Source of the DNA: an uncultured Kiloniellaceae bacterium
GTDB taxonomy: Bacteria > Pseudomonadota > Alphaproteobacteria > Kiloniellales > Kiloniellaceae
Assembly: GCA_947493695.1 (NCBI GenBank)
Contig: CANLSF010000003.1
Location: 186,001 to 250,000, forward strand
Direction of reading: 5' to 3'
Length of the DNA: 64,000 nucleotides
A program made the translations under genes and the position numbers. The notes under the pieces are model-generated. The model was not told the origin of the DNA and searched no databases. It was given only the letters and a program-made list of their open reading frames with translations. Numbering within the stretch: position 1 is the first letter of the stretch; each line of letters begins with the position of its first letter. This document shows, piece by piece, positions 1 to 64,000 of the stretch.

Positions 1-111
1 TTAGTCTGATCGACGCCTCTGGTCTATGTTGGCGAAAACACTTTACCTGTCGCAATGTGATCCGGGTTAAACTGCGGCCAAACAATCCGGAAACGCAGTC
101 GAGGTGCAGGC

Positions 112-873
112 TTGGAGTCTCTAAACCGTTGCTACGAGGATGTTCGTTTTCATAATGAACTCGTCGAACTGACAGGTGCAACGACGAACTCTCATGTACT
201 GGATGTCGGCTGCGGCGCGGGTAAAACACTTCGATCGCTATTGGAAACCGGTGCGCAAGTCGTTGGCTTGGATTACAAAGATGAGCCTCTAGAAGCGGCA
301 TACAATGCCTTTGAAGCTGCGGTGACCGGCAAGAGACTTGAGCTTCTTAGAGTTGACCTGAACAATGAAGCGATACCGTTTCCCGACACCAATTTTGACA
401 TAATCATCTGCCAGAATGTTCTGGAATGCATAGAAGACAAACAGCAGCTCATTGCAGACTGCTTCCGCTGCCTTAAAGCCGATGGTGTGTTCATGCTGGC
501 GCATCACGATTACGGCGGCGTGATGATCAACAGTTCGAAGTCCACTCTCACACGCACGATTGTTGCCGCCTACGCTGACGAGACACAGAACTGGATGAAG
601 GTCTCCGATGGGGAAATCGGTCGCAAGTTGCCAGCACTTACGCGCTCCTCAAGCTTTTCACGCATGACGACGGAAACCCGTCAGTTTGTCGACCTCAGTT
701 TTGGAGAAGGCACATATGCCAGAAGCTACTGCCAGGACGCCGCACATGCAGCGCTTCGGGCCGGGATCAGCAAAAACGACACGAGGGAATGGCTCTGCGA
801 ACTCGAAGAAAAAGATCAACAAGGGTCGTTTTATTTCAGTGTCCCATGGATTTACGTAAAAGCAGTCAAATAG
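112..873 (+). CDS. Class I SAM-dependent methyltransferase (substrate unknown)
   Basis: A 253-residue cytoplasmic protein with the Rossmann-type methyltransferase fold. Motif I VLDVGCGAG lies at residues 29-37, followed by the acidic end of strand 2 (GLDYKDE, about residue 52) and a strand-4 segment FDIIICQNVLEC near residue 102. This is the methyltransferase 11/25 arrangement of small-molecule or quinone-type enzymes, but nothing identifies the substrate. The start is TTG at 112, with a GAGGTG Shine-Dalgarno about 6 bases upstream; no ATG near it fits the fold. It stands alone: the next gene converges from the minus strand. The family call is safe, the substrate is not. Confidence 0.82.
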   Translation: MESLNRCYEDVRFHNELVELTGATTNSHVLDVGCGAGKTLRSLLETGAQVVGLDYKDEPLEAAYNAFEAAVTGKRLELLRVDLNNEAIPFPDTNFDIIICQNVLECIEDKQQLIADCFRCLKADGVFMLAHHDYGGVMINSSKSTLTRTIVAAYADETQNWMKVSDGEIGRKLPALTRSSSFSRMTTETRQFVDLSFGEGTYARSYCQDAAHAALRAGISKNDTREWLCELEEKDQQGSFYFSVPWIYVKAVK

Positions 874-906
874 AGAAACGCTCTGCCGAGGCGAATTCAA
901 TGAACG

Positions 907-1539
907 CTATGGCCTGTCGCAGCAACTGCCTCGCGGTCTGTAGTTGATGATGCCGCCACGCCGGTCCAGCTCCAATTCGCAACAACGCAAAAGCGCTTGC
1001 TTGAGCTTCGCGCGCCCTCTTTGGACGCGGGATTTCACCGCAGAAAGCGATACATTAAGCTGCCGGGCTGCTTCGGACTGTTTCATACCGCCTATATCGG
1101 TGAGTATCAGTGTTTCAGCGTAGGCCGCCGGCAGGTTTTGGATGAAGGGAGTCAAACAGCCGGAGATTTCCCGGGTCGACGTGTCGCTGCTTTCCCCCTC
1201 CTTTTCCATGGAAAGAAGGTACTCATGGTCAAGCGACGCGCGTTTCGCCTTTTCGCTCGACCTGGTCCGGTAATAGTCTGTGACAGTGTTTGCAGCGACC
1301 CGCAGTATCCACGCGGAGAGGTTCGACGCAGCCTCAAGAGCCTCTCTCGAGCGCACCAGCTTGACGAGGACATCGCCAACGACATCGTCAACGTCTTCTG
1401 CAGGAACCCGCTTGCTAACGTAGCAACGTAATCGAGTCCGGAACGCTCCCCACGTAACTTCGCTCAGGTCGTGACGATCAGTTTCCAATTTTTCCGTCAA
1501 TCTCTCTTGCTGTTTCACAATCCTATCGACAGCTTTCAC
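907..1539 (-). CDS. ECF RNA polymerase sigma factor, SigZ-like, with cysteine-paired tail
   Basis: A 210-residue ECF sigma factor. Region 2 covers about residues 30-95 (VDDVVGDVLVKLV, then SAWILRVAANTVTDYYR). Region 4 covers about 132-182, with the helix-turn-helix KQSEAARQLNVSLSAVKSRV. The start chosen is GTG at 1539, because GAGGGGG sits about 8 bases upstream; an upstream reading would only extend into the neighbouring gene. It overlaps the 3' end of the ArsI-like gene by 17 bases, so the two are co-translated. No anti-sigma gene adjoins it. The C-terminal tail carries two Cys-Cys pairs (186-187 and 206-207), which resembles SigZ-type sigma factors. A thiol or metalloid-sensing role for that tail is inference. 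Confidence 0.86.
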   Translation of the reverse strand: MKAVDRIVKQQERLTEKLETDRHDLSEVTWGAFRTRLRCYVSKRVPAEDVDDVVGDVLVKLVRSREALEAASNLSAWILRVAANTVTDYYRTRSSEKAKRASLDHEYLLSMEKEGESSDTSTREISGCLTPFIQNLPAAYAETLILTDIGGMKQSEAARQLNVSLSAVKSRVQRGRAKLKQALLRCCELELDRRGGIINYRPRGSCCDRP

Positions 1540-1951
1540 GCGCCCCCTCGGCACAGCAGCTGCTCTGCCCCAAGTGCTGTTCTGCGTCCGGCGCATCGTC
1601 GGTGATACGATACCACTCCCATCCCAGGCCTTGCGGTTCCCGGCTCCAGACCTTGTCTTGTGCTGCATGACAGCAGACCTGATCGCGCTCCACACGCGCC
1701 ACTAAGTCAGCCTGTTCAAGGCGCTTTGTTACATCATTTAGAGTTTCAGCATCCGAAACCTCGACCCCCAGATGATTCAGACGTTCCGAAGCGCCGGTGT
1801 TTTCGAAGAGCACGAGCTTCAACGGCGGCTGGGATAGCGCGAAGTTGGCATACCCCGGCTTGCGCTTGTGTGGTGGAGAATCGAAAAGCTTGCTGTAGAA
1901 ATCGACAGCCTCATCGATATCACGGACGTTTAGGGCCAACTGAAGACGCAT
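1523..1951 (-). CDS. ArsI/CadI-type VOC (glyoxalase-fold) protein
   Basis: A 142-residue vicinal-oxygen-chelate protein. Known ArsI enzymes are Fe(II) dioxygenases that cleave the C-As bond of trivalent organoarsenicals such as MAs(III); CadI relatives are cadmium-induced. Hallmarks seen: N-terminal LQLALNV with a likely metal-ligand Gln4, LNHLG with His60, vicinal Cys93-Cys94 in QVCCHAAQDKVW, and Glu112 in GWEWY. An extra Cys132-Cys133 pair and Cys141 close the protein, as often seen in metalloid-handling proteins. A near-perfect Shine-Dalgarno (AGGAGGTGAG) precedes ATG at 1951. It forms an overlapping pair with the downstream ECF sigma gene. No arsR, arsB or arsM is in the window, so substrate is inferred from family only. 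Confidence 0.8.
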   Translation of the reverse strand: MRLQLALNVRDIDEAVDFYSKLFDSPPHKRKPGYANFALSQPPLKLVLFENTGASERLNHLGVEVSDAETLNDVTKRLEQADLVARVERDQVCCHAAQDKVWSREPQGLGWEWYRITDDAPDAEQHLGQSSCCAEGARESCR

Positions 1952-2039
1952 AGTCTCACCTCCTAGAAAGTTTCTTTCACTTCATAAGACGTAGAGAGTC
2001 GCAACAGGACGCAAAAAATTCGAAAAAAAGTCTCGCGGA

Positions 2040-3440
2040 TCAGCGCCCGTCTTTCGCGTAGGGGTTATCGCCCTTTTTGAAGTTCAGGCGGATCGGCGTG
2101 CCGTAAAGGTCGAAATCCGCCCTCAGTGTGTTTTCCAGATAACGTCCGTAGGACAAAGGCAGATCATCTGCCTTGGTGCAGAAAATCGCGAAGGTCGGTG
2201 GTCGGGTCTTGGCTTGCGTCATGTATTTGAGGCGGATACGGCGGCCACCCGGCGCGGGCGGCGGATGCGCTGAAGTCACGGCCTCCAGCCAACGGTTCAA
2301 CGCAGAGGTCGAGACCCGTTTGTTCCAGACCTTGTAGGCATCGAGAACGCGGTCGAGCATATTGTTGAGATTCTGGCCGCGCAGAGCGGAGATAGTCACA
2401 ACCGGCACACCCGTGAGCTGCGGCAATGAGCGCTCGAGCCGGTCACGCAGGTCCTTGATGACCTCCTCGCGATTGCGGCAGGCATCCCATTTGTTCACCG
2501 CGATCACCAGGGCGCGGCCTTCTTCCTCGACCAGACGGGCAATGGTCAGATCCTGCTTTTCAAGAGCCGCCTCCGCATCCAGCACCAGAACGACCACCTG
2601 GGCGAACTTGACGGCGCGTAAACTGTCCGCGACCGACAGCTTCTCAACTTTGCTCTGAACTCTGGCGCGCTTTCGGATCCCGGCGGTATCGAAAAGCTTG
2701 ATGGCCCGGTCCTTGTAGGTCCATTCGACGCTGATGGAATCGCGTGTGATTCCGGCCTCCGGACCGGTCAACAGCCTGTCCTCGCCGATCAGACGATTGA
2801 TCAGGGTCGACTTACCGACATTTGGGCGCCCGACAATGGCAAGCTGAAGCGGACGATTCTCAAGTTCTTCCTCATCCGACAACTCCTGCGCGTCGCCCTC
2901 GTCCTCCGACGGCATGCCCTCGAGGGCAGCACGCTCTTCCTCCTGGCGTTTCATCTGCTCATCGACGAAGTCGTAAAGGTCGGTCATGCCGAGCCCGTGC
3001 TCCGCCGAGATCGGAACCGGTTCCCCCAGGCCAAGACGATAGGCATCCATGAAACCGCTGTCGCCCTGCCGCCCCTCGCACTTGTTGGCCAGAACGAAGA
3101 CCGGTGTCGGTGACTTTCGGAGCCACTGAGCGAAGTGTTCATCCAGCGGTGTGACACCGGCGCGCGAATCTACGATCAGGAAGGCAAGGTCCGCATCCTC
3201 AACCGCCTGCTCGGTTTGAAGGCGCATACGCGCTTCGAGGCTATCGTCGAAGGCTTCTTCCAGACCGGCCGTATCGATCACCGTGAAGGTCAGATCGTAG
3301 AGCTTCGCTGTGCCCTCGCGGCGGTCGCGCGTCACGCCCGGCTGATCGTCGACCAGCGCAAGACGTTTTCCGACCAGCCGATTGAACAGCGTCGATTTGC
3401 CGACATTCGGTCGACCGATAATGGCTACTTTAAAATCCAT
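2040..3440 (-). CDS. der: Ribosome biogenesis GTPase Der (EngA)
   Basis: A 466-residue essential GTPase that acts in late maturation of the 50S subunit. It has the diagnostic tandem G domains: the first P-loop GRPNVGKS at residues 9-16, the second at about residue 204, each followed by DTAG (DTAGLEE, DTAGIRK) and an NKCE/NKWD guanine-specificity motif. A C-terminal KH-like domain follows and ends in the usual basic tail. An acidic linker of about 40 residues joins the two G domains. It is the last gene of the yfgM-like, bamB, der operon, 53 bases after bamB; the same order is found in Escherichia coli and many proteobacteria. Confidence 0.97.
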
Positions 3441-3493
3441 TTTCTTACTTACTTGCCCTCAGCTCCAGGGAGACGAGGTGCAGTGAAAAGACG

Positions 3494-4825
3494 TTAGCGC
3501 AACACAACCAGCTCTGCGTTATCCGTCACAAAATAAAGGCTGTTGCCCGCAACAACCGGCGGCAACGCCGCGCCGTCGGGAAGCTCGATGAATCCCAGAA
3601 CCTCGCCGGTGTAAGGCGAGATCGAAATGGCTTCCCCGTGCGAGCCGGCAACAATCAGGCGATCACTCGCCAGAACCGGTCCCGACCACTGGATCAGATC
3701 TTCCTGGTCTTCTTCGTCCTCGAAACGCTGCAGCGGCCGGACCCAACGCAAACGACCGTCCCGCCTGCGCACCGCAACCAACTGCGCGTCGTTTGTCAGA
3801 ACGAACACGAAGTCGCCTGCAACCCAGGGCGTTTGCACGCCACCGAGATCGATATCCCAGGAACGTGCACCGCGCTCGATATCCAGGGCAATCATGCGGC
3901 CGGAATGACTGATCGCCATCACAACGCCACGATCGATTACCGGTTGGCCGCGAATATGCGCCAGATCGGCAAGAGGATCGATGCGATTGACCGACGACAG
4001 ACTGTCGCTCCAGAGCACGCGTCCGTCAGTCACCGAAAGTCCGATGATCTCACCCGATGAGAACGGCACCACGACGGTCGATCCTGCGACAGCCGGGCTG
4101 GCAGCGCCCAGCAATCCGGCATCTTCCTGAATACCGATATGACTCCAGAGTCTGCGGCCATCGTCTGCTGCGAGCGTCAGCAACTGATTGTCGAGGGTGA
4201 CGACGAAAACCCGTCCACCATTCACCGTGGGCGCTGCGCGCAAAGGCCCGGGCATATCACGCTGCCAGAGAATATCGCCGGAGCGGGCGTCGAGCGCGAA
4301 GACACGCGCAAAACCGGTGGTGACGTAAATCTTTCCGTCAGAGTATGCGATACCCCCCCCGAAGAAGCCGTCATCCTCGTCTTCAGGCTCCAGATCGACC
4401 CGCCAGTACTCCTTGCCGCTTATCGTGTCGTATGCGGAAACGTCGGTCTGGGCATCCATAGCGAAGACGACATTTTCGACAACGATCGGCTGAGCCAGAA
4501 GTGTCTGCGAATCATCGGAGCCTTCGCCGATACCGGTGCTCCAGGCTTCACTCAAACCATCGTTGATCGAAAGATGGTACATGGCATGAGGCGGGTTTCC
4601 GCCTGCATGGGTCCAGAATTTATTCTCGAAGGGCTTTGGCAGAATGATCTGCAGGTCGGCGATCTCAGGATCAGGGGTCAAGCCTTTGTCCAGCGCCAGA
4701 ATAGCAATCCGGTCGCCGGGCAAGCGGGGTTCCTCTGCCGAATCAAACCAGTCGGTGATCCCGCAGCCACTGAGACCGAGGCCCAAACCGCAGAAGGCAG
4801 TGAGAGTCAAAAATCGCTTCAGCAT
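3494..4825 (-). CDS. bamB: Outer-membrane assembly lipoprotein BamB
   Basis: A 443-residue PQQ-type eight-bladed beta-propeller lipoprotein, a subunit of the BAM complex that inserts beta-barrel proteins in the outer membrane. The signal peptide ends in a lipobox LSGC with lipidated Cys21. Repeated blade signatures of the form ALD..G..LW are visible (for example ALDARSGDILWQRDM and ALDIERGARSWDIDL). It sits 5 bases downstream of the TPR membrane protein and upstream of der, the standard bamB context, which separates it from PQQ-dependent dehydrogenases. An asparagine/proline-rich stretch after the lipobox looks like a linker. Confidence 0.94.
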   Translation of the reverse strand: MLKRFLTLTAFCGLGLGLSGCGITDWFDSAEEPRLPGDRIAILALDKGLTPDPEIADLQIILPKPFENKFWTHAGGNPPHAMYHLSINDGLSEAWSTGIGEGSDDSQTLLAQPIVVENVVFAMDAQTDVSAYDTISGKEYWRVDLEPEDEDDGFFGGGIAYSDGKIYVTTGFARVFALDARSGDILWQRDMPGPLRAAPTVNGGRVFVVTLDNQLLTLAADDGRRLWSHIGIQEDAGLLGAASPAVAGSTVVVPFSSGEIIGLSVTDGRVLWSDSLSSVNRIDPLADLAHIRGQPVIDRGVVMAISHSGRMIALDIERGARSWDIDLGGVQTPWVAGDFVFVLTNDAQLVAVRRRDGRLRWVRPLQRFEDEEDQEDLIQWSGPVLASDRLIVAGSHGEAISISPYTGEVLGFIELPDGAALPPVVAGNSLYFVTDNAELVVLR

Positions 4826-4830
4826 GGAAA

Positions 4831-5475
4831 TCAGTCCTTAAGAGCCTCGATCATTTGCGTCGCACGGGCCCGGATACCGGGTGGCGCCGTAAGATCGTCG
4901 GACAGCTCTGTGAAGAGATCCCGTGCTGTCTGCCTATCGTTTTCCCGAAGCGCCAATGTTGCCAGGAGCTCGGTTGCTGTCGGTCGGAAGGCATTGCCGG
5001 TTACCGCCAGAGGCTCCAGTCGTGCCTTCAGGCTCTCCACGTCTCCATCGTCAACCTGATGCATAACCGACAAGAGTGTCGCCACGGCCCCAAAAGCCTG
5101 GTCGGTGCCCTGTTTAGCCGCGATGCGGTCCCAAATGACGACAGCTTCATCGGTTTTGTCCGCGGCCGCCAGCAGGCGGGCCTCATCAAAGGACGCCAGC
5201 ATGCCGTAAGTGTCGTCGCCGGAAGCGATTTCAGAGAGATCGGAGAGCGCTTTGGCCTCGTCCGACTGCCCTGCAGCCAAAGCCAAGGCGCTGGCATAAG
5301 CGTCCGAGCGCGCGCCACGTTGCTCCAGGTCGTAAGCGGTCCAAGCCTGATACGCCGCCGTTCCGGCTACAATCGCCACGGCAAGGCCAATGACGTACCG
5401 ACCGTAGCGTTTCCACCAGGCGGTTGCCCTGTCCTTCTTCAGATCGTCTTCTACTTCCTGAAAAATATCAGCCAC
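4831..5475 (-). CDS. YfgM-like membrane-anchored TPR protein
   Basis: A 214-residue protein with a cytoplasmic N-terminus of about 25 residues, one transmembrane segment (about 27-43, YVIGLAVAIVAGTAAYQ) and a periplasmic helical region of TPR-like repeats. This is the architecture of YfgM (ancillary SecYEG translocon/chaperone partner) and of the alphaproteobacterial TPR_21 family. It is the first gene of the operon with bamB (5-base gap) and der. The link to periplasmic folding of outer-membrane proteins is supported by operon context and family knowledge, not by any motif. Confidence 0.85.
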   Translation of the reverse strand: MADIFQEVEDDLKKDRATAWWKRYGRYVIGLAVAIVAGTAAYQAWTAYDLEQRGARSDAYASALALAAGQSDEAKALSDLSEIASGDDTYGMLASFDEARLLAAADKTDEAVVIWDRIAAKQGTDQAFGAVATLLSVMHQVDDGDVESLKARLEPLAVTGNAFRPTATELLATLALRENDRQTARDLFTELSDDLTAPPGIRARATQMIEALKD

Positions 5476-5942
5476 GCGTTTTCCTCTTACTACCTACTTT
5501 TTGGCAGAACTCTGCCATTCTTTGCCCTGCAGTGCCAAAGCGGGGCTAACATAGCTCGCCAGCACCCGGTTGATAAGGTTTTTCCCACATTCGGGCGATA
5601 TAGCACCCGACGGCCCGACATTGCTTCAAACCGCGGAAAATCCAGGGTTACCGCCATTTCCATCGCCTCAGACCCGATGTCTTTTTCACCGGTGACACGA
5701 ATTTCACCCGGAACACAAAGGACATAGGATTTTGGCGCCAAAAACACAAACCAAACCAGCAGGCTAAGACGAAAAAGCTTGGATTTACTTTGACAACGAG
5801 CCTTTGGATCAGCGCCCTACCAGCTGCAAGGCGTTCAATCTAATCCTTTGTTAACCGGCAGGTATCAGACTAACGGGCACGGATTTGCCGCTCCGTAGGG
5901 TTTTCGCCCCCCAAAAGGTATTTGGCAGGAGTGAAGAAGACT
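5476..5942. other. Non-coding divergent region between yfgM-like and lipoprotein genes
   Basis: About 470 bases separate the minus-strand yfgM-bamB-der operon from the plus-strand small lipoprotein. A minus-strand open frame of 85 codons lies here (5490-5747), but it has no recognisable domain, a poor start and odd composition (GRRVLYRPNVGKT), so it is not called. The region presumably holds both promoters; no box could be assigned with confidence. Confidence 0.5.
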
Positions 5943-6266
5943 ATGTTTCGTATGACCATGTTAGGCGCCTGCCTTTTCGGCTTAACCGCCTGCGATCCCT
6001 CGACTCAGGTCATGCTGACCGGCGCGAGCGTGGTCAGCCTTGCCCACACCAAAAAGACCGTCGGCGATCATTTCAGCACCTGGGCCTTCGACAAGGACTG
6101 CTCAACCCTGAAGTACGTCAACGGCCGGGAATACTGCCAGGAGTTCCCCGACGAAGCTGCAATGCAGGCGCCGGAGAAGGTTCTGCACTGCTATCGCACT
6201 ATTGGCGGTGTTTCCTGCTATCGGGAACCTGACAAATCCGCCAGTGCGCAGACCAAGGTCTACTGA
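5943..6266 (+). CDS. Small lipoprotein of unknown function
   Basis: A 107-residue protein with a lipoprotein signal: hydrophobic stretch, then lipobox LTAC with Cys17. The start is ATG at 5943, because AGGAG lies about 8 bases upstream (5927-5931); a GTG at 5931 would sit on the ribosome site itself. The mature part contains several cysteines (KDCSTLKYVNGREYC, LHCYRTIGGVSCY) that could make disulfides in the periplasm. The family is common in alphaproteobacteria but uncharacterised. It is 158 bases upstream of the DUF2794 gene, on the same strand. Confidence 0.75.
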   Translation: MFRMTMLGACLFGLTACDPSTQVMLTGASVVSLAHTKKTVGDHFSTWAFDKDCSTLKYVNGREYCQEFPDEAAMQAPEKVLHCYRTIGGVSCYREPDKSASAQTKVY

Positions 6267-6424
6267 GACTTGAGACCAAAACCGCTTTTACCCAGGTTAA
6301 ACACTTAAAAGCGTGTGAATTATGTGCTTTTGGCTCATATCCAGGTCCTGCCTCCATCCTGTGACTGGACGTCGCGACGATTTTCGGAGAAACTTACCGG
6401 AACTGATGGGAGGCACAGTCTTGT

Positions 6425-6760
6425 ATGGCAGAGCTGTATCGCTTCGATGAACGCCGTGGAAAAAACAAATCAACGTTCTTCGATCGGCAGGAACTCGGTC
6501 AGCTGCTGAATCTATACAGCCGCAGAGTGGCAAGCGGCGAATGGCGGGATTACGCCATCGATCAAGGCAACGGCAGTGCCACCTTCTCGGTTTTCAGACA
6601 CACGATGGATTCTCCGCTTTTTTCGATTGCAAAGCGCCTTGTCGCGCGCGGACGAAACAAGGAATACGTTGTCTACAGTGGCCGCCGCCAGTTAAAGCGG
6701 GCACAGACCATGTCGGAGGCCCTGGCCATTCTGGAGAAGAAACCGCGAGTCATTTCCTGA
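6425..6760 (+). CDS. DUF2794 family protein
   Basis: A 111-residue soluble protein of DUF2794, a family restricted largely to alphaproteobacteria. Diagnostic segments are FDRQELGQLLNLYSRRVASG, GEWRDYAIDQ and SVFRHTMDSPLFSI. The length matches the family. Function is unknown; no catalytic motif is seen. It precedes the glyoxalase II gene by 176 bases on the same strand, so it may or may not be co-transcribed. Confidence 0.85.
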   Translation: MAELYRFDERRGKNKSTFFDRQELGQLLNLYSRRVASGEWRDYAIDQGNGSATFSVFRHTMDSPLFSIAKRLVARGRNKEYVVYSGRRQLKRAQTMSEALAILEKKPRVIS

Positions 6761-6936
6761 AACCGCGTTTTCCAATCCTATCGTGCGCCCGCCTTCTCCC
6801 ACTCCAATGTGATGGTCCCGTAACAATATTGGCGTTTCGTTCATAGCTGCGTCCCGTTACTCTTCACGGTTCATCATCACCTGTCTCCGGCCAGGCGATG
6901 AGATAATGCGAGTAGCCGCAGTAAGGAGAGTAAACC

Positions 6937-7728
6937 GTGATCGTCGAGCAAATCTGGACCGGCAACGCCTTTCGAAATTTCAACTATCTCATTGCCTGTA
7001 GCGAAACCGGAGAAGCGCTCGCCATTGATCCTCTGGATTCAGATAAATGCCTCGCGACGGCAAAGCGGCAGGGCTGGACCATCACGCAGGTACTCAACAC
7101 CCACGAGCATCACGACCATATCGGTGGCAATGACGCTGTGATCGCCGCAACCGGCGCAAAACTTCTGGCGCACAAAAACGCCAAATCCACTATCCCCGGA
7201 ATGGACCGCGGCCTGGATGCCGGAGACGTGGTGCGGGTCGGTCGCTCTGTTGAGCTGGAAGCCCTGGACACACCCGGTCATACCATGAGCCACGTATGTC
7301 TGCTGTCGCGCGGCGACCACGCCGGGCTTTTCTGTGGCGACACGCTATTTAATGCGGGCGCCGGAAATTGTCATAACGGCGGCCATCCCAACGAGCTCTA
7401 CCAAACCTTCGCGACGCAATTGGCCAATCTGCCAGATGAAACACGGATTTATCCTGGCCACGATTACATTGCCAACAATCTGGAATTCACGCTGAACCGG
7501 GAGCCGGATAACAAGCGCGCAGCCGAGTTACTGGACCGGATCGCCGACCAGGATACCGAGGAAGCTCTGGTTTCAACGCTCGCGTTGGAAAAAGAGGTGA
7601 ACACCTTCTTTCGCCTGCACAGCCCAAGCGTGATCGCCGCTCTGCGTGAGTCCTTTCCTGATCTGCCGGAAGCCCCCGATCCAAAGACCGTATTCGTCAA
7701 GCTGAGAGAATTGAGAAACAGCTGGTAA
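6937..7728 (+). CDS. gloB: Hydroxyacylglutathione hydrolase (glyoxalase II)
   Basis: A 263-residue metallo-beta-lactamase-fold enzyme that hydrolyses S-D-lactoylglutathione to D-lactate and glutathione, the second step of methylglyoxal detoxification. The metal-binding motif THEHHDH occupies residues 55-61. Further ligands are the His in DTPGHT, the Asp in FCGDTLF and the His in YPGHDY. The C-terminal HAGH domain is present (KEVNTFFRLHSPSV). A Shine-Dalgarno (AAGGAGAG) precedes the GTGATC-like context, and ATG-equivalent start GTG at 6937 is used. No gloA is nearby. Confidence 0.93.
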   Translation: MIVEQIWTGNAFRNFNYLIACSETGEALAIDPLDSDKCLATAKRQGWTITQVLNTHEHHDHIGGNDAVIAATGAKLLAHKNAKSTIPGMDRGLDAGDVVRVGRSVELEALDTPGHTMSHVCLLSRGDHAGLFCGDTLFNAGAGNCHNGGHPNELYQTFATQLANLPDETRIYPGHDYIANNLEFTLNREPDNKRAAELLDRIADQDTEEALVSTLALEKEVNTFFRLHSPSVIAALRESFPDLPEAPDPKTVFVKLRELRNSW

Positions 7729-7802
7729 CACGTGAGGGACAGTCAGCCCTCCACTCCACGTGACTCATCACCCCTGCGCCGTAATTGCGCGGGATGAAAC
7801 AA

Positions 7803-8252
7803 TCATTCGCGACGAGATGCCTTCAGGCTTTTTGTCACCGTGCTGATCTCGACCACCGCGTTTCCATCGAATTCAAGCCTGTCCACTTCGCCGTAAAACC
7901 AGGTTTGGCCGAAGGGGTTCGCGGCCGCCTCTTCAACGCGATGAGGTTTCCCCCAGGCGAGACAGGCCATCTCACGGGTTATGCCGAGCCAAACGCCTCG
8001 GTCTTTGAGATTGGCAGCATCCGTCTCGTCAAGCGACAGAGCAAGAATGCGGCGCTGGCGATCGGCTTCCCGCTCGGTCCTGGGGACCTCGTCAAGTCGA
8101 ACACAGGCCAGCGAATAGGGATCACTGAGGCATGCCAGACGAGAGGAAATAATACCATGAGTGTCAGGGTCAGGATTCGCTAACCAATCGCACGCGGCAT
8201 AGACCTGACTTGGTACAACCATCGCCACGAGACACAGAAACAGACTTCGCAT
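7803..8252 (-). CDS. Small secreted protein of unknown function
   Basis: A 149-residue protein with a clear Sec signal peptide, ending at about residue 19 (VVPSQVYA before ACDWL). ATG at 8252 is preferred over upstream in-frame starts, since it places the signal peptide at the N-terminus. The mature protein has a paired-cysteine region (ISSRLACLSDPYSLAC) and a segment ITREMACLAWGKPHRVEE with a WFYGEVDRLEFD strand. The last part resembles small periplasmic SmpA/OmlA-like or DUF-type folds that read GMxxxxVxxxxGxPxxv, but the match is weak. It converges on gloB. Confidence 0.65.
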   Translation of the reverse strand: MRSLFLCLVAMVVPSQVYAACDWLANPDPDTHGIISSRLACLSDPYSLACVRLDEVPRTEREADRQRRILALSLDETDAANLKDRGVWLGITREMACLAWGKPHRVEEAAANPFGQTWFYGEVDRLEFDGNAVVEISTVTKSLKASRRE

Positions 8253-8674
8253 CGTTTTCTCCCAGATGGATCGATCATCACATCCCCCTGCAAGCCTAAG
8301 AAAACCTGCGCAAATCCGCTCCGAACCAACATTCAGAGCGGCATAATAGCACAGTCCGTGGCCTTCCGCTCTTCTTGCATTATCCATGTGCCAAACGATA
8401 CCGCCGGGTTCCCGGTATTCCTACCCGAGACCAAGTAATTTCGCACATGCAAAAAAGACTGTCTGCGGCTGTCGCATGCCGTATCAGAAAGACTATACTT
8501 TACCGATACGCGAATCGGTTGCGGATCCGCTGCTGCCTTGCATCGGTTGGGCTGATGGAACGAAGACACTATAAATTAATGTAAAAGGCCGAATATCAAG
8601 AAGGCCTCAGCTGCAACCCAATGAGGAATGCTCCCACGCAATGATCCAAGACGGAAAAATGAAAGCGGCAGGCA
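8253..8674. other. Non-coding divergent region upstream of the Kef-type antiporter
   Basis: About 420 bases lie between the divergent secreted-protein and antiporter genes. Short open frames in it have no recognisable products. The antiporter start at 8675 has a purine-rich GGCAGGCA stretch just upstream. No confident promoter, terminator or riboswitch was recognised. Confidence 0.45.
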
Positions 8675-10294
8675 ATGACTGAATCGAGCTATTTGCTCGA
8701 AGTTCTAATCGTTCTTGTGGCAGCGGTTCTTTCTGTCTCGTTGTTTCGACGGCTGCGGCTTGATCCCGTACTGGGTTATCTATGTGCCGGCGCGATCATC
8801 GGCCCCTACAGCCTGGGGCTTGTGCAGGGCCTTGCGACCATCCATGCACTTGCTGAACTCGGCGTGGTCTTCCTGCTCTTTACAGTGGGACTCGAACTGC
8901 CGATTGCGCGCATTCGGGTTATGCCGCTTAGGGTATTTCTTCTAGGCATCGCCCAGGTTTTCATTACCGGCACTCTGATCTCGGTGGCAGTTTCCGCCAT
9001 GGGAGTCGGACCGGAAGCAGCCGCTATCATCGGCTTCGGTGTTGCCCTTTCCTCGACCGCCATTGTCCTGAGACTTCTTGCTGACCGGGGCGGCCTGACA
9101 TCGCAGACCGGACGGGCCGCCTTCGCGATTCTGATTGTTCAGGATCTGATGGTCGGCCCCTTGCTGGTCGCCGTCTTTGCGATCGGCGATCAAAGCAATG
9201 ATCTGCTACCATTGCTCGGCGAAGCCGCCCTTAAGATGTTGATCACTGTGGCCTTGATACTGGGTATCGGGCGCATCCTGCTAAGGCATGTTTTCACCCA
9301 GGTGGCCGCAGCGCGCGAGCCGGCCATTTTCGCCGCCATGACCCTGTTCGTGGTTCTGGGAACCGGCGTCGCCACTGAACATGTTGGTCTGTCTCTGGCG
9401 TTTGGCGCTTTTCTAGCCGGTATGCTGATGGCTGAAACCCAGTTTCGTCATCAGGTGGCTGCTGAGATTCAACCCTTCCGCGGCTTACTGCTTGGGCTTT
9501 TCTTCATGACGGTCGGCATGGAGATTCATCCACAGCTGATCTTCGATAATGCACCGACGATTTTGTCTCTCGTGGTGGCATTGCTGGCGGGTAAAGCGCT
9601 CATATTGATACTCCTGGCCAAAATCGCGCGGCTCTCCTTCGCAGATTCTGTGAACCTGGGCGTGCTGCTTGCGCAGGGCGGCGAATTTGCGTTCGTGCTG
9701 ATCGGCGCGGCCATGGCCCAAAGCATCGTCGGCCCTGATCTGGGGCAAACGGTGATTGTTGTTGTCGCACTTACTATGCTGGCGACGCCTTTCCTGGCCG
9801 GTCTTGGACAGAAAGCGTCAAACCGGATTGAACGTAACGAGGTCCCAACGATTGAAAACCTCCCTGAGGGTGAATCAGATCTTTCAGACCATGTGATCAT
9901 TGCAGGGTTCGGCCGTGTTGGCGCGACCGTCGCCAAACAGATGATGGATGCCAAAGTCCCCTTCCTGGCCGTCGACATGGACCCGCACACGATCCTGCAA
10001 GCACAAAAACGCGGCCTACCGGTCTACTACGGCGACGTGACCCGGGCCGAAATCCTGGAAGCCGTCAACGTAGAGGCAGCGAGGGCCGTCGTGGTCGCAC
10101 TGGACGACAAGCATGTCTCGCTGCAGATCGTTGCAATCCTGCGCTATATCTTCCCGGACCTGAAAATCCACGCCCGTGCGCGCGACCTTGGGCATGCGCA
10201 GGAGTTGGAGAACATCGGTGCGACAACTGTTGTGACTGAACTTGTCCCCACAGGACTTCAGCTCGCACAGGTTGCAATTAAACCTGAAGACTGA
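8675..10294 (+). CDS. CPA2 family cation:proton antiporter, Kef-type
   Basis: A 539-residue inner-membrane protein of the monovalent cation:proton antiporter-2 family. The first ~380 residues form about 12 hydrophobic helices with the family stretches GAIIGPYSLGL, FLLFTVGLEL, SSTAIVLRLL and LSLAFGAFLAGMLMAET. The C-terminal ~140 residues are a TrkA-N (RCK) nucleotide-binding domain with IIAGFGRVGATVAKQ at about residue 408. KefB/KefC release K+ during electrophile stress in the presence of glutathione adducts. No kefF/kefG-type ancillary gene adjoins, so K+ versus Na+ specificity is open. Proximity to gloB, 1 kb away, fits methylglyoxal defence but is not an operon. Confidence 0.88.
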   Translation: MTESSYLLEVLIVLVAAVLSVSLFRRLRLDPVLGYLCAGAIIGPYSLGLVQGLATIHALAELGVVFLLFTVGLELPIARIRVMPLRVFLLGIAQVFITGTLISVAVSAMGVGPEAAAIIGFGVALSSTAIVLRLLADRGGLTSQTGRAAFAILIVQDLMVGPLLVAVFAIGDQSNDLLPLLGEAALKMLITVALILGIGRILLRHVFTQVAAAREPAIFAAMTLFVVLGTGVATEHVGLSLAFGAFLAGMLMAETQFRHQVAAEIQPFRGLLLGLFFMTVGMEIHPQLIFDNAPTILSLVVALLAGKALILILLAKIARLSFADSVNLGVLLAQGGEFAFVLIGAAMAQSIVGPDLGQTVIVVVALTMLATPFLAGLGQKASNRIERNEVPTIENLPEGESDLSDHVIIAGFGRVGATVAKQMMDAKVPFLAVDMDPHTILQAQKRGLPVYYGDVTRAEILEAVNVEAARAVVVALDDKHVSLQIVAILRYIFPDLKIHARARDLGHAQELENIGATTVVTELVPTGLQLAQVAIKPED

Positions 10295-10591
10295 ATAATC
10301 CTTCCTGATAAGACCAATTTAGACAGTATATTCCCACTTGAATTCACGTTAACCAATCAAGCGCACGAAAAGCCTTAATCTTTTATGGCAACGTCGCGCA
10401 AACCGGTGCATTGCCGCGGGCAAAATCACCAGGTAGGCGAACAAACAAGCCTTTATAATTCAACGATTATAACTCTTCCCTAAGACTTTTTCCGTAGTTT
10501 TGTCCGCTCCGAGTAAAGCCCGTTTCTATAGGTTGTGGCATAAGCACCTACCTTGAATGGAATGCTTTACGTTAAGACAAGGACGACAGAG

Positions 10592-11650
10592 ATGACCGAC
10601 GATTTCGTTCATTCTGAAAAGGTAACGGACGCCGCCCTTGCCGAAATGCGTATCAGGAAGATTCCGATGACCCCGGAAAACTTCAACATCTGGTACGAGT
10701 ACTGCAACGGCGACAACCCCGGTCTCTCCAAGGCCGTCAAACGTCTTGTCGAAAACCAGGCGAAGTTCACCGACGACGAGAACGCCAGCCTCTACTCAGA
10801 ACACTTCGGCATCAAGAAGAGCAGCCGCGACCTTCACGAGGTCGGTGGACAGATCCAAAGCGTGACCGAACAGGTCGTCACTCAGCTCAAGAATGCGACC
10901 GACATCACGGCGGATTATAGTAAAACCCTAGGTGACTTTTCGAAGCAACTCGCCAAGGCGACCGATAGCGACGCCGATCAGCTGAACGATACGATCCGGA
11001 CTGTCATGATCGAAACGCAGAAGGTTGCGCAAAGGAACAAGGATCTTGAGGCCCGCCTGAATTCGTCAGCAGATGAAATCGACGGACTCCACGATGATCT
11101 CATCAAGGCCCGACAGGAGGCCATGACAGATGATCTGACAGGATTGGCCAACCGCAAGTGTTTCGACAGGCGTCTCTCAGAGGGTATGAGCAATTCCGCG
11201 GAAACTGGAGAGGCGCTGTCGCTGATGTTTATGGATATCGATTTCTTTAAGAAATTCAACGACACCTATGGTCATCAGATTGGCGACCAGGTTTTAAAAC
11301 TTGTCGCGCAAAACCTCAGTAAAACCCTGAAAGGCCAGGATACGGCCGCGCGCTACGGCGGTGAGGAATTTGCCATCATCCTCCCCAACACGCCATTGGA
11401 GATCGCGGTAAAGCTGGCCGAAAACATCCGCGTTAACCTGGCCAATCAGGTTCTGAAGAATCTGCGCACCGGGGACTCCTTCGGCAAGTTGACTGTCTCG
11501 GTCGGCGTCGCGAGGTATCACGAAGGAGAACCGGCCGAAGACCTGATCCGTCGCAGCGACAAAGCGCTCTACCGCGCCAAGCAGGACGGCCGCAATCGAG
11601 TGGTCAGCGAAGAAGACAGCAACGGGAACACTAACTTGAACGCCGTCTGA
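10592..11650 (+). CDS. Diguanylate cyclase with GGEEF active site
   Basis: A 352-residue cytoplasmic protein making cyclic di-GMP from two GTP. ATG at 10592 is chosen over TTG 10553 and ATG 10562, because AAGGA lies 8 bases before it. The N-terminal ~90 residues (EMRIRKIPMTPENFNIWYEY) form a helical domain typical of alphaproteobacterial GGDEF proteins. A predicted coiled coil (about 95-170) follows, then the GGDEF domain. The active site RYGGEEFAI is at about residues 254-262, with GLANRKCFDRRL and DIDFFKKFND upstream. The inhibitory I-site is KGQD rather than RxxD, so product inhibition is probably lost. No membrane segment is seen. Confidence 0.9.
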   Translation: MTDDFVHSEKVTDAALAEMRIRKIPMTPENFNIWYEYCNGDNPGLSKAVKRLVENQAKFTDDENASLYSEHFGIKKSSRDLHEVGGQIQSVTEQVVTQLKNATDITADYSKTLGDFSKQLAKATDSDADQLNDTIRTVMIETQKVAQRNKDLEARLNSSADEIDGLHDDLIKARQEAMTDDLTGLANRKCFDRRLSEGMSNSAETGEALSLMFMDIDFFKKFNDTYGHQIGDQVLKLVAQNLSKTLKGQDTAARYGGEEFAIILPNTPLEIAVKLAENIRVNLANQVLKNLRTGDSFGKLTVSVGVARYHEGEPAEDLIRRSDKALYRAKQDGRNRVVSEEDSNGNTNLNAV

Positions 11651-11713
11651 CGCCCGAGGCCACCTGTTTGTGAAAGCGCCCACTGCCGACCGGAATGCAA
11701 CCTCAGTAAATCC

Positions 11714-11923
11714 TCAATAGTGCGGCGGTGGTGCGTTATCGGGTGCCTCGCTTTGGCCTTCAAGCGCCCGAATACGATCCAGCAAACGTTCGATCTTAGC
11801 CGCAGCTGTATCCAGGTTCGACCATTGCTTCGCCATCTCGTCACTCATATCCTGGAGTACCCGTTCCTGCTCGGCGACGTGTGCTTCGAGTAAATCGAGT
11901 CTATTTTGCAGATCCTGTGTCAT
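11714..11923 (-). CDS. slyX: SlyX family protein
   Basis: A 69-residue protein, almost entirely one heptad-patterned coiled coil, ending in the family signature PPHY. These features and the length match SlyX. The function of SlyX is unknown; it was named from its position near slyD in enterobacteria. It is transcribed towards the diguanylate cyclase gene, with which it converges. Confidence 0.86.
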   Translation of the reverse strand: MTQDLQNRLDLLEAHVAEQERVLQDMSDEMAKQWSNLDTAAAKIERLLDRIRALEGQSEAPDNAPPPHY

Positions 11924-12066
11924 ACCGCATTTCTAACATCAGGCGACAGCGTGGCAAGCGCGCAATCCCGGCCTCACGCGCGTCAAGTGGGGCTGACTCG
12001 AACCTGCTTACTAAACCGGCGAAGAGACAAAGCCAGGGAACGGGACTCAAAGCATGAAAAGGCTCA

Positions 12067-12915
12067 ATGATGCATAAGCGTAAGCCTCACCTTCGCGGCC
12101 GCGGTCCGGATCTCCCGATCCTTGATCAGGTCACCCAGTATGATTTTGCGCCGGGCTACGTGGTCTTCACCCTGCCCGCCCCCAAACGCTTGCGGGTCAA
12201 AGTCGGTGGTGAGGTAATCGCGGACACCACCGCGGGCCTCATCCTTTTCGAGTCCGATCACCTGCCGGTTTACTATTTTCCGCGGGCTTCGGTGCGTATG
12301 GATCTCTTAGCGCCGGGCGACCGCACAAGCCATTGCCCCTACAAAGGCGAGGCGTCCTACTACAGCCTCAAGGGACATGACGACACTTACCGCAATATCA
12401 TGTGGTCCTATGAGGATCCGATTGAAGCCTGCCCGGCAATCGGCGACTACGTCTCCTTCCTCTGGCATGAAGTCGATCATTGGTTCGAGGAGGATGAAGA
12501 AATCTTCGTCCACGCCCGCGACCCTTACCGGCGCATTGACTGCCTGCCTTCAAGCCGCAGGGTTCAGGTTTTTCTAAATGGAGAAGAGATTGCAAACTCG
12601 ATAAGGGGTGTTTTTCTCTTCGAGACGGGTTTGCCCACCCGTTATTATCTGCCGCCGGAAGATATCCAGACTCAGTTTCTCACACCGAGCGAGTCGTTCT
12701 CAGAATGTCCCTACAAAGGCCGGGCCGCTTATCATCACGCGCATGTAGGCGGGGAAACTTTCAACGACATCGTCTGGCATTACCCTGCACCCATTGAAGG
12801 GGCGTCCCGCATCAAGGGCCTGCATTGCTTCGCGAGCGAATTCGTTGATCGCATTCTGGTCGACGGCATCGAACAGCCCCGGCCCGTCACCGCGTTCTCC
12901 CACGGATACAGCTAA
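12067..12915 (+). CDS. Tandem DUF427 domain protein
   Basis: A 282-residue protein with two DUF427 domains, about residues 35-125 and 165-255. Each domain has the core sequence: SHCPYKGEASYYS in the first and SECPYKGRAAYHH in the second, each followed by a W.Y/WHY.AP segment (MWSYEDPIEACP, VWHYPAPIEGAS). Single-domain DUF427 proteins are about 95-120 residues, so this is a fused duplicate of a sort known in other proteobacteria and actinobacteria. Function is unknown; the fold is a small beta-barrel. The start is the double ATG at 12067. It converges closely with the SulP gene, 9 bases between stops. Confidence 0.85.
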   Translation: MMHKRKPHLRGRGPDLPILDQVTQYDFAPGYVVFTLPAPKRLRVKVGGEVIADTTAGLILFESDHLPVYYFPRASVRMDLLAPGDRTSHCPYKGEASYYSLKGHDDTYRNIMWSYEDPIEACPAIGDYVSFLWHEVDHWFEEDEEIFVHARDPYRRIDCLPSSRRVQVFLNGEEIANSIRGVFLFETGLPTRYYLPPEDIQTQFLTPSESFSECPYKGRAAYHHAHVGGETFNDIVWHYPAPIEGASRIKGLHCFASEFVDRILVDGIEQPRPVTAFSHGYS

Positions 12916-12924
12916 CTGGATGGC

Positions 12925-15246
12925 CTACCTGGTTCGCAAGCTCAGGCGTTCTGCAAGAATACGCACCAGATACTGATGGAACGATGCAGCCGTTGTTGGC
13001 GTTTCCGCTGCCATTTTTGCCAGAGATCCACGGCTCAGTCGCCACAAGGTCGCATGACCTTCCGTGACAAGAGACGCCGAGTGACGCTGGTTCAGGTAGA
13101 AGGCTATTTCTCCCACCACAACACCCGGGCTGAAGGTACGCAGGCAGATACTTGAGCCGTCGGGTGTCTCCAGCAGCAGGCTCACCTTTCCCTGTTCTAT
13201 GAAATAGAGGTCTTCCGGCTCGGCCCCCTGACGAATAACGACGTCTCGAGGGACACACTCGATTTTCTCCAGATAGGACATCAGATTCAGCGATACCTGC
13301 CGGTCGCCTATCGTCTTCGCCAGCTGGCTTTCGATCCCGTGATCTTCTGCCTTTGACTTGGAGGTCTGTTTTTCATCCAGTAAACGATCCTCGCTCCATG
13401 CCAGGGCCTGATCGACATCGCGATGGAAGCGGACGTTCAAGGGACTCTCCGGTCCAAAGCCGCCTTCCTTGAGCAATTGATCGATGCTCTGTGACAGGTT
13501 CGTCATCACCAGAACCGTACCGGATGAGTCTGTCAACTGCGCGATCTTGATAAAACTGCGGACTGCTGAAGAATCGAGGCCGGTCAAGCCACCGCAATCC
13601 AGCAACAGAAACCTGACTTTCGGCTGTGCATCGTCGAACAGCCGCTTTCTGACAAAAGTCTGAAGCTGATGCGCGGTCCCGAAAAAGACGAAACCCTGCA
13701 GCCGCACAGTCAAAATCTCCTGTCCGCGCGAAAGCAGGAACACGCGGTCCTCAGGTGAGCGATCCGCGCTGCTCCTGAGGTTTTCGCCTGTCACCGCATA
13801 ACGCACGATCTCAACGCGGCTGTAATCGAGCACGAAGAGGATCACCGCGGAAATCAAGCCGGCCAGCACCCCTTCGAGAAACCCTACGGCGCTGATCACG
13901 AAGAGGATAACGAGGATGATCAGATATTCGCGGCGCGGCATCTTCTGAAAAGAGTCGACCAGCCAGTCATAAAGCAGGGAAAGACCGATCCAGAGCAGCA
14001 GTCCGCCGAACAGCGGGATCGGCATATAGGCGAGCAACGAGGTGCCAAAGAACAGCATACCCGCACAGACACTCGCCGCAATCAAACCGACCAGCCGATA
14101 GGATGCATCCAGCGTATATCCTAGCAGGGACAACCCGAGCCCCTGAAACCCGGCAGCCCCGCCTCCAAAGCCGGCCAGGAAGTTTCCCGCACCGGCTGCG
14201 CGCAACTCTCTGTTCAAGTCCACGTCACGGCGCACCGTCAGCTCAATGCCGCTTGATGCAAGCAGCACGGAGGTCGCGGTAACGACAACCATGGTCATCA
14301 CTTTAGGCACCTCGGCCCAGATCACGGGCCAATCTATCGCCTCGACAGCAACATCGGTAAAAGGCGGCCAGATTTTGTCCTGCTGGGGCGAGAGGAACAG
14401 CCAACCATCTGACTGCAACATCGGGATGGAGTTTCCCAGGACCCAGGCGCCCGTGTGAAAAAGCAGCAATGCAGCAAAGAGCGCGACCGGCAAAACAAAA
14501 GCGCCGCCATTGCCCCGGGTGAAGACCCAAAGCAAGGCGGCGAAGACGGTGGCGGGCGCCCACTTCGCCACATTCGTCGGATCGAGTAGAACTTGAGAGT
14601 TCTCCAGCGTCAGTGTCTCGCCAACAATCACACCCAACGCGCCGTGAACGATCAGCCAGCCCATGCCGGCAAGAAAACCGCCGATAACAGGGTAAGGGAT
14701 GAACCTGACGAAGCGGCCTAACCTGAATACACCGAGGGCGAAGAGGCAAAGCCCCGTGACCGAGGTCGCCAGGCCGATCGCAACCACAATCGTCAGCGCA
14801 ATCTCCTGCTCAGTGCGGCTGCCTTCCATGGCCGAATGCATCGACGCGGCAATCACCGCCAGCGTTACGATGGTTACTTCCTGCGACAGAGCCAGCATCC
14901 CCGGATAGGAACTGCTCAGGGCAACAACAGCGGACAGCACAATGGTGCTGAAGAGACAGAGACCGATGCCCAGCGTGATGTGATGGCTCAGATCTCCGGA
15001 AAAGAGCAGAGCCGCATCTGAGATCGCGAAGATCACCGCCAACAATCCGCAGATCAGACCGGCCGTCAGTGCGGCACCAATCTGACGCGGGCTGTAACCG
15101 TAAAACCGTACACCAGCGGGGCGCGCGGCAACACTCCCTTTTGATCCCTGATGAGAGCCGAAGACTGCCAAATTCTCGATCCACACGTGGCCGCGGTACA
15201 AAACTGCTTTGATGCTTAAGAGCTTTTCGAACAGGAGCAGGTGCAT
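12925..15246 (-). CDS. SulP-family anion transporter with STAS and cyclic-nucleotide-binding domains
   Basis: A 773-residue inner-membrane transporter. Residues about 50-480 form a SulP/SLC26 core of hydrophobic helices (for example GFLAGMGWLIVHGALG, FGGGAAGFQGLGLSLLGY, LLLWIGLSLLYDWLVDS). A STAS domain follows (about 515-610), with DCGGLTGLDSSAVRSF. The last ~120 residues are a cNMP-binding domain: VIRQGAEPEDLYFIEQGKV, then the phosphate-binding cassette VVGEIAFYLNQRHSAS. Transported anion (sulfate, bicarbonate, dicarboxylate) cannot be told. The cNMP domain suggests gating by cAMP or another nucleotide. The start at 15246 is the longest plausible; its ribosome site is weak. Confidence 0.88.
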   Translation of the reverse strand: MHLLLFEKLLSIKAVLYRGHVWIENLAVFGSHQGSKGSVAARPAGVRFYGYSPRQIGAALTAGLICGLLAVIFAISDAALLFSGDLSHHITLGIGLCLFSTIVLSAVVALSSSYPGMLALSQEVTIVTLAVIAASMHSAMEGSRTEQEIALTIVVAIGLATSVTGLCLFALGVFRLGRFVRFIPYPVIGGFLAGMGWLIVHGALGVIVGETLTLENSQVLLDPTNVAKWAPATVFAALLWVFTRGNGGAFVLPVALFAALLLFHTGAWVLGNSIPMLQSDGWLFLSPQQDKIWPPFTDVAVEAIDWPVIWAEVPKVMTMVVVTATSVLLASSGIELTVRRDVDLNRELRAAGAGNFLAGFGGGAAGFQGLGLSLLGYTLDASYRLVGLIAASVCAGMLFFGTSLLAYMPIPLFGGLLLWIGLSLLYDWLVDSFQKMPRREYLIILVILFVISAVGFLEGVLAGLISAVILFVLDYSRVEIVRYAVTGENLRSSADRSPEDRVFLLSRGQEILTVRLQGFVFFGTAHQLQTFVRKRLFDDAQPKVRFLLLDCGGLTGLDSSAVRSFIKIAQLTDSSGTVLVMTNLSQSIDQLLKEGGFGPESPLNVRFHRDVDQALAWSEDRLLDEKQTSKSKAEDHGIESQLAKTIGDRQVSLNLMSYLEKIECVPRDVVIRQGAEPEDLYFIEQGKVSLLLETPDGSSICLRTFSPGVVVGEIAFYLNQRHSASLVTEGHATLWRLSRGSLAKMAAETPTTAASFHQYLVRILAERLSLRTR

Positions 15247-15600
15247 CTGTTTCGCGCTCTACGAAATAGAGACAGTTATCTTTGAGGATGAGAAGAGTGG
15301 AAAAGCATTTTGTCCACTACGTGCACACTTTTGTCCCATTTAGTGCATCGACAACGTATTTGTCTTCCAGGGTTTAATCAGTCACGGCTCCGCAAATCGG
15401 GAACATAAGCCTCTTGTGACGGCAAGTATTGGGTGCCCTATCCGACATCAACATAATCGCGCAGCATAATCTTCGGAATTCTTCAGACCTGATCCGGCTT
15501 TGAGATTCACGCTGAGATCACGCAGGGACACGCAAGATCTGCAACAACGCTCAATTCATTCATCATGAATTTTAGACTCAAGAAAAAAAGGGGAAATATC
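15247..15600. other. AT-richer intergenic region upstream of SulP and the orphan lipoprotein
   Basis: About 350 bases between divergently oriented genes. It holds the tandem TTTTGTCC repeats described separately, and otherwise no open frame of interest. Composition is lower in GC than the neighbouring genes. Confidence 0.5.
15308..15353 (-). repeat. Tandem TTTTGTCC...GTGCA direct repeats, IS21-end-like
   Basis: Two imperfect direct repeats, starting TTTTGTCC at 15308 and 15329 (21 bases apart), each continuing to GTGCA. Read on the minus strand, the block opens TGTCGATGCAC and repeats a GGACAAAA core. A TGT-initial terminus with internal ~20-base repeats is the style of IS21-family ends. No transposase gene or second end was seen. 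The block also lies 60-110 bases upstream of the SulP start, so it could instead be a regulator-binding array. Confidence 0.4.
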
Positions 15601-16557
15601 ATGCCTACTTCAAATTCAAATGCTGTTCATTTACCTCAAAAGATACGTCAGTCATGCAACGCGCAACAAACAACTCTGGTCGTCGGAGACCGATTTTCCA
15701 AACGTAGAAAAAATCGGGGTATTTTTATGACACTCTTATACATTCTGTTCGTTTCGGGTTGTACATCACTCAGACCTTCCAACGTGACCTCTGGAGCAGA
15801 TCCCAACATAGAGGGACAAAGAAAATTCATGAAGGTGGACCTCTTGGCGCAACTCGACCCCATGCAGTACGGTCGGCGTGCAGTCAATAATGCTGGAGCC
15901 ATCAGCGACCCCAACGATCCTGAAAAAGAAAAAACAAATCGGGGCGCTGATATCTACGAAAACGCATTTCTCGGCTTCAGGGACCGCAATTATACAGAGT
16001 CGAGAGAGTTGAGGCGTAACAGTGTCCAAGACCGACTCATCAATGCCTCTGTCATCTCCTGTACCGATTACAAAAAAGATGTTCTGCGTTTTAAGAGCGA
16101 CCTTGACTTCTTCAGCAAATCCATCGCTCTAAGCCTCGATGCAGCAGGGGCCCTGACAACCGGTGGGGCGAGCCAAATCCTCTCCGGAGTTAGTGCCGCT
16201 GTTCTCGGTGTGGGCACCACAGCGGACGCAGCCTATCTGAAGTCGCTGACGTTATCGGTTATCTTCAAATCGATAGATGACACCCGCAATGAAATTTTGG
16301 CAAAAATCCGCGAAGCGCAGTTAAACCAGCACGATAGCTATAGCATCGAAACCGCCATTGCTGATGCCTTGGAGTACCACCAAAGTTGCTCGATCATCGC
16401 TGGAATCCAGAAAGCGGACGAAACGGTATCCGACTCGAAAGAAGATTCAAACGATAAGCTCAACAAGGTACTCGACCTGACTGCAGACCCGGTCAAAATT
16501 GAATCTAAAAGAAGCAAGTTCCTGGAAGAAACATCTCAAGAACCTCCCGAAGATTAA
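15601..16557 (+). CDS. Orphan lipoprotein of unknown function with extended N-region
   Basis: A 318-residue protein not matched to a known family. ATG at 15601 is chosen for its strong ribosome site (AAGGGGA, about 6 bases upstream). A basic segment RFSKRRKNRG (31-40) precedes a hydrophobic stretch and lipobox VSGC with Cys54, so the signal peptide has an unusually long N-region. ATG at 15727 would leave almost no N-region and no ribosome site. The mature part is largely polar and helical, with a small-residue-rich hydrophobic segment (GALTTGGASQILSGVSAAVL, about residues 183-202) that might insert in a membrane. Its base composition is lower in GC than its neighbours, which suggests lateral acquisition. 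Confidence 0.7.
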   Translation: MPTSNSNAVHLPQKIRQSCNAQQTTLVVGDRFSKRRKNRGIFMTLLYILFVSGCTSLRPSNVTSGADPNIEGQRKFMKVDLLAQLDPMQYGRRAVNNAGAISDPNDPEKEKTNRGADIYENAFLGFRDRNYTESRELRRNSVQDRLINASVISCTDYKKDVLRFKSDLDFFSKSIALSLDAAGALTTGGASQILSGVSAAVLGVGTTADAAYLKSLTLSVIFKSIDDTRNEILAKIREAQLNQHDSYSIETAIADALEYHQSCSIIAGIQKADETVSDSKEDSNDKLNKVLDLTADPVKIESKRSKFLEETSQEPPED

Positions 16558-16780
16558 GAATATTGAGATTGAATGTGTCAGTTTACGGGGTTTTGACGGT
16601 CTGTTTGACGGAGTAATCTGGGGGATAAAAAAAACCATACCTCCCGTAAAACGACTGTCACCCCACGGAGATAGAAGCAAAAACCAATTGCTAGGCGTTG
16701 GTTTTTACCGGCGCTGGCGAAGAAACACGCCCGGTCTCTGAAGCACACTGAGTAACATTCAGATACTGAGTATTATTCAC

Positions 16781-18328
16781 TTACTCCCACTCAATCGTCC
16801 CTGGTGGTTTCGAGGTCACGTCGTAGACCACCCGGTTGATGCCGCGCACCTCGTTGATGATGCGGGTCGCTGCGCCGGAGAGGAATTCGTGATCGAAGGG
16901 GTAGCTGTCGGCGGTCATGCCGTCCGTCGAGGTCACGGCCCGAAGCGCGCAGACGAAGTCATAGGAGCGCCCATCGCCCATCACACCTACGGTTTTGACC
17001 GGCAGTAGCACGGCAAAAGCCTGCCAGATCGCATCGTAGAGTCCGGCTTTGCGGATCTCGTCCAGATAGACCGCATCGGCCTTGCGCAGGATATCGCACT
17101 TCTCTCGGGTGATATCGCCGGGAATGCGGATCGCGAGGCCCGGGCCCGGGAAGGGATGGCGGCCAATCAGGCTCTCTGGAAGACCAAGTTCACGGCCAAG
17201 CTCACGCACCTCATCCTTGAAGAGTTCGCGCAGCGGTTCGACCAGGGACATCTTCATGCGTTCCGGCAGACCACCCACATTATGGTGCGACTTGATGGTT
17301 ACGCTGGGACCGCCGATGAAGGAAACCGATTCGATCACGTCGGGGTAGAGCGTGCCCTGCGCCAGGAAGTCGGCGCCGCCAAGGGCCGTGGCCTCTTCGT
17401 CGAAGACATCGATGAAGGTGCTGCCGATGATCTTGCGCTTGGTCTCCGGATCGGAAACCCCTTCCAGCTTGCCCAAAAAGAGGTCGCTGGCGTCCTTGTG
17501 GATCAGCGGAATGTTGTAGTGATCGCGGAAGAGATCGACCACCTGGGTCGCCTCGTCTTGCCGCAGAAGTCCATGGTCCACAAAGATGCAGGTCAACTGA
17601 TCGCCGATCGCTTCGTGGATCAGCACGGCAGCCACCGAGGAATCCACCCCGCCGGACAAACCACAGACCACCCGGCCCGTCCCGACCTGAGCACGGATCT
17701 TGTCGATCGCCTGTTGCCGGAAGGCCGCCATGGTCCAGTCGCCCTGGCAACCGACAACCTTGTGCGTAAAGTTGGAGAGCAGCTTCGCGCCATCCGGCGT
17801 ATGCATAACCTCCGGATGGAACTGCACGCCGTAGATTTTGCGCTCATCGTTGGCCACCATGGCATAGGGCGCGCCTTCCGAGGTGCCGACGATTCGGAAG
17901 CCTTCAGGCAGGCTCACAACCCGGTCCCCATGGCTCATCCAGACCTGATGCCGTTCGCCGCTGGACCAGAGTCCCTCGAAGAGACCGCAGTCATCCGACA
18001 CATCCACATAGGCGCGTCCGAATTCCTGATGATCCGAGGGGTCGACCTGTCCACCGAGCTGCGCACAAATGGTCTGCATCCCGTAGCAGATCCCCAGAAC
18101 CGGGACGTCGAGGTCGAATGCCACATCCGGCGCGCGGGGCGTGTCGCTTGCCGTGACCGAAGCCGGACCACCGGAGAGGATGATCCCGCGCGGATCAAAG
18201 TCACGCACACGGGCCGGATCGGCGTTGAAAGGGATTACTTCACAGTAGACTCCGCTTTCGCGAACGCGCCGGGCAATGAGCTGGGTCACCTGCGAGCCGA
18301 AGTCGAGGATAAGAATGCGGTCTGTCAT
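16781..18328 (-). CDS. guaA: GMP synthase (glutamine-hydrolysing)
   Basis: A 515-residue enzyme that converts XMP to GMP using glutamine and ATP. The N-terminal class I glutamine amidotransferase has its triad Cys81 (LGICYGMQ), His171 and Glu173 (FHPEV). The ATP-pyrophosphatase domain carries the PP-loop SGGVDSS at 225-231. The C-terminal dimerisation domain has the signature [11 protein letters not shown] and ends in PPGTIEWE. Full length. It belongs to a minus-strand block with guaB, rsmB and a GNAT gene, so the two steps from IMP to GMP lie 2 kb apart. Confidence 0.98.
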
Positions 18329-18427
18329 GCGCGGGAAATTAGGCCGCGCGCCGGGCCAAGTCCAGCGCGCAACCGCCGCCAGGGCAGAAAATTTGCGGGA
18401 TTTTCGGCCGAACGCGCAAAACGGCGC

Positions 18428-18997
18428 TCAGACCTCGGGTTTTAGTCCCTGAAGAGCCGTCAAATCGGACCAGGCGTAGGCAACCTCATCCAGTAGAACT
18501 CCTGCAAAACGCTCCTGCCGCTCCGCGAATCGCTCTCCGCCAACCGCCTCATAGAAGAAGCGCGAGGGATTGCGCGCCAACACCCAGATGATCGCCGACC
18601 CCATACCGGCCCGGGAGAGGCCTGCAAAAAGCTGGCTCAGCAGCTGACGCCCTACGCCCCTGCCCTGCCAGTCGATGTCAACGTAGAGGGTATAGACTTC
18701 ACCGTCATGCGAGGGACTTCTGTCCCGGGCGGGACCGGCGTGTCCGAATCCGACGATACGGCTCTGTTCCAGCGCAGCGTCCCCGGGAAGGGTTTCCACC
18801 ACCAGAATGGATTCACGCGCGCCGCGGGCATTGATCCAGCGCCGCCAGATCCGCGCTTCTCCATCGAGCGTCAAAGACGCAAGATAGTGATCAGGCACCA
18901 TACCTGCATAGGTATGACGCCAGGTTTCAATATGAACCTGAGCCAATGCACGACTGTCTTCCGGGCGCGCTACGCGCAGGTTCAATCTCTCGCTCAT
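18428..18997 (-). CDS. GNAT family N-acetyltransferase
   Basis: A 189-residue acetyl-CoA-dependent acyltransferase. The acetyl-CoA pyrophosphate-binding motif A is visible as LYVDIDWQGRGVGRQL, followed by motif B-like YEAVGGERFAERQ. The N-terminus LRVARPEDSRALAQVHIETW is the typical GNAT beginning. The substrate is unknown; the RimI-like or small-molecule type cannot be told apart. It lies 9 bases downstream of rsmB and 99 bases upstream of guaA on the same strand. Confidence 0.86.
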   Translation of the reverse strand: MSERLNLRVARPEDSRALAQVHIETWRHTYAGMVPDHYLASLTLDGEARIWRRWINARGARESILVVETLPGDAALEQSRIVGFGHAGPARDRSPSHDGEVYTLYVDIDWQGRGVGRQLLSQLFAGLSRAGMGSAIIWVLARNPSRFFYEAVGGERFAERQERFAGVLLDEVAYAWSDLTALQGLKPEV

Positions 18998-19006
18998 TCC
19001 ATAAAC

Positions 19007-20320
19007 TTAGGTTCGCGAAGGCGCGCGCTCCAGGACCGAGACAAAAAAACCGTCAGTCCCATGTTGCGCCGGCGTCAGCAAAAGATGAGGTTCTCCCGAC
19101 GGACAGGCGACGTCCGGGAGCACCGATTTCCAGATCTCCGCCACGGGGTATTGGGTGAAATCGGAGTTTTCCGCGAGGAATGCCTCAACCTGCTGCTCGT
19201 CTTCCTCGGGTAACAGGGAACAGGTCGCATAGATCAGGCGCCCCCTTGGGCGGACCAGCGTCGCCGCTGCATGCAGGACTTCTCTCTGAGCTTCAAGGTA
19301 GTCTGCGAGACGTTCCGGCGTCAGTGCCAGGCGTGCATCAGGTTGGCGGCGCCAGACACCGGATCCCGAACAAGGGGCGTCGACCAGGACACGATCAAAA
19401 TCCCCGGCGTTCTCAGTCATCCATACGTCATCGGGGAGTGCCTGCTGTTCGACGATATCCACCTCAGCCCGTGCCAGCCTTGGCCGCGCCCGCTCCAGGC
19501 GCTTCACGTCAGAATCCAGCGCAACAAGACGTCCCTGCCCCTGCATTTCAGCCGCCAGCGCGAGAGTCTTGCCGCCTGCGCCAGCGCAATAATCAGCCAC
19601 CGCCATGCCCGGCCCAGCGTCGCACAGTAGGGCAATAAGCTGCGAACCCTCGTCCTGGACCTCAATCAAACCTTCCCGGAAAGCCTTGCTCGCCTGCAAG
19701 GCCCGGCGTCCTTCGACACGCAATCCCAAGGGAGACATGATCGTCGCCTGAGTTGCGACATCATCTTCCGTCAACGTCTTTCGCGCGGCGTGCCGGCTTC
19801 CCTTGAGGCTGTTGACGCGCAGGATGACCTCCGCCTCCTGCTGAAGGGCTGCCATCTCCGCCGCCATATCATCCCCAAAGCGAGCGAGCAAAAGAGGATG
19901 AAGCCAGGATACGACCTCGTCGCGGACCCAGGCTGGCTGCTCGGGATGAATAAGATCTGCCCCGCTCAGATCCGCGATCAGCTTTTCTTCCTCGGGAGTA
20001 AGTTTCGTAGGCCCGTAGCCTTCACCGTCAAAAAGCGCCGCAACTTCGATCTGCGATTGGCCTTTGACCAGGAGGAGCGACGCTAGGGCTTGCAGACGCG
20101 GCGATGCGCCCGAATGCCCTGCACGCTCCAGCCACCAGTCGAGGCGCAGCTTGGCCCGCAGGATCGAAAATACGAGGTTCCCGATTTCCCGGCGGTCTTT
20201 GGATCCGATGTAGCGGCGGCTTCTCGTATAGGATGTAACTGCTCGATCAGCGGTCAGACCTCTCTGCTCGAGTTCCTCCAGAATCTCGATAACGGCGCCG
20301 ACGCGCGCACCCGGTCTCAT
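19007..20320 (-). CDS. rsmB: RsmB-like 16S rRNA cytosine-C5 methyltransferase
   Basis: A 437-residue m5C RNA methyltransferase. An N-terminal NusB-like helical RNA-binding domain (about 1-150; EILEELEQRGLTADRAV) precedes a Rossmann catalytic domain. Motif I is DYCAGAGGKTLALA. The catalytic cysteines of the RsmB/RsmF/NSUN type are Cys317 (VDAPCSGSG) and Cys367 (YATCSLLPEE). The family methylates C967 of 16S rRNA in Escherichia coli; some alphaproteobacterial members could have another target. It is 27 bases downstream of guaB on the same strand. Confidence 0.9.
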   Translation of the reverse strand: MRPGARVGAVIEILEELEQRGLTADRAVTSYTRSRRYIGSKDRREIGNLVFSILRAKLRLDWWLERAGHSGASPRLQALASLLLVKGQSQIEVAALFDGEGYGPTKLTPEEEKLIADLSGADLIHPEQPAWVRDEVVSWLHPLLLARFGDDMAAEMAALQQEAEVILRVNSLKGSRHAARKTLTEDDVATQATIMSPLGLRVEGRRALQASKAFREGLIEVQDEGSQLIALLCDAGPGMAVADYCAGAGGKTLALAAEMQGQGRLVALDSDVKRLERARPRLARAEVDIVEQQALPDDVWMTENAGDFDRVLVDAPCSGSGVWRRQPDARLALTPERLADYLEAQREVLHAAATLVRPRGRLIYATCSLLPEEDEQQVEAFLAENSDFTQYPVAEIWKSVLPDVACPSGEPHLLLTPAQHGTDGFFVSVLERAPSRT

Positions 20321-20347
20321 GGCTGCTCCTGGGCTAGTGTCGCCGGA

Positions 20348-21838
<1,491 letters not shown>

Positions 21839-22083
21839 TCACAGGATCGGCGAAATCCGTGAATCAGCCTCTACATCTGAGTGTAACGGGGCGGTTCACG
21901 TTCTTGACTGTTTTAATCAGGAACGACCGCGCTCCAGGGTCGAATTGGCGCTGCATCATACACATAGGCAAAGAGTTGCCAAGCGGATTGCATATGAATC
22001 TTTAAAGTCAATCGCGCGGCAGGAAGCTATGAGTGGAATCAAGGGCTTCCGCCCTTTCGCAAAGTCTGAAGAGACTTTGGACC

Positions 22084-22884
22084 TTAGTCTTCGGATTTCA
22101 AACCGCGAAAGCCGGTCGCAACCAGATACATCTCTGCCGAGTCGCTACGGCTGGCCGCAGGCTTAACATGGCGGACCTTGGTAAAATGACGTTTCAGGCT
22201 GTCCAGCAGGGTTTGTTCGGCCCCGCCCTGAATAACCTTGGACACAAAGGAACCGCCGGGCGCCAGAATCTGAACGGCGAAGTCCAAAGCCGTTTCAACC
22301 AACCCCATGATGCGCAAATGATCGGTTCTCGCGTGTCCGATGGTCGCTGCCGCCATGTCCGACAGTACAATATCCGCAGGCCCGTCCATCTCCGCCGTCA
22401 AGCGATCCGGCGCATCGTCATCCAGGAAGTCGCCCTGCAGCAGAACCGCGCCGGGAATCTCCTCGATTTCCAGCAGATCGATCCCCACGACTTTGCAATC
22501 CTTGGCCGCCCGCTCCAGGGCAACCTGGGTCCAGCCGCCGGGAGCGGCGCCCAGATCAACCACCCGGCGCGCCTTGGCGAGAAACGCGTATTTCTCGTCC
22601 ATCTGCAAAAGCTTGAAGGCCGCTCGTGAGCGATATCCGCGCTTCTTGGCTTCCGCCACATAAGGATCGTTCAGCTGTCGCTGGAGCCAGCGCGCCGAGG
22701 AGTTTGAGCGCCGCTTCGCGGTCTTGACCCGAACCTTCAGGCCGCGCCCGGAAAGGCTACCCTCGGATTTCGCGCCGCCTGCGGTTCTGGAAACTGAAGC
22801 GCCAGAGCCGGATCTTCTGGCTCCCGGTTTGCCGGTGCCAGACTTGCCGCGGCCACCACCTTTGCCTTTAGACGAGCCGGTCAT
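22084..22884 (-). CDS. rlmE: 23S rRNA (uridine-2552-2'-O) methyltransferase RlmE (FtsJ)
   Basis: A 266-residue RrmJ/FtsJ enzyme methylating U2552 of 23S rRNA. The catalytic domain begins at about residue 60 with RSRAAFKL and carries motif I VDLGAAPGGWTQVAL. Other segments are LSDMAAATIGHARTDH, FVSKVIQGG and EMYLVATGFRG, which supply the K-D-K-E tetrad. Escherichia coli RlmE is about 209 residues; the extra N-terminal ~55 residues here are rich in Gly, Ser, Lys and Arg and look disordered, possibly RNA-binding. It is 76 bases downstream of ppx, a frequent alphaproteobacterial pairing. Confidence 0.95.
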   Translation of the reverse strand: MTGSSKGKGGGRGKSGTGKPGARRSGSGASVSRTAGGAKSEGSLSGRGLKVRVKTAKRRSNSSARWLQRQLNDPYVAEAKKRGYRSRAAFKLLQMDEKYAFLAKARRVVDLGAAPGGWTQVALERAAKDCKVVGIDLLEIEEIPGAVLLQGDFLDDDAPDRLTAEMDGPADIVLSDMAAATIGHARTDHLRIMGLVETALDFAVQILAPGGSFVSKVIQGGAEQTLLDSLKRHFTKVRHVKPAASRSDSAEMYLVATGFRGLKSED

Positions 22885-22960
22885 AAAGAGAGAAACCCAG
22901 TTATATCAATGCTGCTTCAGAGGTAATCTGTACCAGAGAATTACAACACGCAGCCTAAAG

Positions 22961-24142
22961 TCACAATCCCTGCATAAGCGTGAAGATGATCCCCTCGCGC
23001 AGGCCGCGGTCCGCAACCCGCAGGCGTTCGACCGGCCATGTGCGGCAGAGCGCATCGAGAATTGCGCAACCAGCCACCACGAGATCCGCTCTCTGCCGCC
23101 CGATACAGGGATGCGCAACCCGCTCGTCGTAGGTCATCCCTGCGACTCGCCTATTCAATATCTCCACAGACTCTCGCGACAAATAACTGCCGTCGACGCG
23201 CCGCCGGTCGTAGCGGACCAGATCTTTCTTGATCCCTACAAGGGTCGTGACGGTCCCAGAGGTGCCCAGCATCTGGACTTTGCGACCCTCAACCGAGCGC
23301 GTAATCCCATGCTCCCGCTCAAAGGGTTCCAGGACCTCCAGCACATCGGACACCATGCGTGCGTAGACCTGATCCGAGATATCACCACCGCCATAGCGCT
23401 CCGCCAGATTGGTCACCCCCATGGGCAGGGATTTCCAGGCCAATACTTCCGGCTGGGCGGCCGAAACGACCGAGGCAGGAAGGCGCTTTGCCAGCGCCTG
23501 AACCGATGCCCCCGCCGGAACCGATCCATTCGCCCTCGCGACACCGCCCATGGCAGGACGACGCTCCCCCTCTTCGGCGTGATCAGGTAGAGCGACCCAG
23601 CAGACCTCCGTGCTGCCGCCGCCGATATCGAACACCAGGGCCGTTTCAACGTCAGGGTCGAACAAAGGCGCACAGCCATAGACAGCAAGCCGGGTTTCCT
23701 CCTGGCTTGAAATCAGCTCCAGTTTCAGACCGAACTCGGCTTCGACGCGATCACGAAAAGCCGGATAATTGGCCGCACGCCTGCAGGCCTCTGTGGCAAC
23801 ACAGCGCGCGTGTGTGACGCCAAGACGCTGCATCTTGCCCGAACAGACCTTCAAAGCGCGCAACGTACGCTCCATTGCAACATCTGAAAGGACGTCGGAC
23901 TGGCTCAACCCCTCGCCCAGTCGTACAACCCGAGAAAATGTATCGACCACACGGTAGCCCTGCTGGGCAGTCCCCTGCTGGGAGGGTTTGGCGACAAGCA
24001 GTCGGCAATTGTTGGTGCCGAGATCCAGCGCCCCAAAAACCTGGTGACGCGCACTATGACCGGCGCATCCAGATTTGGTCCCGGCGGCATTTCCCCCAGC
24101 GCCGCCGCATTGCACTGCTCCTGCACCGGATTTCACGCGCAC
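22961..24142 (-). CDS. ppx: Ppx/GppA-type exopolyphosphatase
   Basis: A 393-residue actin-fold phosphatase acting on polyphosphate or pppGpp. The N-terminal phosphate-1 loop reads FGALDLGTNNCRLLV (about residues 36-50), the second FDIGGGSTEV. The C-terminal part is short, without the HD-like domain of Escherichia coli Ppx, which fits the alphaproteobacterial Ppx/GppA type. A 35-residue Gly/Ala-rich N-terminal extension precedes the fold; its GTG start at 24142 is not certain. It is upstream of rlmE. Polyphosphate versus pppGpp specificity cannot be read off. Confidence 0.88.
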   Translation of the reverse strand: MRVKSGAGAVQCGGAGGNAAGTKSGCAGHSARHQVFGALDLGTNNCRLLVAKPSQQGTAQQGYRVVDTFSRVVRLGEGLSQSDVLSDVAMERTLRALKVCSGKMQRLGVTHARCVATEACRRAANYPAFRDRVEAEFGLKLELISSQEETRLAVYGCAPLFDPDVETALVFDIGGGSTEVCWVALPDHAEEGERRPAMGGVARANGSVPAGASVQALAKRLPASVVSAAQPEVLAWKSLPMGVTNLAERYGGGDISDQVYARMVSDVLEVLEPFEREHGITRSVEGRKVQMLGTSGTVTTLVGIKKDLVRYDRRRVDGSYLSRESVEILNRRVAGMTYDERVAHPCIGRQRADLVVAGCAILDALCRTWPVERLRVADRGLREGIIFTLMQGL

Positions 24143-24346
24143 GGCACGTGTCCGGCATTACGAGCCTTTGCTCGCGCCCCCGTGTCTGGCCTCAAGAGTC
24201 CAGCCTCCCAATGTTCAGTCGCGACGGTTCTAGGTTGACCGCCTTTACGCCAGTTTAACCCCACTGACCTAAAACAAGCCAGCGTCTCCGCTAGTAGACA
24301 GTCGAAAGTACGAAACAAGGAATTTGCGCAACCAGTAGAAAAGCAG

Positions 24347-24375
24347 TTGAAAGCGCGGACGACTGGGACTACATA
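24347..24375 (+). promoter_or_regulatory. Possible promoter of tRNA-Gln
   Basis: TTGAAA at 24347-24352, a 17-base spacer, then TACATA at 24370-24375. The -35 box is good, the -10 box is weak. It would start transcription about 44 bases before the mature tRNA. Confidence 0.35.
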
Positions 24376-24425
24376 GGGGCACGCAACAGCGAATTGGCGG
24401 TCCTGTCCGGATCAGTCCAGCTTGT

Positions 24426-24499
24426 TGGGGGATAGTTTAGCGGTAGAACTCTCGGCTCTGACCCGAGCAACCCTGGTTCGAATCCAGGTCCCCCAGCCA
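24426..24499 (+). tRNA. tRNA-Gln (anticodon CUG)
   Basis: A complete cloverleaf can be folded by hand. The acceptor stem TGGGGGA (24426-24432) pairs with TCCCCCA (24489-24495). The D stem is GTT/AAC, and the anticodon stem CTCGG/CCGAG encloses loop CTCTGAC, giving anticodon CTG that reads CAG. The T arm is CCTGG-TTCGAAT-CCAGG. The discriminator is G and CCA is encoded (24497-24499). In organisms without GlnRS it would be misacylated with Glu and corrected by GatCAB; no glnS is in the window, but a short-form gltX lies at 56.4 kb. Confidence 0.97.
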
Positions 24500-24605
24500 G
24501 ATTTCCCCTGAATACTTTCGTTTTTTTGAGCTACCACGATATTGATTGCGTGCACGTACGCTTGCCACGCGTGATTGAGTGGACCCGGCTCACCCGCAAT
24601 TCAAA

Positions 24606-25604
24606 ATGACAGATGAAATCACTGTCCCTATGCTCCCCATCTCGAAATCGGCGTTTGGAATACCTTTGAACGAGCTAAAAGCAGGAACTGCGCGTCTCTT
24701 GGCAGCAGGGGATCGAGCGGACGCGGGATTCTGGCGTTGGACACTAAGTCTTATAGTGTTCTGCGTTGCGTTCTGTGCCATCGCATTTGCATTTATTCAG
24801 GCGATACCATGGCTGTTCGGTGAAGAAACCGAGTTACTGATCTCTGGTGAAACACCGTTCTACGATCGATCCGATCATGTTATTTACACGATCTTTATGT
24901 TTGCATTCATTGCAGCGTTTCTGCCTGCAATCGCACTGACGATGCGCGTGCTCAGACTCCGGCTGTCCAGTCTAATTGCGCCGCTCGATCAGGTAAAATG
25001 GCGGATCATCGGGACGACAGCCATCTCCACCTTCTGCTTTGTGGTGCTTAGCTTAATGCTCAGCCTCTGGGCAAGCACACCTGCTGAAGACTTCTACTTC
25101 GACCCACTCCCTCCAGAACTCTGGCATTATCTGCCTGTCATCATCATCATGATTGCGTTCCAGGCATCAGCTGAAGAATTGCTGTTACGCGGCTATTTTC
25201 TGCAAATGGTCGGTCGTCTAACGAAGTCCTGGTGGGCGATCCTGTTGATCGTCGGAGGCACTTTCTTTGCCTTGCACCTTGGGAATCCCGAGGTCGAGAT
25301 TTTAGGATGGCTGGCCTACCTGGACTACGCGCTTGCAGCGTTTCTCTTTACGATAGTAGCGCTCGTAACGGGTCGACTCGAATATTCGATTGGTATCCAT
25401 ATCGGATGGAACTGGAGTGTAATGGTCTTTGACGTAGACCCTGTATCAAGTCCTGATCTCTATTTCGGTTTTGGCACAGTTGTTTATTCAGGCCCGCTGA
25501 ATCCGACGTTGTCAGCCGCAACAACACAAATTCTGCTACACCTGATAATAGGCCTATGGTGTCTGGCAACATACTTCAGGCAAGAAAACCGCCTCCAAAA
25601 CTGA
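24606..25604 (+). CDS. CPBP family intramembrane glutamic endopeptidase
   Basis: A 332-residue polytopic membrane protein of the CPBP (Abi, CaaX-protease-like) family. The catalytic motif EELLLRG lies at about residue 190, followed by FFALHLGNP (motif 2 His) and IHIGWNWS (motif 3 H..N). About eight hydrophobic helices are seen. Members are related to Rce1 and to bacteriocin self-immunity proteins; the bacterial substrate is generally unknown. ATG at 24606 is used; a GTG at 24579 would add nine residues and neither has a clear ribosome site. It follows the tRNA-Gln and is separated from purB by about 90 bases. Confidence 0.85.
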   Translation: MTDEITVPMLPISKSAFGIPLNELKAGTARLLAAGDRADAGFWRWTLSLIVFCVAFCAIAFAFIQAIPWLFGEETELLISGETPFYDRSDHVIYTIFMFAFIAAFLPAIALTMRVLRLRLSSLIAPLDQVKWRIIGTTAISTFCFVVLSLMLSLWASTPAEDFYFDPLPPELWHYLPVIIIMIAFQASAEELLLRGYFLQMVGRLTKSWWAILLIVGGTFFALHLGNPEVEILGWLAYLDYALAAFLFTIVALVTGRLEYSIGIHIGWNWSVMVFDVDPVSSPDLYFGFGTVVYSGPLNPTLSAATTQILLHLIIGLWCLATYFRQENRLQN

Positions 25605-25695
25605 GTGTCCATGACCAGCATCATCTTGACAAAGCCCTGCCCGCCCGCTTGTTTGGCGCCAGATTTCCCTGCCTGAAAAAACGGAACCGAACCGC

Positions 25696-26997
25696 ATGTC
25701 CATCCCCCGCTATAGCCGTCCCGAAATGACCCGCATCTGGGAGCCGGAAAACCGCTTCCACATCTGGTTCGAGATTGAGGCCCATGCCTGCGATGCTCAG
25801 GCTGATTTAGGTGTCATCCCCAGGGATGCGGCCAAAGCCGTCTGGGACCGGGGCGCTTTCGAGGTCGCGCGGATCGATGAGATCGAGCGGGAAACCCGGC
25901 ACGACGTGATCGCCTTCTTGACCAATCTGGCCGAACACGTTGGACCAGAAGCCCGGTTTGTCCATCAGGGCATGACCTCCTCCGATGTGCTTGATACCTG
26001 CCTCGCAGTCCAGTTGACCCAGGCAACCGATATTCTGCTCGCGGATATGGACCGGGTACTGGAAGCCCTCAAAAAACGCGCGCTGGAGCACAAAGACACG
26101 GTCTGCCTGGGCCGCAGTCACGGCATCCACGCCGAGCCCACCACCTTCGGCCTGAAGCTGGCTACTCACTACGCCGCCTTTAAGCGCGGGCGCGAGCGGC
26201 TGGTTCAGGCGCGCAAGGAAATCGCCACTTGCGCCATCTCCGGCGCGGTCGGCACCTTCGCCAATATCGATCCGGCGGTCGAAGCTCACGTGGCCCAAAA
26301 AATGGGCCTGGAGATAGAGCCCATCTCCACTCAGGTGATCCCGCGCGACCGGCACGCCGCCTTTTTCGCGACCCTCGGTGTCATCGCCAGTTCCCTGGAG
26401 AATCTGGCGGTCGAGATCCGGCACCTGCAGCGGACCGAAGTCCGGGAAGCCGAAGAGTTCTTCGCACCGGGCCAAAAAGGCTCCTCGGCCATGCCGCACA
26501 AGCGCAACCCGATCCTGACCGAGAACCTGACCGGCCTCGCCCGCGTTGTGCGCGCCGCCGTCACGCCGGCCTTCGAAAACGTCGCGCTGTGGCATGAAAG
26601 GGACATTTCGCATTCCTCCGTAGAGCGAGTCTTCGGCCCAGACGCCACCATCACATTGGACTTCGCTCTCTCGCGCATGGCCGGGGTCATCGAGAAAATG
26701 TACGTCTATCCTGATAATATGCAGAAAAACCTGGATCAGCTCGGCGGGCTGGTGCATTCGCAGCGGGTACTGCTGGCCTTGACCCAGGCCGGTATTAGTC
26801 GCGAAGACTCCTATCTGATCGTGCAGCGTAACGCCATGAAGGTCTGGCAGGAATCGGCTGACTTCCTCAGCCTGCTGCGGGCCGATCCGGATGTCGCGGG
26901 CAAGATGGACGATGCGGCGCTGACGGCCTGCTTCGACGCGGGTCATCATACGAAACAGGTCGACACGATCTTCGCGCGGGTTTTCGGCGAGAGCTGA
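25696..26997 (+). CDS. purB: Adenylosuccinate lyase
   Basis: A 433-residue fumarase/aspartase-superfamily enzyme with two roles in purine synthesis: releasing fumarate from SAICAR and from adenylosuccinate. It begins IPRYSRPEMTRIWEPENRF, typical of the bacterial short form. The superfamily signature GSSAMPHKRNPI is at about residue 260, with the catalytic Ser on this flexible loop, and the His in GMTSSDVLDT and RSHGIHAEP segments completes the site. It has its own bidirectional terminator and is not adjacent to the other pur genes. Confidence 0.97.
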   Translation: MSIPRYSRPEMTRIWEPENRFHIWFEIEAHACDAQADLGVIPRDAAKAVWDRGAFEVARIDEIERETRHDVIAFLTNLAEHVGPEARFVHQGMTSSDVLDTCLAVQLTQATDILLADMDRVLEALKKRALEHKDTVCLGRSHGIHAEPTTFGLKLATHYAAFKRGRERLVQARKEIATCAISGAVGTFANIDPAVEAHVAQKMGLEIEPISTQVIPRDRHAAFFATLGVIASSLENLAVEIRHLQRTEVREAEEFFAPGQKGSSAMPHKRNPILTENLTGLARVVRAAVTPAFENVALWHERDISHSSVERVFGPDATITLDFALSRMAGVIEKMYVYPDNMQKNLDQLGGLVHSQRVLLALTQAGISREDSYLIVQRNAMKVWQESADFLSLLRADPDVAGKMDDAALTACFDAGHHTKQVDTIFARVFGES

Positions 26998-27018
26998 AGG
27001 CCGGAAAACAAGACGCAA

Positions 27019-27053
27019 AAAAGCCCGCCGGTTTTACTTCCGGCGGGCTTTTT
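27019..27053. terminator. Bidirectional intrinsic terminator
   Basis: An 11-base stem, AAGCCCGCCGG and CCGGCGGGCTT, with a TTTTACTT loop. It is flanked by A and T runs on both sides, so it works for purB (plus) and the converging zeta-inhibitor gene (minus). Confidence 0.93.
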
Positions 27054-27091
27054 CATAATCGGTCTTATGCCATTCAATCGGCGAAGCGTTT

Positions 27092-27412
27092 CTACTCGCT
27101 CATGACCTGTTCTTTAGCTGTCGCAATCATCTCTTCCATCTTTTTATCGAGCTGATGGGCCGAGATATCGATCGACTTATCGGCGAAATCGCCCAGAACC
27201 TTGCGCTTCACGTCATCGTCGCCCGGCTCTTCCATATCGGCCATCACGACCTCCTTGGCATAGGCCTCCGCATCGCCACCGGTCAGCCCCATGTTCTCAG
27301 CGGCCCAAAGACCAACCAGCTTGTTGCGGCGCGCTTCGACCTTGAACTGCAATTCCTGATCGTGCTTATATTTGTCTTCAAACGCTTTCTCGCGTTCACT
27401 GAAGTTACTCAT
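27092..27412 (-). CDS. ATP synthase zeta-subunit-type inhibitor (DUF1476)
   Basis: A 106-residue DUF1476 protein, the zeta subunit of alphaproteobacterial F1-ATPase. In Paracoccus denitrificans zeta binds F1 and blocks ATP hydrolysis by its N-terminal segment. The family signature is present: FSEREKAFEDKYKHDQE at the N-terminus, ARRNKLVGLWAAENMG (about 27-42) and DDVKRKVLGDF. It lies alone, converging on purB with a shared terminator and divergent from the NRDE gene. No atp operon is in the window. Confidence 0.9.
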   Translation of the reverse strand: MSNFSEREKAFEDKYKHDQELQFKVEARRNKLVGLWAAENMGLTGGDAEAYAKEVVMADMEEPGDDDVKRKVLGDFADKSIDISAHQLDKKMEEMIATAKEQVMSE

Positions 27413-27577
27413 CTCGCCGTCTCTCCTCGCTGCTTTATCGTGACTGCTGCTGACATTGGCTCTGCAGCAGGCACAGGTGTTAGGCGTTTAGGTCTCTTCT
27501 CACATATAGTCATTAAACAACTTCAGGAAAACCGATTTGCGTGCCGATTTTCGAGTTTTAGTGGATCGCCTTTTATA

Positions 27578-28390
27578 ATGTGCACCGCTGTCATTCTCCG
27601 GCGGCCAGGGCAGAAATGGCCGCTGCTTTTCGCTGGCAATCGCGACGAGATGCGTGACCGGCCCTCGAAACCACCCGCAATGCATTGGGATGACCGCCCC
27701 TCTGTCGTGGGCGGTCTCGATGTAACAGCGGGGGGAACCTGGTTGGCAGTGAATGAACACGGCCTGCTCTCCAGCGTTCTCAACCGGATCGGGAGCCTGG
27801 GGCCGAAAGACGGCAAACGCAGTCGCGGCGAACTTGTCCTCGAAGCCATGGAACACAGTGACGCCGCAACCGCAGCAGAAGCCCTCTCCAATCTCAATCC
27901 GGCGGCCTATCGGAGTTTTAATCTGGTGATCGCCGATAACCGGGACGCCTTTTGGCTGAGAAACAAAGGCAAAGATGACACCCGTGAAGTCGAATGCTTT
28001 CCGATCCCCGAAGGGCTCTCGATGATCTCGGCCTATGATCTGAACGATCAGGACTCAGCGCGTATTCGTTGCCACATGGCTGATTTCGAAGCAGCAGAGA
28101 TCCCGAACCCTGAATCGGAACAGCGCGATGACGGTAACTTCATCCCAAGTGGCTGGGAGGCATGGCATCGTCTGCTGCGCCGCGACGCGAGCGCTTCGGG
28201 TGGCGATCCTTATGCCGCCATGTCTGTCCAGTTGGACAACGGCTTTGAGACGGTTTCCAGTTCGCTGATTGCTCTCCCCTCTGCCGAATACAGCAACGAA
28301 CAGTCTGAAAGGGCGCGCATTCGCTGGCTCTACGCTAATGGCTCTCCCAGAACCGCCAGCTACCAACAGCTGCGCCTGGACGAAACGTGA
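27578..28390 (+). CDS. NRDE family (TANGO2-like) protein
   Basis: A 270-residue protein of the NRDE/TANGO2 family. It starts MCTAVILRR, where Cys2 would be the N-terminal nucleophile of an Ntn-hydrolase-like fold, and GNRDEM, the naming motif, lies at residues 24-29. The signature GGTWLAVNEHGLLSSVLN (about 52) follows. The start is ATG at 27578; a much longer in-frame reading would overlap the divergent zeta-inhibitor gene and is rejected. In eukaryotes TANGO2 affects Golgi organisation and heme handling; the bacterial role is unknown. It overlaps the next EamA gene by four bases (GTGA), which suggests co-translation. Confidence 0.88.
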   Translation: MCTAVILRRPGQKWPLLFAGNRDEMRDRPSKPPAMHWDDRPSVVGGLDVTAGGTWLAVNEHGLLSSVLNRIGSLGPKDGKRSRGELVLEAMEHSDAATAAEALSNLNPAAYRSFNLVIADNRDAFWLRNKGKDDTREVECFPIPEGLSMISAYDLNDQDSARIRCHMADFEAAEIPNPESEQRDDGNFIPSGWEAWHRLLRRDASASGGDPYAAMSVQLDNGFETVSSSLIALPSAEYSNEQSERARIRWLYANGSPRTASYQQLRLDET

Positions 28391-29277
28391 GCACCCAACT
28401 GATATCCCGGGGCTCGCTCTCGCCGCTCAAGGGCGTGCTCTGCATGATAGGTGCAGGACTCTTTTTAACTCTGAACGACGCCGTGCTCAAATGGCTCACG
28501 GGCGACTATCCCGTTGGCCAGATTATGTTTTTACGCGGTGTCTTCGTCTTTCTACCGATCATCTTGCTCGTCTGGCACGCGGGCGGGCTAAGAAGCCTGC
28601 GTGTGACCCGTATCGAGCCCCACCTGCTCAGAGGTGGCTTAATGATCGCCGGGACATTCCTCTTTATCAATGGCCTGAGCCACCTGCCTTTCGCCGACGC
28701 CATCTCAATCACCTTTGCCGGGCCTCTCTTCGTTACCGCACTGGCGGCACCACTGCTGGGTGAGGTCATCCGCTGGCGCCGCTGGCTTGCCGTGGTGATC
28801 GGCTTTGCCGGTGTCCTGATCATTATACGGCCGACCAGCGAAGTCGCCCAATGGGCGGCAATATTTCCACTCGCGGCCAGCGTAACCGGGGCTTTGCGGG
28901 ATATTCTGACCAGGAAAATGTCCCAGCACGATAGCTCGGTTTCGGTGCTGTTTTACTCAACGCTGGCGGTCACCCTGGCTGGCGGCGTGACCTTCGTCGG
29001 CGGTTGGGCGCCTGTTCAGGCTTTCGATGTCGGGCTGTTTTTTCTGTGCGGTATTCTGATTGCCTGCGCCCATTACCTGATGATCGAGGCCTTTCGTTTC
29101 GCCGAAGCTGCGCTGGTCGTGCCCTTCAAGTATGTCAGCCTGCTCTGGGCCGTCCTGCTGGGGCTGGTTATTTGGGGCGATGTCCCGGATAACTGGACCT
29201 TTGTGGGAGCCGCGGTGGTGATCTGCAGCGGTCTCTATATCCTGCATCGGGAAAGAGAAGCGAAAACAAAGGGATAA
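28387..29277 (+). CDS. EamA (DMT superfamily) transporter
   Basis: A 296-residue inner-membrane protein with ten hydrophobic helices in two EamA repeats. RhaT/YdcZ-like stretches are visible, such as FADAISITFAGPLFVTALAAPLLGE in the first half and EAALVVPFKYVSLLWAVLLG in the second. Members export small metabolites or amino acids; the substrate cannot be told. GTG at 28387 overlaps the NRDE stop codon by four bases, so the two are translationally coupled. Confidence 0.88.
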   Translation: MSTQLISRGSLSPLKGVLCMIGAGLFLTLNDAVLKWLTGDYPVGQIMFLRGVFVFLPIILLVWHAGGLRSLRVTRIEPHLLRGGLMIAGTFLFINGLSHLPFADAISITFAGPLFVTALAAPLLGEVIRWRRWLAVVIGFAGVLIIIRPTSEVAQWAAIFPLAASVTGALRDILTRKMSQHDSSVSVLFYSTLAVTLAGGVTFVGGWAPVQAFDVGLFFLCGILIACAHYLMIEAFRFAEAALVVPFKYVSLLWAVLLGLVIWGDVPDNWTFVGAAVVICSGLYILHREREAKTKG

Positions 29278-29450
29278 ACGGTCAAAGAGCCAAAGGCGTC
29301 CTTCGGTCGCAACAGCCTAATTGTGCCAGGCTGAATCACCTGCTATATGGAGCCTCCCGCCTTGGTCTGTAGCTGTTTCAAACCGGTCGTTAAAACGCAA
29401 TACCGGTCTGTTTCCGGACCGCGGCGAACCTTTCCCGATCGGACAAGAAG

Positions 29451-30212
29451 ATGCGACGCAGACGGATTTATGAGGGTAAAGCCAAGGTTCTTTTCGAAGG
29501 CCCTGAGCCCGGCACGGTAGTACAGTACTTCAAGGATGATGCAACGGCCTTCAACAATCAGAAGAAGGGCACCATCACCGGCAAAGGGGTTCTGAACAAC
29601 CGTATCTCCGAGCACCTCATGCTGCGTCTGGCGGAAATCGGCATCCCAACCCACTTCGTACGCCGCCTCAACATGCGCGAGCAGTTGGTCCGTGAAGTCG
29701 AGATCATTCCGATTGAAGTTGTGATCCGGAATGTCGCCGCTGGTTCGATCTGCAAACGCCTTGGTGTCGAGGAAGGCACGCCGCTGCCGCGTTCCATCGT
29801 CGAATACTACCTGAAGAACGACGAACTCGGCGATCCTCTGGTCTCAGAAGAGCACGTGACCGCCTTCGGCTGGGCTTCGACCCAGGATCTTGACGAGATG
29901 ATGCAGTACGCGCTGCGATCCAACGACTTTCTGACCGGCCTGTTTTACAGCATCGGAATGAAGCTCGTGGACTTCAAGCTGGAGTTTGGCCGGCTGTGGG
30001 ACGAAGAAGAAATGCGCATCGTTCTGGCGGATGAAATCAGTCCGGATTCCTGCCGACTCTGGGATATCAAGACCAACGAGAAGCTGGACAAGGACCGCTT
30101 TCGCAAGGATCTCGGCAAGGTCGAAGAAGCCTATCAGGAAGTGGCGCGCCGCCTCGGCGTTCTACCCGAAGCCGGCCCTGTCGATATGCAGGGCCCCCAG
30201 GTGATGCAGTAG
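29451..30212 (+). CDS. purC: SAICAR synthetase
   Basis: A 253-residue enzyme joining CAIR and aspartate with ATP to give SAICAR. Family sequences seen are [20 protein letters not shown] at the N-terminus, [25 protein letters not shown] and [10 protein letters not shown]. Full length. The start is ATG at 29451. It is followed 10 bases later by pdxJ, so the pair is an operon. It lies 3 kb upstream of purSQL, with pdxJ, a chemoreceptor and an MlaC-like gene between. Confidence 0.97.
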
Positions 30213-30222
30213 CGAGGACTTT

Positions 30223-30984
30223 ATGCCGGTTGCCCTCTCCGCGAATGTCAACGCCGTCGCTGAGCTCCGGAACCGGCGTAACCTGCCATGGCCGTCAGTT
30301 GTAGCGCTTTCCCGTATCGCGCTCTCAGCCGGCGCGGCGGGCATTACGGTTCATCCCCGCCCCGACGAGCGGCATATCAAACTCTCCGATGTGCCTGAGA
30401 TCGCAGAAATGATATCTGCAGAGTTCCCGGACCGGGAATTCAACGTCGAAGGCAATCCGGATGCCCGCTTCATCGAGCTGGTCGAGAGGGTTCGGCCCGA
30501 TCAGGTAACGCTCGTTCCAGACGACATTCGTCAGGCTACCTCCGATCACGGCTGGGACATTGAGCAACACCAGGGATTTCTTACCGACATCATCGCGCGC
30601 ATAAAATCAGGTGGCATGCGGGTTTCGGTCTTTGTCGATCCGACACCCGAAACGGCACACCAGGCCCGCGCAGTCGGTGCGGACCGCATTGAAATCTACA
30701 CTGGCCCTTACGGCGGCGCGTTGGAGCCGGATTCGCAACGCCGGGAACTCGATTGCGTCGTGGCGACTGGACGGGCCGCAGTTGAGGCTGGAATCGGCGT
30801 GAATGCCGGCCATGACCTGACACTCGACAATCTGCCTCCGCTTGTTGCAGCCCTTCCCAACCTGCTGGAAGTCTCGATCGGCCATTGTCTCACAGCAGAT
30901 GCCTTGCTTTACGGCATGGATGGCTCTGTTCGCCGCTATCTCGAGGCATGCGGACATCAGGTAGACACTTCAACAACGCTGTAA
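30223..30984 (+). CDS. pdxJ: Pyridoxine 5'-phosphate synthase
   Basis: A 253-residue TIM-barrel enzyme of the DXP-dependent vitamin B6 pathway. It condenses 1-deoxy-D-xylulose 5-phosphate with 3-amino-2-oxopropyl phosphate. Family segments are LSANVNAVAELRNRRN, AAGITVHPRPDERHI, NVEGNPD and SVFVDPTPE, with GADRIEIYTGPYG and VNAGHDLTLDNL towards the end. It is 10 bases downstream of purC. Escherichia coli has pdxJ with recO and acpS; the purC linkage is unusual but plausible, since both belong to cofactor and nucleotide supply. Confidence 0.96.
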   Translation: MPVALSANVNAVAELRNRRNLPWPSVVALSRIALSAGAAGITVHPRPDERHIKLSDVPEIAEMISAEFPDREFNVEGNPDARFIELVERVRPDQVTLVPDDIRQATSDHGWDIEQHQGFLTDIIARIKSGGMRVSVFVDPTPETAHQARAVGADRIEIYTGPYGGALEPDSQRRELDCVVATGRAAVEAGIGVNAGHDLTLDNLPPLVAALPNLLEVSIGHCLTADALLYGMDGSVRRYLEACGHQVDTSTTL

Positions 30985-31023
30985 ACGTGCAAATCTCTGT
31001 GATTTGACGAAATCCTGGTGTGG

Positions 31024-31049
31024 TTAAGCCGGAATTTACCCTAGCTTAA
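31024..31049 (+). promoter_or_regulatory. CtrA-like boxes upstream of the chemoreceptor
   Basis: TTAA at 31024, TTTA at 31035 and TTAA at 31046, each separated by seven bases. This gives two overlapping matches to TTAA-N7-TTAA, the alphaproteobacterial CtrA consensus, each with one mismatch in the shared half-site. They lie 100-125 bases before the chemoreceptor start. CtrA controls motility and chemotaxis genes in many alphaproteobacteria. Confidence 0.45.
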
Positions 31050-31148
31050 GGTCGGGCAGCATATTTTATGCCCATTATGTCTATACGAATGTTTGTCAAA
31101 GCATGACTTGGCAAGCTTGAGACACAAATCTCTTTTCGCTGGGTACCA

Positions 31149-32324
31149 ATGTCAAAGCCTTCTCCCTTCCAACTCGCGGTTTCCGACGGTACACCGCTGA
31201 GATCCCTTATCACTGCGGCTGTAGTCGGTCCGATACTAACAGCCATCAACCAGGGCGACGCTATTTGGTCCGGGGCGAATATCGATCTGGGAAAGGCCGC
31301 ATTGACCTTTGTAGTCCCCTTCATCGTCGCCACCGCAGGTGCCGTACAGGCGAAGCGTTCCAGCGAAAACCAAGCTTCGGTTAACTCTGCTGCAGCCCCT
31401 CACCCGGACAGGCTGACGGCTTCTGCTGACACTGAAGCCTCATTGAACACTGCGCCGGAGCACCCCAAAACTGACAACCCGGCAGAGCCCTATGCGCAGT
31501 TGGACTCTGGCCTGCTGGACGAAGCCAGCACCATGGTCGGGACGATCAAGGGCAACGCCGTCAAGGTCAATACAGCCTCCAAGGCCAGGATCGCCTTTAT
31601 CACAGATCTCATTTCGGCATCGCAGGATGTAAAGACAGAAGTCGATGCCATTCAGGAACTTGCAACCGCAATCGACACCAGCCTGCTCGCCGCTCACCAG
31701 GACGCGGGCGAAGTTGTCGCCCACGCCCGAAACATCGCCTCGACCGCCGAAGAGGGCGTGACGCTCTCCGACAACGTTGTGTCCTCGATCAATAAGCTGC
31801 AGGAAGACTTCGCTCAGATTACCGAGATATCTCAGGGGATCGGCGCAATCGCCAAACAAACCAACCTGCTGGCCCTCAACGCCACCATCGAAGCGACCAG
31901 GGCCGGCGACGCTGGCAAGGGCTTCGCGGTCGTTGCCGCAGAGGTCAAAACCCTGGCCAACAACGCAGGAGAATCCGCCGAGCAGATCAACGGGGTCCTG
32001 GGCGATCTGTCACAGAGTATCGAGGAAGTCCTGAAGCACCTGGAACAGCTGTCCAAAAATCTGAAGCATGCCCTGGACGCCAGCGCCCAAGGCCAGTCAC
32101 AAACAGGCAAGATCTCAGAAGCCATCGATGACGCGGTCAATGTCGCCAAGCAAACCGCCAGCCAGGCCGGCGCTCAGGCCGAACGTTTCAGTTCGGTGGC
32201 CGACCGTCTCGATCAGATCAAGCAGGACGCCGAAGCGGCCGTCACAGGCTCCGGTAAGAACATTGAACTCACGGAAGGTGTGCTTGAGAAGCTCGAAGCC
32301 GCGAAACGCCAGGCCACCCGTTAA
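31149..32324 (+). CDS. Chemoreceptor with N-terminal NrtS-like membrane domain
   Basis: A 391-residue methyl-accepting-type protein. Residues about 15-68 hold two hydrophobic helices with the NrtS-like signature [15 protein letters not shown] and [15 protein letters not shown]; NrtS proteins are small nitrate/nitrite transporters. A polar linker of about 60 residues follows, then a signalling coiled coil (about 120-390) whose hairpin tip reads [16 protein letters not shown] at about 233-248 and continues into [12 protein letters not shown]. No periplasmic ligand-binding domain and no HAMP domain are seen, and there is no C-terminal CheR-binding pentapeptide. That it senses nitrate or nitrite is inference. 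It stands between pdxJ and the converging MlaC-like gene. Confidence 0.84.
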
Positions 32325-32368
32325 ACTGCCAGTTTAATACGACAGATTTTCTCTTTGAAATAAAGAAG

Positions 32369-32974
32369 TTACTTTCGCCTCTTTACCTGTCGCTCAAGCG
32401 CATTTGTCAAGCCATCGACGCCTTTGCTCGCTGCCACGCCGGCAAACTCTTCGCGGTAGGTCTTGGCCTGACTGACGCCCTCCACCATGACGTCGGTGAT
32501 CTCATAGTTCCCACCATCACCTGATACGATCCATGAGAGGTTCAGCGGCGCACCCGATGTATTTTCGATGTGAGTCGCTACAGCACTGCGTCCTTCACCC
32601 CGGTCTTTCGTCGATGTGACGGCAAAGCTCGTGGGCCCCGCTTCCGTCACCAGACGCAGGTAGGCGGCCACCAGATAATCTGAAAAGACATCCTGAAACC
32701 TAGCGCGCTCGTCGTCGGTGGCCTTGGACCACTCCCCCGCGACCACGTAGGCTGAAATGCTTTCGATGCCAACACCTTCCCGAAGGACCGTGTCCAATGC
32801 GTCTTTGCGCGAGTCAGCGCTCAAATCTTCTGCCGCAACAATGGAAACCACTTGATTTCCCATATCCTGAACGAATTTAGCCGCGCCTTCGCTCGCCGCC
32901 TGAGCGCCTGCCCCTATGCTTACCAGCGCGATCAGCAGATACGCTACCGCGATTGGTGTTCCATACCGTGTCAT
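32369..32974 (-). CDS. MlaC/Ttg2D-like periplasmic phospholipid-binding protein
   Basis: A 201-residue secreted protein with a signal peptide ending at about residue 26 (SIGAGAQA). The mature part matches the MlaC/Ttg2 (toluene tolerance) family: FVQDMGNQVVSIV, the central WSKATDDERARFQDVFSDYLV, then a beta-rich half with LSWIVSGDGGNYEITDVMVEGVS. MlaC ferries phospholipid between the outer-membrane MlaA complex and the inner-membrane MlaFEDB transporter. No mlaDEFB or mlaA genes are adjacent; this orphan copy converges on the chemoreceptor and is divergent from purS. Confidence 0.87.
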   Translation of the reverse strand: MTRYGTPIAVAYLLIALVSIGAGAQAASEGAAKFVQDMGNQVVSIVAAEDLSADSRKDALDTVLREGVGIESISAYVVAGEWSKATDDERARFQDVFSDYLVAAYLRLVTEAGPTSFAVTSTKDRGEGRSAVATHIENTSGAPLNLSWIVSGDGGNYEITDVMVEGVSQAKTYREEFAGVAASKGVDGLTNALERQVKRRK

Positions 32975-33111
32975 TGATTTCTCTCCGCTGTGTCATCTCC
33001 TCATCGCACACCCAGCCCCTCCTGCGCATTACGATGTCTTGCTCCGGATCCGACTCCCCGCTTCTGACCGCAGATTTATAAGCCGCCAAGACCTGCTGGG
33101 ATGCAAGAGAC

Positions 33112-33125
33112 GTCAATATATTGAC
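33112..33125. promoter_or_regulatory. Perfect 14-base palindrome between mlaC-like and purS
   Basis: GTCAATATATTGAC is a perfect palindrome in the 300-base divergent gap (32975-33275), and its right half overlaps a TTGACA -35-like box at 33121. It looks like an operator; the regulator is unknown. The rest of the gap holds nothing else recognised. Confidence 0.4.
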
Positions 33126-33275
33126 ACAGACGTAAAGGATTTGTGCCGTCTCTCACAAAAGGGCCCATGAAGCTGCATTTTATCGAAAAAAGGCCTTCAA
33201 GTGTCCTTGTCACGGCATCGCCGTATCGCTAGATTTCGCGCGCTTCCACAGTCCCATAAATCCACGGAGTCCCGC

Positions 33276-33518
33276 GTGAAAGCTCGCGTTTACGTCACCC
33301 TCAAAAACGGTGTCCTCGACCCCCAGGGCAAAGCCATCGAGCATGCCCTCTCCGCCCTCGATTTTCAGGGCGTCGACCAGGTCCGCCAGGGCAAACTGAT
33401 TGAACTCGACCTCAGCGAGTCCGATCCGGAACTTGCCCGCAATAACGTTGCGGCCATGTGCGAAAAGCTGCTCGCGAATACCGTGATCGAGAATTACACG
33501 ATCGAGCTTGCGGACTGA
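33276..33518 (+). CDS. purS: Phosphoribosylformylglycinamidine synthase subunit PurS
   Basis: An 80-residue subunit that bridges PurQ and PurL in the FGAM synthase complex. It begins KARVYVTLKNGVLDPQGKAIEHAL, a near-diagnostic PurS start, and ends YTIEL. GTG at 33276 is used because CGGAG sits about 9 bases upstream and the fold starts here; the in-frame reading upstream is spurious. purQ follows after 115 bases. Confidence 0.96.
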   Translation: MKARVYVTLKNGVLDPQGKAIEHALSALDFQGVDQVRQGKLIELDLSESDPELARNNVAAMCEKLLANTVIENYTIELAD

Positions 33519-33633
33519 CTTTAAGTCCGGACGTTCGCGATCAATGACTGACAATGGCGCTTTTCCAGAGCCAGGCATCTCCAATCTGCTTGGTCTCTGA
33601 CAGGAAAGAGCTCAAAAACTAGGAAATCACGCA

Positions 33634-34323
33634 ATGAAAGCCGCGGTTATCGTTTTCCCCGGATCGAACTGCGACCGCGACGTCCAGGTGACGCTGCGCG
33701 ACGTCAGCGGTGTCGAGCCGGTGATGGTCTGGCACAAGGAAAGCAGCTTCGAGGATGTCGATCTGATCGTCCTGCCGGGCGGTTTCTCCTACGGCGACTA
33801 TCTGCGCAGCGGCGCAATGGCCTCTAAGTCCCAGGTGATGCGCGAAGTGGTTAAACGTGCAGGCAACGGTGTGCCGGTTCTGGGGATCTGCAACGGCTTC
33901 CAGGTTCTGACCGAGAGCGGCCTGCTGCCGGGCGCCCTGATGCGCAATGCCAATCTGAAGTTCATTTGCAAGGACGTTCATCTGAAGGTCGAAAGCAGTC
34001 AGAGCCTCTTTACCTCGGCCTATGAGACCGGACAGGTCGTCCGCATCCCTGTGGCCCATCATGACGGCAACTACTTTGCAGGCGAAGAAGAGCTGGACCG
34101 TCTGGAAGGCAACGGGCAGATCGCCTTTCGCTATGTTGAACAGGACGGCAGCGTCGAAGCCGCAGCCAATCCCAACGGCTCTGCGCGCAATATCGCCGGT
34201 GTTTACAACGAAACCAAAACCGTTCTGGGCCTGATGCCCCATCCCGAACGCCTTGCCGACCCGCAGCTTGGCGGTATCGATGGCAAAGGCATGTTCACAA
34301 GTCTGCTGGAGAGCCTTTCGTGA
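33634..34323 (+). CDS. purQ: Phosphoribosylformylglycinamidine synthase subunit PurQ
   Basis: A 229-residue class I glutamine amidotransferase that supplies ammonia to PurL. Catalytic Cys86 lies in [12 protein letters not shown]; the His-Glu pair is in GLMPHPER near the C-terminus. It begins [15 protein letters not shown], typical of PurQ. The stop overlaps the purL start by four bases, so the two are translationally coupled. Confidence 0.97.
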
Positions 34324-36518
34324 GCGAGATCACCCCAGAGGTCGTGGCCGAACATGGCCTGAACGAGACTGAATACCAACGGGTCCTTGAGATCATGGGG
34401 CGGGAACCGAACCTGCTCGAACTCGGGATCTTTTCGGTGATGTGGTCGGAGCATTGCTCCTACAAGTCTTCCAAGAAATGGCTCAAAACCCTCCCGACCG
34501 AAGCACCGCATGTCATCGAAGGTCCGGGCGAGAACGCAGGTGTCATCGACATCGGTGACGGTCTGGCCGCCGTCTTCAAGATGGAGAGCCATAACCACCC
34601 AAGCTTCATCGAGCCCTATCAGGGCGCTGCTACCGGCGTCGGCGGCATCCTCCGCGACGTCTTCACCATGGGCGCGCGCCCCATCGCCAACCTGAACGCC
34701 CTGCGCTTTGGATCGCCCGACCATGCCAAGACCCGGCACCTGGTCTCGGGTGTCGTTGCAGGCATCGGCGGTTACGGCAACTGTGTCGGCGTGCCGACTG
34801 TGGGCGGCGAGGTCAACTTCGACCCCTCCTACAACGGCAACATCCTGGTCAACGCAATGACAGTGGGTCTGGCCCCGGCGAACCGGATCTTCAAGGCCGC
34901 AGCCCAGGGCGTCGGCAATCCGGTCATCTACGTGGGCTCCAAGACCGGCCGCGACGGCATCCATGGTGCAACCATGGCCTCGGCTGAGTTCGATGACGAT
35001 TCGGACGAGAAGCGCCCGACCGTGCAGGTCGGCGACCCCTTCACGGAAAAGCTGCTGATCGAAGCCTGCCTGGAACTTATGGAAACCGATGCCATTATCG
35101 GCATCCAGGACATGGGTGCCGCCGGTCTCACGTCGTCTTCCTTTGAAATGGCCTCCAAGGGCGGGATGGGCGTCGAACTGAACCTGGATCAGGTGCCCTG
35201 CCGCGAAGACGGCATGACGCCTTATGAGATGATGCTCTCGGAAAGCCAGGAACGCATGCTCATGGTGCTCAAGCCGGGCAATGAAGACATGGCCCGCGCG
35301 ATCATGGAAAAATGGGACCTGGACTTTGCCGTCATAGGCACCCTGACCGAAAGTGGACGCATGGTGCTGCGGATGCACGGCGAAGTCGTTGGAGATCTGC
35401 CTATCGATCCTTTGGCAGAAGCCTCCCCCGAATACGACCGACCTTGGGTTCCAACGCCGGCCCGTGATGAACTCAACGCCGAAGACCTCCCCATCCCGGC
35501 CGACACAGGCAAGGTGCTGCACCAGCTTATGGGCTCGCCGAACCTTTGCTCGCGCCGCTGGATCTGGGAACAGTACGATCACATGGTTATGGCCGACACC
35601 CAGGCCCGTCCTGGTGGCGATGCCGCGGTTGTCCGCGTGCACGGCACCGGGCGCGCGCTGGCAATCTCGACCGATTGCACCCCGCGCTACTGCCAGGCCG
35701 ATCCGGCACGTGGCGGCGCGCAGGCTGTTGCCGAATCCTGGCGCAACCTGACCGCCGTTGGCGCCACACCGCTTGCCATCACCGACAACATGAATTTCGG
35801 AAACCCCGAAAAGCCTGAAATCATGGGCCAGTTCGTCGGCTGTATCGAAGGCATGCGGGCCGCCTGCGATGCGCTGGCCTATCCCGTCGTCTCCGGTAAC
35901 GTCTCGCTTTACAACGAGACCAACGGCGCGGCGATCCTGCCGACCCCTGCAATCGGCGGCGTTGGTGTCATCGATGACGCGACCAAAACCGCAGGCGTCG
36001 GCTTTACCGAGGAAGGTGTGGACATTGTCCTCATCGGCGAAACGACTGGCCACCTGGGATCCACGACGTATCTGTCGGAAATTGAAGGACGTTCAGACGG
36101 TGCACCGCCGGTCGTCGACCTTGAGCAGGAAAAGCGCAACGGCGACTTCGTTCGTAACCTCATAAAATCCGGACAAGTCACTGTTTGTCATGATATTTCG
36201 GACGGCGGCCTTGCTGTATCTGTCGCGGAAATGGCCCTTGCGGGCGGCATCGGTGCCACGGTCGAACAGCCGTCAGGTATCACCGTTCCACTCCATGCCT
36301 GGCTCTTCGGTGAAGATCAGGCGCGCTACCTGGTTGCCACAGCATCATCCGAAAAGCTGCTCCAAGACGCACAGGCTGAAGGTGTTTCAGCCAGCATTAT
36401 CGGCAGAACAGGTGGGAAAACGTTGACCTTGCCCGGTGGCAGCCCCACATCCCTGGGTGACTTGTCGCGCGCGCATGAGGGCTGGCTCCCCGGTTACATG
36501 GCAGGTACAGTTAACTGA
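34320..36518 (+). CDS. purL: Phosphoribosylformylglycinamidine synthase subunit PurL (small type)
   Basis: A 732-residue ATP-dependent enzyme converting FGAR to FGAM. The length is that of the small PurL that needs PurS and PurQ, not the 1300-residue fused enzyme of Escherichia coli. Two AIRS-like halves are visible, with [12 protein letters not shown] at the start, [20 protein letters not shown] (ATP and FGAR site) and [17 protein letters not shown] in the second half. GTG at 34320 overlaps purQ by four bases. It is followed by a hairpin, then bolA and grxD. Confidence 0.97.
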
Positions 36519-36551
36519 AACGACTCCTGTAACCAGGAAATCAACGGCGTT

Positions 36552-36570
36552 GGGAGGCAAAAAGCCTCCC
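36552..36570 (+). other. Perfect hairpin between purL and bolA
   Basis: GGGAGGC and GCCTCCC enclose an AAAAA loop. No T run follows, so it is not a classical intrinsic terminator; it may stop transcription weakly, protect the purL 3' end, or modulate bolA translation, 29 bases before the bolA start. Confidence 0.55.
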
Positions 36571-36598
36571 GAAAAGAGACAAGACAAGGATAACCACT

Positions 36599-36838
36599 AT
36601 GCCAATGAACCCGACTGAGATCGAAGGATTGATAAAAGAGTCGATCACCGACGCCGAGGTCAGAATTGAGGATCTTCGAGGTGACGGCGATCACTACGCC
36701 GCCTATGTGGTTTCAGCGGCTTTCCAGGGAAAGTCACGGGTTCAACAGCATCAGATGGTTTATCAGGCGCTTCAGGGTCGCATGGGGAATGAGTTGCACG
36801 CGCTGGCTTTGCAAACCTCAACTCCGGCGGATAGCTGA
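36599..36838 (+). CDS. BolA family protein
   Basis: A 79-residue BolA-type protein with the class II KH-like fold. His51 in the RVQQHQMVYQAL segment corresponds to the invariant BolA His that can ligate a [2Fe-2S] cluster with a monothiol glutaredoxin. The usual RHR reads QHQ here. An AAGGA ribosome site precedes ATG at 36599. The next gene is grxD, and BolA and CGFS glutaredoxin form heterodimers in iron-sulfur trafficking, so the pair is a functional unit. The IbaG/BolA1-like subtype is not decided. Confidence 0.92.
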   Translation: MPMNPTEIEGLIKESITDAEVRIEDLRGDGDHYAAYVVSAAFQGKSRVQQHQMVYQALQGRMGNELHALALQTSTPADS

Positions 36839-36933
36839 GACTGTCTGTTAATCAAGCATGATCCGGCGCGCTTTATACGCGCTGATCGATAGAAATCCAG
36901 GTCCTAGAGGCCCCGTTCAGAGGAAAGAGTAAG

Positions 36934-37272
36934 ATGGATAACCCCGTTGCAGAGCGCATCAAGCAAGATATCTCGGATAACGACGTGGTTCTCTTCATGA
37001 AGGGAACGCCGGTTTTCCCCCAGTGCGGTTTCTCGGCCACCGTGGTCCAGGTTCTTTCGCACCTGGGTGTGAAGTTCAAAGGAATCGATGTGCTGCAGGA
37101 TCCCGGCCTGCGCCAGGGCATTAAAGACTTCAGCGAGTGGCCAACGGTTCCCCAGCTTTACGTTAAGGGCGAATTCGTCGGCGGTTGTGACATCATTCGC
37201 GAGATGTTCCAGTCAGGCGAGCTGCAAGAGCACTTCTCAAGTGCGGGTGTCGAGACCCAGACTGCTGCCTGA
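36934..37272 (+). CDS. grxD: Monothiol glutaredoxin (Grx4/GrxD type)
   Basis: A 112-residue CGFS-type glutaredoxin with Cys31 in PQCGFSATVVQ. Other family segments are DNDVVLFMKGTP, SEWPTVPQLYVKGEFVGG and the cis-Pro region. It binds [2Fe-2S] clusters with glutathione and hands them on, with BolA as partner. It follows bolA by 95 bases and is closed by a strong terminator at 37304-37332. Confidence 0.96.
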   Translation: MDNPVAERIKQDISDNDVVLFMKGTPVFPQCGFSATVVQVLSHLGVKFKGIDVLQDPGLRQGIKDFSEWPTVPQLYVKGEFVGGCDIIREMFQSGELQEHFSSAGVETQTAA

Positions 37273-37303
37273 ACCGAAATACATGCCGTTAAGGCTATGA
37301 TGC

Positions 37304-37332
37304 AAAAGGCTTCTCTCTGGAGAAGCCTTTTT
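37304..37332 (+). terminator. Intrinsic terminator after grxD
   Basis: AAAAGGCTTCTC and GAGAAGCCTTTTT form a long stem with a short loop, followed by TTTTTC. It closes the purL-bolA-grxD side of the locus. Confidence 0.93.
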
Positions 37333-37453
37333 CTTTGCATGACGTTTCAAACCATTGATCTTTCGCAGATAAACTTCTTCTTCTCACGCCAACCACCCCT
37401 GCATTCTTCGCAAAGCTACACTGGTTCAGGATATAGTTTAGAATAATATTAAG

Positions 37454-37465
37454 TTGCAATTGCAA
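37454..37465. promoter_or_regulatory. Palindrome upstream of the metal-exporter-like gene
   Basis: TTGCAATTGCAA is a perfect 12-base palindrome, 50 bases before the transporter start, in an AT-rich stretch. Alphaproteobacterial Fur/Mur-type boxes often carry TGCAA...TTGCA arms, but the spacing here is shorter. A TTTAGAATAATATT sequence just upstream (37437) is reminiscent of half of an Irr box. The regulator is not known. Confidence 0.4.
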
Positions 37466-37514
37466 TTAAAGAGCATAATATCAGATCGAACCTCAACCTC
37501 GATCGAGCAATGCA

Positions 37515-38669
37515 ATGACTGTACTCGTCGCCTCAACCAGGGCCTATGCAAACCAGGTTAAACAATCCGGTATGCTCCAAATCGCCGGCAGCTTCCTGCT
37601 GGCAGGGCTTATTTTCGCTGCGATGGTGGCATTACCGGATGTGGTTATTCCGGCCATGGCGGATGCCTACCTTCAGGTCAGCGTATTCGTCGCAGCAACC
37701 CTCGCAGTCTTTGCTTTGATCGAAAGTCGTCTAAAGGTCGGGACGGACGAGTTGCTGGAGCGTCATCAGGCCTGGCATGTCCCCATTGCCGCCGCCCTGG
37801 GTGCCCTGCCCGGCTGTGGCGGAGCCGTGATGGTCGTGACCCAGTTCGTCAACGGACGCCTTTCATTCGGCGCCTTGGTCTCGGTACTGACGGCAACCAT
37901 GGGCGATGCCGCCTTCCTTTTACTTGCCCAGGCTCCGCTCGACGGCACCTTGATCTTCGCCCTGGGCGCCATCGTCGGTGTTGTATCGGGTTACACAGTC
38001 GACAAAATACACGGTGTCGACTTCCTGCGACCCAAGCGTCCGCAGGGGGCTTCCGCCTGCCTCACTGCCCGCGCAACCGGACCGGGTAAGACCGAACTTC
38101 TCTGGATTGCACTACTCATGCCGGGTCTGATACTGGGCATTCTGCTGCTGCTGCAAATCGACACGGATCTTCTCTTCGGTTCGCTGCAGGCCTATCAGCC
38201 GACAGAAACCATTGGTTTGATCGGTGCGGTTCTCTCGATCCTGATGTGGAGCTTCACAGCGCGGGGCGCCGAAAACAAACTCATGGCCGGTTCTGCGACG
38301 ACCCGTGTGGTCGGCACAACGAACTTCGTAACCGTATGGGTTATCGTCGGCTTCCTGATCTATGAGGTCGGTGTCCACGCCACAGGTTGGGATCTGGCGG
38401 TCATAGCTCAGACCTGGGCACCGCTGGTGCCGCTGCTCGCCGTCCTAGTCGGCTTCCTGCCCGGTTGCGGTCCGCAGATCGTGGTCACAACCCTCTATCT
38501 GGCCGGAACGGTTCCGCTGTCAGCCCAACTCGGCAACGCGATTTCGAACGACGGTGACGCCCTGTTCCCCGCGCTGGCGCTGGCGCCGAAGGCTGCCATG
38601 GTCGCAACACTTTACAGTGCAATCCCGGCGGTCCTGGTGGCTTACTCGACCTTCCTGCTGTTCGAATAA
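37515..38669 (+). CDS. Putative 10-TM metal exporter (ArsP_2 / putative manganese transporter family)
   Basis: A 384-residue inner-membrane protein with about ten hydrophobic helices in two halves. Each half has a PGCG motif in a helix turn: ALGALPGCGGAVMVVTQF (about residue 94) and VGFLPGCGPQIVVTTLY (about residue 315). The paired PGCG segments followed by GDA (MGDAAFLLL, NDGDALFPAL) are characteristic of the putative heavy-metal exporter family called ArsP_2 or putative manganese transporter. The cargo is unproven. A palindrome lies just upstream. The start ATG at 37515 has no strong ribosome site. Confidence 0.83.
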   Translation: MTVLVASTRAYANQVKQSGMLQIAGSFLLAGLIFAAMVALPDVVIPAMADAYLQVSVFVAATLAVFALIESRLKVGTDELLERHQAWHVPIAAALGALPGCGGAVMVVTQFVNGRLSFGALVSVLTATMGDAAFLLLAQAPLDGTLIFALGAIVGVVSGYTVDKIHGVDFLRPKRPQGASACLTARATGPGKTELLWIALLMPGLILGILLLLQIDTDLLFGSLQAYQPTETIGLIGAVLSILMWSFTARGAENKLMAGSATTRVVGTTNFVTVWVIVGFLIYEVGVHATGWDLAVIAQTWAPLVPLLAVLVGFLPGCGPQIVVTTLYLAGTVPLSAQLGNAISNDGDALFPALALAPKAAMVATLYSAIPAVLVAYSTFLLFE

Positions 38670-38688
38670 GCCCGGCAGTCAAACAACG

Positions 38689-38730
38689 AAAAACCCCCGC
38701 CGCACTCTCTGCGACGGGGGTTTCTTTTTG
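38689..38730. terminator. Bidirectional intrinsic terminator
   Basis: Stem AAACCCCCGCCGCA and TGCGACGGGGGTTT with a short loop, flanked by A-rich and T-rich runs. It lies between converging transporter and rpsD genes. Confidence 0.93.
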
Positions 38731-38766
38731 CCGTTTCCGGCAGATTTTGGTTCGTTTTCCCGCGGA

Positions 38767-39381
38767 TTAACGCGAGTAGAACTCGATGACCAGGTTCGGT
38801 TCCATCTGAACCGGATAAGGCACGTCCGCCAGCTTCGGTGCGCGAACGAAGGTTGCCTTCATGTCCTTGTGGTCGACTTCGATGTAGTCAGGCAGGTCAC
38901 GCTCGACCGACTCGACACCTTCCAGAACCAGCGGAAGCTCACGGCTCTTGGCCTTGACCTGAACCACGTCACCATCTTTGACCATGTAGGAAGAAATATT
39001 GACCTTCTTACCGTTCACCGTGACGTGTCCGTGGTTCACGAACTGACGGGCAGCAAAAACGGTGGGAACGAACTTGGAGCGGTAAACCACAGCATCCAGG
39101 CGGCGCTCAAGCAAGCCGACCAGGTTCTCACCTGTATCACCCTTGCGGCGCGAAGCTTCAGCGAAGTAACGCCGGAACTGCTTTTCACCGATGTTGCCGT
39201 AATAGCCTTTGAGTTTCTGCTTGGCCATAAGCTGCGTACCGAAGTCAGAAGGCTTCCGGCGGCGCTGACCATGCTGACCAGGTGCATATTCACGTTTGTT
39301 GATTGGGCTTTTGGGGCGACCCCAGAGATTGACGCCCAGACGGCGATCGATCTTATACTTCGAGGCAAGACGCTTCGACAT
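38767..39381 (-). CDS. rpsD: 30S ribosomal protein S4
   Basis: A 204-residue primary 16S rRNA-binding ribosomal protein. It begins [20 protein letters not shown] and contains the S4 domain (about 94-155, [11 protein letters not shown], then [16 protein letters not shown]). Zinc-finger cysteines of some S4 proteins are absent, as in other alphaproteobacteria. It is a single gene, not in an alpha operon, and has its own promoter and a leader of about 130 bases. Confidence 0.98.
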
Positions 39382-39519
39382 ACGAACTCATTCCTTATTT
39401 GCGACCCCTTTTGAGGTCATGTTGTCCCGGTAGGCCCTGCCGTGAGATAAAGACTACGGCGCTTTGGACGGGGTTCAGAGCAGTCTCTCTGGCCCACTTT
39501 CCCGGGAATTCAAGCCGGG

Positions 39520-39547
39520 ACTATACGAATCGCGCGGGAAATGTCAA
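39520..39547 (-). promoter_or_regulatory. Sigma-70-type promoter of rpsD
   Basis: On the minus strand TTGACA (39547-39542) and TATAGT (39525-39520) are separated by 16 bases. It is a strong housekeeping promoter and gives a ~130-base rpsD leader. It also makes it unlikely that the plus-strand EamA gene starts upstream of here. Confidence 0.7.
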
Positions 39548-39611
39548 ACAGACATCCGCATCCAACATCAATCACCCGGAAAAACCCGGAATTCTGCCGC
39601 AGGAGCGCCTT

Positions 39612-40505
39612 CTGAACGCCCTCTCCGACCACTCTAAAGGCCTGTTGATCACTTCGCTCGGCGTTTTGATCCTCACGCCTGATTCGCTCCTGATCCGTCT
39701 GATGGAGGTTGACCACTGGACGGTCGTTGTCTGGCGCGGCTCTCTGCAGTTTCTGGGACTTTTCCTGCTGATTTCACTAATTTACCGACGCCGGACCTTC
39801 GAAGTCTTTCGCTCCATCGGCGGCCTCGGCCTGCTGCTTGCGGCGGTATTTTGCTGCAGCACGATCCTCTTCATCATCTCGGTCTCCTACACCCTGGTAG
39901 CCAATACCCTCGTGATCGTTGCCGCCTCACCTTTTTTCGCAGCCGGCTTCAGTCTGGTCTTTCTTAAGGAGAGGGTCGCCCGCCACACTTTGATCGCCAT
40001 CGTTGTCGCCTTCTCGGGCATCGCCCTGCTGACGCTCGACAGCGCGGGCAGCGGGTCAATTGTGGGAGACCTCGCCGCTTTGGGTGTCGCCGCGTTCATG
40101 GGCGCCTACTTCACCATCGTCCGAGCCACCCGGGAGGTGAACATGATCCCCGCCATGGCGGTCAGCGGCTTTATGGCAGCGGCCGTTGCCCTGCCCTTTG
40201 CCGTCTTTCCGGTCATGAATGACACGCAAATGCTGGCTGGCTGGACCATGGGCTTTGTCGTTGCACCGCTGTCGTTCGCCCTGATCACCATCGGCCCGCG
40301 CTACCTGCCCGCCCCCGAGGTCAGCCTGTTGTTGCTGATCGAGACGGTTCTGGGCCCGCTCTGGGTCTGGATGGTGATTTCCGAGGAACCCGGGCTCTAC
40401 AGTATGATCGGCGGCGCGGTTGTTGTCGCCACCTTGTTGCTGCACTCGATGTACAGTCTACATAGATACCGTCAGCGGAGAGCTACGGCAGAAGTACGAG
40501 GCTGA
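39612..40505 (+). CDS. EamA (DMT superfamily) transporter, uncertain start
   Basis: A 297-residue inner-membrane protein, ten hydrophobic helices in two EamA domains (GLLITSLGVLILTPDSLLIRL, then FMGAYFTIVRATREVNMIPA in the second half). The start is not settled. CTG at 39612 has AGGAG six bases upstream (39601-39605) and gives a family-like N-terminus; TTG at 39645 would shorten it; TTG at 39399 would extend it across the rpsD promoter and add unlike residues. A CTG start is rare, so this is a tentative choice. The substrate is unknown. Confidence 0.78.
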   Translation: MNALSDHSKGLLITSLGVLILTPDSLLIRLMEVDHWTVVVWRGSLQFLGLFLLISLIYRRRTFEVFRSIGGLGLLLAAVFCCSTILFIISVSYTLVANTLVIVAASPFFAAGFSLVFLKERVARHTLIAIVVAFSGIALLTLDSAGSGSIVGDLAALGVAAFMGAYFTIVRATREVNMIPAMAVSGFMAAAVALPFAVFPVMNDTQMLAGWTMGFVVAPLSFALITIGPRYLPAPEVSLLLLIETVLGPLWVWMVISEEPGLYSMIGGAVVVATLLLHSMYSLHRYRQRRATAEVRG

Positions 40506-40525
40506 ACTTCTCGCGCCGGTGAAAG

Positions 40526-40837
40526 TTAAAACGATCTGTATGTGCCGCCCCTAGGTGACCCAAATCCAATGTTTGCCGCTGGGTACCAGACACCGCGAAA
40601 CTGAAGAGGACCTAAGTTAACGGCCACGTGCTTCAGATCGAGATCTTCCAGTCTAACGCCTGGGGTTACTTTGATCTCTGAAGCACCCTCGTACCACTGG
40701 TCGAATCCCTGCTCGACGATTAAAGCGAACGCGTCCTCCTCCGAGTACGCGGTTACACCGATTCCTAACGGTAGAAATTGGTCGCGCGGAAACGTGATCC
40801 AGTAGGTTTCCAGTCTATCGGCATTGACCATGATCAT
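40526..40837 (-). CDS. Conserved hypothetical protein
   Basis: A 103-residue soluble protein. It has a pattern I recognise from uncharacterised proteins in scattered bacteria: ITFPRDQFLPLGIGVTAYSEEDA, then KHVAVNLGPLQFRGVWYP. The family has no assigned role that I know. No membrane segment or catalytic motif. It is downstream of the thioredoxin-like gene in the minus-strand direction, 139 bases after it, and the two could share a transcript. Confidence 0.7.
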   Translation of the reverse strand: MIMVNADRLETYWITFPRDQFLPLGIGVTAYSEEDAFALIVEQGFDQWYEGASEIKVTPGVRLEDLDLKHVAVNLGPLQFRGVWYPAANIGFGSPRGGTYRSF

Positions 40838-40976
40838 GAATGGATCCCGGTTCAGACAAAATACCGGTCACAGCGGCGGGTGAAGCACGACACCCGAAGC
40901 CTAAAACACTCGCTCGCGAATGGTTTGAATATCACACTTTCATCCAATCTTGCGACGATGCCAAGACCTTCAGCAC

Positions 40977-41699
40977 TTATCCGCCAGTAAGAGCCGCGCT
41001 GTGCAACCCGTTAAGTTCTTCAAGGAGACGGCGCCGGTCATACCCTCGGTAAGTCTCAAAGAGACCGTCACGACGAGTTTCGGCACGATCGTGGTTCATA
41101 CTGGCGACATAGCGACCGCTGGAGGTCACCGAGAAGATGTACGGCACACCGCCGTCAAACTCCTGATCGGCACCGGTCAGCTGCAACACACTATAGCCGT
41201 TTGGCGAAGCGTACCCCTCGATATGCACCAACACAAACGACTTGGAGACGTACGCATTGAGTTCCCTTGCCTCACTCGTCACGTCCCGTTTTTCCCGTTC
41301 GTACATAGTCATTGTATCACGGGCTTCCGGGTCGTCCGGATAACCGAAAGTGTACTTGAACTGGGATGTTTTACCCTGAATATGCTGTTCGAAGACATGG
41401 CACCAGATACACCACTCAGCACCATAGGAGACCAAAAGCACCTTGCCCTGATCAACCGATAACTTGAGCGCGGCGTCAAACAATGCAATCTGGTCGGCGC
41501 ACTCATCGTAGAGCTTTGCATTTCCCTTTCGACAGTTTTTATCAAGTCGCTCGGGTAGACTCGTAATGCCGTTCTCCGAACTCAGCGCTCCCGCAGCCTG
41601 TACCGGCAGGCCTTCGCCTCCCACTCCCATCATAGTGAGAAGCAGAGTGAGCACTGCCCCCCTAAGGAAATTACGAGTAAAACCACATTTTACTTTCAC
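40977..41699 (-). CDS. Periplasmic thioredoxin-like protein (CIWC)
   Basis: A 240-residue exported protein: signal peptide to about residue 35, then a thioredoxin fold. The active-site motif Cys97-Ile-Trp-Cys100 sits in GAEWCIWCHVF. A second conserved element PYIFSVTSSGRYVASM supplies the cis-Pro strand. Other cysteines (Cys56, Cys67) precede the fold. It could reduce or isomerise periplasmic disulfides, or serve cytochrome or metal-centre maturation; SoxW-type relatives exist, but no sox, ccm or dsb genes adjoin. Confidence 0.8.
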   Translation of the reverse strand: MKVKCGFTRNFLRGAVLTLLLTMMGVGGEGLPVQAAGALSSENGITSLPERLDKNCRKGNAKLYDECADQIALFDAALKLSVDQGKVLLVSYGAEWCIWCHVFEQHIQGKTSQFKYTFGYPDDPEARDTMTMYEREKRDVTSEARELNAYVSKSFVLVHIEGYASPNGYSVLQLTGADQEFDGGVPYIFSVTSSGRYVASMNHDRAETRRDGLFETYRGYDRRRLLEELNGLHSAALTGG

Positions 41700-41776
41700 G
41701 CCGTGCTCCTCAGGCTAGGGTCGCAATTAAATACTAAATGAGTTTATAGCTTAAAAAACCGCTTTCTTCCGCCCTT

Positions 41777-42535
41777 TTAACGCCGCTTTTCCCATAGTGC
41801 CGAGACGATGCCATGCAGAGTGTTCACCTCCTGCTCGGTGAGGTCTGCGCGTTGAAACATGTTGCGGATGTTGCGCACCATGATGGGGGTCTTTTCGGGG
41901 GGATGGAGAAAACCTGATTCCTCCAGTGCTTTTTCAAGCCGGGCAAAGAAGTTGACCAGCTCGCCCTTTGTTGCGACCCGATTGCCGGCAGTGATCAATT
42001 CGCGCGCAGGCGAAGTATCCGAGGCCTGAAACCACTCATATCCGATCAACAGCACTGCTTGCGCCAGATTGAGCGACGAAAATGCCGGGTTCAGGGGGAC
42101 TTCGATGACCGTATCGGCCAGGGCAATATCATCGTTCTTGAGACCCGCCCGTTCGGGCCCGAACTGAACGCCCACCATTTGCCCGCTCGCAACTGCGGTC
42201 TTCATACCGCCTGCCGCCTGCTTTGGAGTCTCAACGATATTCGTCATATCGCGGGTTCTGGCGGTCGTGGCATAGACCCGCTGGAGGTCTGCAACGGCGT
42301 CAGCCGTTGTGGGAAAAACCTTAGCTTGCTCCAGAACGTCTGTTGCACCCGCCGCTGAGGCTTCCGCGTCAGGGTTTGGCCAGCCGTCCCGGGGCGCGAC
42401 CAGACGTAGCTCGGTCAGGCCACAGTTAAGCATTGCGCGAGCTACCATGCCGATGTTCTGGCCGAGCTGCGGACGCACCAGGATGATCGCGGGGCCACCC
42501 TGGATCGGAGTTTCGGTTTTGTCGGTTCCAGCCAT
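41777..42535 (-). CDS. trmJ: TrmJ-like tRNA/rRNA 2'-O-methyltransferase
   Basis: A 252-residue SpoU (SPOUT) class enzyme. It begins AIILVRPQLGQNIGMVARAM, then LRLVAPRDGWPN, GVQFGPERAGL and EVPLNPAFSSLNLAQAVLL, which are the three SPOUT motifs making the knotted SAM site. TrmJ methylates nucleotide 32 of tRNA; the exact target here is not proven. ATG at 42535 (MAGTDKTE) is chosen because upstream in-frame sequence overlaps cimA. It follows cimA by 10 bases. Confidence 0.92.
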   Translation of the reverse strand: MAGTDKTETPIQGGPAIILVRPQLGQNIGMVARAMLNCGLTELRLVAPRDGWPNPDAEASAAGATDVLEQAKVFPTTADAVADLQRVYATTARTRDMTNIVETPKQAAGGMKTAVASGQMVGVQFGPERAGLKNDDIALADTVIEVPLNPAFSSLNLAQAVLLIGYEWFQASDTSPARELITAGNRVATKGELVNFFARLEKALEESGFLHPPEKTPIMVRNIRNMFQRADLTEQEVNTLHGIVSALWEKRR

Positions 42536-42545
42536 ACGACGCGCT

Positions 42546-44150
42546 CTAGTTCGCGCCGGGGACCGCGGCGCCATCCTGCATGAGCTTCCAGGTGATCCCA
42601 TCGTGCAGCGCGTTGAAGGAGGCGTCGATAATGTTGGTGGAAACCCCGACTGTGGTCCAGCGACGCCCTTCCCCATCGGCGCTTTCAATCATCACGCGGG
42701 TCACCGCTCTGGTGCCGTCTGTCGGAGTCAGGATGCGGACCTTGAAATCAACCAGCCGCATGCCTTCCAAACTCGGATAAACCGGCACCAGCGCCTTACG
42801 CAGCGCCGTATCCAGCGCATTGACCGGACCGTTCCCGTTGGCAACTTCCATCTTTGGCTGCCCGGAGACCTCAAGCGTGACAGTGGCCTCGGACTCTGTC
42901 ACCAATTCACCGCGCGCATTCCAGCGACGGTCATCCATGATCCTGAAACGATTGAGCGAGAAGTACTCGGGCACCGCCCCGAGCGCGCGTTGCGCCAGGA
43001 GCTCAAAACTCGCTTCCGCGCCGTCGTAGGCATAGCCCTCGTACTCTCGGGCTTTCACATGCTCGACCAGCGATGAGACCTTGGAATCACCGCTGTCGAT
43101 ATTGATGCCGATTTCGCGTAGCCGCGCCAGAATGTTCGAGCGACCGGCCTGATCGGAGACAACGATATGACGTTGATTACCAACCAGAGTCGGATCGATG
43201 TGTTCGTAGGTACGAGGATCCTTCTCCACCGCCGAGACATGCAGCCCGCCCTTATGCGCAAAAGCGCTCTCACCCACATAGGCGGAGTTCCGTGCCGGTG
43301 CCCGGTTCAGACGTTCATCCAGCAGATGCGAGATGTGCGTCAACTGCTTCAGATCCTCGTCCGATACGCCGATCTCGTAATCGGTTTTGAGGATCAGCGA
43401 AGGGATCAGCGACACGATGTTGGCATTGCCGCAGCGCTCGCCCAGGCCATTCAGGGTCCCCTGGACTTGTCTGGCGCCTGCTTTGACGGCGAGCAAGGAA
43501 TTGGCCACAGCGTTTTCGGTGTCGTTGTGGCAGTGAATGCCAACATGCGTCCCCGGGATCTGCTCGCACACCTCACCGACGATGCGTTCAACTTCCGCCG
43601 GCAGTGTGCCGCCATTGGTATCGCAGAGCACGACCCAGCGGGCGCCGGCGCTGTAAGCTGCCTTAACGCAATCCATTGCAAACTGAGGATTGGACTTGTA
43701 ACCGTCGAAGAAATGCTCGGCATCGAACATGGCCTCGCCCTTGCGGGTCAGACAGTGCGCGACCGATTCCGCGATCATATCGATGTTCTCGCGCTGCGAA
43801 ATCCCCAGCGCCACATCCACATGGAAGTCCCAGGCCTTGCCCACCATACAGACGGCGTCAGCCTTCGAATTGAGGAGCGCTGAGAGCCCAGGGTCGTTCT
43901 CCGCGCTGCGTCCGGGACGCCTAGTCATACCAAAAGCAACGAAACCGGCCTTCTCAAACGCAGGGGGATCCTTGAAAAAAGCGTCGTCGGTTGGATTGGC
44001 GCCTGGCCAGCCCCCCTCGATATAGTCGAGCCCGATCGCATCCAGAGCCATGGAAATGGCAATTTTGTCGGCAACTCCGAAATCAACGCCCTGAGTCTGT
44101 GCGCCATCGCGCAATGTGGAATCGAAGAGGTAGACACGATTGTCGGTCAT
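42546..44150 (-). CDS. cimA: (R)-citramalate synthase
   Basis: A 534-residue LeuA-like enzyme condensing acetyl-CoA and pyruvate to citramalate, a threonine-independent start to isoleucine. The catalytic TIM barrel has YLFDSTLRDGAQTQGVDF with Arg14-Asp15, and a metal-binding HCHNDTENAVANSL. The C-terminal half holds a LeuA allosteric dimer domain (about 400-520). The length of about 530 and DSTLRDG..QTQG are the CimA signature rather than LeuA. It heads an operon with trmJ. Confidence 0.94.
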   Translation of the reverse strand: MTDNRVYLFDSTLRDGAQTQGVDFGVADKIAISMALDAIGLDYIEGGWPGANPTDDAFFKDPPAFEKAGFVAFGMTRRPGRSAENDPGLSALLNSKADAVCMVGKAWDFHVDVALGISQRENIDMIAESVAHCLTRKGEAMFDAEHFFDGYKSNPQFAMDCVKAAYSAGARWVVLCDTNGGTLPAEVERIVGEVCEQIPGTHVGIHCHNDTENAVANSLLAVKAGARQVQGTLNGLGERCGNANIVSLIPSLILKTDYEIGVSDEDLKQLTHISHLLDERLNRAPARNSAYVGESAFAHKGGLHVSAVEKDPRTYEHIDPTLVGNQRHIVVSDQAGRSNILARLREIGINIDSGDSKVSSLVEHVKAREYEGYAYDGAEASFELLAQRALGAVPEYFSLNRFRIMDDRRWNARGELVTESEATVTLEVSGQPKMEVANGNGPVNALDTALRKALVPVYPSLEGMRLVDFKVRILTPTDGTRAVTRVMIESADGEGRRWTTVGVSTNIIDASFNALHDGITWKLMQDGAAVPGAN

Positions 44151-44455
44151 TGGTCCGTCACCATGGATTGAATGCCCGCGCTATTCACCACATGGGCGGC
44201 AAAGCGTCAACGTTCTCGGCACTCTTCCGCAGCCGCGCGCGATCCGGGAGCCGCCCTCAATACTTGCAGTAAAACTGGCATTCACCAAACCAAGCCTTCA
44301 ATAAATCACACGTATTCTTACAGTTATTTGCAAAAAGAGAAGCTTGTGGTTGTTTTATTTTTAAAACAGCGAAGCAATATAGGTAAAAGCCGTTTTGAAA
44401 GGAGGCGTTCGGTGCTAGGATCAAGCTGATTGAGCAATTCGTGAAGACATGACCT
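44151..44455. other. Non-coding region between cimA and the sensor kinase
   Basis: About 305 bases between divergent genes. AT-rich stretches occur near 44300-44390. No leader peptide, riboswitch or clear promoter boxes could be recognised. Confidence 0.4.
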
Positions 44456-45874
44456 ATGAGTCTCCGAAAAAAGCCGGAGATACTGGAAGAAATTCGGCAA
44501 TTACGCAGCCGGCTGCACGCGTTAGAGCGTGAAAATGCCGATTGGCTCGCGGACGGCGAAGCCGAACTTCTCTCGTCCCTGTCCGGGTCATCTGCTCCCA
44601 GTACCCGCCTTAGCCATGCGGGCGTTTCAAGCGAGGACCGTTTCGAAAACTCGCCTATTCCCATGACCGATGAAGACTGGTCAGCGGCCAAGAAGATTGC
44701 GGACGGCCTACGGGCGTCAGGCGTAACGGACATCCGGCAGTATGTGCGCGAGCACCCGGAACTGCTGGCAGAACTGGCACCTGCGGTCAAAATTCTCGAC
44801 GCCAACTATGCGGCGGTAAAGACCTATCGGGCTGCAAGCAAACAGGAACTCCTCAAGGCCTTCAATGCGCCGCCCGACCTGACGACCTACAACCCCGTGA
44901 CTGGCCTGTCCGACATCTTCGTTGAGCTCGTGCAACGCTTCAGTGAGGGCGAGACGCGCGTCGAGATGGAAGGTCCCGATACCGCCTTCGACGGTTCGAT
45001 CATCTATATCCGGACCACAACCTCCATCGCACGCGGACGCGAACACGATTGGGGCCGTGTGTTTCAAACGGTTGAAGACTTCACGGCCCGCAAGGCAGCA
45101 GAAGAATCCCTTCAAATTGCCAAAAAGCAGGCGGAAGACGCGAACAGGAGCAAGTCCGAGTTTCTCGCGCGCATGAGTCATGATTTGCGCACACCGCTCA
45201 ACGCGATTCTGGGCTTCTCGGAAATCATTGAGAACGAGATTCTCGGCCCCATTTCAATTGATGCTTACAAAAGCTACGCGCAGGATATCCATCACAGTGG
45301 GAGCCATCTTCTCGACCTCATCAACGACCTGCTGGATCTGTCGAAAATCGAAGCAGGGCAATACGCATTATCGGAAACCAGCGTCGCCTTGCCGGATGTC
45401 GTCACCCAGGTCATGCGGTTGGTCGAGCCCGATGCCCTCAAGAAGCGCGTCCGCCTGAAGTCGGAAATCGCGGCCAACCTCCCTCACCTGCATATCGACC
45501 CGCGCGCGACACGGCAGATGCTCTTAAACCTGCTATCCAATGCTGTGAAATTCACTCCCAAGGGTGGAGAAGTCAGTGTCGATGCGCGCTTTGGACAGGA
45601 GGGCCTGGGCATCCTGGTCAGCGATACCGGCATCGGTATCGCGCCGGAAAGCCTGGATCGGGTTTTCGAGCCCTTCGCCCAGATCGAGCGCACATCTCCC
45701 CACAGCTATCCCGCAGACCGCCAGCCCGCCAAGGCACATCCGGGAACCGGGCTGGGCCTCTCCATCGTCAAGGCTTTGATCGAGCTGCACGGCGGTAAGA
45801 TTGAAATCGAGAGCGAAGTGGGAACCGGAACCACCGCGATCCTCAGTTTTCCCAAAGAACGGACGATCGCCTAG
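44456..45874 (+). CDS. Orphan sensor histidine kinase
   Basis: A 472-residue soluble kinase with no membrane segment. An N-terminal coiled coil (about 5-30) and a helical region lead to a degenerate PAS-type domain (about 125-225, with a PAC-like TVEDFTARKAAEESL). HisKA follows, with phospho-acceptor His242 in RMSHDLRTPLNAI. The HATPase_c domain shows N-box LLSNAVKFT, G1 VSDTGIGI, F-box VFEPFAQIER and G2 GTGLGLSIVK. No response regulator adjoins, so the partner is elsewhere. The signal is unknown; the cytoplasmic location suggests an internal cue. Confidence 0.88.
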   Translation: MSLRKKPEILEEIRQLRSRLHALERENADWLADGEAELLSSLSGSSAPSTRLSHAGVSSEDRFENSPIPMTDEDWSAAKKIADGLRASGVTDIRQYVREHPELLAELAPAVKILDANYAAVKTYRAASKQELLKAFNAPPDLTTYNPVTGLSDIFVELVQRFSEGETRVEMEGPDTAFDGSIIYIRTTTSIARGREHDWGRVFQTVEDFTARKAAEESLQIAKKQAEDANRSKSEFLARMSHDLRTPLNAILGFSEIIENEILGPISIDAYKSYAQDIHHSGSHLLDLINDLLDLSKIEAGQYALSETSVALPDVVTQVMRLVEPDALKKRVRLKSEIAANLPHLHIDPRATRQMLLNLLSNAVKFTPKGGEVSVDARFGQEGLGILVSDTGIGIAPESLDRVFEPFAQIERTSPHSYPADRQPAKAHPGTGLGLSIVKALIELHGGKIEIESEVGTGTTAILSFPKERTIA

Positions 45875-45917
45875 TGAAGCCCTCTGGGACTCTTCCAGGC
45901 GAGCCGGAACTTACACG

Positions 45918-46133
45918 TCAGGTTTCGTTTTCCGGCTCATAGACCAGTATATCACCCGGCTGACACTCGAGAATCTCGCAGATCTTGTCCAGGGTCTCGA
46001 AACGCATGCCTTTGACCTTGCCGGATTTGAGCAGGGAGATGTTCTGTTCGGTGATTCCGACGTGACGCGCAAGATCCTTGGAACGCATCTTTCGCTTGGC
46101 GAGCATGACATCGAGAGTGACAACAATCGGCAT
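45918..46133 (-). CDS. Xre family regulator (YozG-like)
   Basis: A 71-residue protein that is one helix-turn-helix: MLAKRKMRSKDLARHVGI, then TEQNISLLKSGKVKGMRF and ILECQPGDILVYEPE. It matches the small HTH_26 regulators usually paired with a DUF2975 membrane protein, which is the next gene upstream. It probably controls that gene and perhaps the divergent barrel. Confidence 0.9.
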   Translation of the reverse strand: MPIVVTLDVMLAKRKMRSKDLARHVGITEQNISLLKSGKVKGMRFETLDKICEILECQPGDILVYEPENET

Positions 46134-46203
46134 AATCAGGTCGAATTCAGTCCTAGATCACAGGCTATGATTACGGCAGCGAAGGTGCAGCCAGGCAGCG
46201 CCT

Positions 46204-46866
46204 TCATATAAACGACCTGTTCTCGTCCGAGATTTTCGACGCCTCGCTGAGGATTCGGCCTACCAACACGATAAGGAGGCCGATAACAATTGCAAAGGCA
46301 TCAAGCTCGCCAACCCCAATATAGACCAGGATCGCAAGATTTGCCGCGCCAAAGGATACGGCATCCGCCACGGGTGCCGCCGCGACGACGATCGTCTTGA
46401 GCACACCGAAATCCGCGACGAAACCTACAGGGGCCAGCAGCGTGATCATCCACCCGACACGGCCGAGCCGCATGGCGGAGGCTTCAGTAAAGATCTCACC
46501 CCGACCATAACCGCGGAATAACTCCCGGGCCCAGTAGAGCGCATAAAGGGCAAGAAAATTGATAAGATTCGAACTCAAGAGAACCAGCACGCGTGCGAGA
46601 AGCGAATAGCTTTCCGGTGTGGGATACTTCTGTTGCCCCGCCTCGAAAATAGCCGCGAAGCCCGGGTCGGCGCTTAAAACCGAATAGGCAAACGCAAGCA
46701 TCCGGTCATACTCCGCTGGCGCGAAGATCATCGTGTAGGCTGCTTCTGCGCTGTACCAGACGATAAGCGCCATCCCAAATAGCGTCATGATATCTCCGAC
46801 ACGCGCAAGGGAGCGGATCCGGCTTGTGGCTTCCGCAGGCGCTGACATCGTCTCTTCCATCGTCAT
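46204..46866 (-). CDS. DUF2975 membrane protein
   Basis: A 220-residue inner-membrane protein with four hydrophobic helices (for example GDIMTLFGMALIVWYSAEAA, SSNLINFLALYALYWAREL and AIVIGLLIVLVGRILSEASK). The end motif GRILSEASKISDENRSF is characteristic of DUF2975. ATG at 46866 is set by a GAGGAGA ribosome site. It forms the conserved pair with the Xre regulator downstream. Function is unknown; the pair is widespread and probably a membrane-linked sensing module. Confidence 0.9.
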   Translation of the reverse strand: MTMEETMSAPAEATSRIRSLARVGDIMTLFGMALIVWYSAEAAYTMIFAPAEYDRMLAFAYSVLSADPGFAAIFEAGQQKYPTPESYSLLARVLVLLSSNLINFLALYALYWARELFRGYGRGEIFTEASAMRLGRVGWMITLLAPVGFVADFGVLKTIVVAAAPVADAVSFGAANLAILVYIGVGELDAFAIVIGLLIVLVGRILSEASKISDENRSFI

Positions 46867-47009
46867 CAAAGTCTCTCCTCTGTGCGGCCTCAGCCGCCTG
46901 CCCCAAAGTTTCCGTTCTCTTTCAGGGTCTTTAAATGCGCGACATTTCCGATCCCGTTTACAGAGTGGCGGTATCACTGACCACCACTCATCACATTTAA
47001 CTTGAATTT

Positions 47010-47028
47010 ATTATCGTAAAACAATAAT
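47010..47028. promoter_or_regulatory. Dyad between DUF2975 and the outer-membrane barrel
   Basis: ATTATCGT and ACAATAAT form a near-perfect inverted repeat (7 of 8) in the divergent promoter region. It is a candidate operator for the neighbouring Xre regulator, with the two divergent genes as targets. Confidence 0.4.
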
Positions 47029-47084
47029 TATTTCTCATTCGACGATCTTATCGCGTCGTTTAACACATAACAATGGGATCTAAA

Positions 47085-47780
47085 ATGAACTTCTTGAAGC
47101 AGGAATTATCCCTCTCGAGCGCCGCAAATGCGGTCAAATCGCACTCCAGCCTGGCGATGCTGAGCGCTATCGTCCTCCTGCTGGTGCCAGGCACACCTTG
47201 GGCAGAGGAGGTCAAAGACAACTGGACCGGACCGTATATTGGTTTGACGCTCGGCGCCTACGGTGTCGGGGCATCAATCGATAACGGTGCCAATGGCAAC
47301 GACATTGATCTGGACGAAGGTGGCGCCACGATCGGCCTGGTAGGGGGTTACAATTTCGCCCCCTTCGGGCGATCTGAGTCCGGACAGTGGCTGATCGGCG
47401 CCGAAATCGATGCGCAAACCCTGGGTAGCGACGACAGCTCAAATGACTCCGTCCTGGGCAAAGCATCGCTCGACAGCAGTTGGGTCGCCTCTACACGTGT
47501 CAGAGCCGGCTACGCCTGGGAAGTTCTTCATCTCTACGGGACTGCTGGCCTTGCGCTTTCGGACATTCACGTGGAGACCGCAGGCGACAAAGATGATGGT
47601 GTCCGCGCAGGGCTTGCGCTGGGGTTGGGTGCAGAACTCGCAATAAACGAAGACTGGTCGGGCCGTCTGGAAGGCATCAGCTACAGCTTCGGCGAAGACG
47701 ATCGCCGGATTGCCGGGTCGGACCATGATATCGGGATTGGCGCCGCCGTCATTCGGATCGGTGTTTCACGCCGTTTTTAA
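47085..47780 (+). CDS. Outer-membrane beta-barrel protein
   Basis: A 231-residue protein with a signal peptide, cleaved at about residue 41 (GTPWA before EEVKDNW). The mature part has alternating beta strands that begin NWTGPYIGLTLGAYG, the usual opening of small OmpA-like/Omp25 barrels, and end in the C-terminal Phe signature IRIGVSRRF needed for BAM insertion. ATG at 47085 is preferred for its GGGA upstream, though ATG 47073 is possible. A pore or adhesin function cannot be read from sequence. Confidence 0.85.
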   Translation: MNFLKQELSLSSAANAVKSHSSLAMLSAIVLLLVPGTPWAEEVKDNWTGPYIGLTLGAYGVGASIDNGANGNDIDLDEGGATIGLVGGYNFAPFGRSESGQWLIGAEIDAQTLGSDDSSNDSVLGKASLDSSWVASTRVRAGYAWEVLHLYGTAGLALSDIHVETAGDKDDGVRAGLALGLGAELAINEDWSGRLEGISYSFGEDDRRIAGSDHDIGIGAAVIRIGVSRRF

Positions 47781-47950
47781 AGTTCGAAGACATCGAGCAT
47801 ATGCAGAGGGAGGGGTAACTTGCCGTTGCGAGCACCCTTCCCTTCCTTTTTCCGCCTGAGTGTCTGGCCAAACTTCAGGTTCTCTCTTTCGTCAGCGCCG
47901 CATTGCTTTATTTTACCGGAGTCACAATCAACTCCGGAAAGCGCTGTAAC

Positions 47951-49048
47951 GTGGAAACCGAACTTCAGGCCTGTTTCTCTGCTGACTATGCCTCTGCCCG
48001 TCAGAGGTTTCTTTCCCACTGCAATCAACTAGGCCTTGAAGTCCGCTCCTACCAAAACCCCAACCAGGGACCTGAGGGCGAAGAGCTGGCTGCAGATACA
48101 GCCTGGGTCGGGGACAAAGACGCCAGGAACGTCATTGTAACTCTATCAGCAACCCACGGAGTCGAGGGCTTCTGCGGTTCGGGCGCACAACTCGACTGGC
48201 TGCGCAACAGAGGACCCGAGAGCCTGCCCGGCGGCGTTGCCATGCTGATCATCCATGCGATCAACCCGCATGGCTTTGCCTGGCAGCGCAGAGTTACCGA
48301 GGAAGGTTGCGACCTGAACCGGAACTGGATCGATTTCGATGCGCCATATCCGCTCAATCCAGGGTTCGAAGCCTTACGGGACGTCTTGCTGCCATCCGAG
48401 CTTTCAGGGCCCGCCTTTGAAAAGGCTGAAGAGGAAATCGCACGCTGGCGGGCGCAGCACGGCGAAACCGCCTTTCACGTCGCGCGCGGCGGCGGACAGT
48501 ACAGCCATCCGGAAGGAATGTTCTACGGCGGAAACGCCCCCACCTGGTCGCGCCTTACACTGGAGAGCATCATGCGCGACTATAACCTGCCGCAGCGGGA
48601 TCATATCGCGGTCATTGATTACCACACAGGTCTGGGACCCTTCGGTTACGGCGAACCGATCTGCGGAAATCAACCTGGTACACCAGGCCATCAGCGCGCA
48701 AAAAGCTGGTACGGGCAATCCTTGACGGAACCGGATCTCGGCACCTCTTCTTCGGTCCCCAAGGTCGGACTCTCCGAATACGGCTGGACCCGGATCGTCG
48801 GCGACATCCACACCTACATTGCACTCGAATACGGCACCTACACACCCGATGCAGGACGGGCTGCTCTGCGTGCTGATCACTGGCTTCATGCCCAGGGGAA
48901 CGTGAACTGGCAATCCGCCGAAACACGCGCGATCAAACAAAGGCTCAAAAATCACTACTATCCGGGAACACCGGATTGGCAGGAGATGGTGATCTTCCGA
49001 AGCCGCATGATACTTCGTCAGGCCCAGCGCGGCCTCAGCGAGACTTAG
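47951..49048 (+). CDS. DUF2817 (M14-type) metallopeptidase-like protein
   Basis: A 365-residue protein of the DUF2817 family, related to M14 zinc carboxypeptidases. His69 and Glu72 of [13 protein letters not shown] match the HxxE zinc pair; a further His is in [17 protein letters not shown] at 47951 is chosen, since GGAAAG lies about 9 bases upstream and the protein then starts [14 protein letters not shown], like its family. Its substrate is unknown. It is the first gene of the kynurenine operon, 40 bases before kynB, so it may hydrolyse a peptide or an acylated amine feeding tryptophan breakdown. That role is inference. Confidence 0.87.
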
Positions 49049-49088
49049 GCAACCGGCATCGACAGACACTTTTGGGAACAGTGATCAA

Positions 49089-49721
49089 ATGAAACTCTGG
49101 GACATCACGCAACCGCTTCGCCCCGGAATTCCCGTCTGGCCCGGAGACACAGCCTTCACCGAAGAGCGGACCTGGCAGATCGATGACGACTGCCCGGTCA
49201 ACGTCTCGAAGATCACACTCTCGACCCACAGCGGCACCCATGCCGACGCACCTCTGCATTACGATCCCGAGGGCCTGCCCTCGGGCGACGTCGATTTGAG
49301 CTTCTATATCGGGCCCTGCCTGCTACTGGACGTCACCGGCGCCGGCGGGCTTATCCAACCGAAGGACATCGCTGCTGCACTCGATGGCACGGTGGAGCGT
49401 CTTTTGCTGAAGACCTATCACAAAACGCCGTTAGAACAGTGGGATGACAACTTCGCGGCCATCGCCCCCGAGACCATCGATGCCCTCGCCGCCAGCGGGG
49501 TCAGACTGATCGGCACCGACACACCGTCTCTAGACCCGCAGACATCCAAAACATTGGACGCGCATCATGCAGTTCGCCGCGCCGGCATGGCGATCCTTGA
49601 GGGGCTTGTGCTCGATGACGTCCCGGCGGACCATTACGAACTGATCGCATTGCCGATCAAACTCGCTAATCTGGACGCGGCACCGGTGCGCGCCGTATTG
49701 AGAGGACCTGTTCCATCGTGA
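49089..49721 (+). CDS. kynB: Kynurenine formamidase
   Basis: A 210-residue metal-dependent arylformamidase (cyclase family) that hydrolyses N-formyl-kynurenine to kynurenine and formate. The signature [14 protein letters not shown] holds His47, His51, Asp53 and His57, the metal ligands and active site. The N-terminus [17 protein letters not shown] is typical of KynB. It overlaps kynU by four bases. Confidence 0.95.
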
Positions 49722-50959
49722 GTGCTTTAACCCGAGAAGACCTTGAAACCTGGGATCAGAACGACCCCCTCGCACAGATGCGCGCGCATTTTCGCATCCC
49801 GGCCAACATCATTTATCTGGATGGGAACTCCCTTGGCGCAATGCCAAGGAACACACCGGAACGAGTCACCAAAGCAGTTGAGGAGGAATGGGGCGAGGAT
49901 CTGATCCGAAGCTGGAACAAGCACGGCTGGATCGACCTGCCGCAACGCTGCGGCGCAAAGATCGCCGGCTTAATCGGCGCTGACGCGGGCGAGGTCGTGG
50001 TTGCAGACTCTACTTCGGTCAACCTCTTTAAACTGCTTGCAGCTGCGCTTCGCATGCGATCCGAACGCAAAGTTATTCTGTCAGACAAAGGGAACTTCCC
50101 GACCGACCTCTATGTCGCTCAGGGCCTGATCGATCTTCTCGACAAAGGTCATGAATTACGCTTGGTGGAACCCGACGAGGTCGTAGAGGCTCTCGACGAC
50201 AGCGTCGCGCTGGTCATGCTTACGCAAACCGACTACCGCTCGGGACGTCTTCACAATATGTCCGCACTCACAGAACAAGCGCATCAGGCCGGGGCCCTCA
50301 TGCTCTGGGATCTGGCGCACTCTGCCGGTGCCTTTCCTGTCGACCTGCGGGGAGCCGATGCTGACTTTGCGGTCGGATGCGGATACAAGTATCTGAACGG
50401 CGGCCCGGGTGCTCCGGCTTTTCTCTTTGTTGCAGAGCGTTTACAGGACCAGGTGCGCCCTCCCCTGTCAGGCTGGATGGGTCATGAAGCGCCGTTTCAG
50501 TTCGACCGCGACTACCGCCCCGCTCATGGAATCTCCCGAAACCTCTGCGGCACCCCTGCGGTCCTCAGCATGACCGCGCTCGATGCCGGGCTCGACATCA
50601 TGCATCAGGCCGGGATGAACGCGATCAGGGAAAAGTCGGTTCGAATGACCGAACTTTTTATCGAACTCGTAGAAACTCACTGCGCAGGTTTCGGATTTGA
50701 ACTTTATGGCCCCAGAGATCCGGAAATGCGTGGCAGTCAGGTCTCATTCAGGCACGAACAGGGCTATCCGATCATGGCCGCCCTGATTGACCGGGGCGTG
50801 ATCGGCGACTTTCGTGCGCCAGACATCCTGCGCTTCGGTTTCACGCCGCTTTACTTGCGCTTTGGCGATATCTGGGACGCAGTTCAGGTCCTGCGTGATA
50901 TCATGACCGACAAAAGCTGGGACCAGCCAAAATTTCACAAACGCTTGGCGGTAACTTAA
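49718..50959 (+). CDS. kynU: Kynureninase
   Basis: A 413-residue PLP-dependent enzyme cleaving kynurenine to anthranilate and alanine. Lys224 in [10 protein letters not shown] binds PLP; an Asp-rich [15 protein letters not shown] and [11 protein letters not shown] segments are family-like. GTG at 49718 overlaps the kynB stop (GTGA), so the two are translationally coupled. kynA follows after 25 bases. Anthranilate could go to degradation, to tryptophan resynthesis or to quinolone-type signals; no ant genes are here. Confidence 0.96.
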
Positions 50960-50984
50960 ACAAATTCAGACTGCAGGGTGCGTG

Positions 50985-51839
50985 ATGTCAGAAAAGAAAC
51001 TCTCCCAATCCCAGGCACCGAAATTCCCTGAAGGTGCTCACAGCGACTTCACGGACTCGATGAGTTACGGCGACTATCTGGGCCTGGACCGCCTTTTAAC
51101 CAGCCAGGAACCGGTCAGCGGCGAACACGACGAGCAGCTCTTCATCATCATCCACCAGGCCACAGAACTCTGGATGAAGCTGATCCTGCACGAATTGCAC
51201 GCTGCCGTAGGCTGCATCCGATCGGACGATCTCGCGCCTGCCTTCAAGATGCTGGCCCGCGTTGCACGCATTCAATCACAGCTTATCCAGTCCTGGTCCG
51301 TGCTTTCGACCATGACCCCCGCAGATTACCTGCGGTTCCGGGATCAGCTCGGGCTCTCATCCGGGTTTCAGTCTTATCAGTATCGTGAAATCGAATTCCT
51401 GCTCGGCAATAAGAAAGCGGCACTCCTGGCGCCTCATCGTCATAAACCGGAAATCCACGACCATCTCAAGTCGGTCCTCGAAGCCCCAAGCCTCTATGAC
51501 GAAGTCCTGCTCTTGCTGGCAAGGCGTGGTTTCCCGCTCGCGAGTGAGGTAACGAACCGGGATTGGAGCCTGCCTTATACAGCCTCCCCGTCTGTGGAGG
51601 AGGCCTGGCTACAAATCTATCAGGCTCCGGAAACCCATTGGGAACTCTATGATCTGGCGGAAAAACTGGTCGATCAGGAGGACTCGTTTCAGCAATGGCG
51701 CTTCCGGCACCTGAAAACCGTTAGCCGTATCATTGGCCATAAGCGCGGTACTGGCGGTACGACAGGCGTCAATTACCTGTCGAAGGCCCTTGATTACAGC
51801 TTCTTCCCCGAACTCTGGAATGTACGAACCGCCTTGTAG
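50985..51839 (+). CDS. kynA: Tryptophan 2,3-dioxygenase
   Basis: A 284-residue heme enzyme opening the indole ring of L-tryptophan to N-formyl-kynurenine. Signatures: [19 protein letters not shown] at about residues 46-64, [16 protein letters not shown] (substrate-binding Arg) and [19 protein letters not shown] near the end. ATG at 50985 follows an AGGG site. It closes the operon DUF2817, kynB, kynU, kynA; no adjacent regulator is seen. Confidence 0.97.
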
Positions 51840-52087
51840 AGAAGAACATCACCGACAATTAGATCGGCTTCGAAGGCGCATTTCACTGCTCATGAGAGTA
51901 CTTTTCTGATGAGAATCATCTGTAGATACGATTGAACAGCTTGGCAGATGACACCACCAGGAGTGTATAAGCTGTTATTTTCACAGCATTCTTGCGTGCC
52001 CTGGAGAGTTCAAACTTAATTCATCCTCAATACCTTTACGGCATTTTACCAAACTGCGGCAGTTTTGTAGGAACGCGACAGGTATCA

Positions 52088-53158
52088 ATGTCTCAAGCTC
52101 AAGCGGCGACCGACGCCACTCAGAATGAAATTTCAGAAGCAGCCGATCTGCTCGCGCGGGATTCTCTGCGTATTCTGCCGCTTTCCTGTATTCCACTGGA
52201 AACAGCGCCGCTCCAACGTGCCCGGATCGTGAAAAACCTGCACCTGCAGGGCGTTGTCGAGATGTTTCAGGACGAAAGCACAGGCAGTGGTCAGCTTGAG
52301 CCGGACCAGTTGCCGACATACTTCGGCTGGGATCCCAACAAAGACCACGCTGACTTAACGCGCATCCGCGCGCTTGCGAGCCTCAGCAGCTACGATGTCT
52401 ACAGCCTGCGCATTGAACTGCGGCGCCTGGGCATCGATGTAAACGATCACAAGGCCCTGACCCTTTCCGACGCCAAAAGCAAGGAACTGGCCGGTTACAT
52501 GAAGACCTTTACAGGTCCTCTTCTCGCACAGGTTTACGGCGGCGAAAACAACGATATTCAGGACTTCGGGCAACTGGTTTCCATGTTTGCCTCGCCCAAC
52601 CGGGCTGAAGCACAGAAGAATCTTCAGAAACTCGCTGACAAGCTCGAAATCGATCTCATGGAAGTGCCCGCATTCCTCGAGGACTATGCCGACACCTTCC
52701 TTTCCCTGGCCTACTTCAAGGAATGCATGGACCAGGTGGTTCCTGACGTCATGTCGTTTCTGGAAAACATCAGCGATCTGAAATCGAACCTTCAATTGAA
52801 GCGCACCGCCGGTTTCCTGGACACCTGCGACTTCATGGAACCTCGCCTGAACTCGATTATAACCTCGATCACCGGTCGCTTCGAACGCTTTGACCAGCAC
52901 ACCAAAAACCTCTGGGACAACGTCTCTGCGGAATCCTTTCAGAGGATCAGGAAAATGATCAAGAGCCACCACAAGACGGTTGGTGGCGTTCTTTGTGGCC
53001 TGACGACCAAGATGGATGCCTGGGAATCAAAGTTCGGCACCAACAGTCAGGGCGCCGCTGTCGTGGCGCGCGCGGACTTTATCATGAGTGATATGCGTCA
53101 CGGCATCTCACGACTGGAAGAGCTCGAGAAATCGGCTCCCGACATCGCCGACGCCTAA
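52088..53158 (+). CDS. Conserved alphaproteobacterial protein of unknown function
   Basis: A 356-residue cytoplasmic protein, rich in predicted helices, with no signal peptide, membrane segment or catalytic motif that I recognise. Start ATG at 52088 (MSQAQAATDATQ). The first half has YFGWDPNKDHADLTRIRALASLSSYDVYSLRIELRR-type helices; the second half carries a long helical run with EDYADTFLSLAYFKECMDQV and SFQRIRKMIKSHHKTVGG. I recall similar proteins in Rhodospirillales and magnetotactic relatives annotated only as hypothetical. It stands alone between kynA and the converging AraC gene. Confidence 0.78.
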   Translation: MSQAQAATDATQNEISEAADLLARDSLRILPLSCIPLETAPLQRARIVKNLHLQGVVEMFQDESTGSGQLEPDQLPTYFGWDPNKDHADLTRIRALASLSSYDVYSLRIELRRLGIDVNDHKALTLSDAKSKELAGYMKTFTGPLLAQVYGGENNDIQDFGQLVSMFASPNRAEAQKNLQKLADKLEIDLMEVPAFLEDYADTFLSLAYFKECMDQVVPDVMSFLENISDLKSNLQLKRTAGFLDTCDFMEPRLNSIITSITGRFERFDQHTKNLWDNVSAESFQRIRKMIKSHHKTVGGVLCGLTTKMDAWESKFGTNSQGAAVVARADFIMSDMRHGISRLEELEKSAPDIADA

Positions 53159-53203
53159 GTCGTTAGGTCGGCTTATCGGCACGAGCCCCCCTCATAGTCG
53201 ACA

Positions 53204-54139
53204 CTAATTCGCCTTGGCGATTCGCCGATAGGCCCCCGGTCCTATGCCAAAACTTTCCTTGAAGCGCCTGGAAAAAGAGGGAGTTGAGGCATAACCGCAG
53301 CGCGACGCAATCTCCGCCATATCGAGATTGGAACTCTCAAGCAATGTTCTCGCCTTAATCAAGCGCCACCGCGTCAGATAACTGATCGGTGGAGCGCCGA
53401 CGATTTCGGTGAAGCGTTGCGCAAACCGGGCACGCGACATGCCAGCCTCACCCGCCAGCTCATGAATTTTCCAGCTTCTCTGAGGTTCCCGGTGAATGGC
53501 GTGAATGGCCTTTGAAATCCTCCCATCCGAAAGCGCGGCAATAAACCCGCCTGTCGGGCTATCCGACTCTCTTTTCATCTGCCTGACGGCCTGAATAAAC
53601 AGGATTTCCAGCAAGCGTGTCAGGATAGCGGTCGTTCCTTGTGTATCCAATTCGGCTTCCATCGCGAGAAGACTTAGCACTGCCGCTGTCCAGGGCTCTC
53701 TTCCCAGTTCCTCGGGACGAAGCAGCATGATTGCTGGGAGATTCGCCAGGACAGGATGATCTACCTCTTCATCAAACTGGCAAAACCCGCAAAGAAGGCG
53801 TGTTCGGCGCTCTCCTTCACCATAGGTAAGGACACCCTGTTGAAGCGCTCCGTCTGCAACAACTTCCCCAAGGGGAACAGGTGTCAAGTCAGGCAGGCTT
53901 GAAAGCACCTGCCCTGCTCCATTGGGCACAATGGCAATGTCACCTGCTGTAAGTTTCTCAAACTTACCATCCGGCATACGCAACCAGCATCCACCTTCGC
54001 GCACGAAGTGAAAGCGGATCCGTCGGCGCTCCGGGGGTACCTCGATAGAGAAATCGCCGTGCAGCTTTGCAAGAAAGTAGAGACTGCTGCGAACTCTCAG
54101 ATTCGCGAATACCTCTGTCAGGACATCCGAATCATCCAT
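53204..54139 (-). CDS. AraC family regulator with cupin sensor
   Basis: A 311-residue transcription factor. The N-terminal ~180 residues form a cupin-type (AraC_binding) sensor (VREGGCWLRMPDGKFEKLTAGDI). The C-terminal ~100 residues hold the two AraC helix-turn-helices, AGMSRARFAQRFTEIVG and IASRCGYASTPSFSRRFKESFG. It is divergent from the LysE-type exporter, with 106 bases between, so it probably controls it. The ligand is unknown; similar cupin-AraC regulators in proteobacteria respond to small hydrophobic or amine compounds. Confidence 0.91.
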   Translation of the reverse strand: MDDSDVLTEVFANLRVRSSLYFLAKLHGDFSIEVPPERRRIRFHFVREGGCWLRMPDGKFEKLTAGDIAIVPNGAGQVLSSLPDLTPVPLGEVVADGALQQGVLTYGEGERRTRLLCGFCQFDEEVDHPVLANLPAIMLLRPEELGREPWTAAVLSLLAMEAELDTQGTTAILTRLLEILFIQAVRQMKRESDSPTGGFIAALSDGRISKAIHAIHREPQRSWKIHELAGEAGMSRARFAQRFTEIVGAPPISYLTRWRLIKARTLLESSNLDMAEIASRCGYASTPSFSRRFKESFGIGPGAYRRIAKAN

Positions 54140-54245
54140 TTTTTCGAAACTCTTGAGACGATCTGATAAAAAATCGAGATGCTCTCAGAATGTTTCTCAC
54201 TCTGCCGCATGTCAAGCTGTGCCGGAAATCATACAGGGAACAGTG

Positions 54246-54857
54246 ATGTCAGAAGAAACCGGTATCGCCTTGCTCGGCTTCGCCTTCGTAATGTCCGTTT
54301 CGCCTGGACCAGGCAACTTTCTATTGCTCACGTCAGGCGTAAACTTCGGTTTCCGACGCAGCCTTCCGCTCGTATTCGGAATCAGCTTTGGGTTTCTGAC
54401 CATGGTATTTTGTGTCGGAATTGGTCTAGGACAGATCCTGAAGCAGGCCCCGGTGATCTATACTGTCCTCAAGTTTGTATGCGCCGGCTATGTTCTCTGG
54501 CTAGCCTTCAAAATTGCGCGCAGCCGTTCCATGGGAAGCGACAGTCAGGATCAGTTGGCCAAGCCGATCACCTTCTTTCAAGCCGCTGCCTTTCAGCTGG
54601 TCAATCCAAAGGCCTGGGCAGTGGCTCTGATCGTGACCGTCTCCTACACGAGCCCTGAACAATACCTGTCCAGTCTAATTCTCGTGATCCTGCTGTTTGC
54701 CCTGGTAAATCTACCTTCCATCAGCCTCTGGGCTGCATCTGGCGTTGCTCTTAGACATTTTTTAGACAGCACACGAAAAATCGCGACCTTCAACATCGTT
54801 ATGGCAGCCTTACTGATCATCTCAATGACGCCGGCACTGCTTGGCGCTATTGAATGA
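54246..54857 (+). CDS. LysE/RhtB family amino-acid exporter
   Basis: A 203-residue inner-membrane protein with six hydrophobic helices and the family N-terminus AFVMSVSPGPGNFLLLTSGVNFG. The signature NPKAWAVAL is in the fourth helix. Members export amino acids or homoserine lactones. ATG at 54246 is chosen over an upstream reading, since it gives the usual short N-terminus. Its divergent AraC neighbour is the likely regulator. Confidence 0.9.
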   Translation: MSEETGIALLGFAFVMSVSPGPGNFLLLTSGVNFGFRRSLPLVFGISFGFLTMVFCVGIGLGQILKQAPVIYTVLKFVCAGYVLWLAFKIARSRSMGSDSQDQLAKPITFFQAAAFQLVNPKAWAVALIVTVSYTSPEQYLSSLILVILLFALVNLPSISLWAASGVALRHFLDSTRKIATFNIVMAALLIISMTPALLGAIE

Positions 54858-54888
54858 CAGGGGCTCCCGAGGTGGGCGAGAGAAAGAC

Positions 54889-56280
54889 CTACTTACGGCG
54901 CCAGGTCGTGCCGCCGGCACCATCCTCCAGAACAACCCCCATCGCATCGAGCTGATCGCGAACCTGGTCGGCCTTAGCAAAATCACGGGCCTTACGAGCG
55001 TCGGCCCGTGCAACGATCAAGGCTTCAATCTCTGCCGCATCGTCATCACCTGCATCCCCCTGGAACCAGGTTTCGGGATCAGTCCCCAGGAGCCCCAGCA
55101 AACGGCCGCCGGCCAGCAACTCACCTTTTAGCCTGGCGAGTAACGCGTCATCTCGCGGATCGGCACCAACCGCCTTGTTCAAGGCTGTCCCGACTTCATG
55201 CAATGCCGCAAGCGCCAGAGGTGTGTTCACGTCGTCCTCAAGGGCCGCCACCAGCGACTGCGACGGTTCTGAACCGCCCGGCACAATTCCCTCGACTGCA
55301 CGTAGCGCGCCATATAGGCGATCAAGCTGGTTTTTGGATTCAGCCACTTTCTCTCGCGTGAAATCCAGAGGCTGACGATAGTGCGCGGACAGAAGAGTCA
55401 GACGCATGGCCTCACCGGATAAGCCCTCATCCCGCAACTGCCGGACCGTGAAGAAATTGCCGAGTGATTTCGACATCTTCTCGCCGTTTACGACAACATA
55501 ACCGTTGTGCATCCAGTAATTCACGTAGGGCACGCCATGGGCGCAGGTTGATTGCGCCAGTTCGTTTTCATGGTGCGGAAAGGTCAGATCCAGGCCACCG
55601 CCATGGATATCGAAGGTCTTGCCCAGATGTTCTTCAGACATGGCCGAGCACTCGACATGCCACCCGGGCCGGCCCCGACCCCAGGGACTGTCCCAACCGG
55701 GCTGACTGTCGGAGCTGGGTTTCCAGAGCACGAAATCAGCCGGGTCTTTTTTGTAAGGCGCGACCTCAACCCGGGCACCCGCAACCATGTCGTCGCGATT
55801 TCTGCCGGACAACGCGCCGTATTCCGCCATGGATGGCACATTGAAAAGCACGTGACCATCCGCGGCATAGGCGTGGCCTTTTTCGATCAACTGTTCCGAG
55901 ATCGAGATCATCTGCGCGATGTGATCAGTCGCGCGCGGTTCCACGCTCGGCGGCAAGGCCCCCAGGGCCGCCATGTCATCGTGATAAGCCTGGGTCGTGC
56001 GCGACGTCACCTCTTCGATGGACTCACCCTTCGCATTGGCCGCGTCGATGATCTTGTCTTCAACATCCGTGATGTTCCGGGCATAGGTGACGTGATCTTC
56101 GCCGTAGATCCAGCGCAACAGGCGGAAAACGACATCGAACACCACGACCGGGCGGGCATTGCCGATGTGTGCAAAGTCGTAAACGGTCGGGCCGCAGACA
56201 TACATCCGTACATTCGACGGATCGATGGGCTCAAAGCGCTGCTTTTCGCGTCCAAGCGTGTTGTATATCTGAAGTGCCAT
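54889..56280 (-). CDS. cysS: Cysteinyl-tRNA synthetase
   Basis: A 463-residue class I aminoacyl-tRNA synthetase. Zn ligand Cys29 and the HIGN motif at 38-41 (AHIGNARPVVVFDV) are at the N-terminus. KMSKSLGNFFTV lies at about residue 266. C-terminal anticodon-binding helices follow (RADARKARDFAKADQVRDQL). It is in a minus-strand group with nadE and gltX. Confidence 0.98.
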   Translation of the reverse strand: MALQIYNTLGREKQRFEPIDPSNVRMYVCGPTVYDFAHIGNARPVVVFDVVFRLLRWIYGEDHVTYARNITDVEDKIIDAANAKGESIEEVTSRTTQAYHDDMAALGALPPSVEPRATDHIAQMISISEQLIEKGHAYAADGHVLFNVPSMAEYGALSGRNRDDMVAGARVEVAPYKKDPADFVLWKPSSDSQPGWDSPWGRGRPGWHVECSAMSEEHLGKTFDIHGGGLDLTFPHHENELAQSTCAHGVPYVNYWMHNGYVVVNGEKMSKSLGNFFTVRQLRDEGLSGEAMRLTLLSAHYRQPLDFTREKVAESKNQLDRLYGALRAVEGIVPGGSEPSQSLVAALEDDVNTPLALAALHEVGTALNKAVGADPRDDALLARLKGELLAGGRLLGLLGTDPETWFQGDAGDDDAAEIEALIVARADARKARDFAKADQVRDQLDAMGVVLEDGAGGTTWRRK

Positions 56281-56362
56281 GTTTCACCACTAAGGCTGTT
56301 AACCGCTAAACCGCGGCGATAGTAATTCGAACAAGATGGAAAGCAAGTTAAGCGGTCACTCT

Positions 56363-57685
56363 CTATGCAGTCTGGCCCCTCAGCCGTGCCTCTGCCCGTT
56401 CACGCCCGATCAGAGGCAGCAGCACCTTGAGTTCCGGGCCGTGATCGAGACCCGTCAGCGCAAGGCGAAGCGGCATGAAGAGCGCTTTCCCCTTGCGACC
56501 ACTCGACGCTTTCAGAGCGCCCGTCAGACTGCTCCAGGTCGCTTCATCCCAAGGCTCTGCCGGAAGCTGTTCCGCAGCCGAATGCGTGAAGTCCGCATCT
56601 TCAATAACCGGTGTCACGGCACCGCGGCAGATGTCGTGCCAGAGTTTGGCATCGCTCAGCTTGGTCAGGTTTGGACGGACCGCGTTCCAGAGCACCTCAT
56701 CAAAGTCATCCGAAAGACGATCCTTAACGCTCTCGAAGCTCATGAGGTGCAGCAGCCGGGCGTTCAGGAGATCCAGTTCTTCAGGATCAAAACGCGGCGT
56801 GCCCCGGCTGAAGTGAGTGATATCGAACTGATCAGCCAAGGTCGCCAATTCGGTCACCGGCTCCACTGCGTCGGAAGACCCCAATCGCGCCAGATAGCTG
56901 TTCAGCGTCATGGGCTCCATGCCTGACTCGCGAAGCGACTGAAGGCTCAGGCTTCCAATCCGCTTTGAGAGCCCCTGCCCGCTGGCATCGGCCACAAGAG
57001 GCAAATGGGCAAAAACCGGTACACCACCGCCCAAGGCAGCAAATAGCTGAATCTGGACCGCAGTGTTGGAGACGTGGTCTTCACCACGCAGGATATGGGT
57101 GACCTCGAGTTCGATATCGTCCACCACGGATGAAAGCGTATAGAGCGGACGGCCGTCTTCACGGATCAGAACCGGGTCGGTCAGATGCTCGCCATTGAAA
57201 TGCACAGCGCCCCGGACCAGGTCCTCCCATTCAATGTCTTCATGTTCGAGCTTGAAGCGCCAATGGGGCGTCCGCCCCTCCGCCTCGAACTTCGCACGTT
57301 CTTCGTCCGTCAGCTTCAGCGCACCACGGTCATAGATCGGCGGGCGGCCAGCCTGCAGCGCGATCTTCCGTTTCAGGCCCAGTTCCTCAGGTGTCTCGTA
57401 GCAAGGATAGAGCCGCCCGGAAGCTTTCAGCTTCTCGGCCGCCAGATCATAGCGCTCGAGGCGTTCCGACTGAACATCGATTTCGTCCCACTGAAGTCCA
57501 AGCCACAGGAGGTCCTCCTTGATGGTCTGGGTATACTCGGCACGTGAGCGCTCGGTATCTGTATCGTCGATCCGGAGCAGAAACGAACCGCCGGCTTTAC
57601 GGGCCATGAGCCAATTGAGCAGAGCCGGACGCGCGTTTCCGACATGAAGCATCCCCGTCGGACTGGGGGCGAACCGGACTTTCAT
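56363..57685 (-). CDS. gltX: Glutamyl-tRNA synthetase, short form
   Basis: A 440-residue class I synthetase with HIGH-like His14-Val-Gly-Asn ([16 protein letters not shown]) and KMSKS-like [11 protein letters not shown]. Alphaproteobacteria often have two GluRS enzymes, a longer GltX1 and a shorter GltX2 that tends to charge tRNA-Gln; this one matches the short class by length. It begins three bases after nadE, so the two are co-transcribed. cysS follows after 82 bases. Confidence 0.93.
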
Positions 57686-57688
57686 AGC

Positions 57689-59374
57689 TTACAAAGGACC
57701 TTTAAAGGCATTGGTGATGGGATAGCGGCGATCCCGCCCGAAGGCGCGCCGCGTGATCTTAACGCCGGGTGCCGCCTGACGCCTCTTGTATTCCGCAAGT
57801 TCCAGAAGACGCCAGATGCGGTTCACGGTTTCGCGCTCATGGCCACGGGCGACGATCTCATCGATCCCCGCCTCCCCTTCGATCAGGCATTCGAGAATAT
57901 CGTCCAGCTTGTCGTAGGGCGGCAGGCTGTCTTCGTCCTTCTGGTCGGGTTTCAGCTCGGCGGAGGGCGGTTTGGTGATGATACGCTCCGGTATCACACG
58001 ACCTTCCGGGCCTAAAAGACCCTCGGTTTGAGATTGGTTCCGCCAGCGCGAGAGTTCGAAAACCGTCGTCTTATACAAATCCTTCAGAACATTGTAGCCG
58101 CCGCACATGTCACCGTAGAGCGTGGCGTAACCCACCGACACCTCGGATTTGTTGCCGGTCGAGAGCACCATATGCCCAAGCTTGTTCGACAATGCCATCA
58201 ACGCGAGCCCCCGGGAGCGCGACTGAATGTTCTCTTCGGTAATATCGGGCGTTGTCCCATTGAAGAGCGGTTTGAGCATGGAATCAAAGGCTTCCATCGC
58301 CGGTTCTATGCTTACACTGTCCAGTTTCACGCCCAGCAGTTTTGCAGCCTCGGCGGCATCATCCAGACTTTCCTGACTTGTGTACGGCGAGGGCATCATC
58401 ACGCAATGCACCCGCTCGGCGCCCAGGGCGTCTACGGCAATGGCAGCCGACAATGCGGAATCGATTCCCCCCGACAGCCCCAGTAGAACGCCCGGAAAGC
58501 GGTTCTTCTCCACATAATCCCGCAGACCCAGGACAAGGGCGCTATAAACTGTTTCCAGCTTCGGTTTCGGGGCAATCCGCGGGCCTTCTGCACAGGCCCA
58601 ACCATCCGCCGTCCGTGTCCAATCAGTACTGACCACGGCCTCGCTGTACATGGCGAGCTTAACCCGCAGATCCCGGTCGCTACCGAGCACATAGGACCCG
58701 CCGTCAAAGACGAGCTCGTCCTGACCGCCGACCTGGTTTACATAAACCAGCGGCAATTCCGTCTCAAGAACCCGGGCGACGCCCAACTGAAGCCGCTCAT
58801 CTTCTTTTTCAAGCTCGTAGGGTGAGGCATTGATGCAGACCAGTATTTCGGCGCCGGATTCCACCAGGCATTCAGACACCTCCGGGAACCACATATCCTC
58901 ACAAACCAAGATACCGAGGCGAACGTCCCTGAAGTTCATCGGGCCGTTCAGAGGACCGGCGGCAAACAGCCGGACCTCGTCAAAAACGCCGTAGTTCGGC
59001 AGTTCGTGCTTGTAGCGAGTCCCTAAAATCTCGCCACCATCCATTAAGACAGCCGCGTTGAAGACCTTACCGCGTAAGGGAGCACGGGCTTCTCGGTCTT
59101 CGCGCCAGGGCGCACCGATCAGGACTCCCGGACCACCGTCGGCAGTATCTGCGGCCAGCGCTTCCAGCGCAGCGTCCACCCGATCCAGAAACATCGGCTT
59201 CAATACCAGATCTTCCGCCGGATAGCCGGTTATGTACGTTTCGCTGGCAACCACCAGCTCCGCACCCTGCGCCGCGGCTTCAGCCCTGGCGGCACGAATT
59301 TTCGCAAGGTTTCCCTCAATGTCGCCCAGAGTGGGGTTCAACTGGGCGAGGCAGATTTTCAGCGTATCAGTCAT
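57689..59374 (-). CDS. nadE: Glutamine-dependent NAD+ synthetase
   Basis: A 561-residue enzyme that turns NaAD into NAD+ with glutamine as N source. The N-terminal nitrilase domain carries the Glu45, Lys122, Cys158 triad (VASETYITGYP, RYKHELPNYGVF, GILVCEDMW). The C-terminal synthetase domain has the P-loop GLSGGIDSALS at about residue 299 and STGNKSEVSVGYATLYGD. Full length. It heads the group nadE, gltX, cysS. Confidence 0.97.
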   Translation of the reverse strand: MTDTLKICLAQLNPTLGDIEGNLAKIRAARAEAAAQGAELVVASETYITGYPAEDLVLKPMFLDRVDAALEALAADTADGGPGVLIGAPWREDREARAPLRGKVFNAAVLMDGGEILGTRYKHELPNYGVFDEVRLFAAGPLNGPMNFRDVRLGILVCEDMWFPEVSECLVESGAEILVCINASPYELEKEDERLQLGVARVLETELPLVYVNQVGGQDELVFDGGSYVLGSDRDLRVKLAMYSEAVVSTDWTRTADGWACAEGPRIAPKPKLETVYSALVLGLRDYVEKNRFPGVLLGLSGGIDSALSAAIAVDALGAERVHCVMMPSPYTSQESLDDAAEAAKLLGVKLDSVSIEPAMEAFDSMLKPLFNGTTPDITEENIQSRSRGLALMALSNKLGHMVLSTGNKSEVSVGYATLYGDMCGGYNVLKDLYKTTVFELSRWRNQSQTEGLLGPEGRVIPERIITKPPSAELKPDQKDEDSLPPYDKLDDILECLIEGEAGIDEIVARGHERETVNRIWRLLELAEYKRRQAAPGVKITRRAFGRDRRYPITNAFKGPL

Positions 59375-59476
59375 AGCAGATTACTTAGCTCCACCGGGCG
59401 ATCACAGCAAGGACGAGAAAAAGAACCTGGTCTCAATTTTGTAGAAAACAGGCGATACGGTGCGATACCCGCTGCC

Positions 59477-60208
59477 TTACAACGCCGTCAATCCGTGGGT
59501 TTCCAGGATTTTGATCAGCATCTCTCCGCTGCCTTCACGGTGCTTGCGGTGAATGCGGCGGGCCGCCTCTCCGTCGCGCCTGCGCAGAGCATCGAGCAGA
59601 TCAGCATGGTCCTCGCTGGATTTGGTGGGTTTCGGACGCAGCCTGAGGGTGATCATCCGAACCCTGTGCGCCTGATCCCAATAGGTTCCGACCAAGGAAC
59701 GCAGCCTGCGGTTCCCGCAGAAATCCACCAGCAGCAAATGAAAGCGCTCGTCAGCCTCAGCCCAGGCCCGCAAGTCTTCACGCCCGAGCGATTCGTCCAT
59801 ATCGACCACAGCCTGCTCCAGCCGCTCGGTCTGCGCATCGCTCAATCCCTTGCGGGCGACGGATTCCGCCGCAACTGTCTCAAGACCGGTCAGAATCTCG
59901 TAAATCTCACGCATGTCTTCGCCGGAAACCGGCAAAACCCGCATACCGTGGCGAGGGCGGACTTCAACCAGCCCTTCATTTGCGAGTCGGACCAACGCTT
60001 CGCGAACCGGAGTCCGGCTCATCCCCAGCGCTTCGGCGATTTCCTGTTCGGTCGCCTGAAAACCTGCGGAAATCTCGTTATCGAGGATCTTACGGCGCAG
60101 CAGACTGTAGGCTTGGTCCGAGTAGGACGAGCGCCGTCCCTGCGAAGAGGCCGTCGCCGTCTCCGCATCGAACAGGGCTTCTTTCAAACCTGCCAGTTCG
60201 CTGACCAT
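59477..60208 (-). CDS. GntR family (FCD) transcriptional regulator
   Basis: A 243-residue regulator. A winged helix-turn-helix of GntR type (about 30-90) includes QEIAEALGMSRTPVREALVRLANEGL. The C-terminal FCD effector domain has helices with DERFHLLLVDFCGN and the His residues that bind metal or ligand. It is 22 bases downstream of the Gfo/Idh gene, last in the four-gene cluster. It probably represses the cluster until a hydroxy- or sugar-acid ligand is present; the effector is not known. Confidence 0.93.
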   Translation of the reverse strand: MVSELAGLKEALFDAETATASSQGRRSSYSDQAYSLLRRKILDNEISAGFQATEQEIAEALGMSRTPVREALVRLANEGLVEVRPRHGMRVLPVSGEDMREIYEILTGLETVAAESVARKGLSDAQTERLEQAVVDMDESLGREDLRAWAEADERFHLLLVDFCGNRRLRSLVGTYWDQAHRVRMITLRLRPKPTKSSEDHADLLDALRRRDGEAARRIHRKHREGSGEMLIKILETHGLTAL

Positions 60209-60230
60209 ATGTGACCTCTATGCTTTCAAG

Positions 60231-61268
60231 CTATAATGTCACTCGCTTGCCGAGTTCATTCGAACTATAGGCCGCTTCCTCGATTCGTATATTGGTCAAA
60301 TAGTCCCGGGCACGATTCATAACCGGGGTGCCGTTTTGTAGGTGATCGACCACATGGCGCTGGAGCGCGTAGACGCAGTCTCCGCCAAAGTTCCGGTCTT
60401 GCCAGTCATACTCGAGCTCACGTTCCTGATCCTCACCGTGCTCGCGTAAAAACACGCGACCATCTCCATCAAGGCGAAGGCTCGCTTTTGAGCCTTCGAG
60501 CATCAACTCGCCCATCGTCAGGCGTCGGTTCTTTGCCGGGTGATCCGCCAGACGGTTCCCGTCGAAGAGGCCTGCGGTGCCGTTTTCAAACTCAAAAAGC
60601 ATCACGCCGGAGTCTTCGCCCTTGATCGCCGGGTTCAAGCGCCTGAGTTGCGCCGTCACCGAACGCATCTCTCCAAAGAGATAGCGGAACACATCAATCA
60701 GGTGAATAGCGGTTTCATGGACCAGAAAGCGTTCCATCTCTTGAAAATAAGGCTGCCGGGCCAGATAGGCTTCGGGCCCCTGTCCATCGCCCGGACGTAG
60801 GCGGAAGGCCACCTGATAGAGTTCACCCAACGTACCGGCATCGATTGCGCGCTTGATCTCACCGTACCAGGGCTGGAAGCGAAAGTTCTCGTGAATCACC
60901 AGCATCGCACCGGCGTCTTCCATCAGCTTCGTGGCGTACTCAGCTTCCTTGAGGCTCGGCGTAAAGGGCTTCTGGCAGATCACCGGGATACCACGCGCCG
61001 CTGCCAACTCGATATAGGCGACATGCGTCAAGGGCGGCGTAATAATATCCACCAGGTCCGGCTTAACGCTGTCGAGCATCTTCTCGAAATCGGTAAAAAC
61101 CTGCGCGATACCGTAGGTGTCGGCGATTTTTTGAGCGTTTGCTTCTGTCTTGTTGCATATGGCAGCAAGATCGACGTCAAGACGATGCCAGGCCTCATAT
61201 TGGAACTGGCTGAAATAGCCGGCACCAACGCAGGCGACGCGGAGTTGTTTGCTTGTGGCGTTTGTCAT
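60231..61268 (-). CDS. Gfo/Idh/MocA family oxidoreductase
   Basis: A 345-residue NAD(P)-dependent dehydrogenase. The N-terminal Rossmann fold has CVGAGYFSQFQYEAW (residues 13-27), and the strand-4 EKP-like segment reads GIPVICQKPFTP. The C-terminal Gfo/Idh/MocA domain runs from about residue 130. Sugars, inositols and hydroxy acids are typical substrates. It sits between the isopropylmalate-dehydrogenase-like and GntR genes with short gaps (17 and 22 bases), so it belongs to one catabolic transcript. Confidence 0.91.
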   Translation of the reverse strand: MTNATSKQLRVACVGAGYFSQFQYEAWHRLDVDLAAICNKTEANAQKIADTYGIAQVFTDFEKMLDSVKPDLVDIITPPLTHVAYIELAAARGIPVICQKPFTPSLKEAEYATKLMEDAGAMLVIHENFRFQPWYGEIKRAIDAGTLGELYQVAFRLRPGDGQGPEAYLARQPYFQEMERFLVHETAIHLIDVFRYLFGEMRSVTAQLRRLNPAIKGEDSGVMLFEFENGTAGLFDGNRLADHPAKNRRLTMGELMLEGSKASLRLDGDGRVFLREHGEDQERELEYDWQDRNFGGDCVYALQRHVVDHLQNGTPVMNRARDYLTNIRIEEAAYSSNELGKRVTL

Positions 61269-61285
61269 TTTCCGAGCCTGTCGTG

Positions 61286-62404
61286 TCAGCCTAAATCCAT
61301 CTCGTTGAAGACCTGATCAACAGCCGCAAGGACCGCATTGGTCACACTGCTGGTGCCGCTCTCGCCACCCAGTTCGAAGGGCATGAGATCTCCGCCTGCG
61401 AAGGCTTTATCCACTGCGGCGGTTAGCAGCGCTCCGGCCTTGCCGTAAGCAGGCCGGTCATGCTTGTCGGCAAGCCACTCCAGCATCATCCCCGCCGACA
61501 GGAACATCGCGGTCGGGTTCGCCTTACCGCTGCCAACAATGTCCGGTGCGCTGCCATGACAGGGTTGGAAGACGGCATGATTGTCACCGACATCCGCTGA
61601 CGGTGCCATGCCCATGCCGCCGATCAGTGCCGCGCCCAGGTCTGACAGAATGTCCCCGAACATATTCTCTGTGACGGCAACATCATAAACCCAGGGGTTT
61701 CGCACCAGGTTCAGCGCCATCGCATCAACATAAGCGTAGTCTGCCGTCAGGTCACCGAAGGCCGCTGCCCGCTCGTCAAAGATGCTGCGGAAGAATGCAA
61801 AGGAGGTGAAGACGTTCGCCTTGTCCACACAGGTCAATCGGCCTTCATGGCCGGCTGCTTTACGTTTGCGCGCCAGATTAAAGGAAAAATCAAACAGCTT
61901 CTCCGATACGTCGCGCGTGATCTCCATGGTATCGCGGGCAATGCGGTTATCGTCGATCGTGCCCTTGCCATGAGAAGCGAAGAGCCCTTCCGTCGACTCG
62001 CGGATCAGTACGAAATCCAGTGCCCCAGCACGCGGGTCGGAAAGCGGTCCCGGCACTCCGGGGATCGAACGCACCGGACGTACCCCGGCGTAAAGGTCCA
62101 GTTCAAAACGAATGTCCAATTGCGGCGCAATCTCGGTTCCATCCGGGTAGCGGATGTCCGGCATGCCCATCGCCGCCAACAGGATCGCATCGGCGTTGCG
62201 AACCTCTTCCATCGTTTCTTTGGGTAAAGCGTCGCCATGATCGCGATAGCAGGCCGCCCCGGCGGGTACCTCCTTGAAAGAGAGCGAGATATCGCCGACC
62301 CGCGAGGTTACCGCATTAACAACCTCGAGACAGGGGCCCATCACCTCTGAACCAATCCCGTCCCCGGGTAAAACCGCAACCGATAGTGAATTCGACGAAG
62401 ACAT
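61286..62404 (-). CDS. Isocitrate/isopropylmalate dehydrogenase family protein
   Basis: A 372-residue beta-decarboxylating dehydrogenase. It begins VAVLPGDGIGSEVMGPCLEV and has RESTEGLFASHGKG (the RENTEGL-like substrate segment), VDKANVF (catalytic Lys) and the metal-binding NMFGDILSDLGAALIGGMGM. The replaced Asn (RESTEGLF) and the catabolic setting argue against LeuB; tartrate, malate or homoisocitrate-type substrates are more likely. It is 17 bases upstream of the Gfo/Idh gene and 100 bases after the SMP-30 gene. Confidence 0.88.
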   Translation of the reverse strand: MSSSNSLSVAVLPGDGIGSEVMGPCLEVVNAVTSRVGDISLSFKEVPAGAACYRDHGDALPKETMEEVRNADAILLAAMGMPDIRYPDGTEIAPQLDIRFELDLYAGVRPVRSIPGVPGPLSDPRAGALDFVLIRESTEGLFASHGKGTIDDNRIARDTMEITRDVSEKLFDFSFNLARKRKAAGHEGRLTCVDKANVFTSFAFFRSIFDERAAAFGDLTADYAYVDAMALNLVRNPWVYDVAVTENMFGDILSDLGAALIGGMGMAPSADVGDNHAVFQPCHGSAPDIVGSGKANPTAMFLSAGMMLEWLADKHDRPAYGKAGALLTAAVDKAFAGGDLMPFELGGESGTSSVTNAVLAAVDQVFNEMDLG

Positions 62405-62424
62405 TCTTACCTCACACCTTTTGT

Positions 62425-62438
62425 AGCAAGCACTTGCT
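62425..62438. promoter_or_regulatory. Dyad upstream of the isopropylmalate-dehydrogenase-like gene
   Basis: AGCAAG-CA-CTTGCT, a perfect inverted repeat with a two-base centre, 20 bases before the start of the downstream gene. It is a candidate operator for the cluster's own GntR regulator. Confidence 0.4.
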
Positions 62439-62468
62439 TTATTGCCCGACCGGGCTTTGTTTATCCCC

Positions 62469-62486
62469 TCGGCGTTTCAACGCCGA
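62469..62486 (-). other. Hairpin after the SMP-30 gene
   Basis: TCGGCGTT and AACGCCGA enclose a tiny loop, 19 bases downstream of the SMP-30 stop. No T run follows, so it may stabilise or partly stop the message between genes. Confidence 0.35.
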
Positions 62487-62504
62487 TCACACGTATGTAT
62501 CGCT

Positions 62505-63461
62505 CTAAAACTTCCAATGCGCCGGCGCATATCCAGCCACCGGCGATTCATACACCGCCACCGCATCGCCCAGCAGACACCCGAGATGTATTCGCTTCAG
62601 GTCTGAACCTCCGAACGCTAGGCTCGAGATATTCCTAAGCCTCTTGCTTTCACAGTAGTCCAAGTGTGGACGGTCCATCGTACCCTGCAGAAATGCGGCT
62701 TCAACCCAGGCAAGATGCGCCGGGTCGTTGTCCTCCAGGATCACCTGCTGTTCACCGTCCGGGGCGATCCGGATAACCCGGTTACTCACGATGCTGGTAA
62801 TCCAGATCCCGCCTTCCTGATCAAAGGTCAGGCCATCCGGGAAGGTCCCCATGCCGAACCCGGCAACCGTTGTTTTGTTCGACAGGCTGCCGTCGTCACC
62901 AATGTCGAAGGATGACATCCGGCGGGCGAAGGTCTCATTCACGAAGAGGCGCTTACCGTCCGGATGAACGAGGCATTCATTCGTATAACCCAGATCGTCA
63001 GCAACAATGCGGGCCTCTCCATTTTCGACCAGAACAACGAAACCGTCGGCAACGTCCGGCCGGTATCCCAGGCTGCGTGGGGTCTTGCGGGTACTGACCG
63101 TAATCCAGACGCGTCCTTTGGTATCGAGATGAACGTAGTTCGTCGGCGGCAACGGGGCCCCGTCCACTTCCAGAAGAAACGGGCGAATGACACCATCCTT
63201 GTCGAGCCGGAAAACGCCCCCCTCTTCAGCGCCCAGATGCGCCAGAAGATAAGAACCGTCAGGCATCAGACAGATTCCGTTGGGCTTCACGTCCAGTCCA
63301 CCTGCCTGGCCCACCAGATCGAACTGTTCACCGTCCGGCGCAAGGATGCTCACGCCGCCATCCCAATTAGAGGTATGCGTCCGACCGTCAGAGGTGCAGA
63401 GAACGCACTCTGGCCGCTTTAGTCCCGCCCCCATAAACCCAATAAACGTCAGTTCCGACAT
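62505..63461 (-). CDS. SMP-30/gluconolactonase/LRE family protein
   Basis: A 318-residue six-bladed beta-propeller of the SMP-30/gluconolactonase type, which opens sugar lactones using a divalent metal. Sequence blocks are RPECVLCTSDGRTHTSNWDGG, KPNGICLMPDGSYLLAH, PPTNYVHLDTKGRVWITV, TNECLVHPDGKRLFVNETF and FPDGLTFDQEGGIWITSI, in propeller order. It is first in the four-gene minus-strand cluster. With a dehydrogenase downstream it would hydrolyse the lactone made by a sugar oxidation step; the substrate is not known. Confidence 0.88.
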   Translation of the reverse strand: MSELTFIGFMGAGLKRPECVLCTSDGRTHTSNWDGGVSILAPDGEQFDLVGQAGGLDVKPNGICLMPDGSYLLAHLGAEEGGVFRLDKDGVIRPFLLEVDGAPLPPTNYVHLDTKGRVWITVSTRKTPRSLGYRPDVADGFVVLVENGEARIVADDLGYTNECLVHPDGKRLFVNETFARRMSSFDIGDDGSLSNKTTVAGFGMGTFPDGLTFDQEGGIWITSIVSNRVIRIAPDGEQQVILEDNDPAHLAWVEAAFLQGTMDRPHLDYCESKRLRNISSLAFGGSDLKRIHLGCLLGDAVAVYESPVAGYAPAHWKF

Positions 63462-63765
63462 AATTTCTCAAACACTCACAGCTCTAGCACCTGCATCACG
63501 TCTTTCACCGAATCGGGAAAAAACCTGAATCAGACTCGATCACATCTATCCGCAGATCGATCCGCCCCTAGATCGGTCTCCCGGTTGCTTCAGCGCTTTC
63601 TCGCTCCGGCAAACTCAATAAAGAGTTCCGCCCCTGCACAAAAGGCCCCAAGGCACATTCCCAGACCATATCCGTGCGACCGAACGGACATGATCTCGAA
63701 CCAATGCCCAACGATTCACGGTTACAATTACCAGGTTTTCTGCCAAGCAATTTACCTTGATGAAT

Positions 63766-63791
63766 TAATGCATACATTATCTAATGCATTA
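63766..63791. repeat. Paired ATGCAT palindromes
   Basis: TAATGCAT occurs at 63766 and 63782, 16 bases apart, with ATGCATTA on the second copy, in an AT-rich segment 300 bases upstream of the SMP-30 start. It may be a regulator-binding pair. Confidence 0.35.
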
Positions 63792-63800
63792 TTGCACGAT

Positions 63801-63827
63801 AAAAAAAGCCAGTCGAACTGACTGGCT
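63801..63827 (-). terminator. Intrinsic terminator facing in from the right edge
   Basis: On the minus strand GCCAGTC-loop-GACTGGC is followed by TTTTTTT (63807-63801). It would end a transcript that enters the window from beyond position 64000, separating it from the SMP-30 cluster. Confidence 0.8.
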
Positions 63828-64000
63828 GGCGGATGATTTTCATGAGTCAGATCCTTTTCACTGCTTCCAAGACGAAGCGTCGCACGCTAAGACAGTGGAT
63901 GAGCAATGACGTGAAATCCAGTTGAAACTACAATAAGAAAGTTAGAATAAATGTTTGTTATTACAGTTCTTTTCGAATGTCATGTGGAACAGACCGAAGC

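Follow-up and report, generated by a model that had tools for sequence, protein, structure and literature searches.

Maeda et al. are said to have described NrtS, in 2019, as a transporter of nitrate and nitrite, and to our knowledge the uptake of these ions is the only experimental function of the family. Nitrate chemotaxis has already been described, for the receptor McpN of Pseudomonas aeruginosa (PMC6381276). The fusion of a transporter domain to a histidine kinase is also on record: Ks-Amt5 binds ammonium and does not efficiently translocate it (PMC5764959; Ks-Amt5 is also treated in the review PMC8534201).

Here we analyzed a 64,000-nucleotide stretch of DNA from an uncultured Kiloniellaceae bacterium (the window), in which one gene joins an NrtS-like membrane domain to the signalling half of a chemoreceptor (MCP). 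The first-pass annotation of this DNA had suggested that such a protein could sense the flux of nitrate or nitrite across the membrane, a mode of taxis not known to it from earlier descriptions. Nitrate chemotaxis and a transporter-kinase fusion were both already known (McpN and Ks-Amt5, respectively). In the open-access papers searched, a scope in which absence is not proof, none was found that connects NrtS with a chemoreceptor.

The NrtS-like domain and the receptor that carries it

We recognized the following features in and around the fusion gene, where A4 denotes our alignment, and the profile made from it, of 10 fused coils. The start codon of the gene is supported by its relatives, which start at the same place.

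31149..32324, + strand: NrtS-MCP fusion gene, an open reading frame of 391 aa present in the sequence, with an ATG start
31191..31361 (residues 15-71), + strand: two-helix NrtS-like membrane domain, from the NF038050 match to residues 22-68 and hydropathy
31230..31274 (residues 28-42), + strand: NrtS family signature (INQGD), from conservation in stand-alone NrtS
31293..31295, + strand: Lys49, shared by 66 of 71 stand-alone NrtS and retained in 8 of 12 fusions, the window's among them
31362..31505 (residues 72-119), + strand: linker from the membrane domain to the coil, with 6 prolines and a length that differs among relatives
31506..32321 (residues 120-391), + strand: signalling coil hairpin of the receptor, from the PF00015 match on 193-359, alignment A4 and a low-confidence model
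31557..31598 (residues 137-150), + strand: coil-base motif of the N-helix, A..VN..S..R..F, unchanged across all 10 sequences of A4
31737..31763 (residues 197-205), + strand: candidate methylation site ASTAEEGVT, from a regular-expression scan
31857..31937 (residues 237-263), + strand: hairpin tip, from the alignment of relatives, A4
32238..32261 (residues 364-371), + strand: coil-base motif of the C-helix, A..GS..N, the same in each of the 10 A4 sequences

In a Pfam scan, residues 193-359 matched PF00015 (MCPsignal) with an E-value of 1.1e-31, and the conserved hairpin tip is present. Neither a HAMP domain nor any other sensor appeared among the best 25 of 32 Pfam families at E-values up to 10. 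Both results agree with the first-pass annotation, which had proposed a chemoreceptor signalling half with no HAMP domain and no further sensor. Hydropathy, computed in 19-residue windows, revealed two membrane segments, the windows of which begin at residues 15-16 and 42-51; no further segment was seen beyond residue 70, where the best value was 0.75. Regarding methylation, we scanned with a regular expression for a putative pattern of such sites. It matched within the coil of the window's protein (residue 197) and at the corresponding place in three other members of its genus; among the eight remaining fusions it gave one match, at residue 98 of L017, outside the coil. Besides, a palindrome, TTAAACTG-C-CAGTTTAA, lies at 32321-32337 and overlaps the stop codon of the gene.

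The membrane segment had been assigned to NrtS from its INQGD signature, with a profile search of the N-terminus proposed as a check. In that search, the first 80 residues matched NCBIfam NF038050 (NrtS) over residues 22-68 with 26.9 bits (E 3.2e-6), above the curated cut-off of 25 bits; the whole protein gave 22.7 bits (E 6.5e-5), which is under it. When the bacterium's own genome was searched in six frames, the window gene was the sole match over the cut-off, and the runner-up reached 11.3 bits (E 2.2). Only one match over the cut-off was found in 14 control genomes, in Synechococcus elongatus, and a tblastn search with residues 1-76 against 72,556 plasmid records returned two matches, both annotated nrtS. 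No PDB sequence resembled the NrtS profile at E-values up to 1.

To describe conservation, we aligned 71 stand-alone and 12 fused NrtS domains and defined as conserved those positions shared by at least 85% of the 71. Five of them (G27, L30, I33, V56 and P57) do not vary among the stand-alone proteins; of the rest, N34 and V60 are shared by 70, V26 by 67, K49, L52 and T53 by 66, and D37 by 62. The window's domain retains all 12. It also has in common with stand-alone NrtS the LT..VP motif, the INQGD signature, Lys49 and the two helices. The family call was right. Ordinary MCP transmembrane helices were rejected, because the nearest matches of the domain are NrtS and all 12 conserved positions are retained, although in some relatives the resemblance to NrtS is weaker. 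A chance match of a short profile was likewise discarded, given the recurrence in 12 genomes and the two-gene pairs presented below. The gene encodes a 391-aa fusion and not a small stand-alone protein, so we classed it with the NrtS domains and kept it apart from the NrtS transporters.

The 12 fusions have kept these positions unevenly. L30, N34 and T53 are found in all of them and G27, I33, L52, V56, P57 and V60 in 11, with K49 and D37 kept only in eight and V26 in seven. For K49, the comparison of fused with stand-alone domains gave a Fisher p of 0.022, in a test that ignores relatedness and is indicative only. The same limit applies to Gln35 and Ala38, each present in 12 of 12 fused domains versus 42 and 26, respectively, of the 71 stand-alone ones. 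The loss of Lys49 in four of the 12 fusions would fit a shift from transporter to sensor in those members, and not obviously in the window's protein.

Recurrence, origin and genomic context of the fusion

The first-pass annotation had suggested a survey of MCPs with an NrtS-like N-terminus, and ours yielded 12 fusions, one per genome; four belong to the window's genus and two lie outside its class. A search of 58 relatives gave eight genomes at E <= 1e-40 (the window's own included), and all eight proteins are NrtS-MCP fusions. With NF038050, we obtained matches at E <= 0.01 in 24 of 385 genomes of the class, 19 of them over the cut-off; beyond two of the window's genus, this screening identified one more fusion, L038, whose match is just under the cut-off. 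A second profile, A2, built from 26 NrtS domains, detected NrtS in 35 of 61 genomes of the order and in 35 of 398 genomes of the phylum. The phylum survey added three fusions: L104 and L110, which lie outside the class, and the divergent L105. Ten of the 11 further fused N-termini were scanned against NCBIfam (L012 was left out), and NrtS was the best match for all ten, with four over the NF038050 cut-off and weak values for L105 (E 0.005), L015 (E 0.0094) and L104 (E 0.098, scanned in truncated form). No other sensor domain was found in the seven other fusions scanned. Finally, a contig search gave four loci, of which three are in close relatives and the fourth is a receptor of Acetobacterium with weak similarity. 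The copies in the three named relatives are 74-83% identical (82% in Denitrobaculum tricleocarpae R148) and have the same purine-gene context, so that a one-off fusion or an assembly artefact was rejected; the host is close to Denitrobaculum/Pelagibius.

Trees of the domains and of the coils do not decide between one and several origins of the fusion. In the best tree of 83 NrtS domains (the divergent L039, L107, L108 and L109 were dropped) the fusions are not one clade; a single fusion clade gave an AU p of 0.066, and two further clades that we tried gave 0.288 and 0.108. For a tree of 36 coils, the single fusion clade gave an AU p of 0.138. Three of the dropped sequences, L107, L108 and L109, are frames of 159-222 aa in which, by eye, a divergent NrtS-like hairpin is followed by an apparent second hairpin, and they are perhaps an internally duplicated relative of NrtS.

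The gene context of the window's fusion (29451-36518) includes pdxJ and mlaC, and the fusion itself sits between purC and purS. Stand-alone nrtS genes lie in the purC-purS-purQ cluster in seven of 71 cases, all in genomes of the class: four have the order purC-[nrtS]-purS (L058, L066, L067 and L068), one directly follows purC at a contig end (L057) and two are placed between purS and purQ (L020 and L026). The shared cluster suggests this locus as a possible place of origin, or of recombination, for the window's gene. We also observed NrtS and PurS in one unbroken frame at L058:85-828, L066:1450-2055, L067:1459-2097 and in L068 (minus strand), which may be a case of coupling and not of fusion, since possible start codons precede PurS. 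In L031:787-1713, on the minus strand, NrtS shares an open frame with a GmhA-like protein (phosphoheptose isomerase), as judged by eye.

In the flanks of eight other fusions, inspected by eye with the first 70 residues of each open reading frame listed, we recognized no nitrate gene and no consistent neighbour. We also recorded narG and napA in 65 genomes. The window's genome has both, and nine of the 12 fusion carriers have one or the other, with neither in the remaining three. Within the order there was no enrichment (7/8 carriers versus 37/53 non-carriers, p 0.42), nor was there an association with NrtS of any kind (27/35 versus 17/26, p 0.39). No significant association with nitrate respiration was thus seen in the 65 genomes.

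One could argue that the protein senses another small anion, or an energy-related state, and not nitrate or nitrite. The purine cluster, which has no obvious link to nitrate and harbours seven of the 71 stand-alone nrtS as well as the window's fusion, hints at a role of NrtS that is wider than nitrate or different from it, and the lack of association with narG or napA goes in the same direction. However, nitrate and nitrite are the ions in the NCBIfam name of NrtS and in the only experimental function that we know of for the family, and a housekeeping gene context may be accidental, so that we regard a different ligand as rather improbable.

The coil family, its two-gene forms and the coil-base motif

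By their scores, the coils of the fusions form a receptor family of their own. In genome scans with A4, the fusions scored 313.5-345.6 bits, although 10 of the 12 do so by construction, because they are rows of A4; the soluble relatives described below are outside the model. Among the matches listed, receptors that are not fusions reached 130.2 bits or less in the 385 genomes of the class and at most 137.3 bits in the 398 of the phylum, save G714 (232 bits) and G750 (166.6 bits). Weak members of the family could be missed, because the A4 searches scored at most six candidates per genome. The tree of 36 coils split 24 family members from 12 other receptors with a support of 90/95.

The exceptions in G714 and G750 are soluble receptors, and the gene of each immediately follows a separate nrtS; in the first a short gap lies between the two genes, and in the second the start codon of the receptor overlaps the end of nrtS. 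We searched relatives of both (88 and 89 genomes, respectively), and the soluble members of the family now number 12, counting these two. A separate nrtS adjoins seven of them, on the same strand and in either gene order: upstream of the receptor in L140, L156, L141 and L153, and downstream in L157, L158 and L159. The five adjacent NrtS that we tested, out of seven, all gave 35-45 bits against the NF038050 cut-off of 25, and the three soluble partners tested, out of 12, all matched PF00015. In the other five (L150, L151, L152, L154 and L155) no nrtS was found within a flank of ~1.4 kb, yet they belong to the same coil family and carry the same paired motif. Seen from the side of the transporter, a family coil lies next to two of the 71 stand-alone nrtS of our first surveys (G714 and G750), and NrtS mostly occurs without a receptor of this family. 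Gene fusion, together with adjacency in both orders, gives good evidence that NrtS and this chemoreceptor family work together, and it suggests that a transporter-like protein is used in the steering of swimming. What could have passed for a curiosity is thus a partnership of NrtS and chemoreceptor that occurs repeatedly. In G446, a gene next to the fusion (L134:2445-3980) encodes another receptor, whose N-terminus looks by eye like a PAS domain of the Aer type.

The paired motif lies at the base of the coil. In all 12 fusions, the tip Glu follows the VN of the first half by exactly 108 residues, and in 11 of them it precedes the GS of the second half by 119 (123 in L104). This constant spacing places the two halves opposite each other at the end of the hairpin that is nearer the membrane. 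Six positions in one half and four in the other are invariant across the 10 aligned fusions. The pair itself is present in 12/12 fusions and, by eye, in the 12 soluble relatives (L159 has Lys for Arg). A scan whose two patterns were VN..S..R and GS..N plus a next residue of I, M or V found it in none of 28 other receptors, which were those already at hand and not a random draw, and one of which (L002) is a short open reading frame.

These residues admit another reading, in which NrtS is a conduit that lets nitrate or nitrite in and the coil base, with Asn, Ser and Arg opposite Ser and Asn, binds the anion in the cytoplasm. An invariant base with its halves opposed in the hairpin would suit such a site, as would the presence of a fused or adjacent NrtS in 19 of the 24 members of the motif family and the fact that NrtS can occur as a separate protein. 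We nevertheless consider it unlikely. Five of the 12 soluble receptors carry the motif with no nrtS in the examined flank, the four fusions that lack Lys49 may not transport, and the confidence of the structure model is too low to use. Moreover, the N-box of McpN, given in PMC6381276 as [IVL]-[ND]-x-A-G-x-Q-R-M-L-[ST]-Q, has no match in the window's protein.

In contrast to the constant register of the coil, the linker varies between 29 and 60 residues across the fusions and is Pro-rich in some. A structure prediction, also proposed in the first-pass annotation, was run with AlphaFold2 (4 sequences). It returned the two N-terminal helices (17-40 and 47-81), no helix in 82-119 and a helical coil, but with low confidence, the mean pLDDT being 44.7 and that of the N-terminal part near 30. 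For this reason, the topology of the membrane domain rests on hydropathy and charge: with R18 ahead of the first helix and K69 and R70 after the second, both termini are predicted to be cytoplasmic.

Variable, in part Pro-rich linkers could also mean that the domain is a mere membrane anchor or an oligomerising cap, the signal coming from another protein or from the energy state of the membrane. The loss of Lys49 in 4/12 fusions, the divergent domain of L105 and the low scores of some fusions against the NrtS profile speak for this too. Still, the retention of N34, T53 and P57 in 11-12 of the 12 fusions is unexpected of a plain anchor, and a separate NrtS, as adjoins 7/12 soluble receptors, is unlikely to anchor anything unless it docks on the coil. 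Considering also that no other sensor domain was found in the window's protein or in the seven other fusions scanned, we give an anchor little credence.

A proposed mechanism and its relation to known systems

The reading that we prefer, with a probability of about one half, is that the NrtS-type membrane domain is the input module of the chemoreceptor, an anion-binding assembly that contacts the coil base and thereby sets the kinase. Its sequence shows three parts, namely a two-helix domain homologous to NrtS, a linker of variable length and a soluble coil that belongs to a separate receptor family. Having both termini of the membrane domain in the cytoplasm would allow the coil to reach CheA/CheW in the usual way. 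NrtS subunits would form a membrane assembly able to bind a small anion. Nitrate or nitrite is the most likely candidate, given the family name and the work attributed to Maeda et al.; Ks-Amt5 is a precedent for a transporter domain that has become a sensor. The assembly, when occupied or working, would alter its contact with the coil base (VN..S..R / GS..N), and the altered contact would set kinase activity. Transfer of the signal would probably occur by contact or clustering at the coil base. A single rigid helix, the route taken in HAMP receptors, is unlikely because the linker is long, variable and partly Pro-rich, and it is impossible where NrtS is a separate protein.

Six NrtS subunits would come together in a receptor trimer of dimers, the same number as in the hexamer that is reported for NrtS. 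Taken further, a two-helix anion transporter, fused or separate, could act as the transporter-receptor of a dedicated family, its six subunits capping a trimer of dimers and swimming being steered by the occupancy or flux of nitrate or nitrite; this fuller picture is tentative, and we lean against it. Nitrate sensing, and flux sensing in particular, are put forward as hypotheses. The lack of narG or napA enrichment, the incomplete conservation in the fusions and some weak NrtS scores count against the preferred reading and its nitrate ligand. So do the rarity of a family receptor beside stand-alone nrtS (2 of 71), the five of 12 soluble receptors with no nrtS in the examined flank, the low confidence of the model in its N-terminal part and the whole-protein NrtS score under the cut-off.

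If our preferred reading is true, a membrane module derived from a transporter can drive taxis, and it does so in a very small receptor that has neither a periplasmic sensor nor a HAMP domain. An orphan chemoreceptor family would thus gain a possible input, and NrtS a second role. The two-gene versions make the contact between transporter and receptor testable in isolation, and the paired motif of the coil base offers precise residues for mutation.

By comparing the window's protein with classical MCPs (PF00015), we find the signalling hairpin and its conserved tip in common; it differs from them in having no detected HAMP or periplasmic domain, a coil family of its own and the paired base motif. 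McpN has a periplasmic PilJ domain with the N-box (PMC6381276), whereas in the window's protein no periplasmic domain was found and the N-box is absent. NrtS itself is a small stand-alone protein, while here an NrtS domain, as the predicted input module, is followed by a linker and signalling coil of ~320 residues. In Ks-Amt5 (PMC5764959) the domain is an Amt, the output is a histidine kinase and ligand binding has been measured, whereas the window's protein combines NrtS with a chemoreceptor. Both have in common a transporter-derived membrane domain set in a signalling protein, where in Ks-Amt5 it serves as the sensor.
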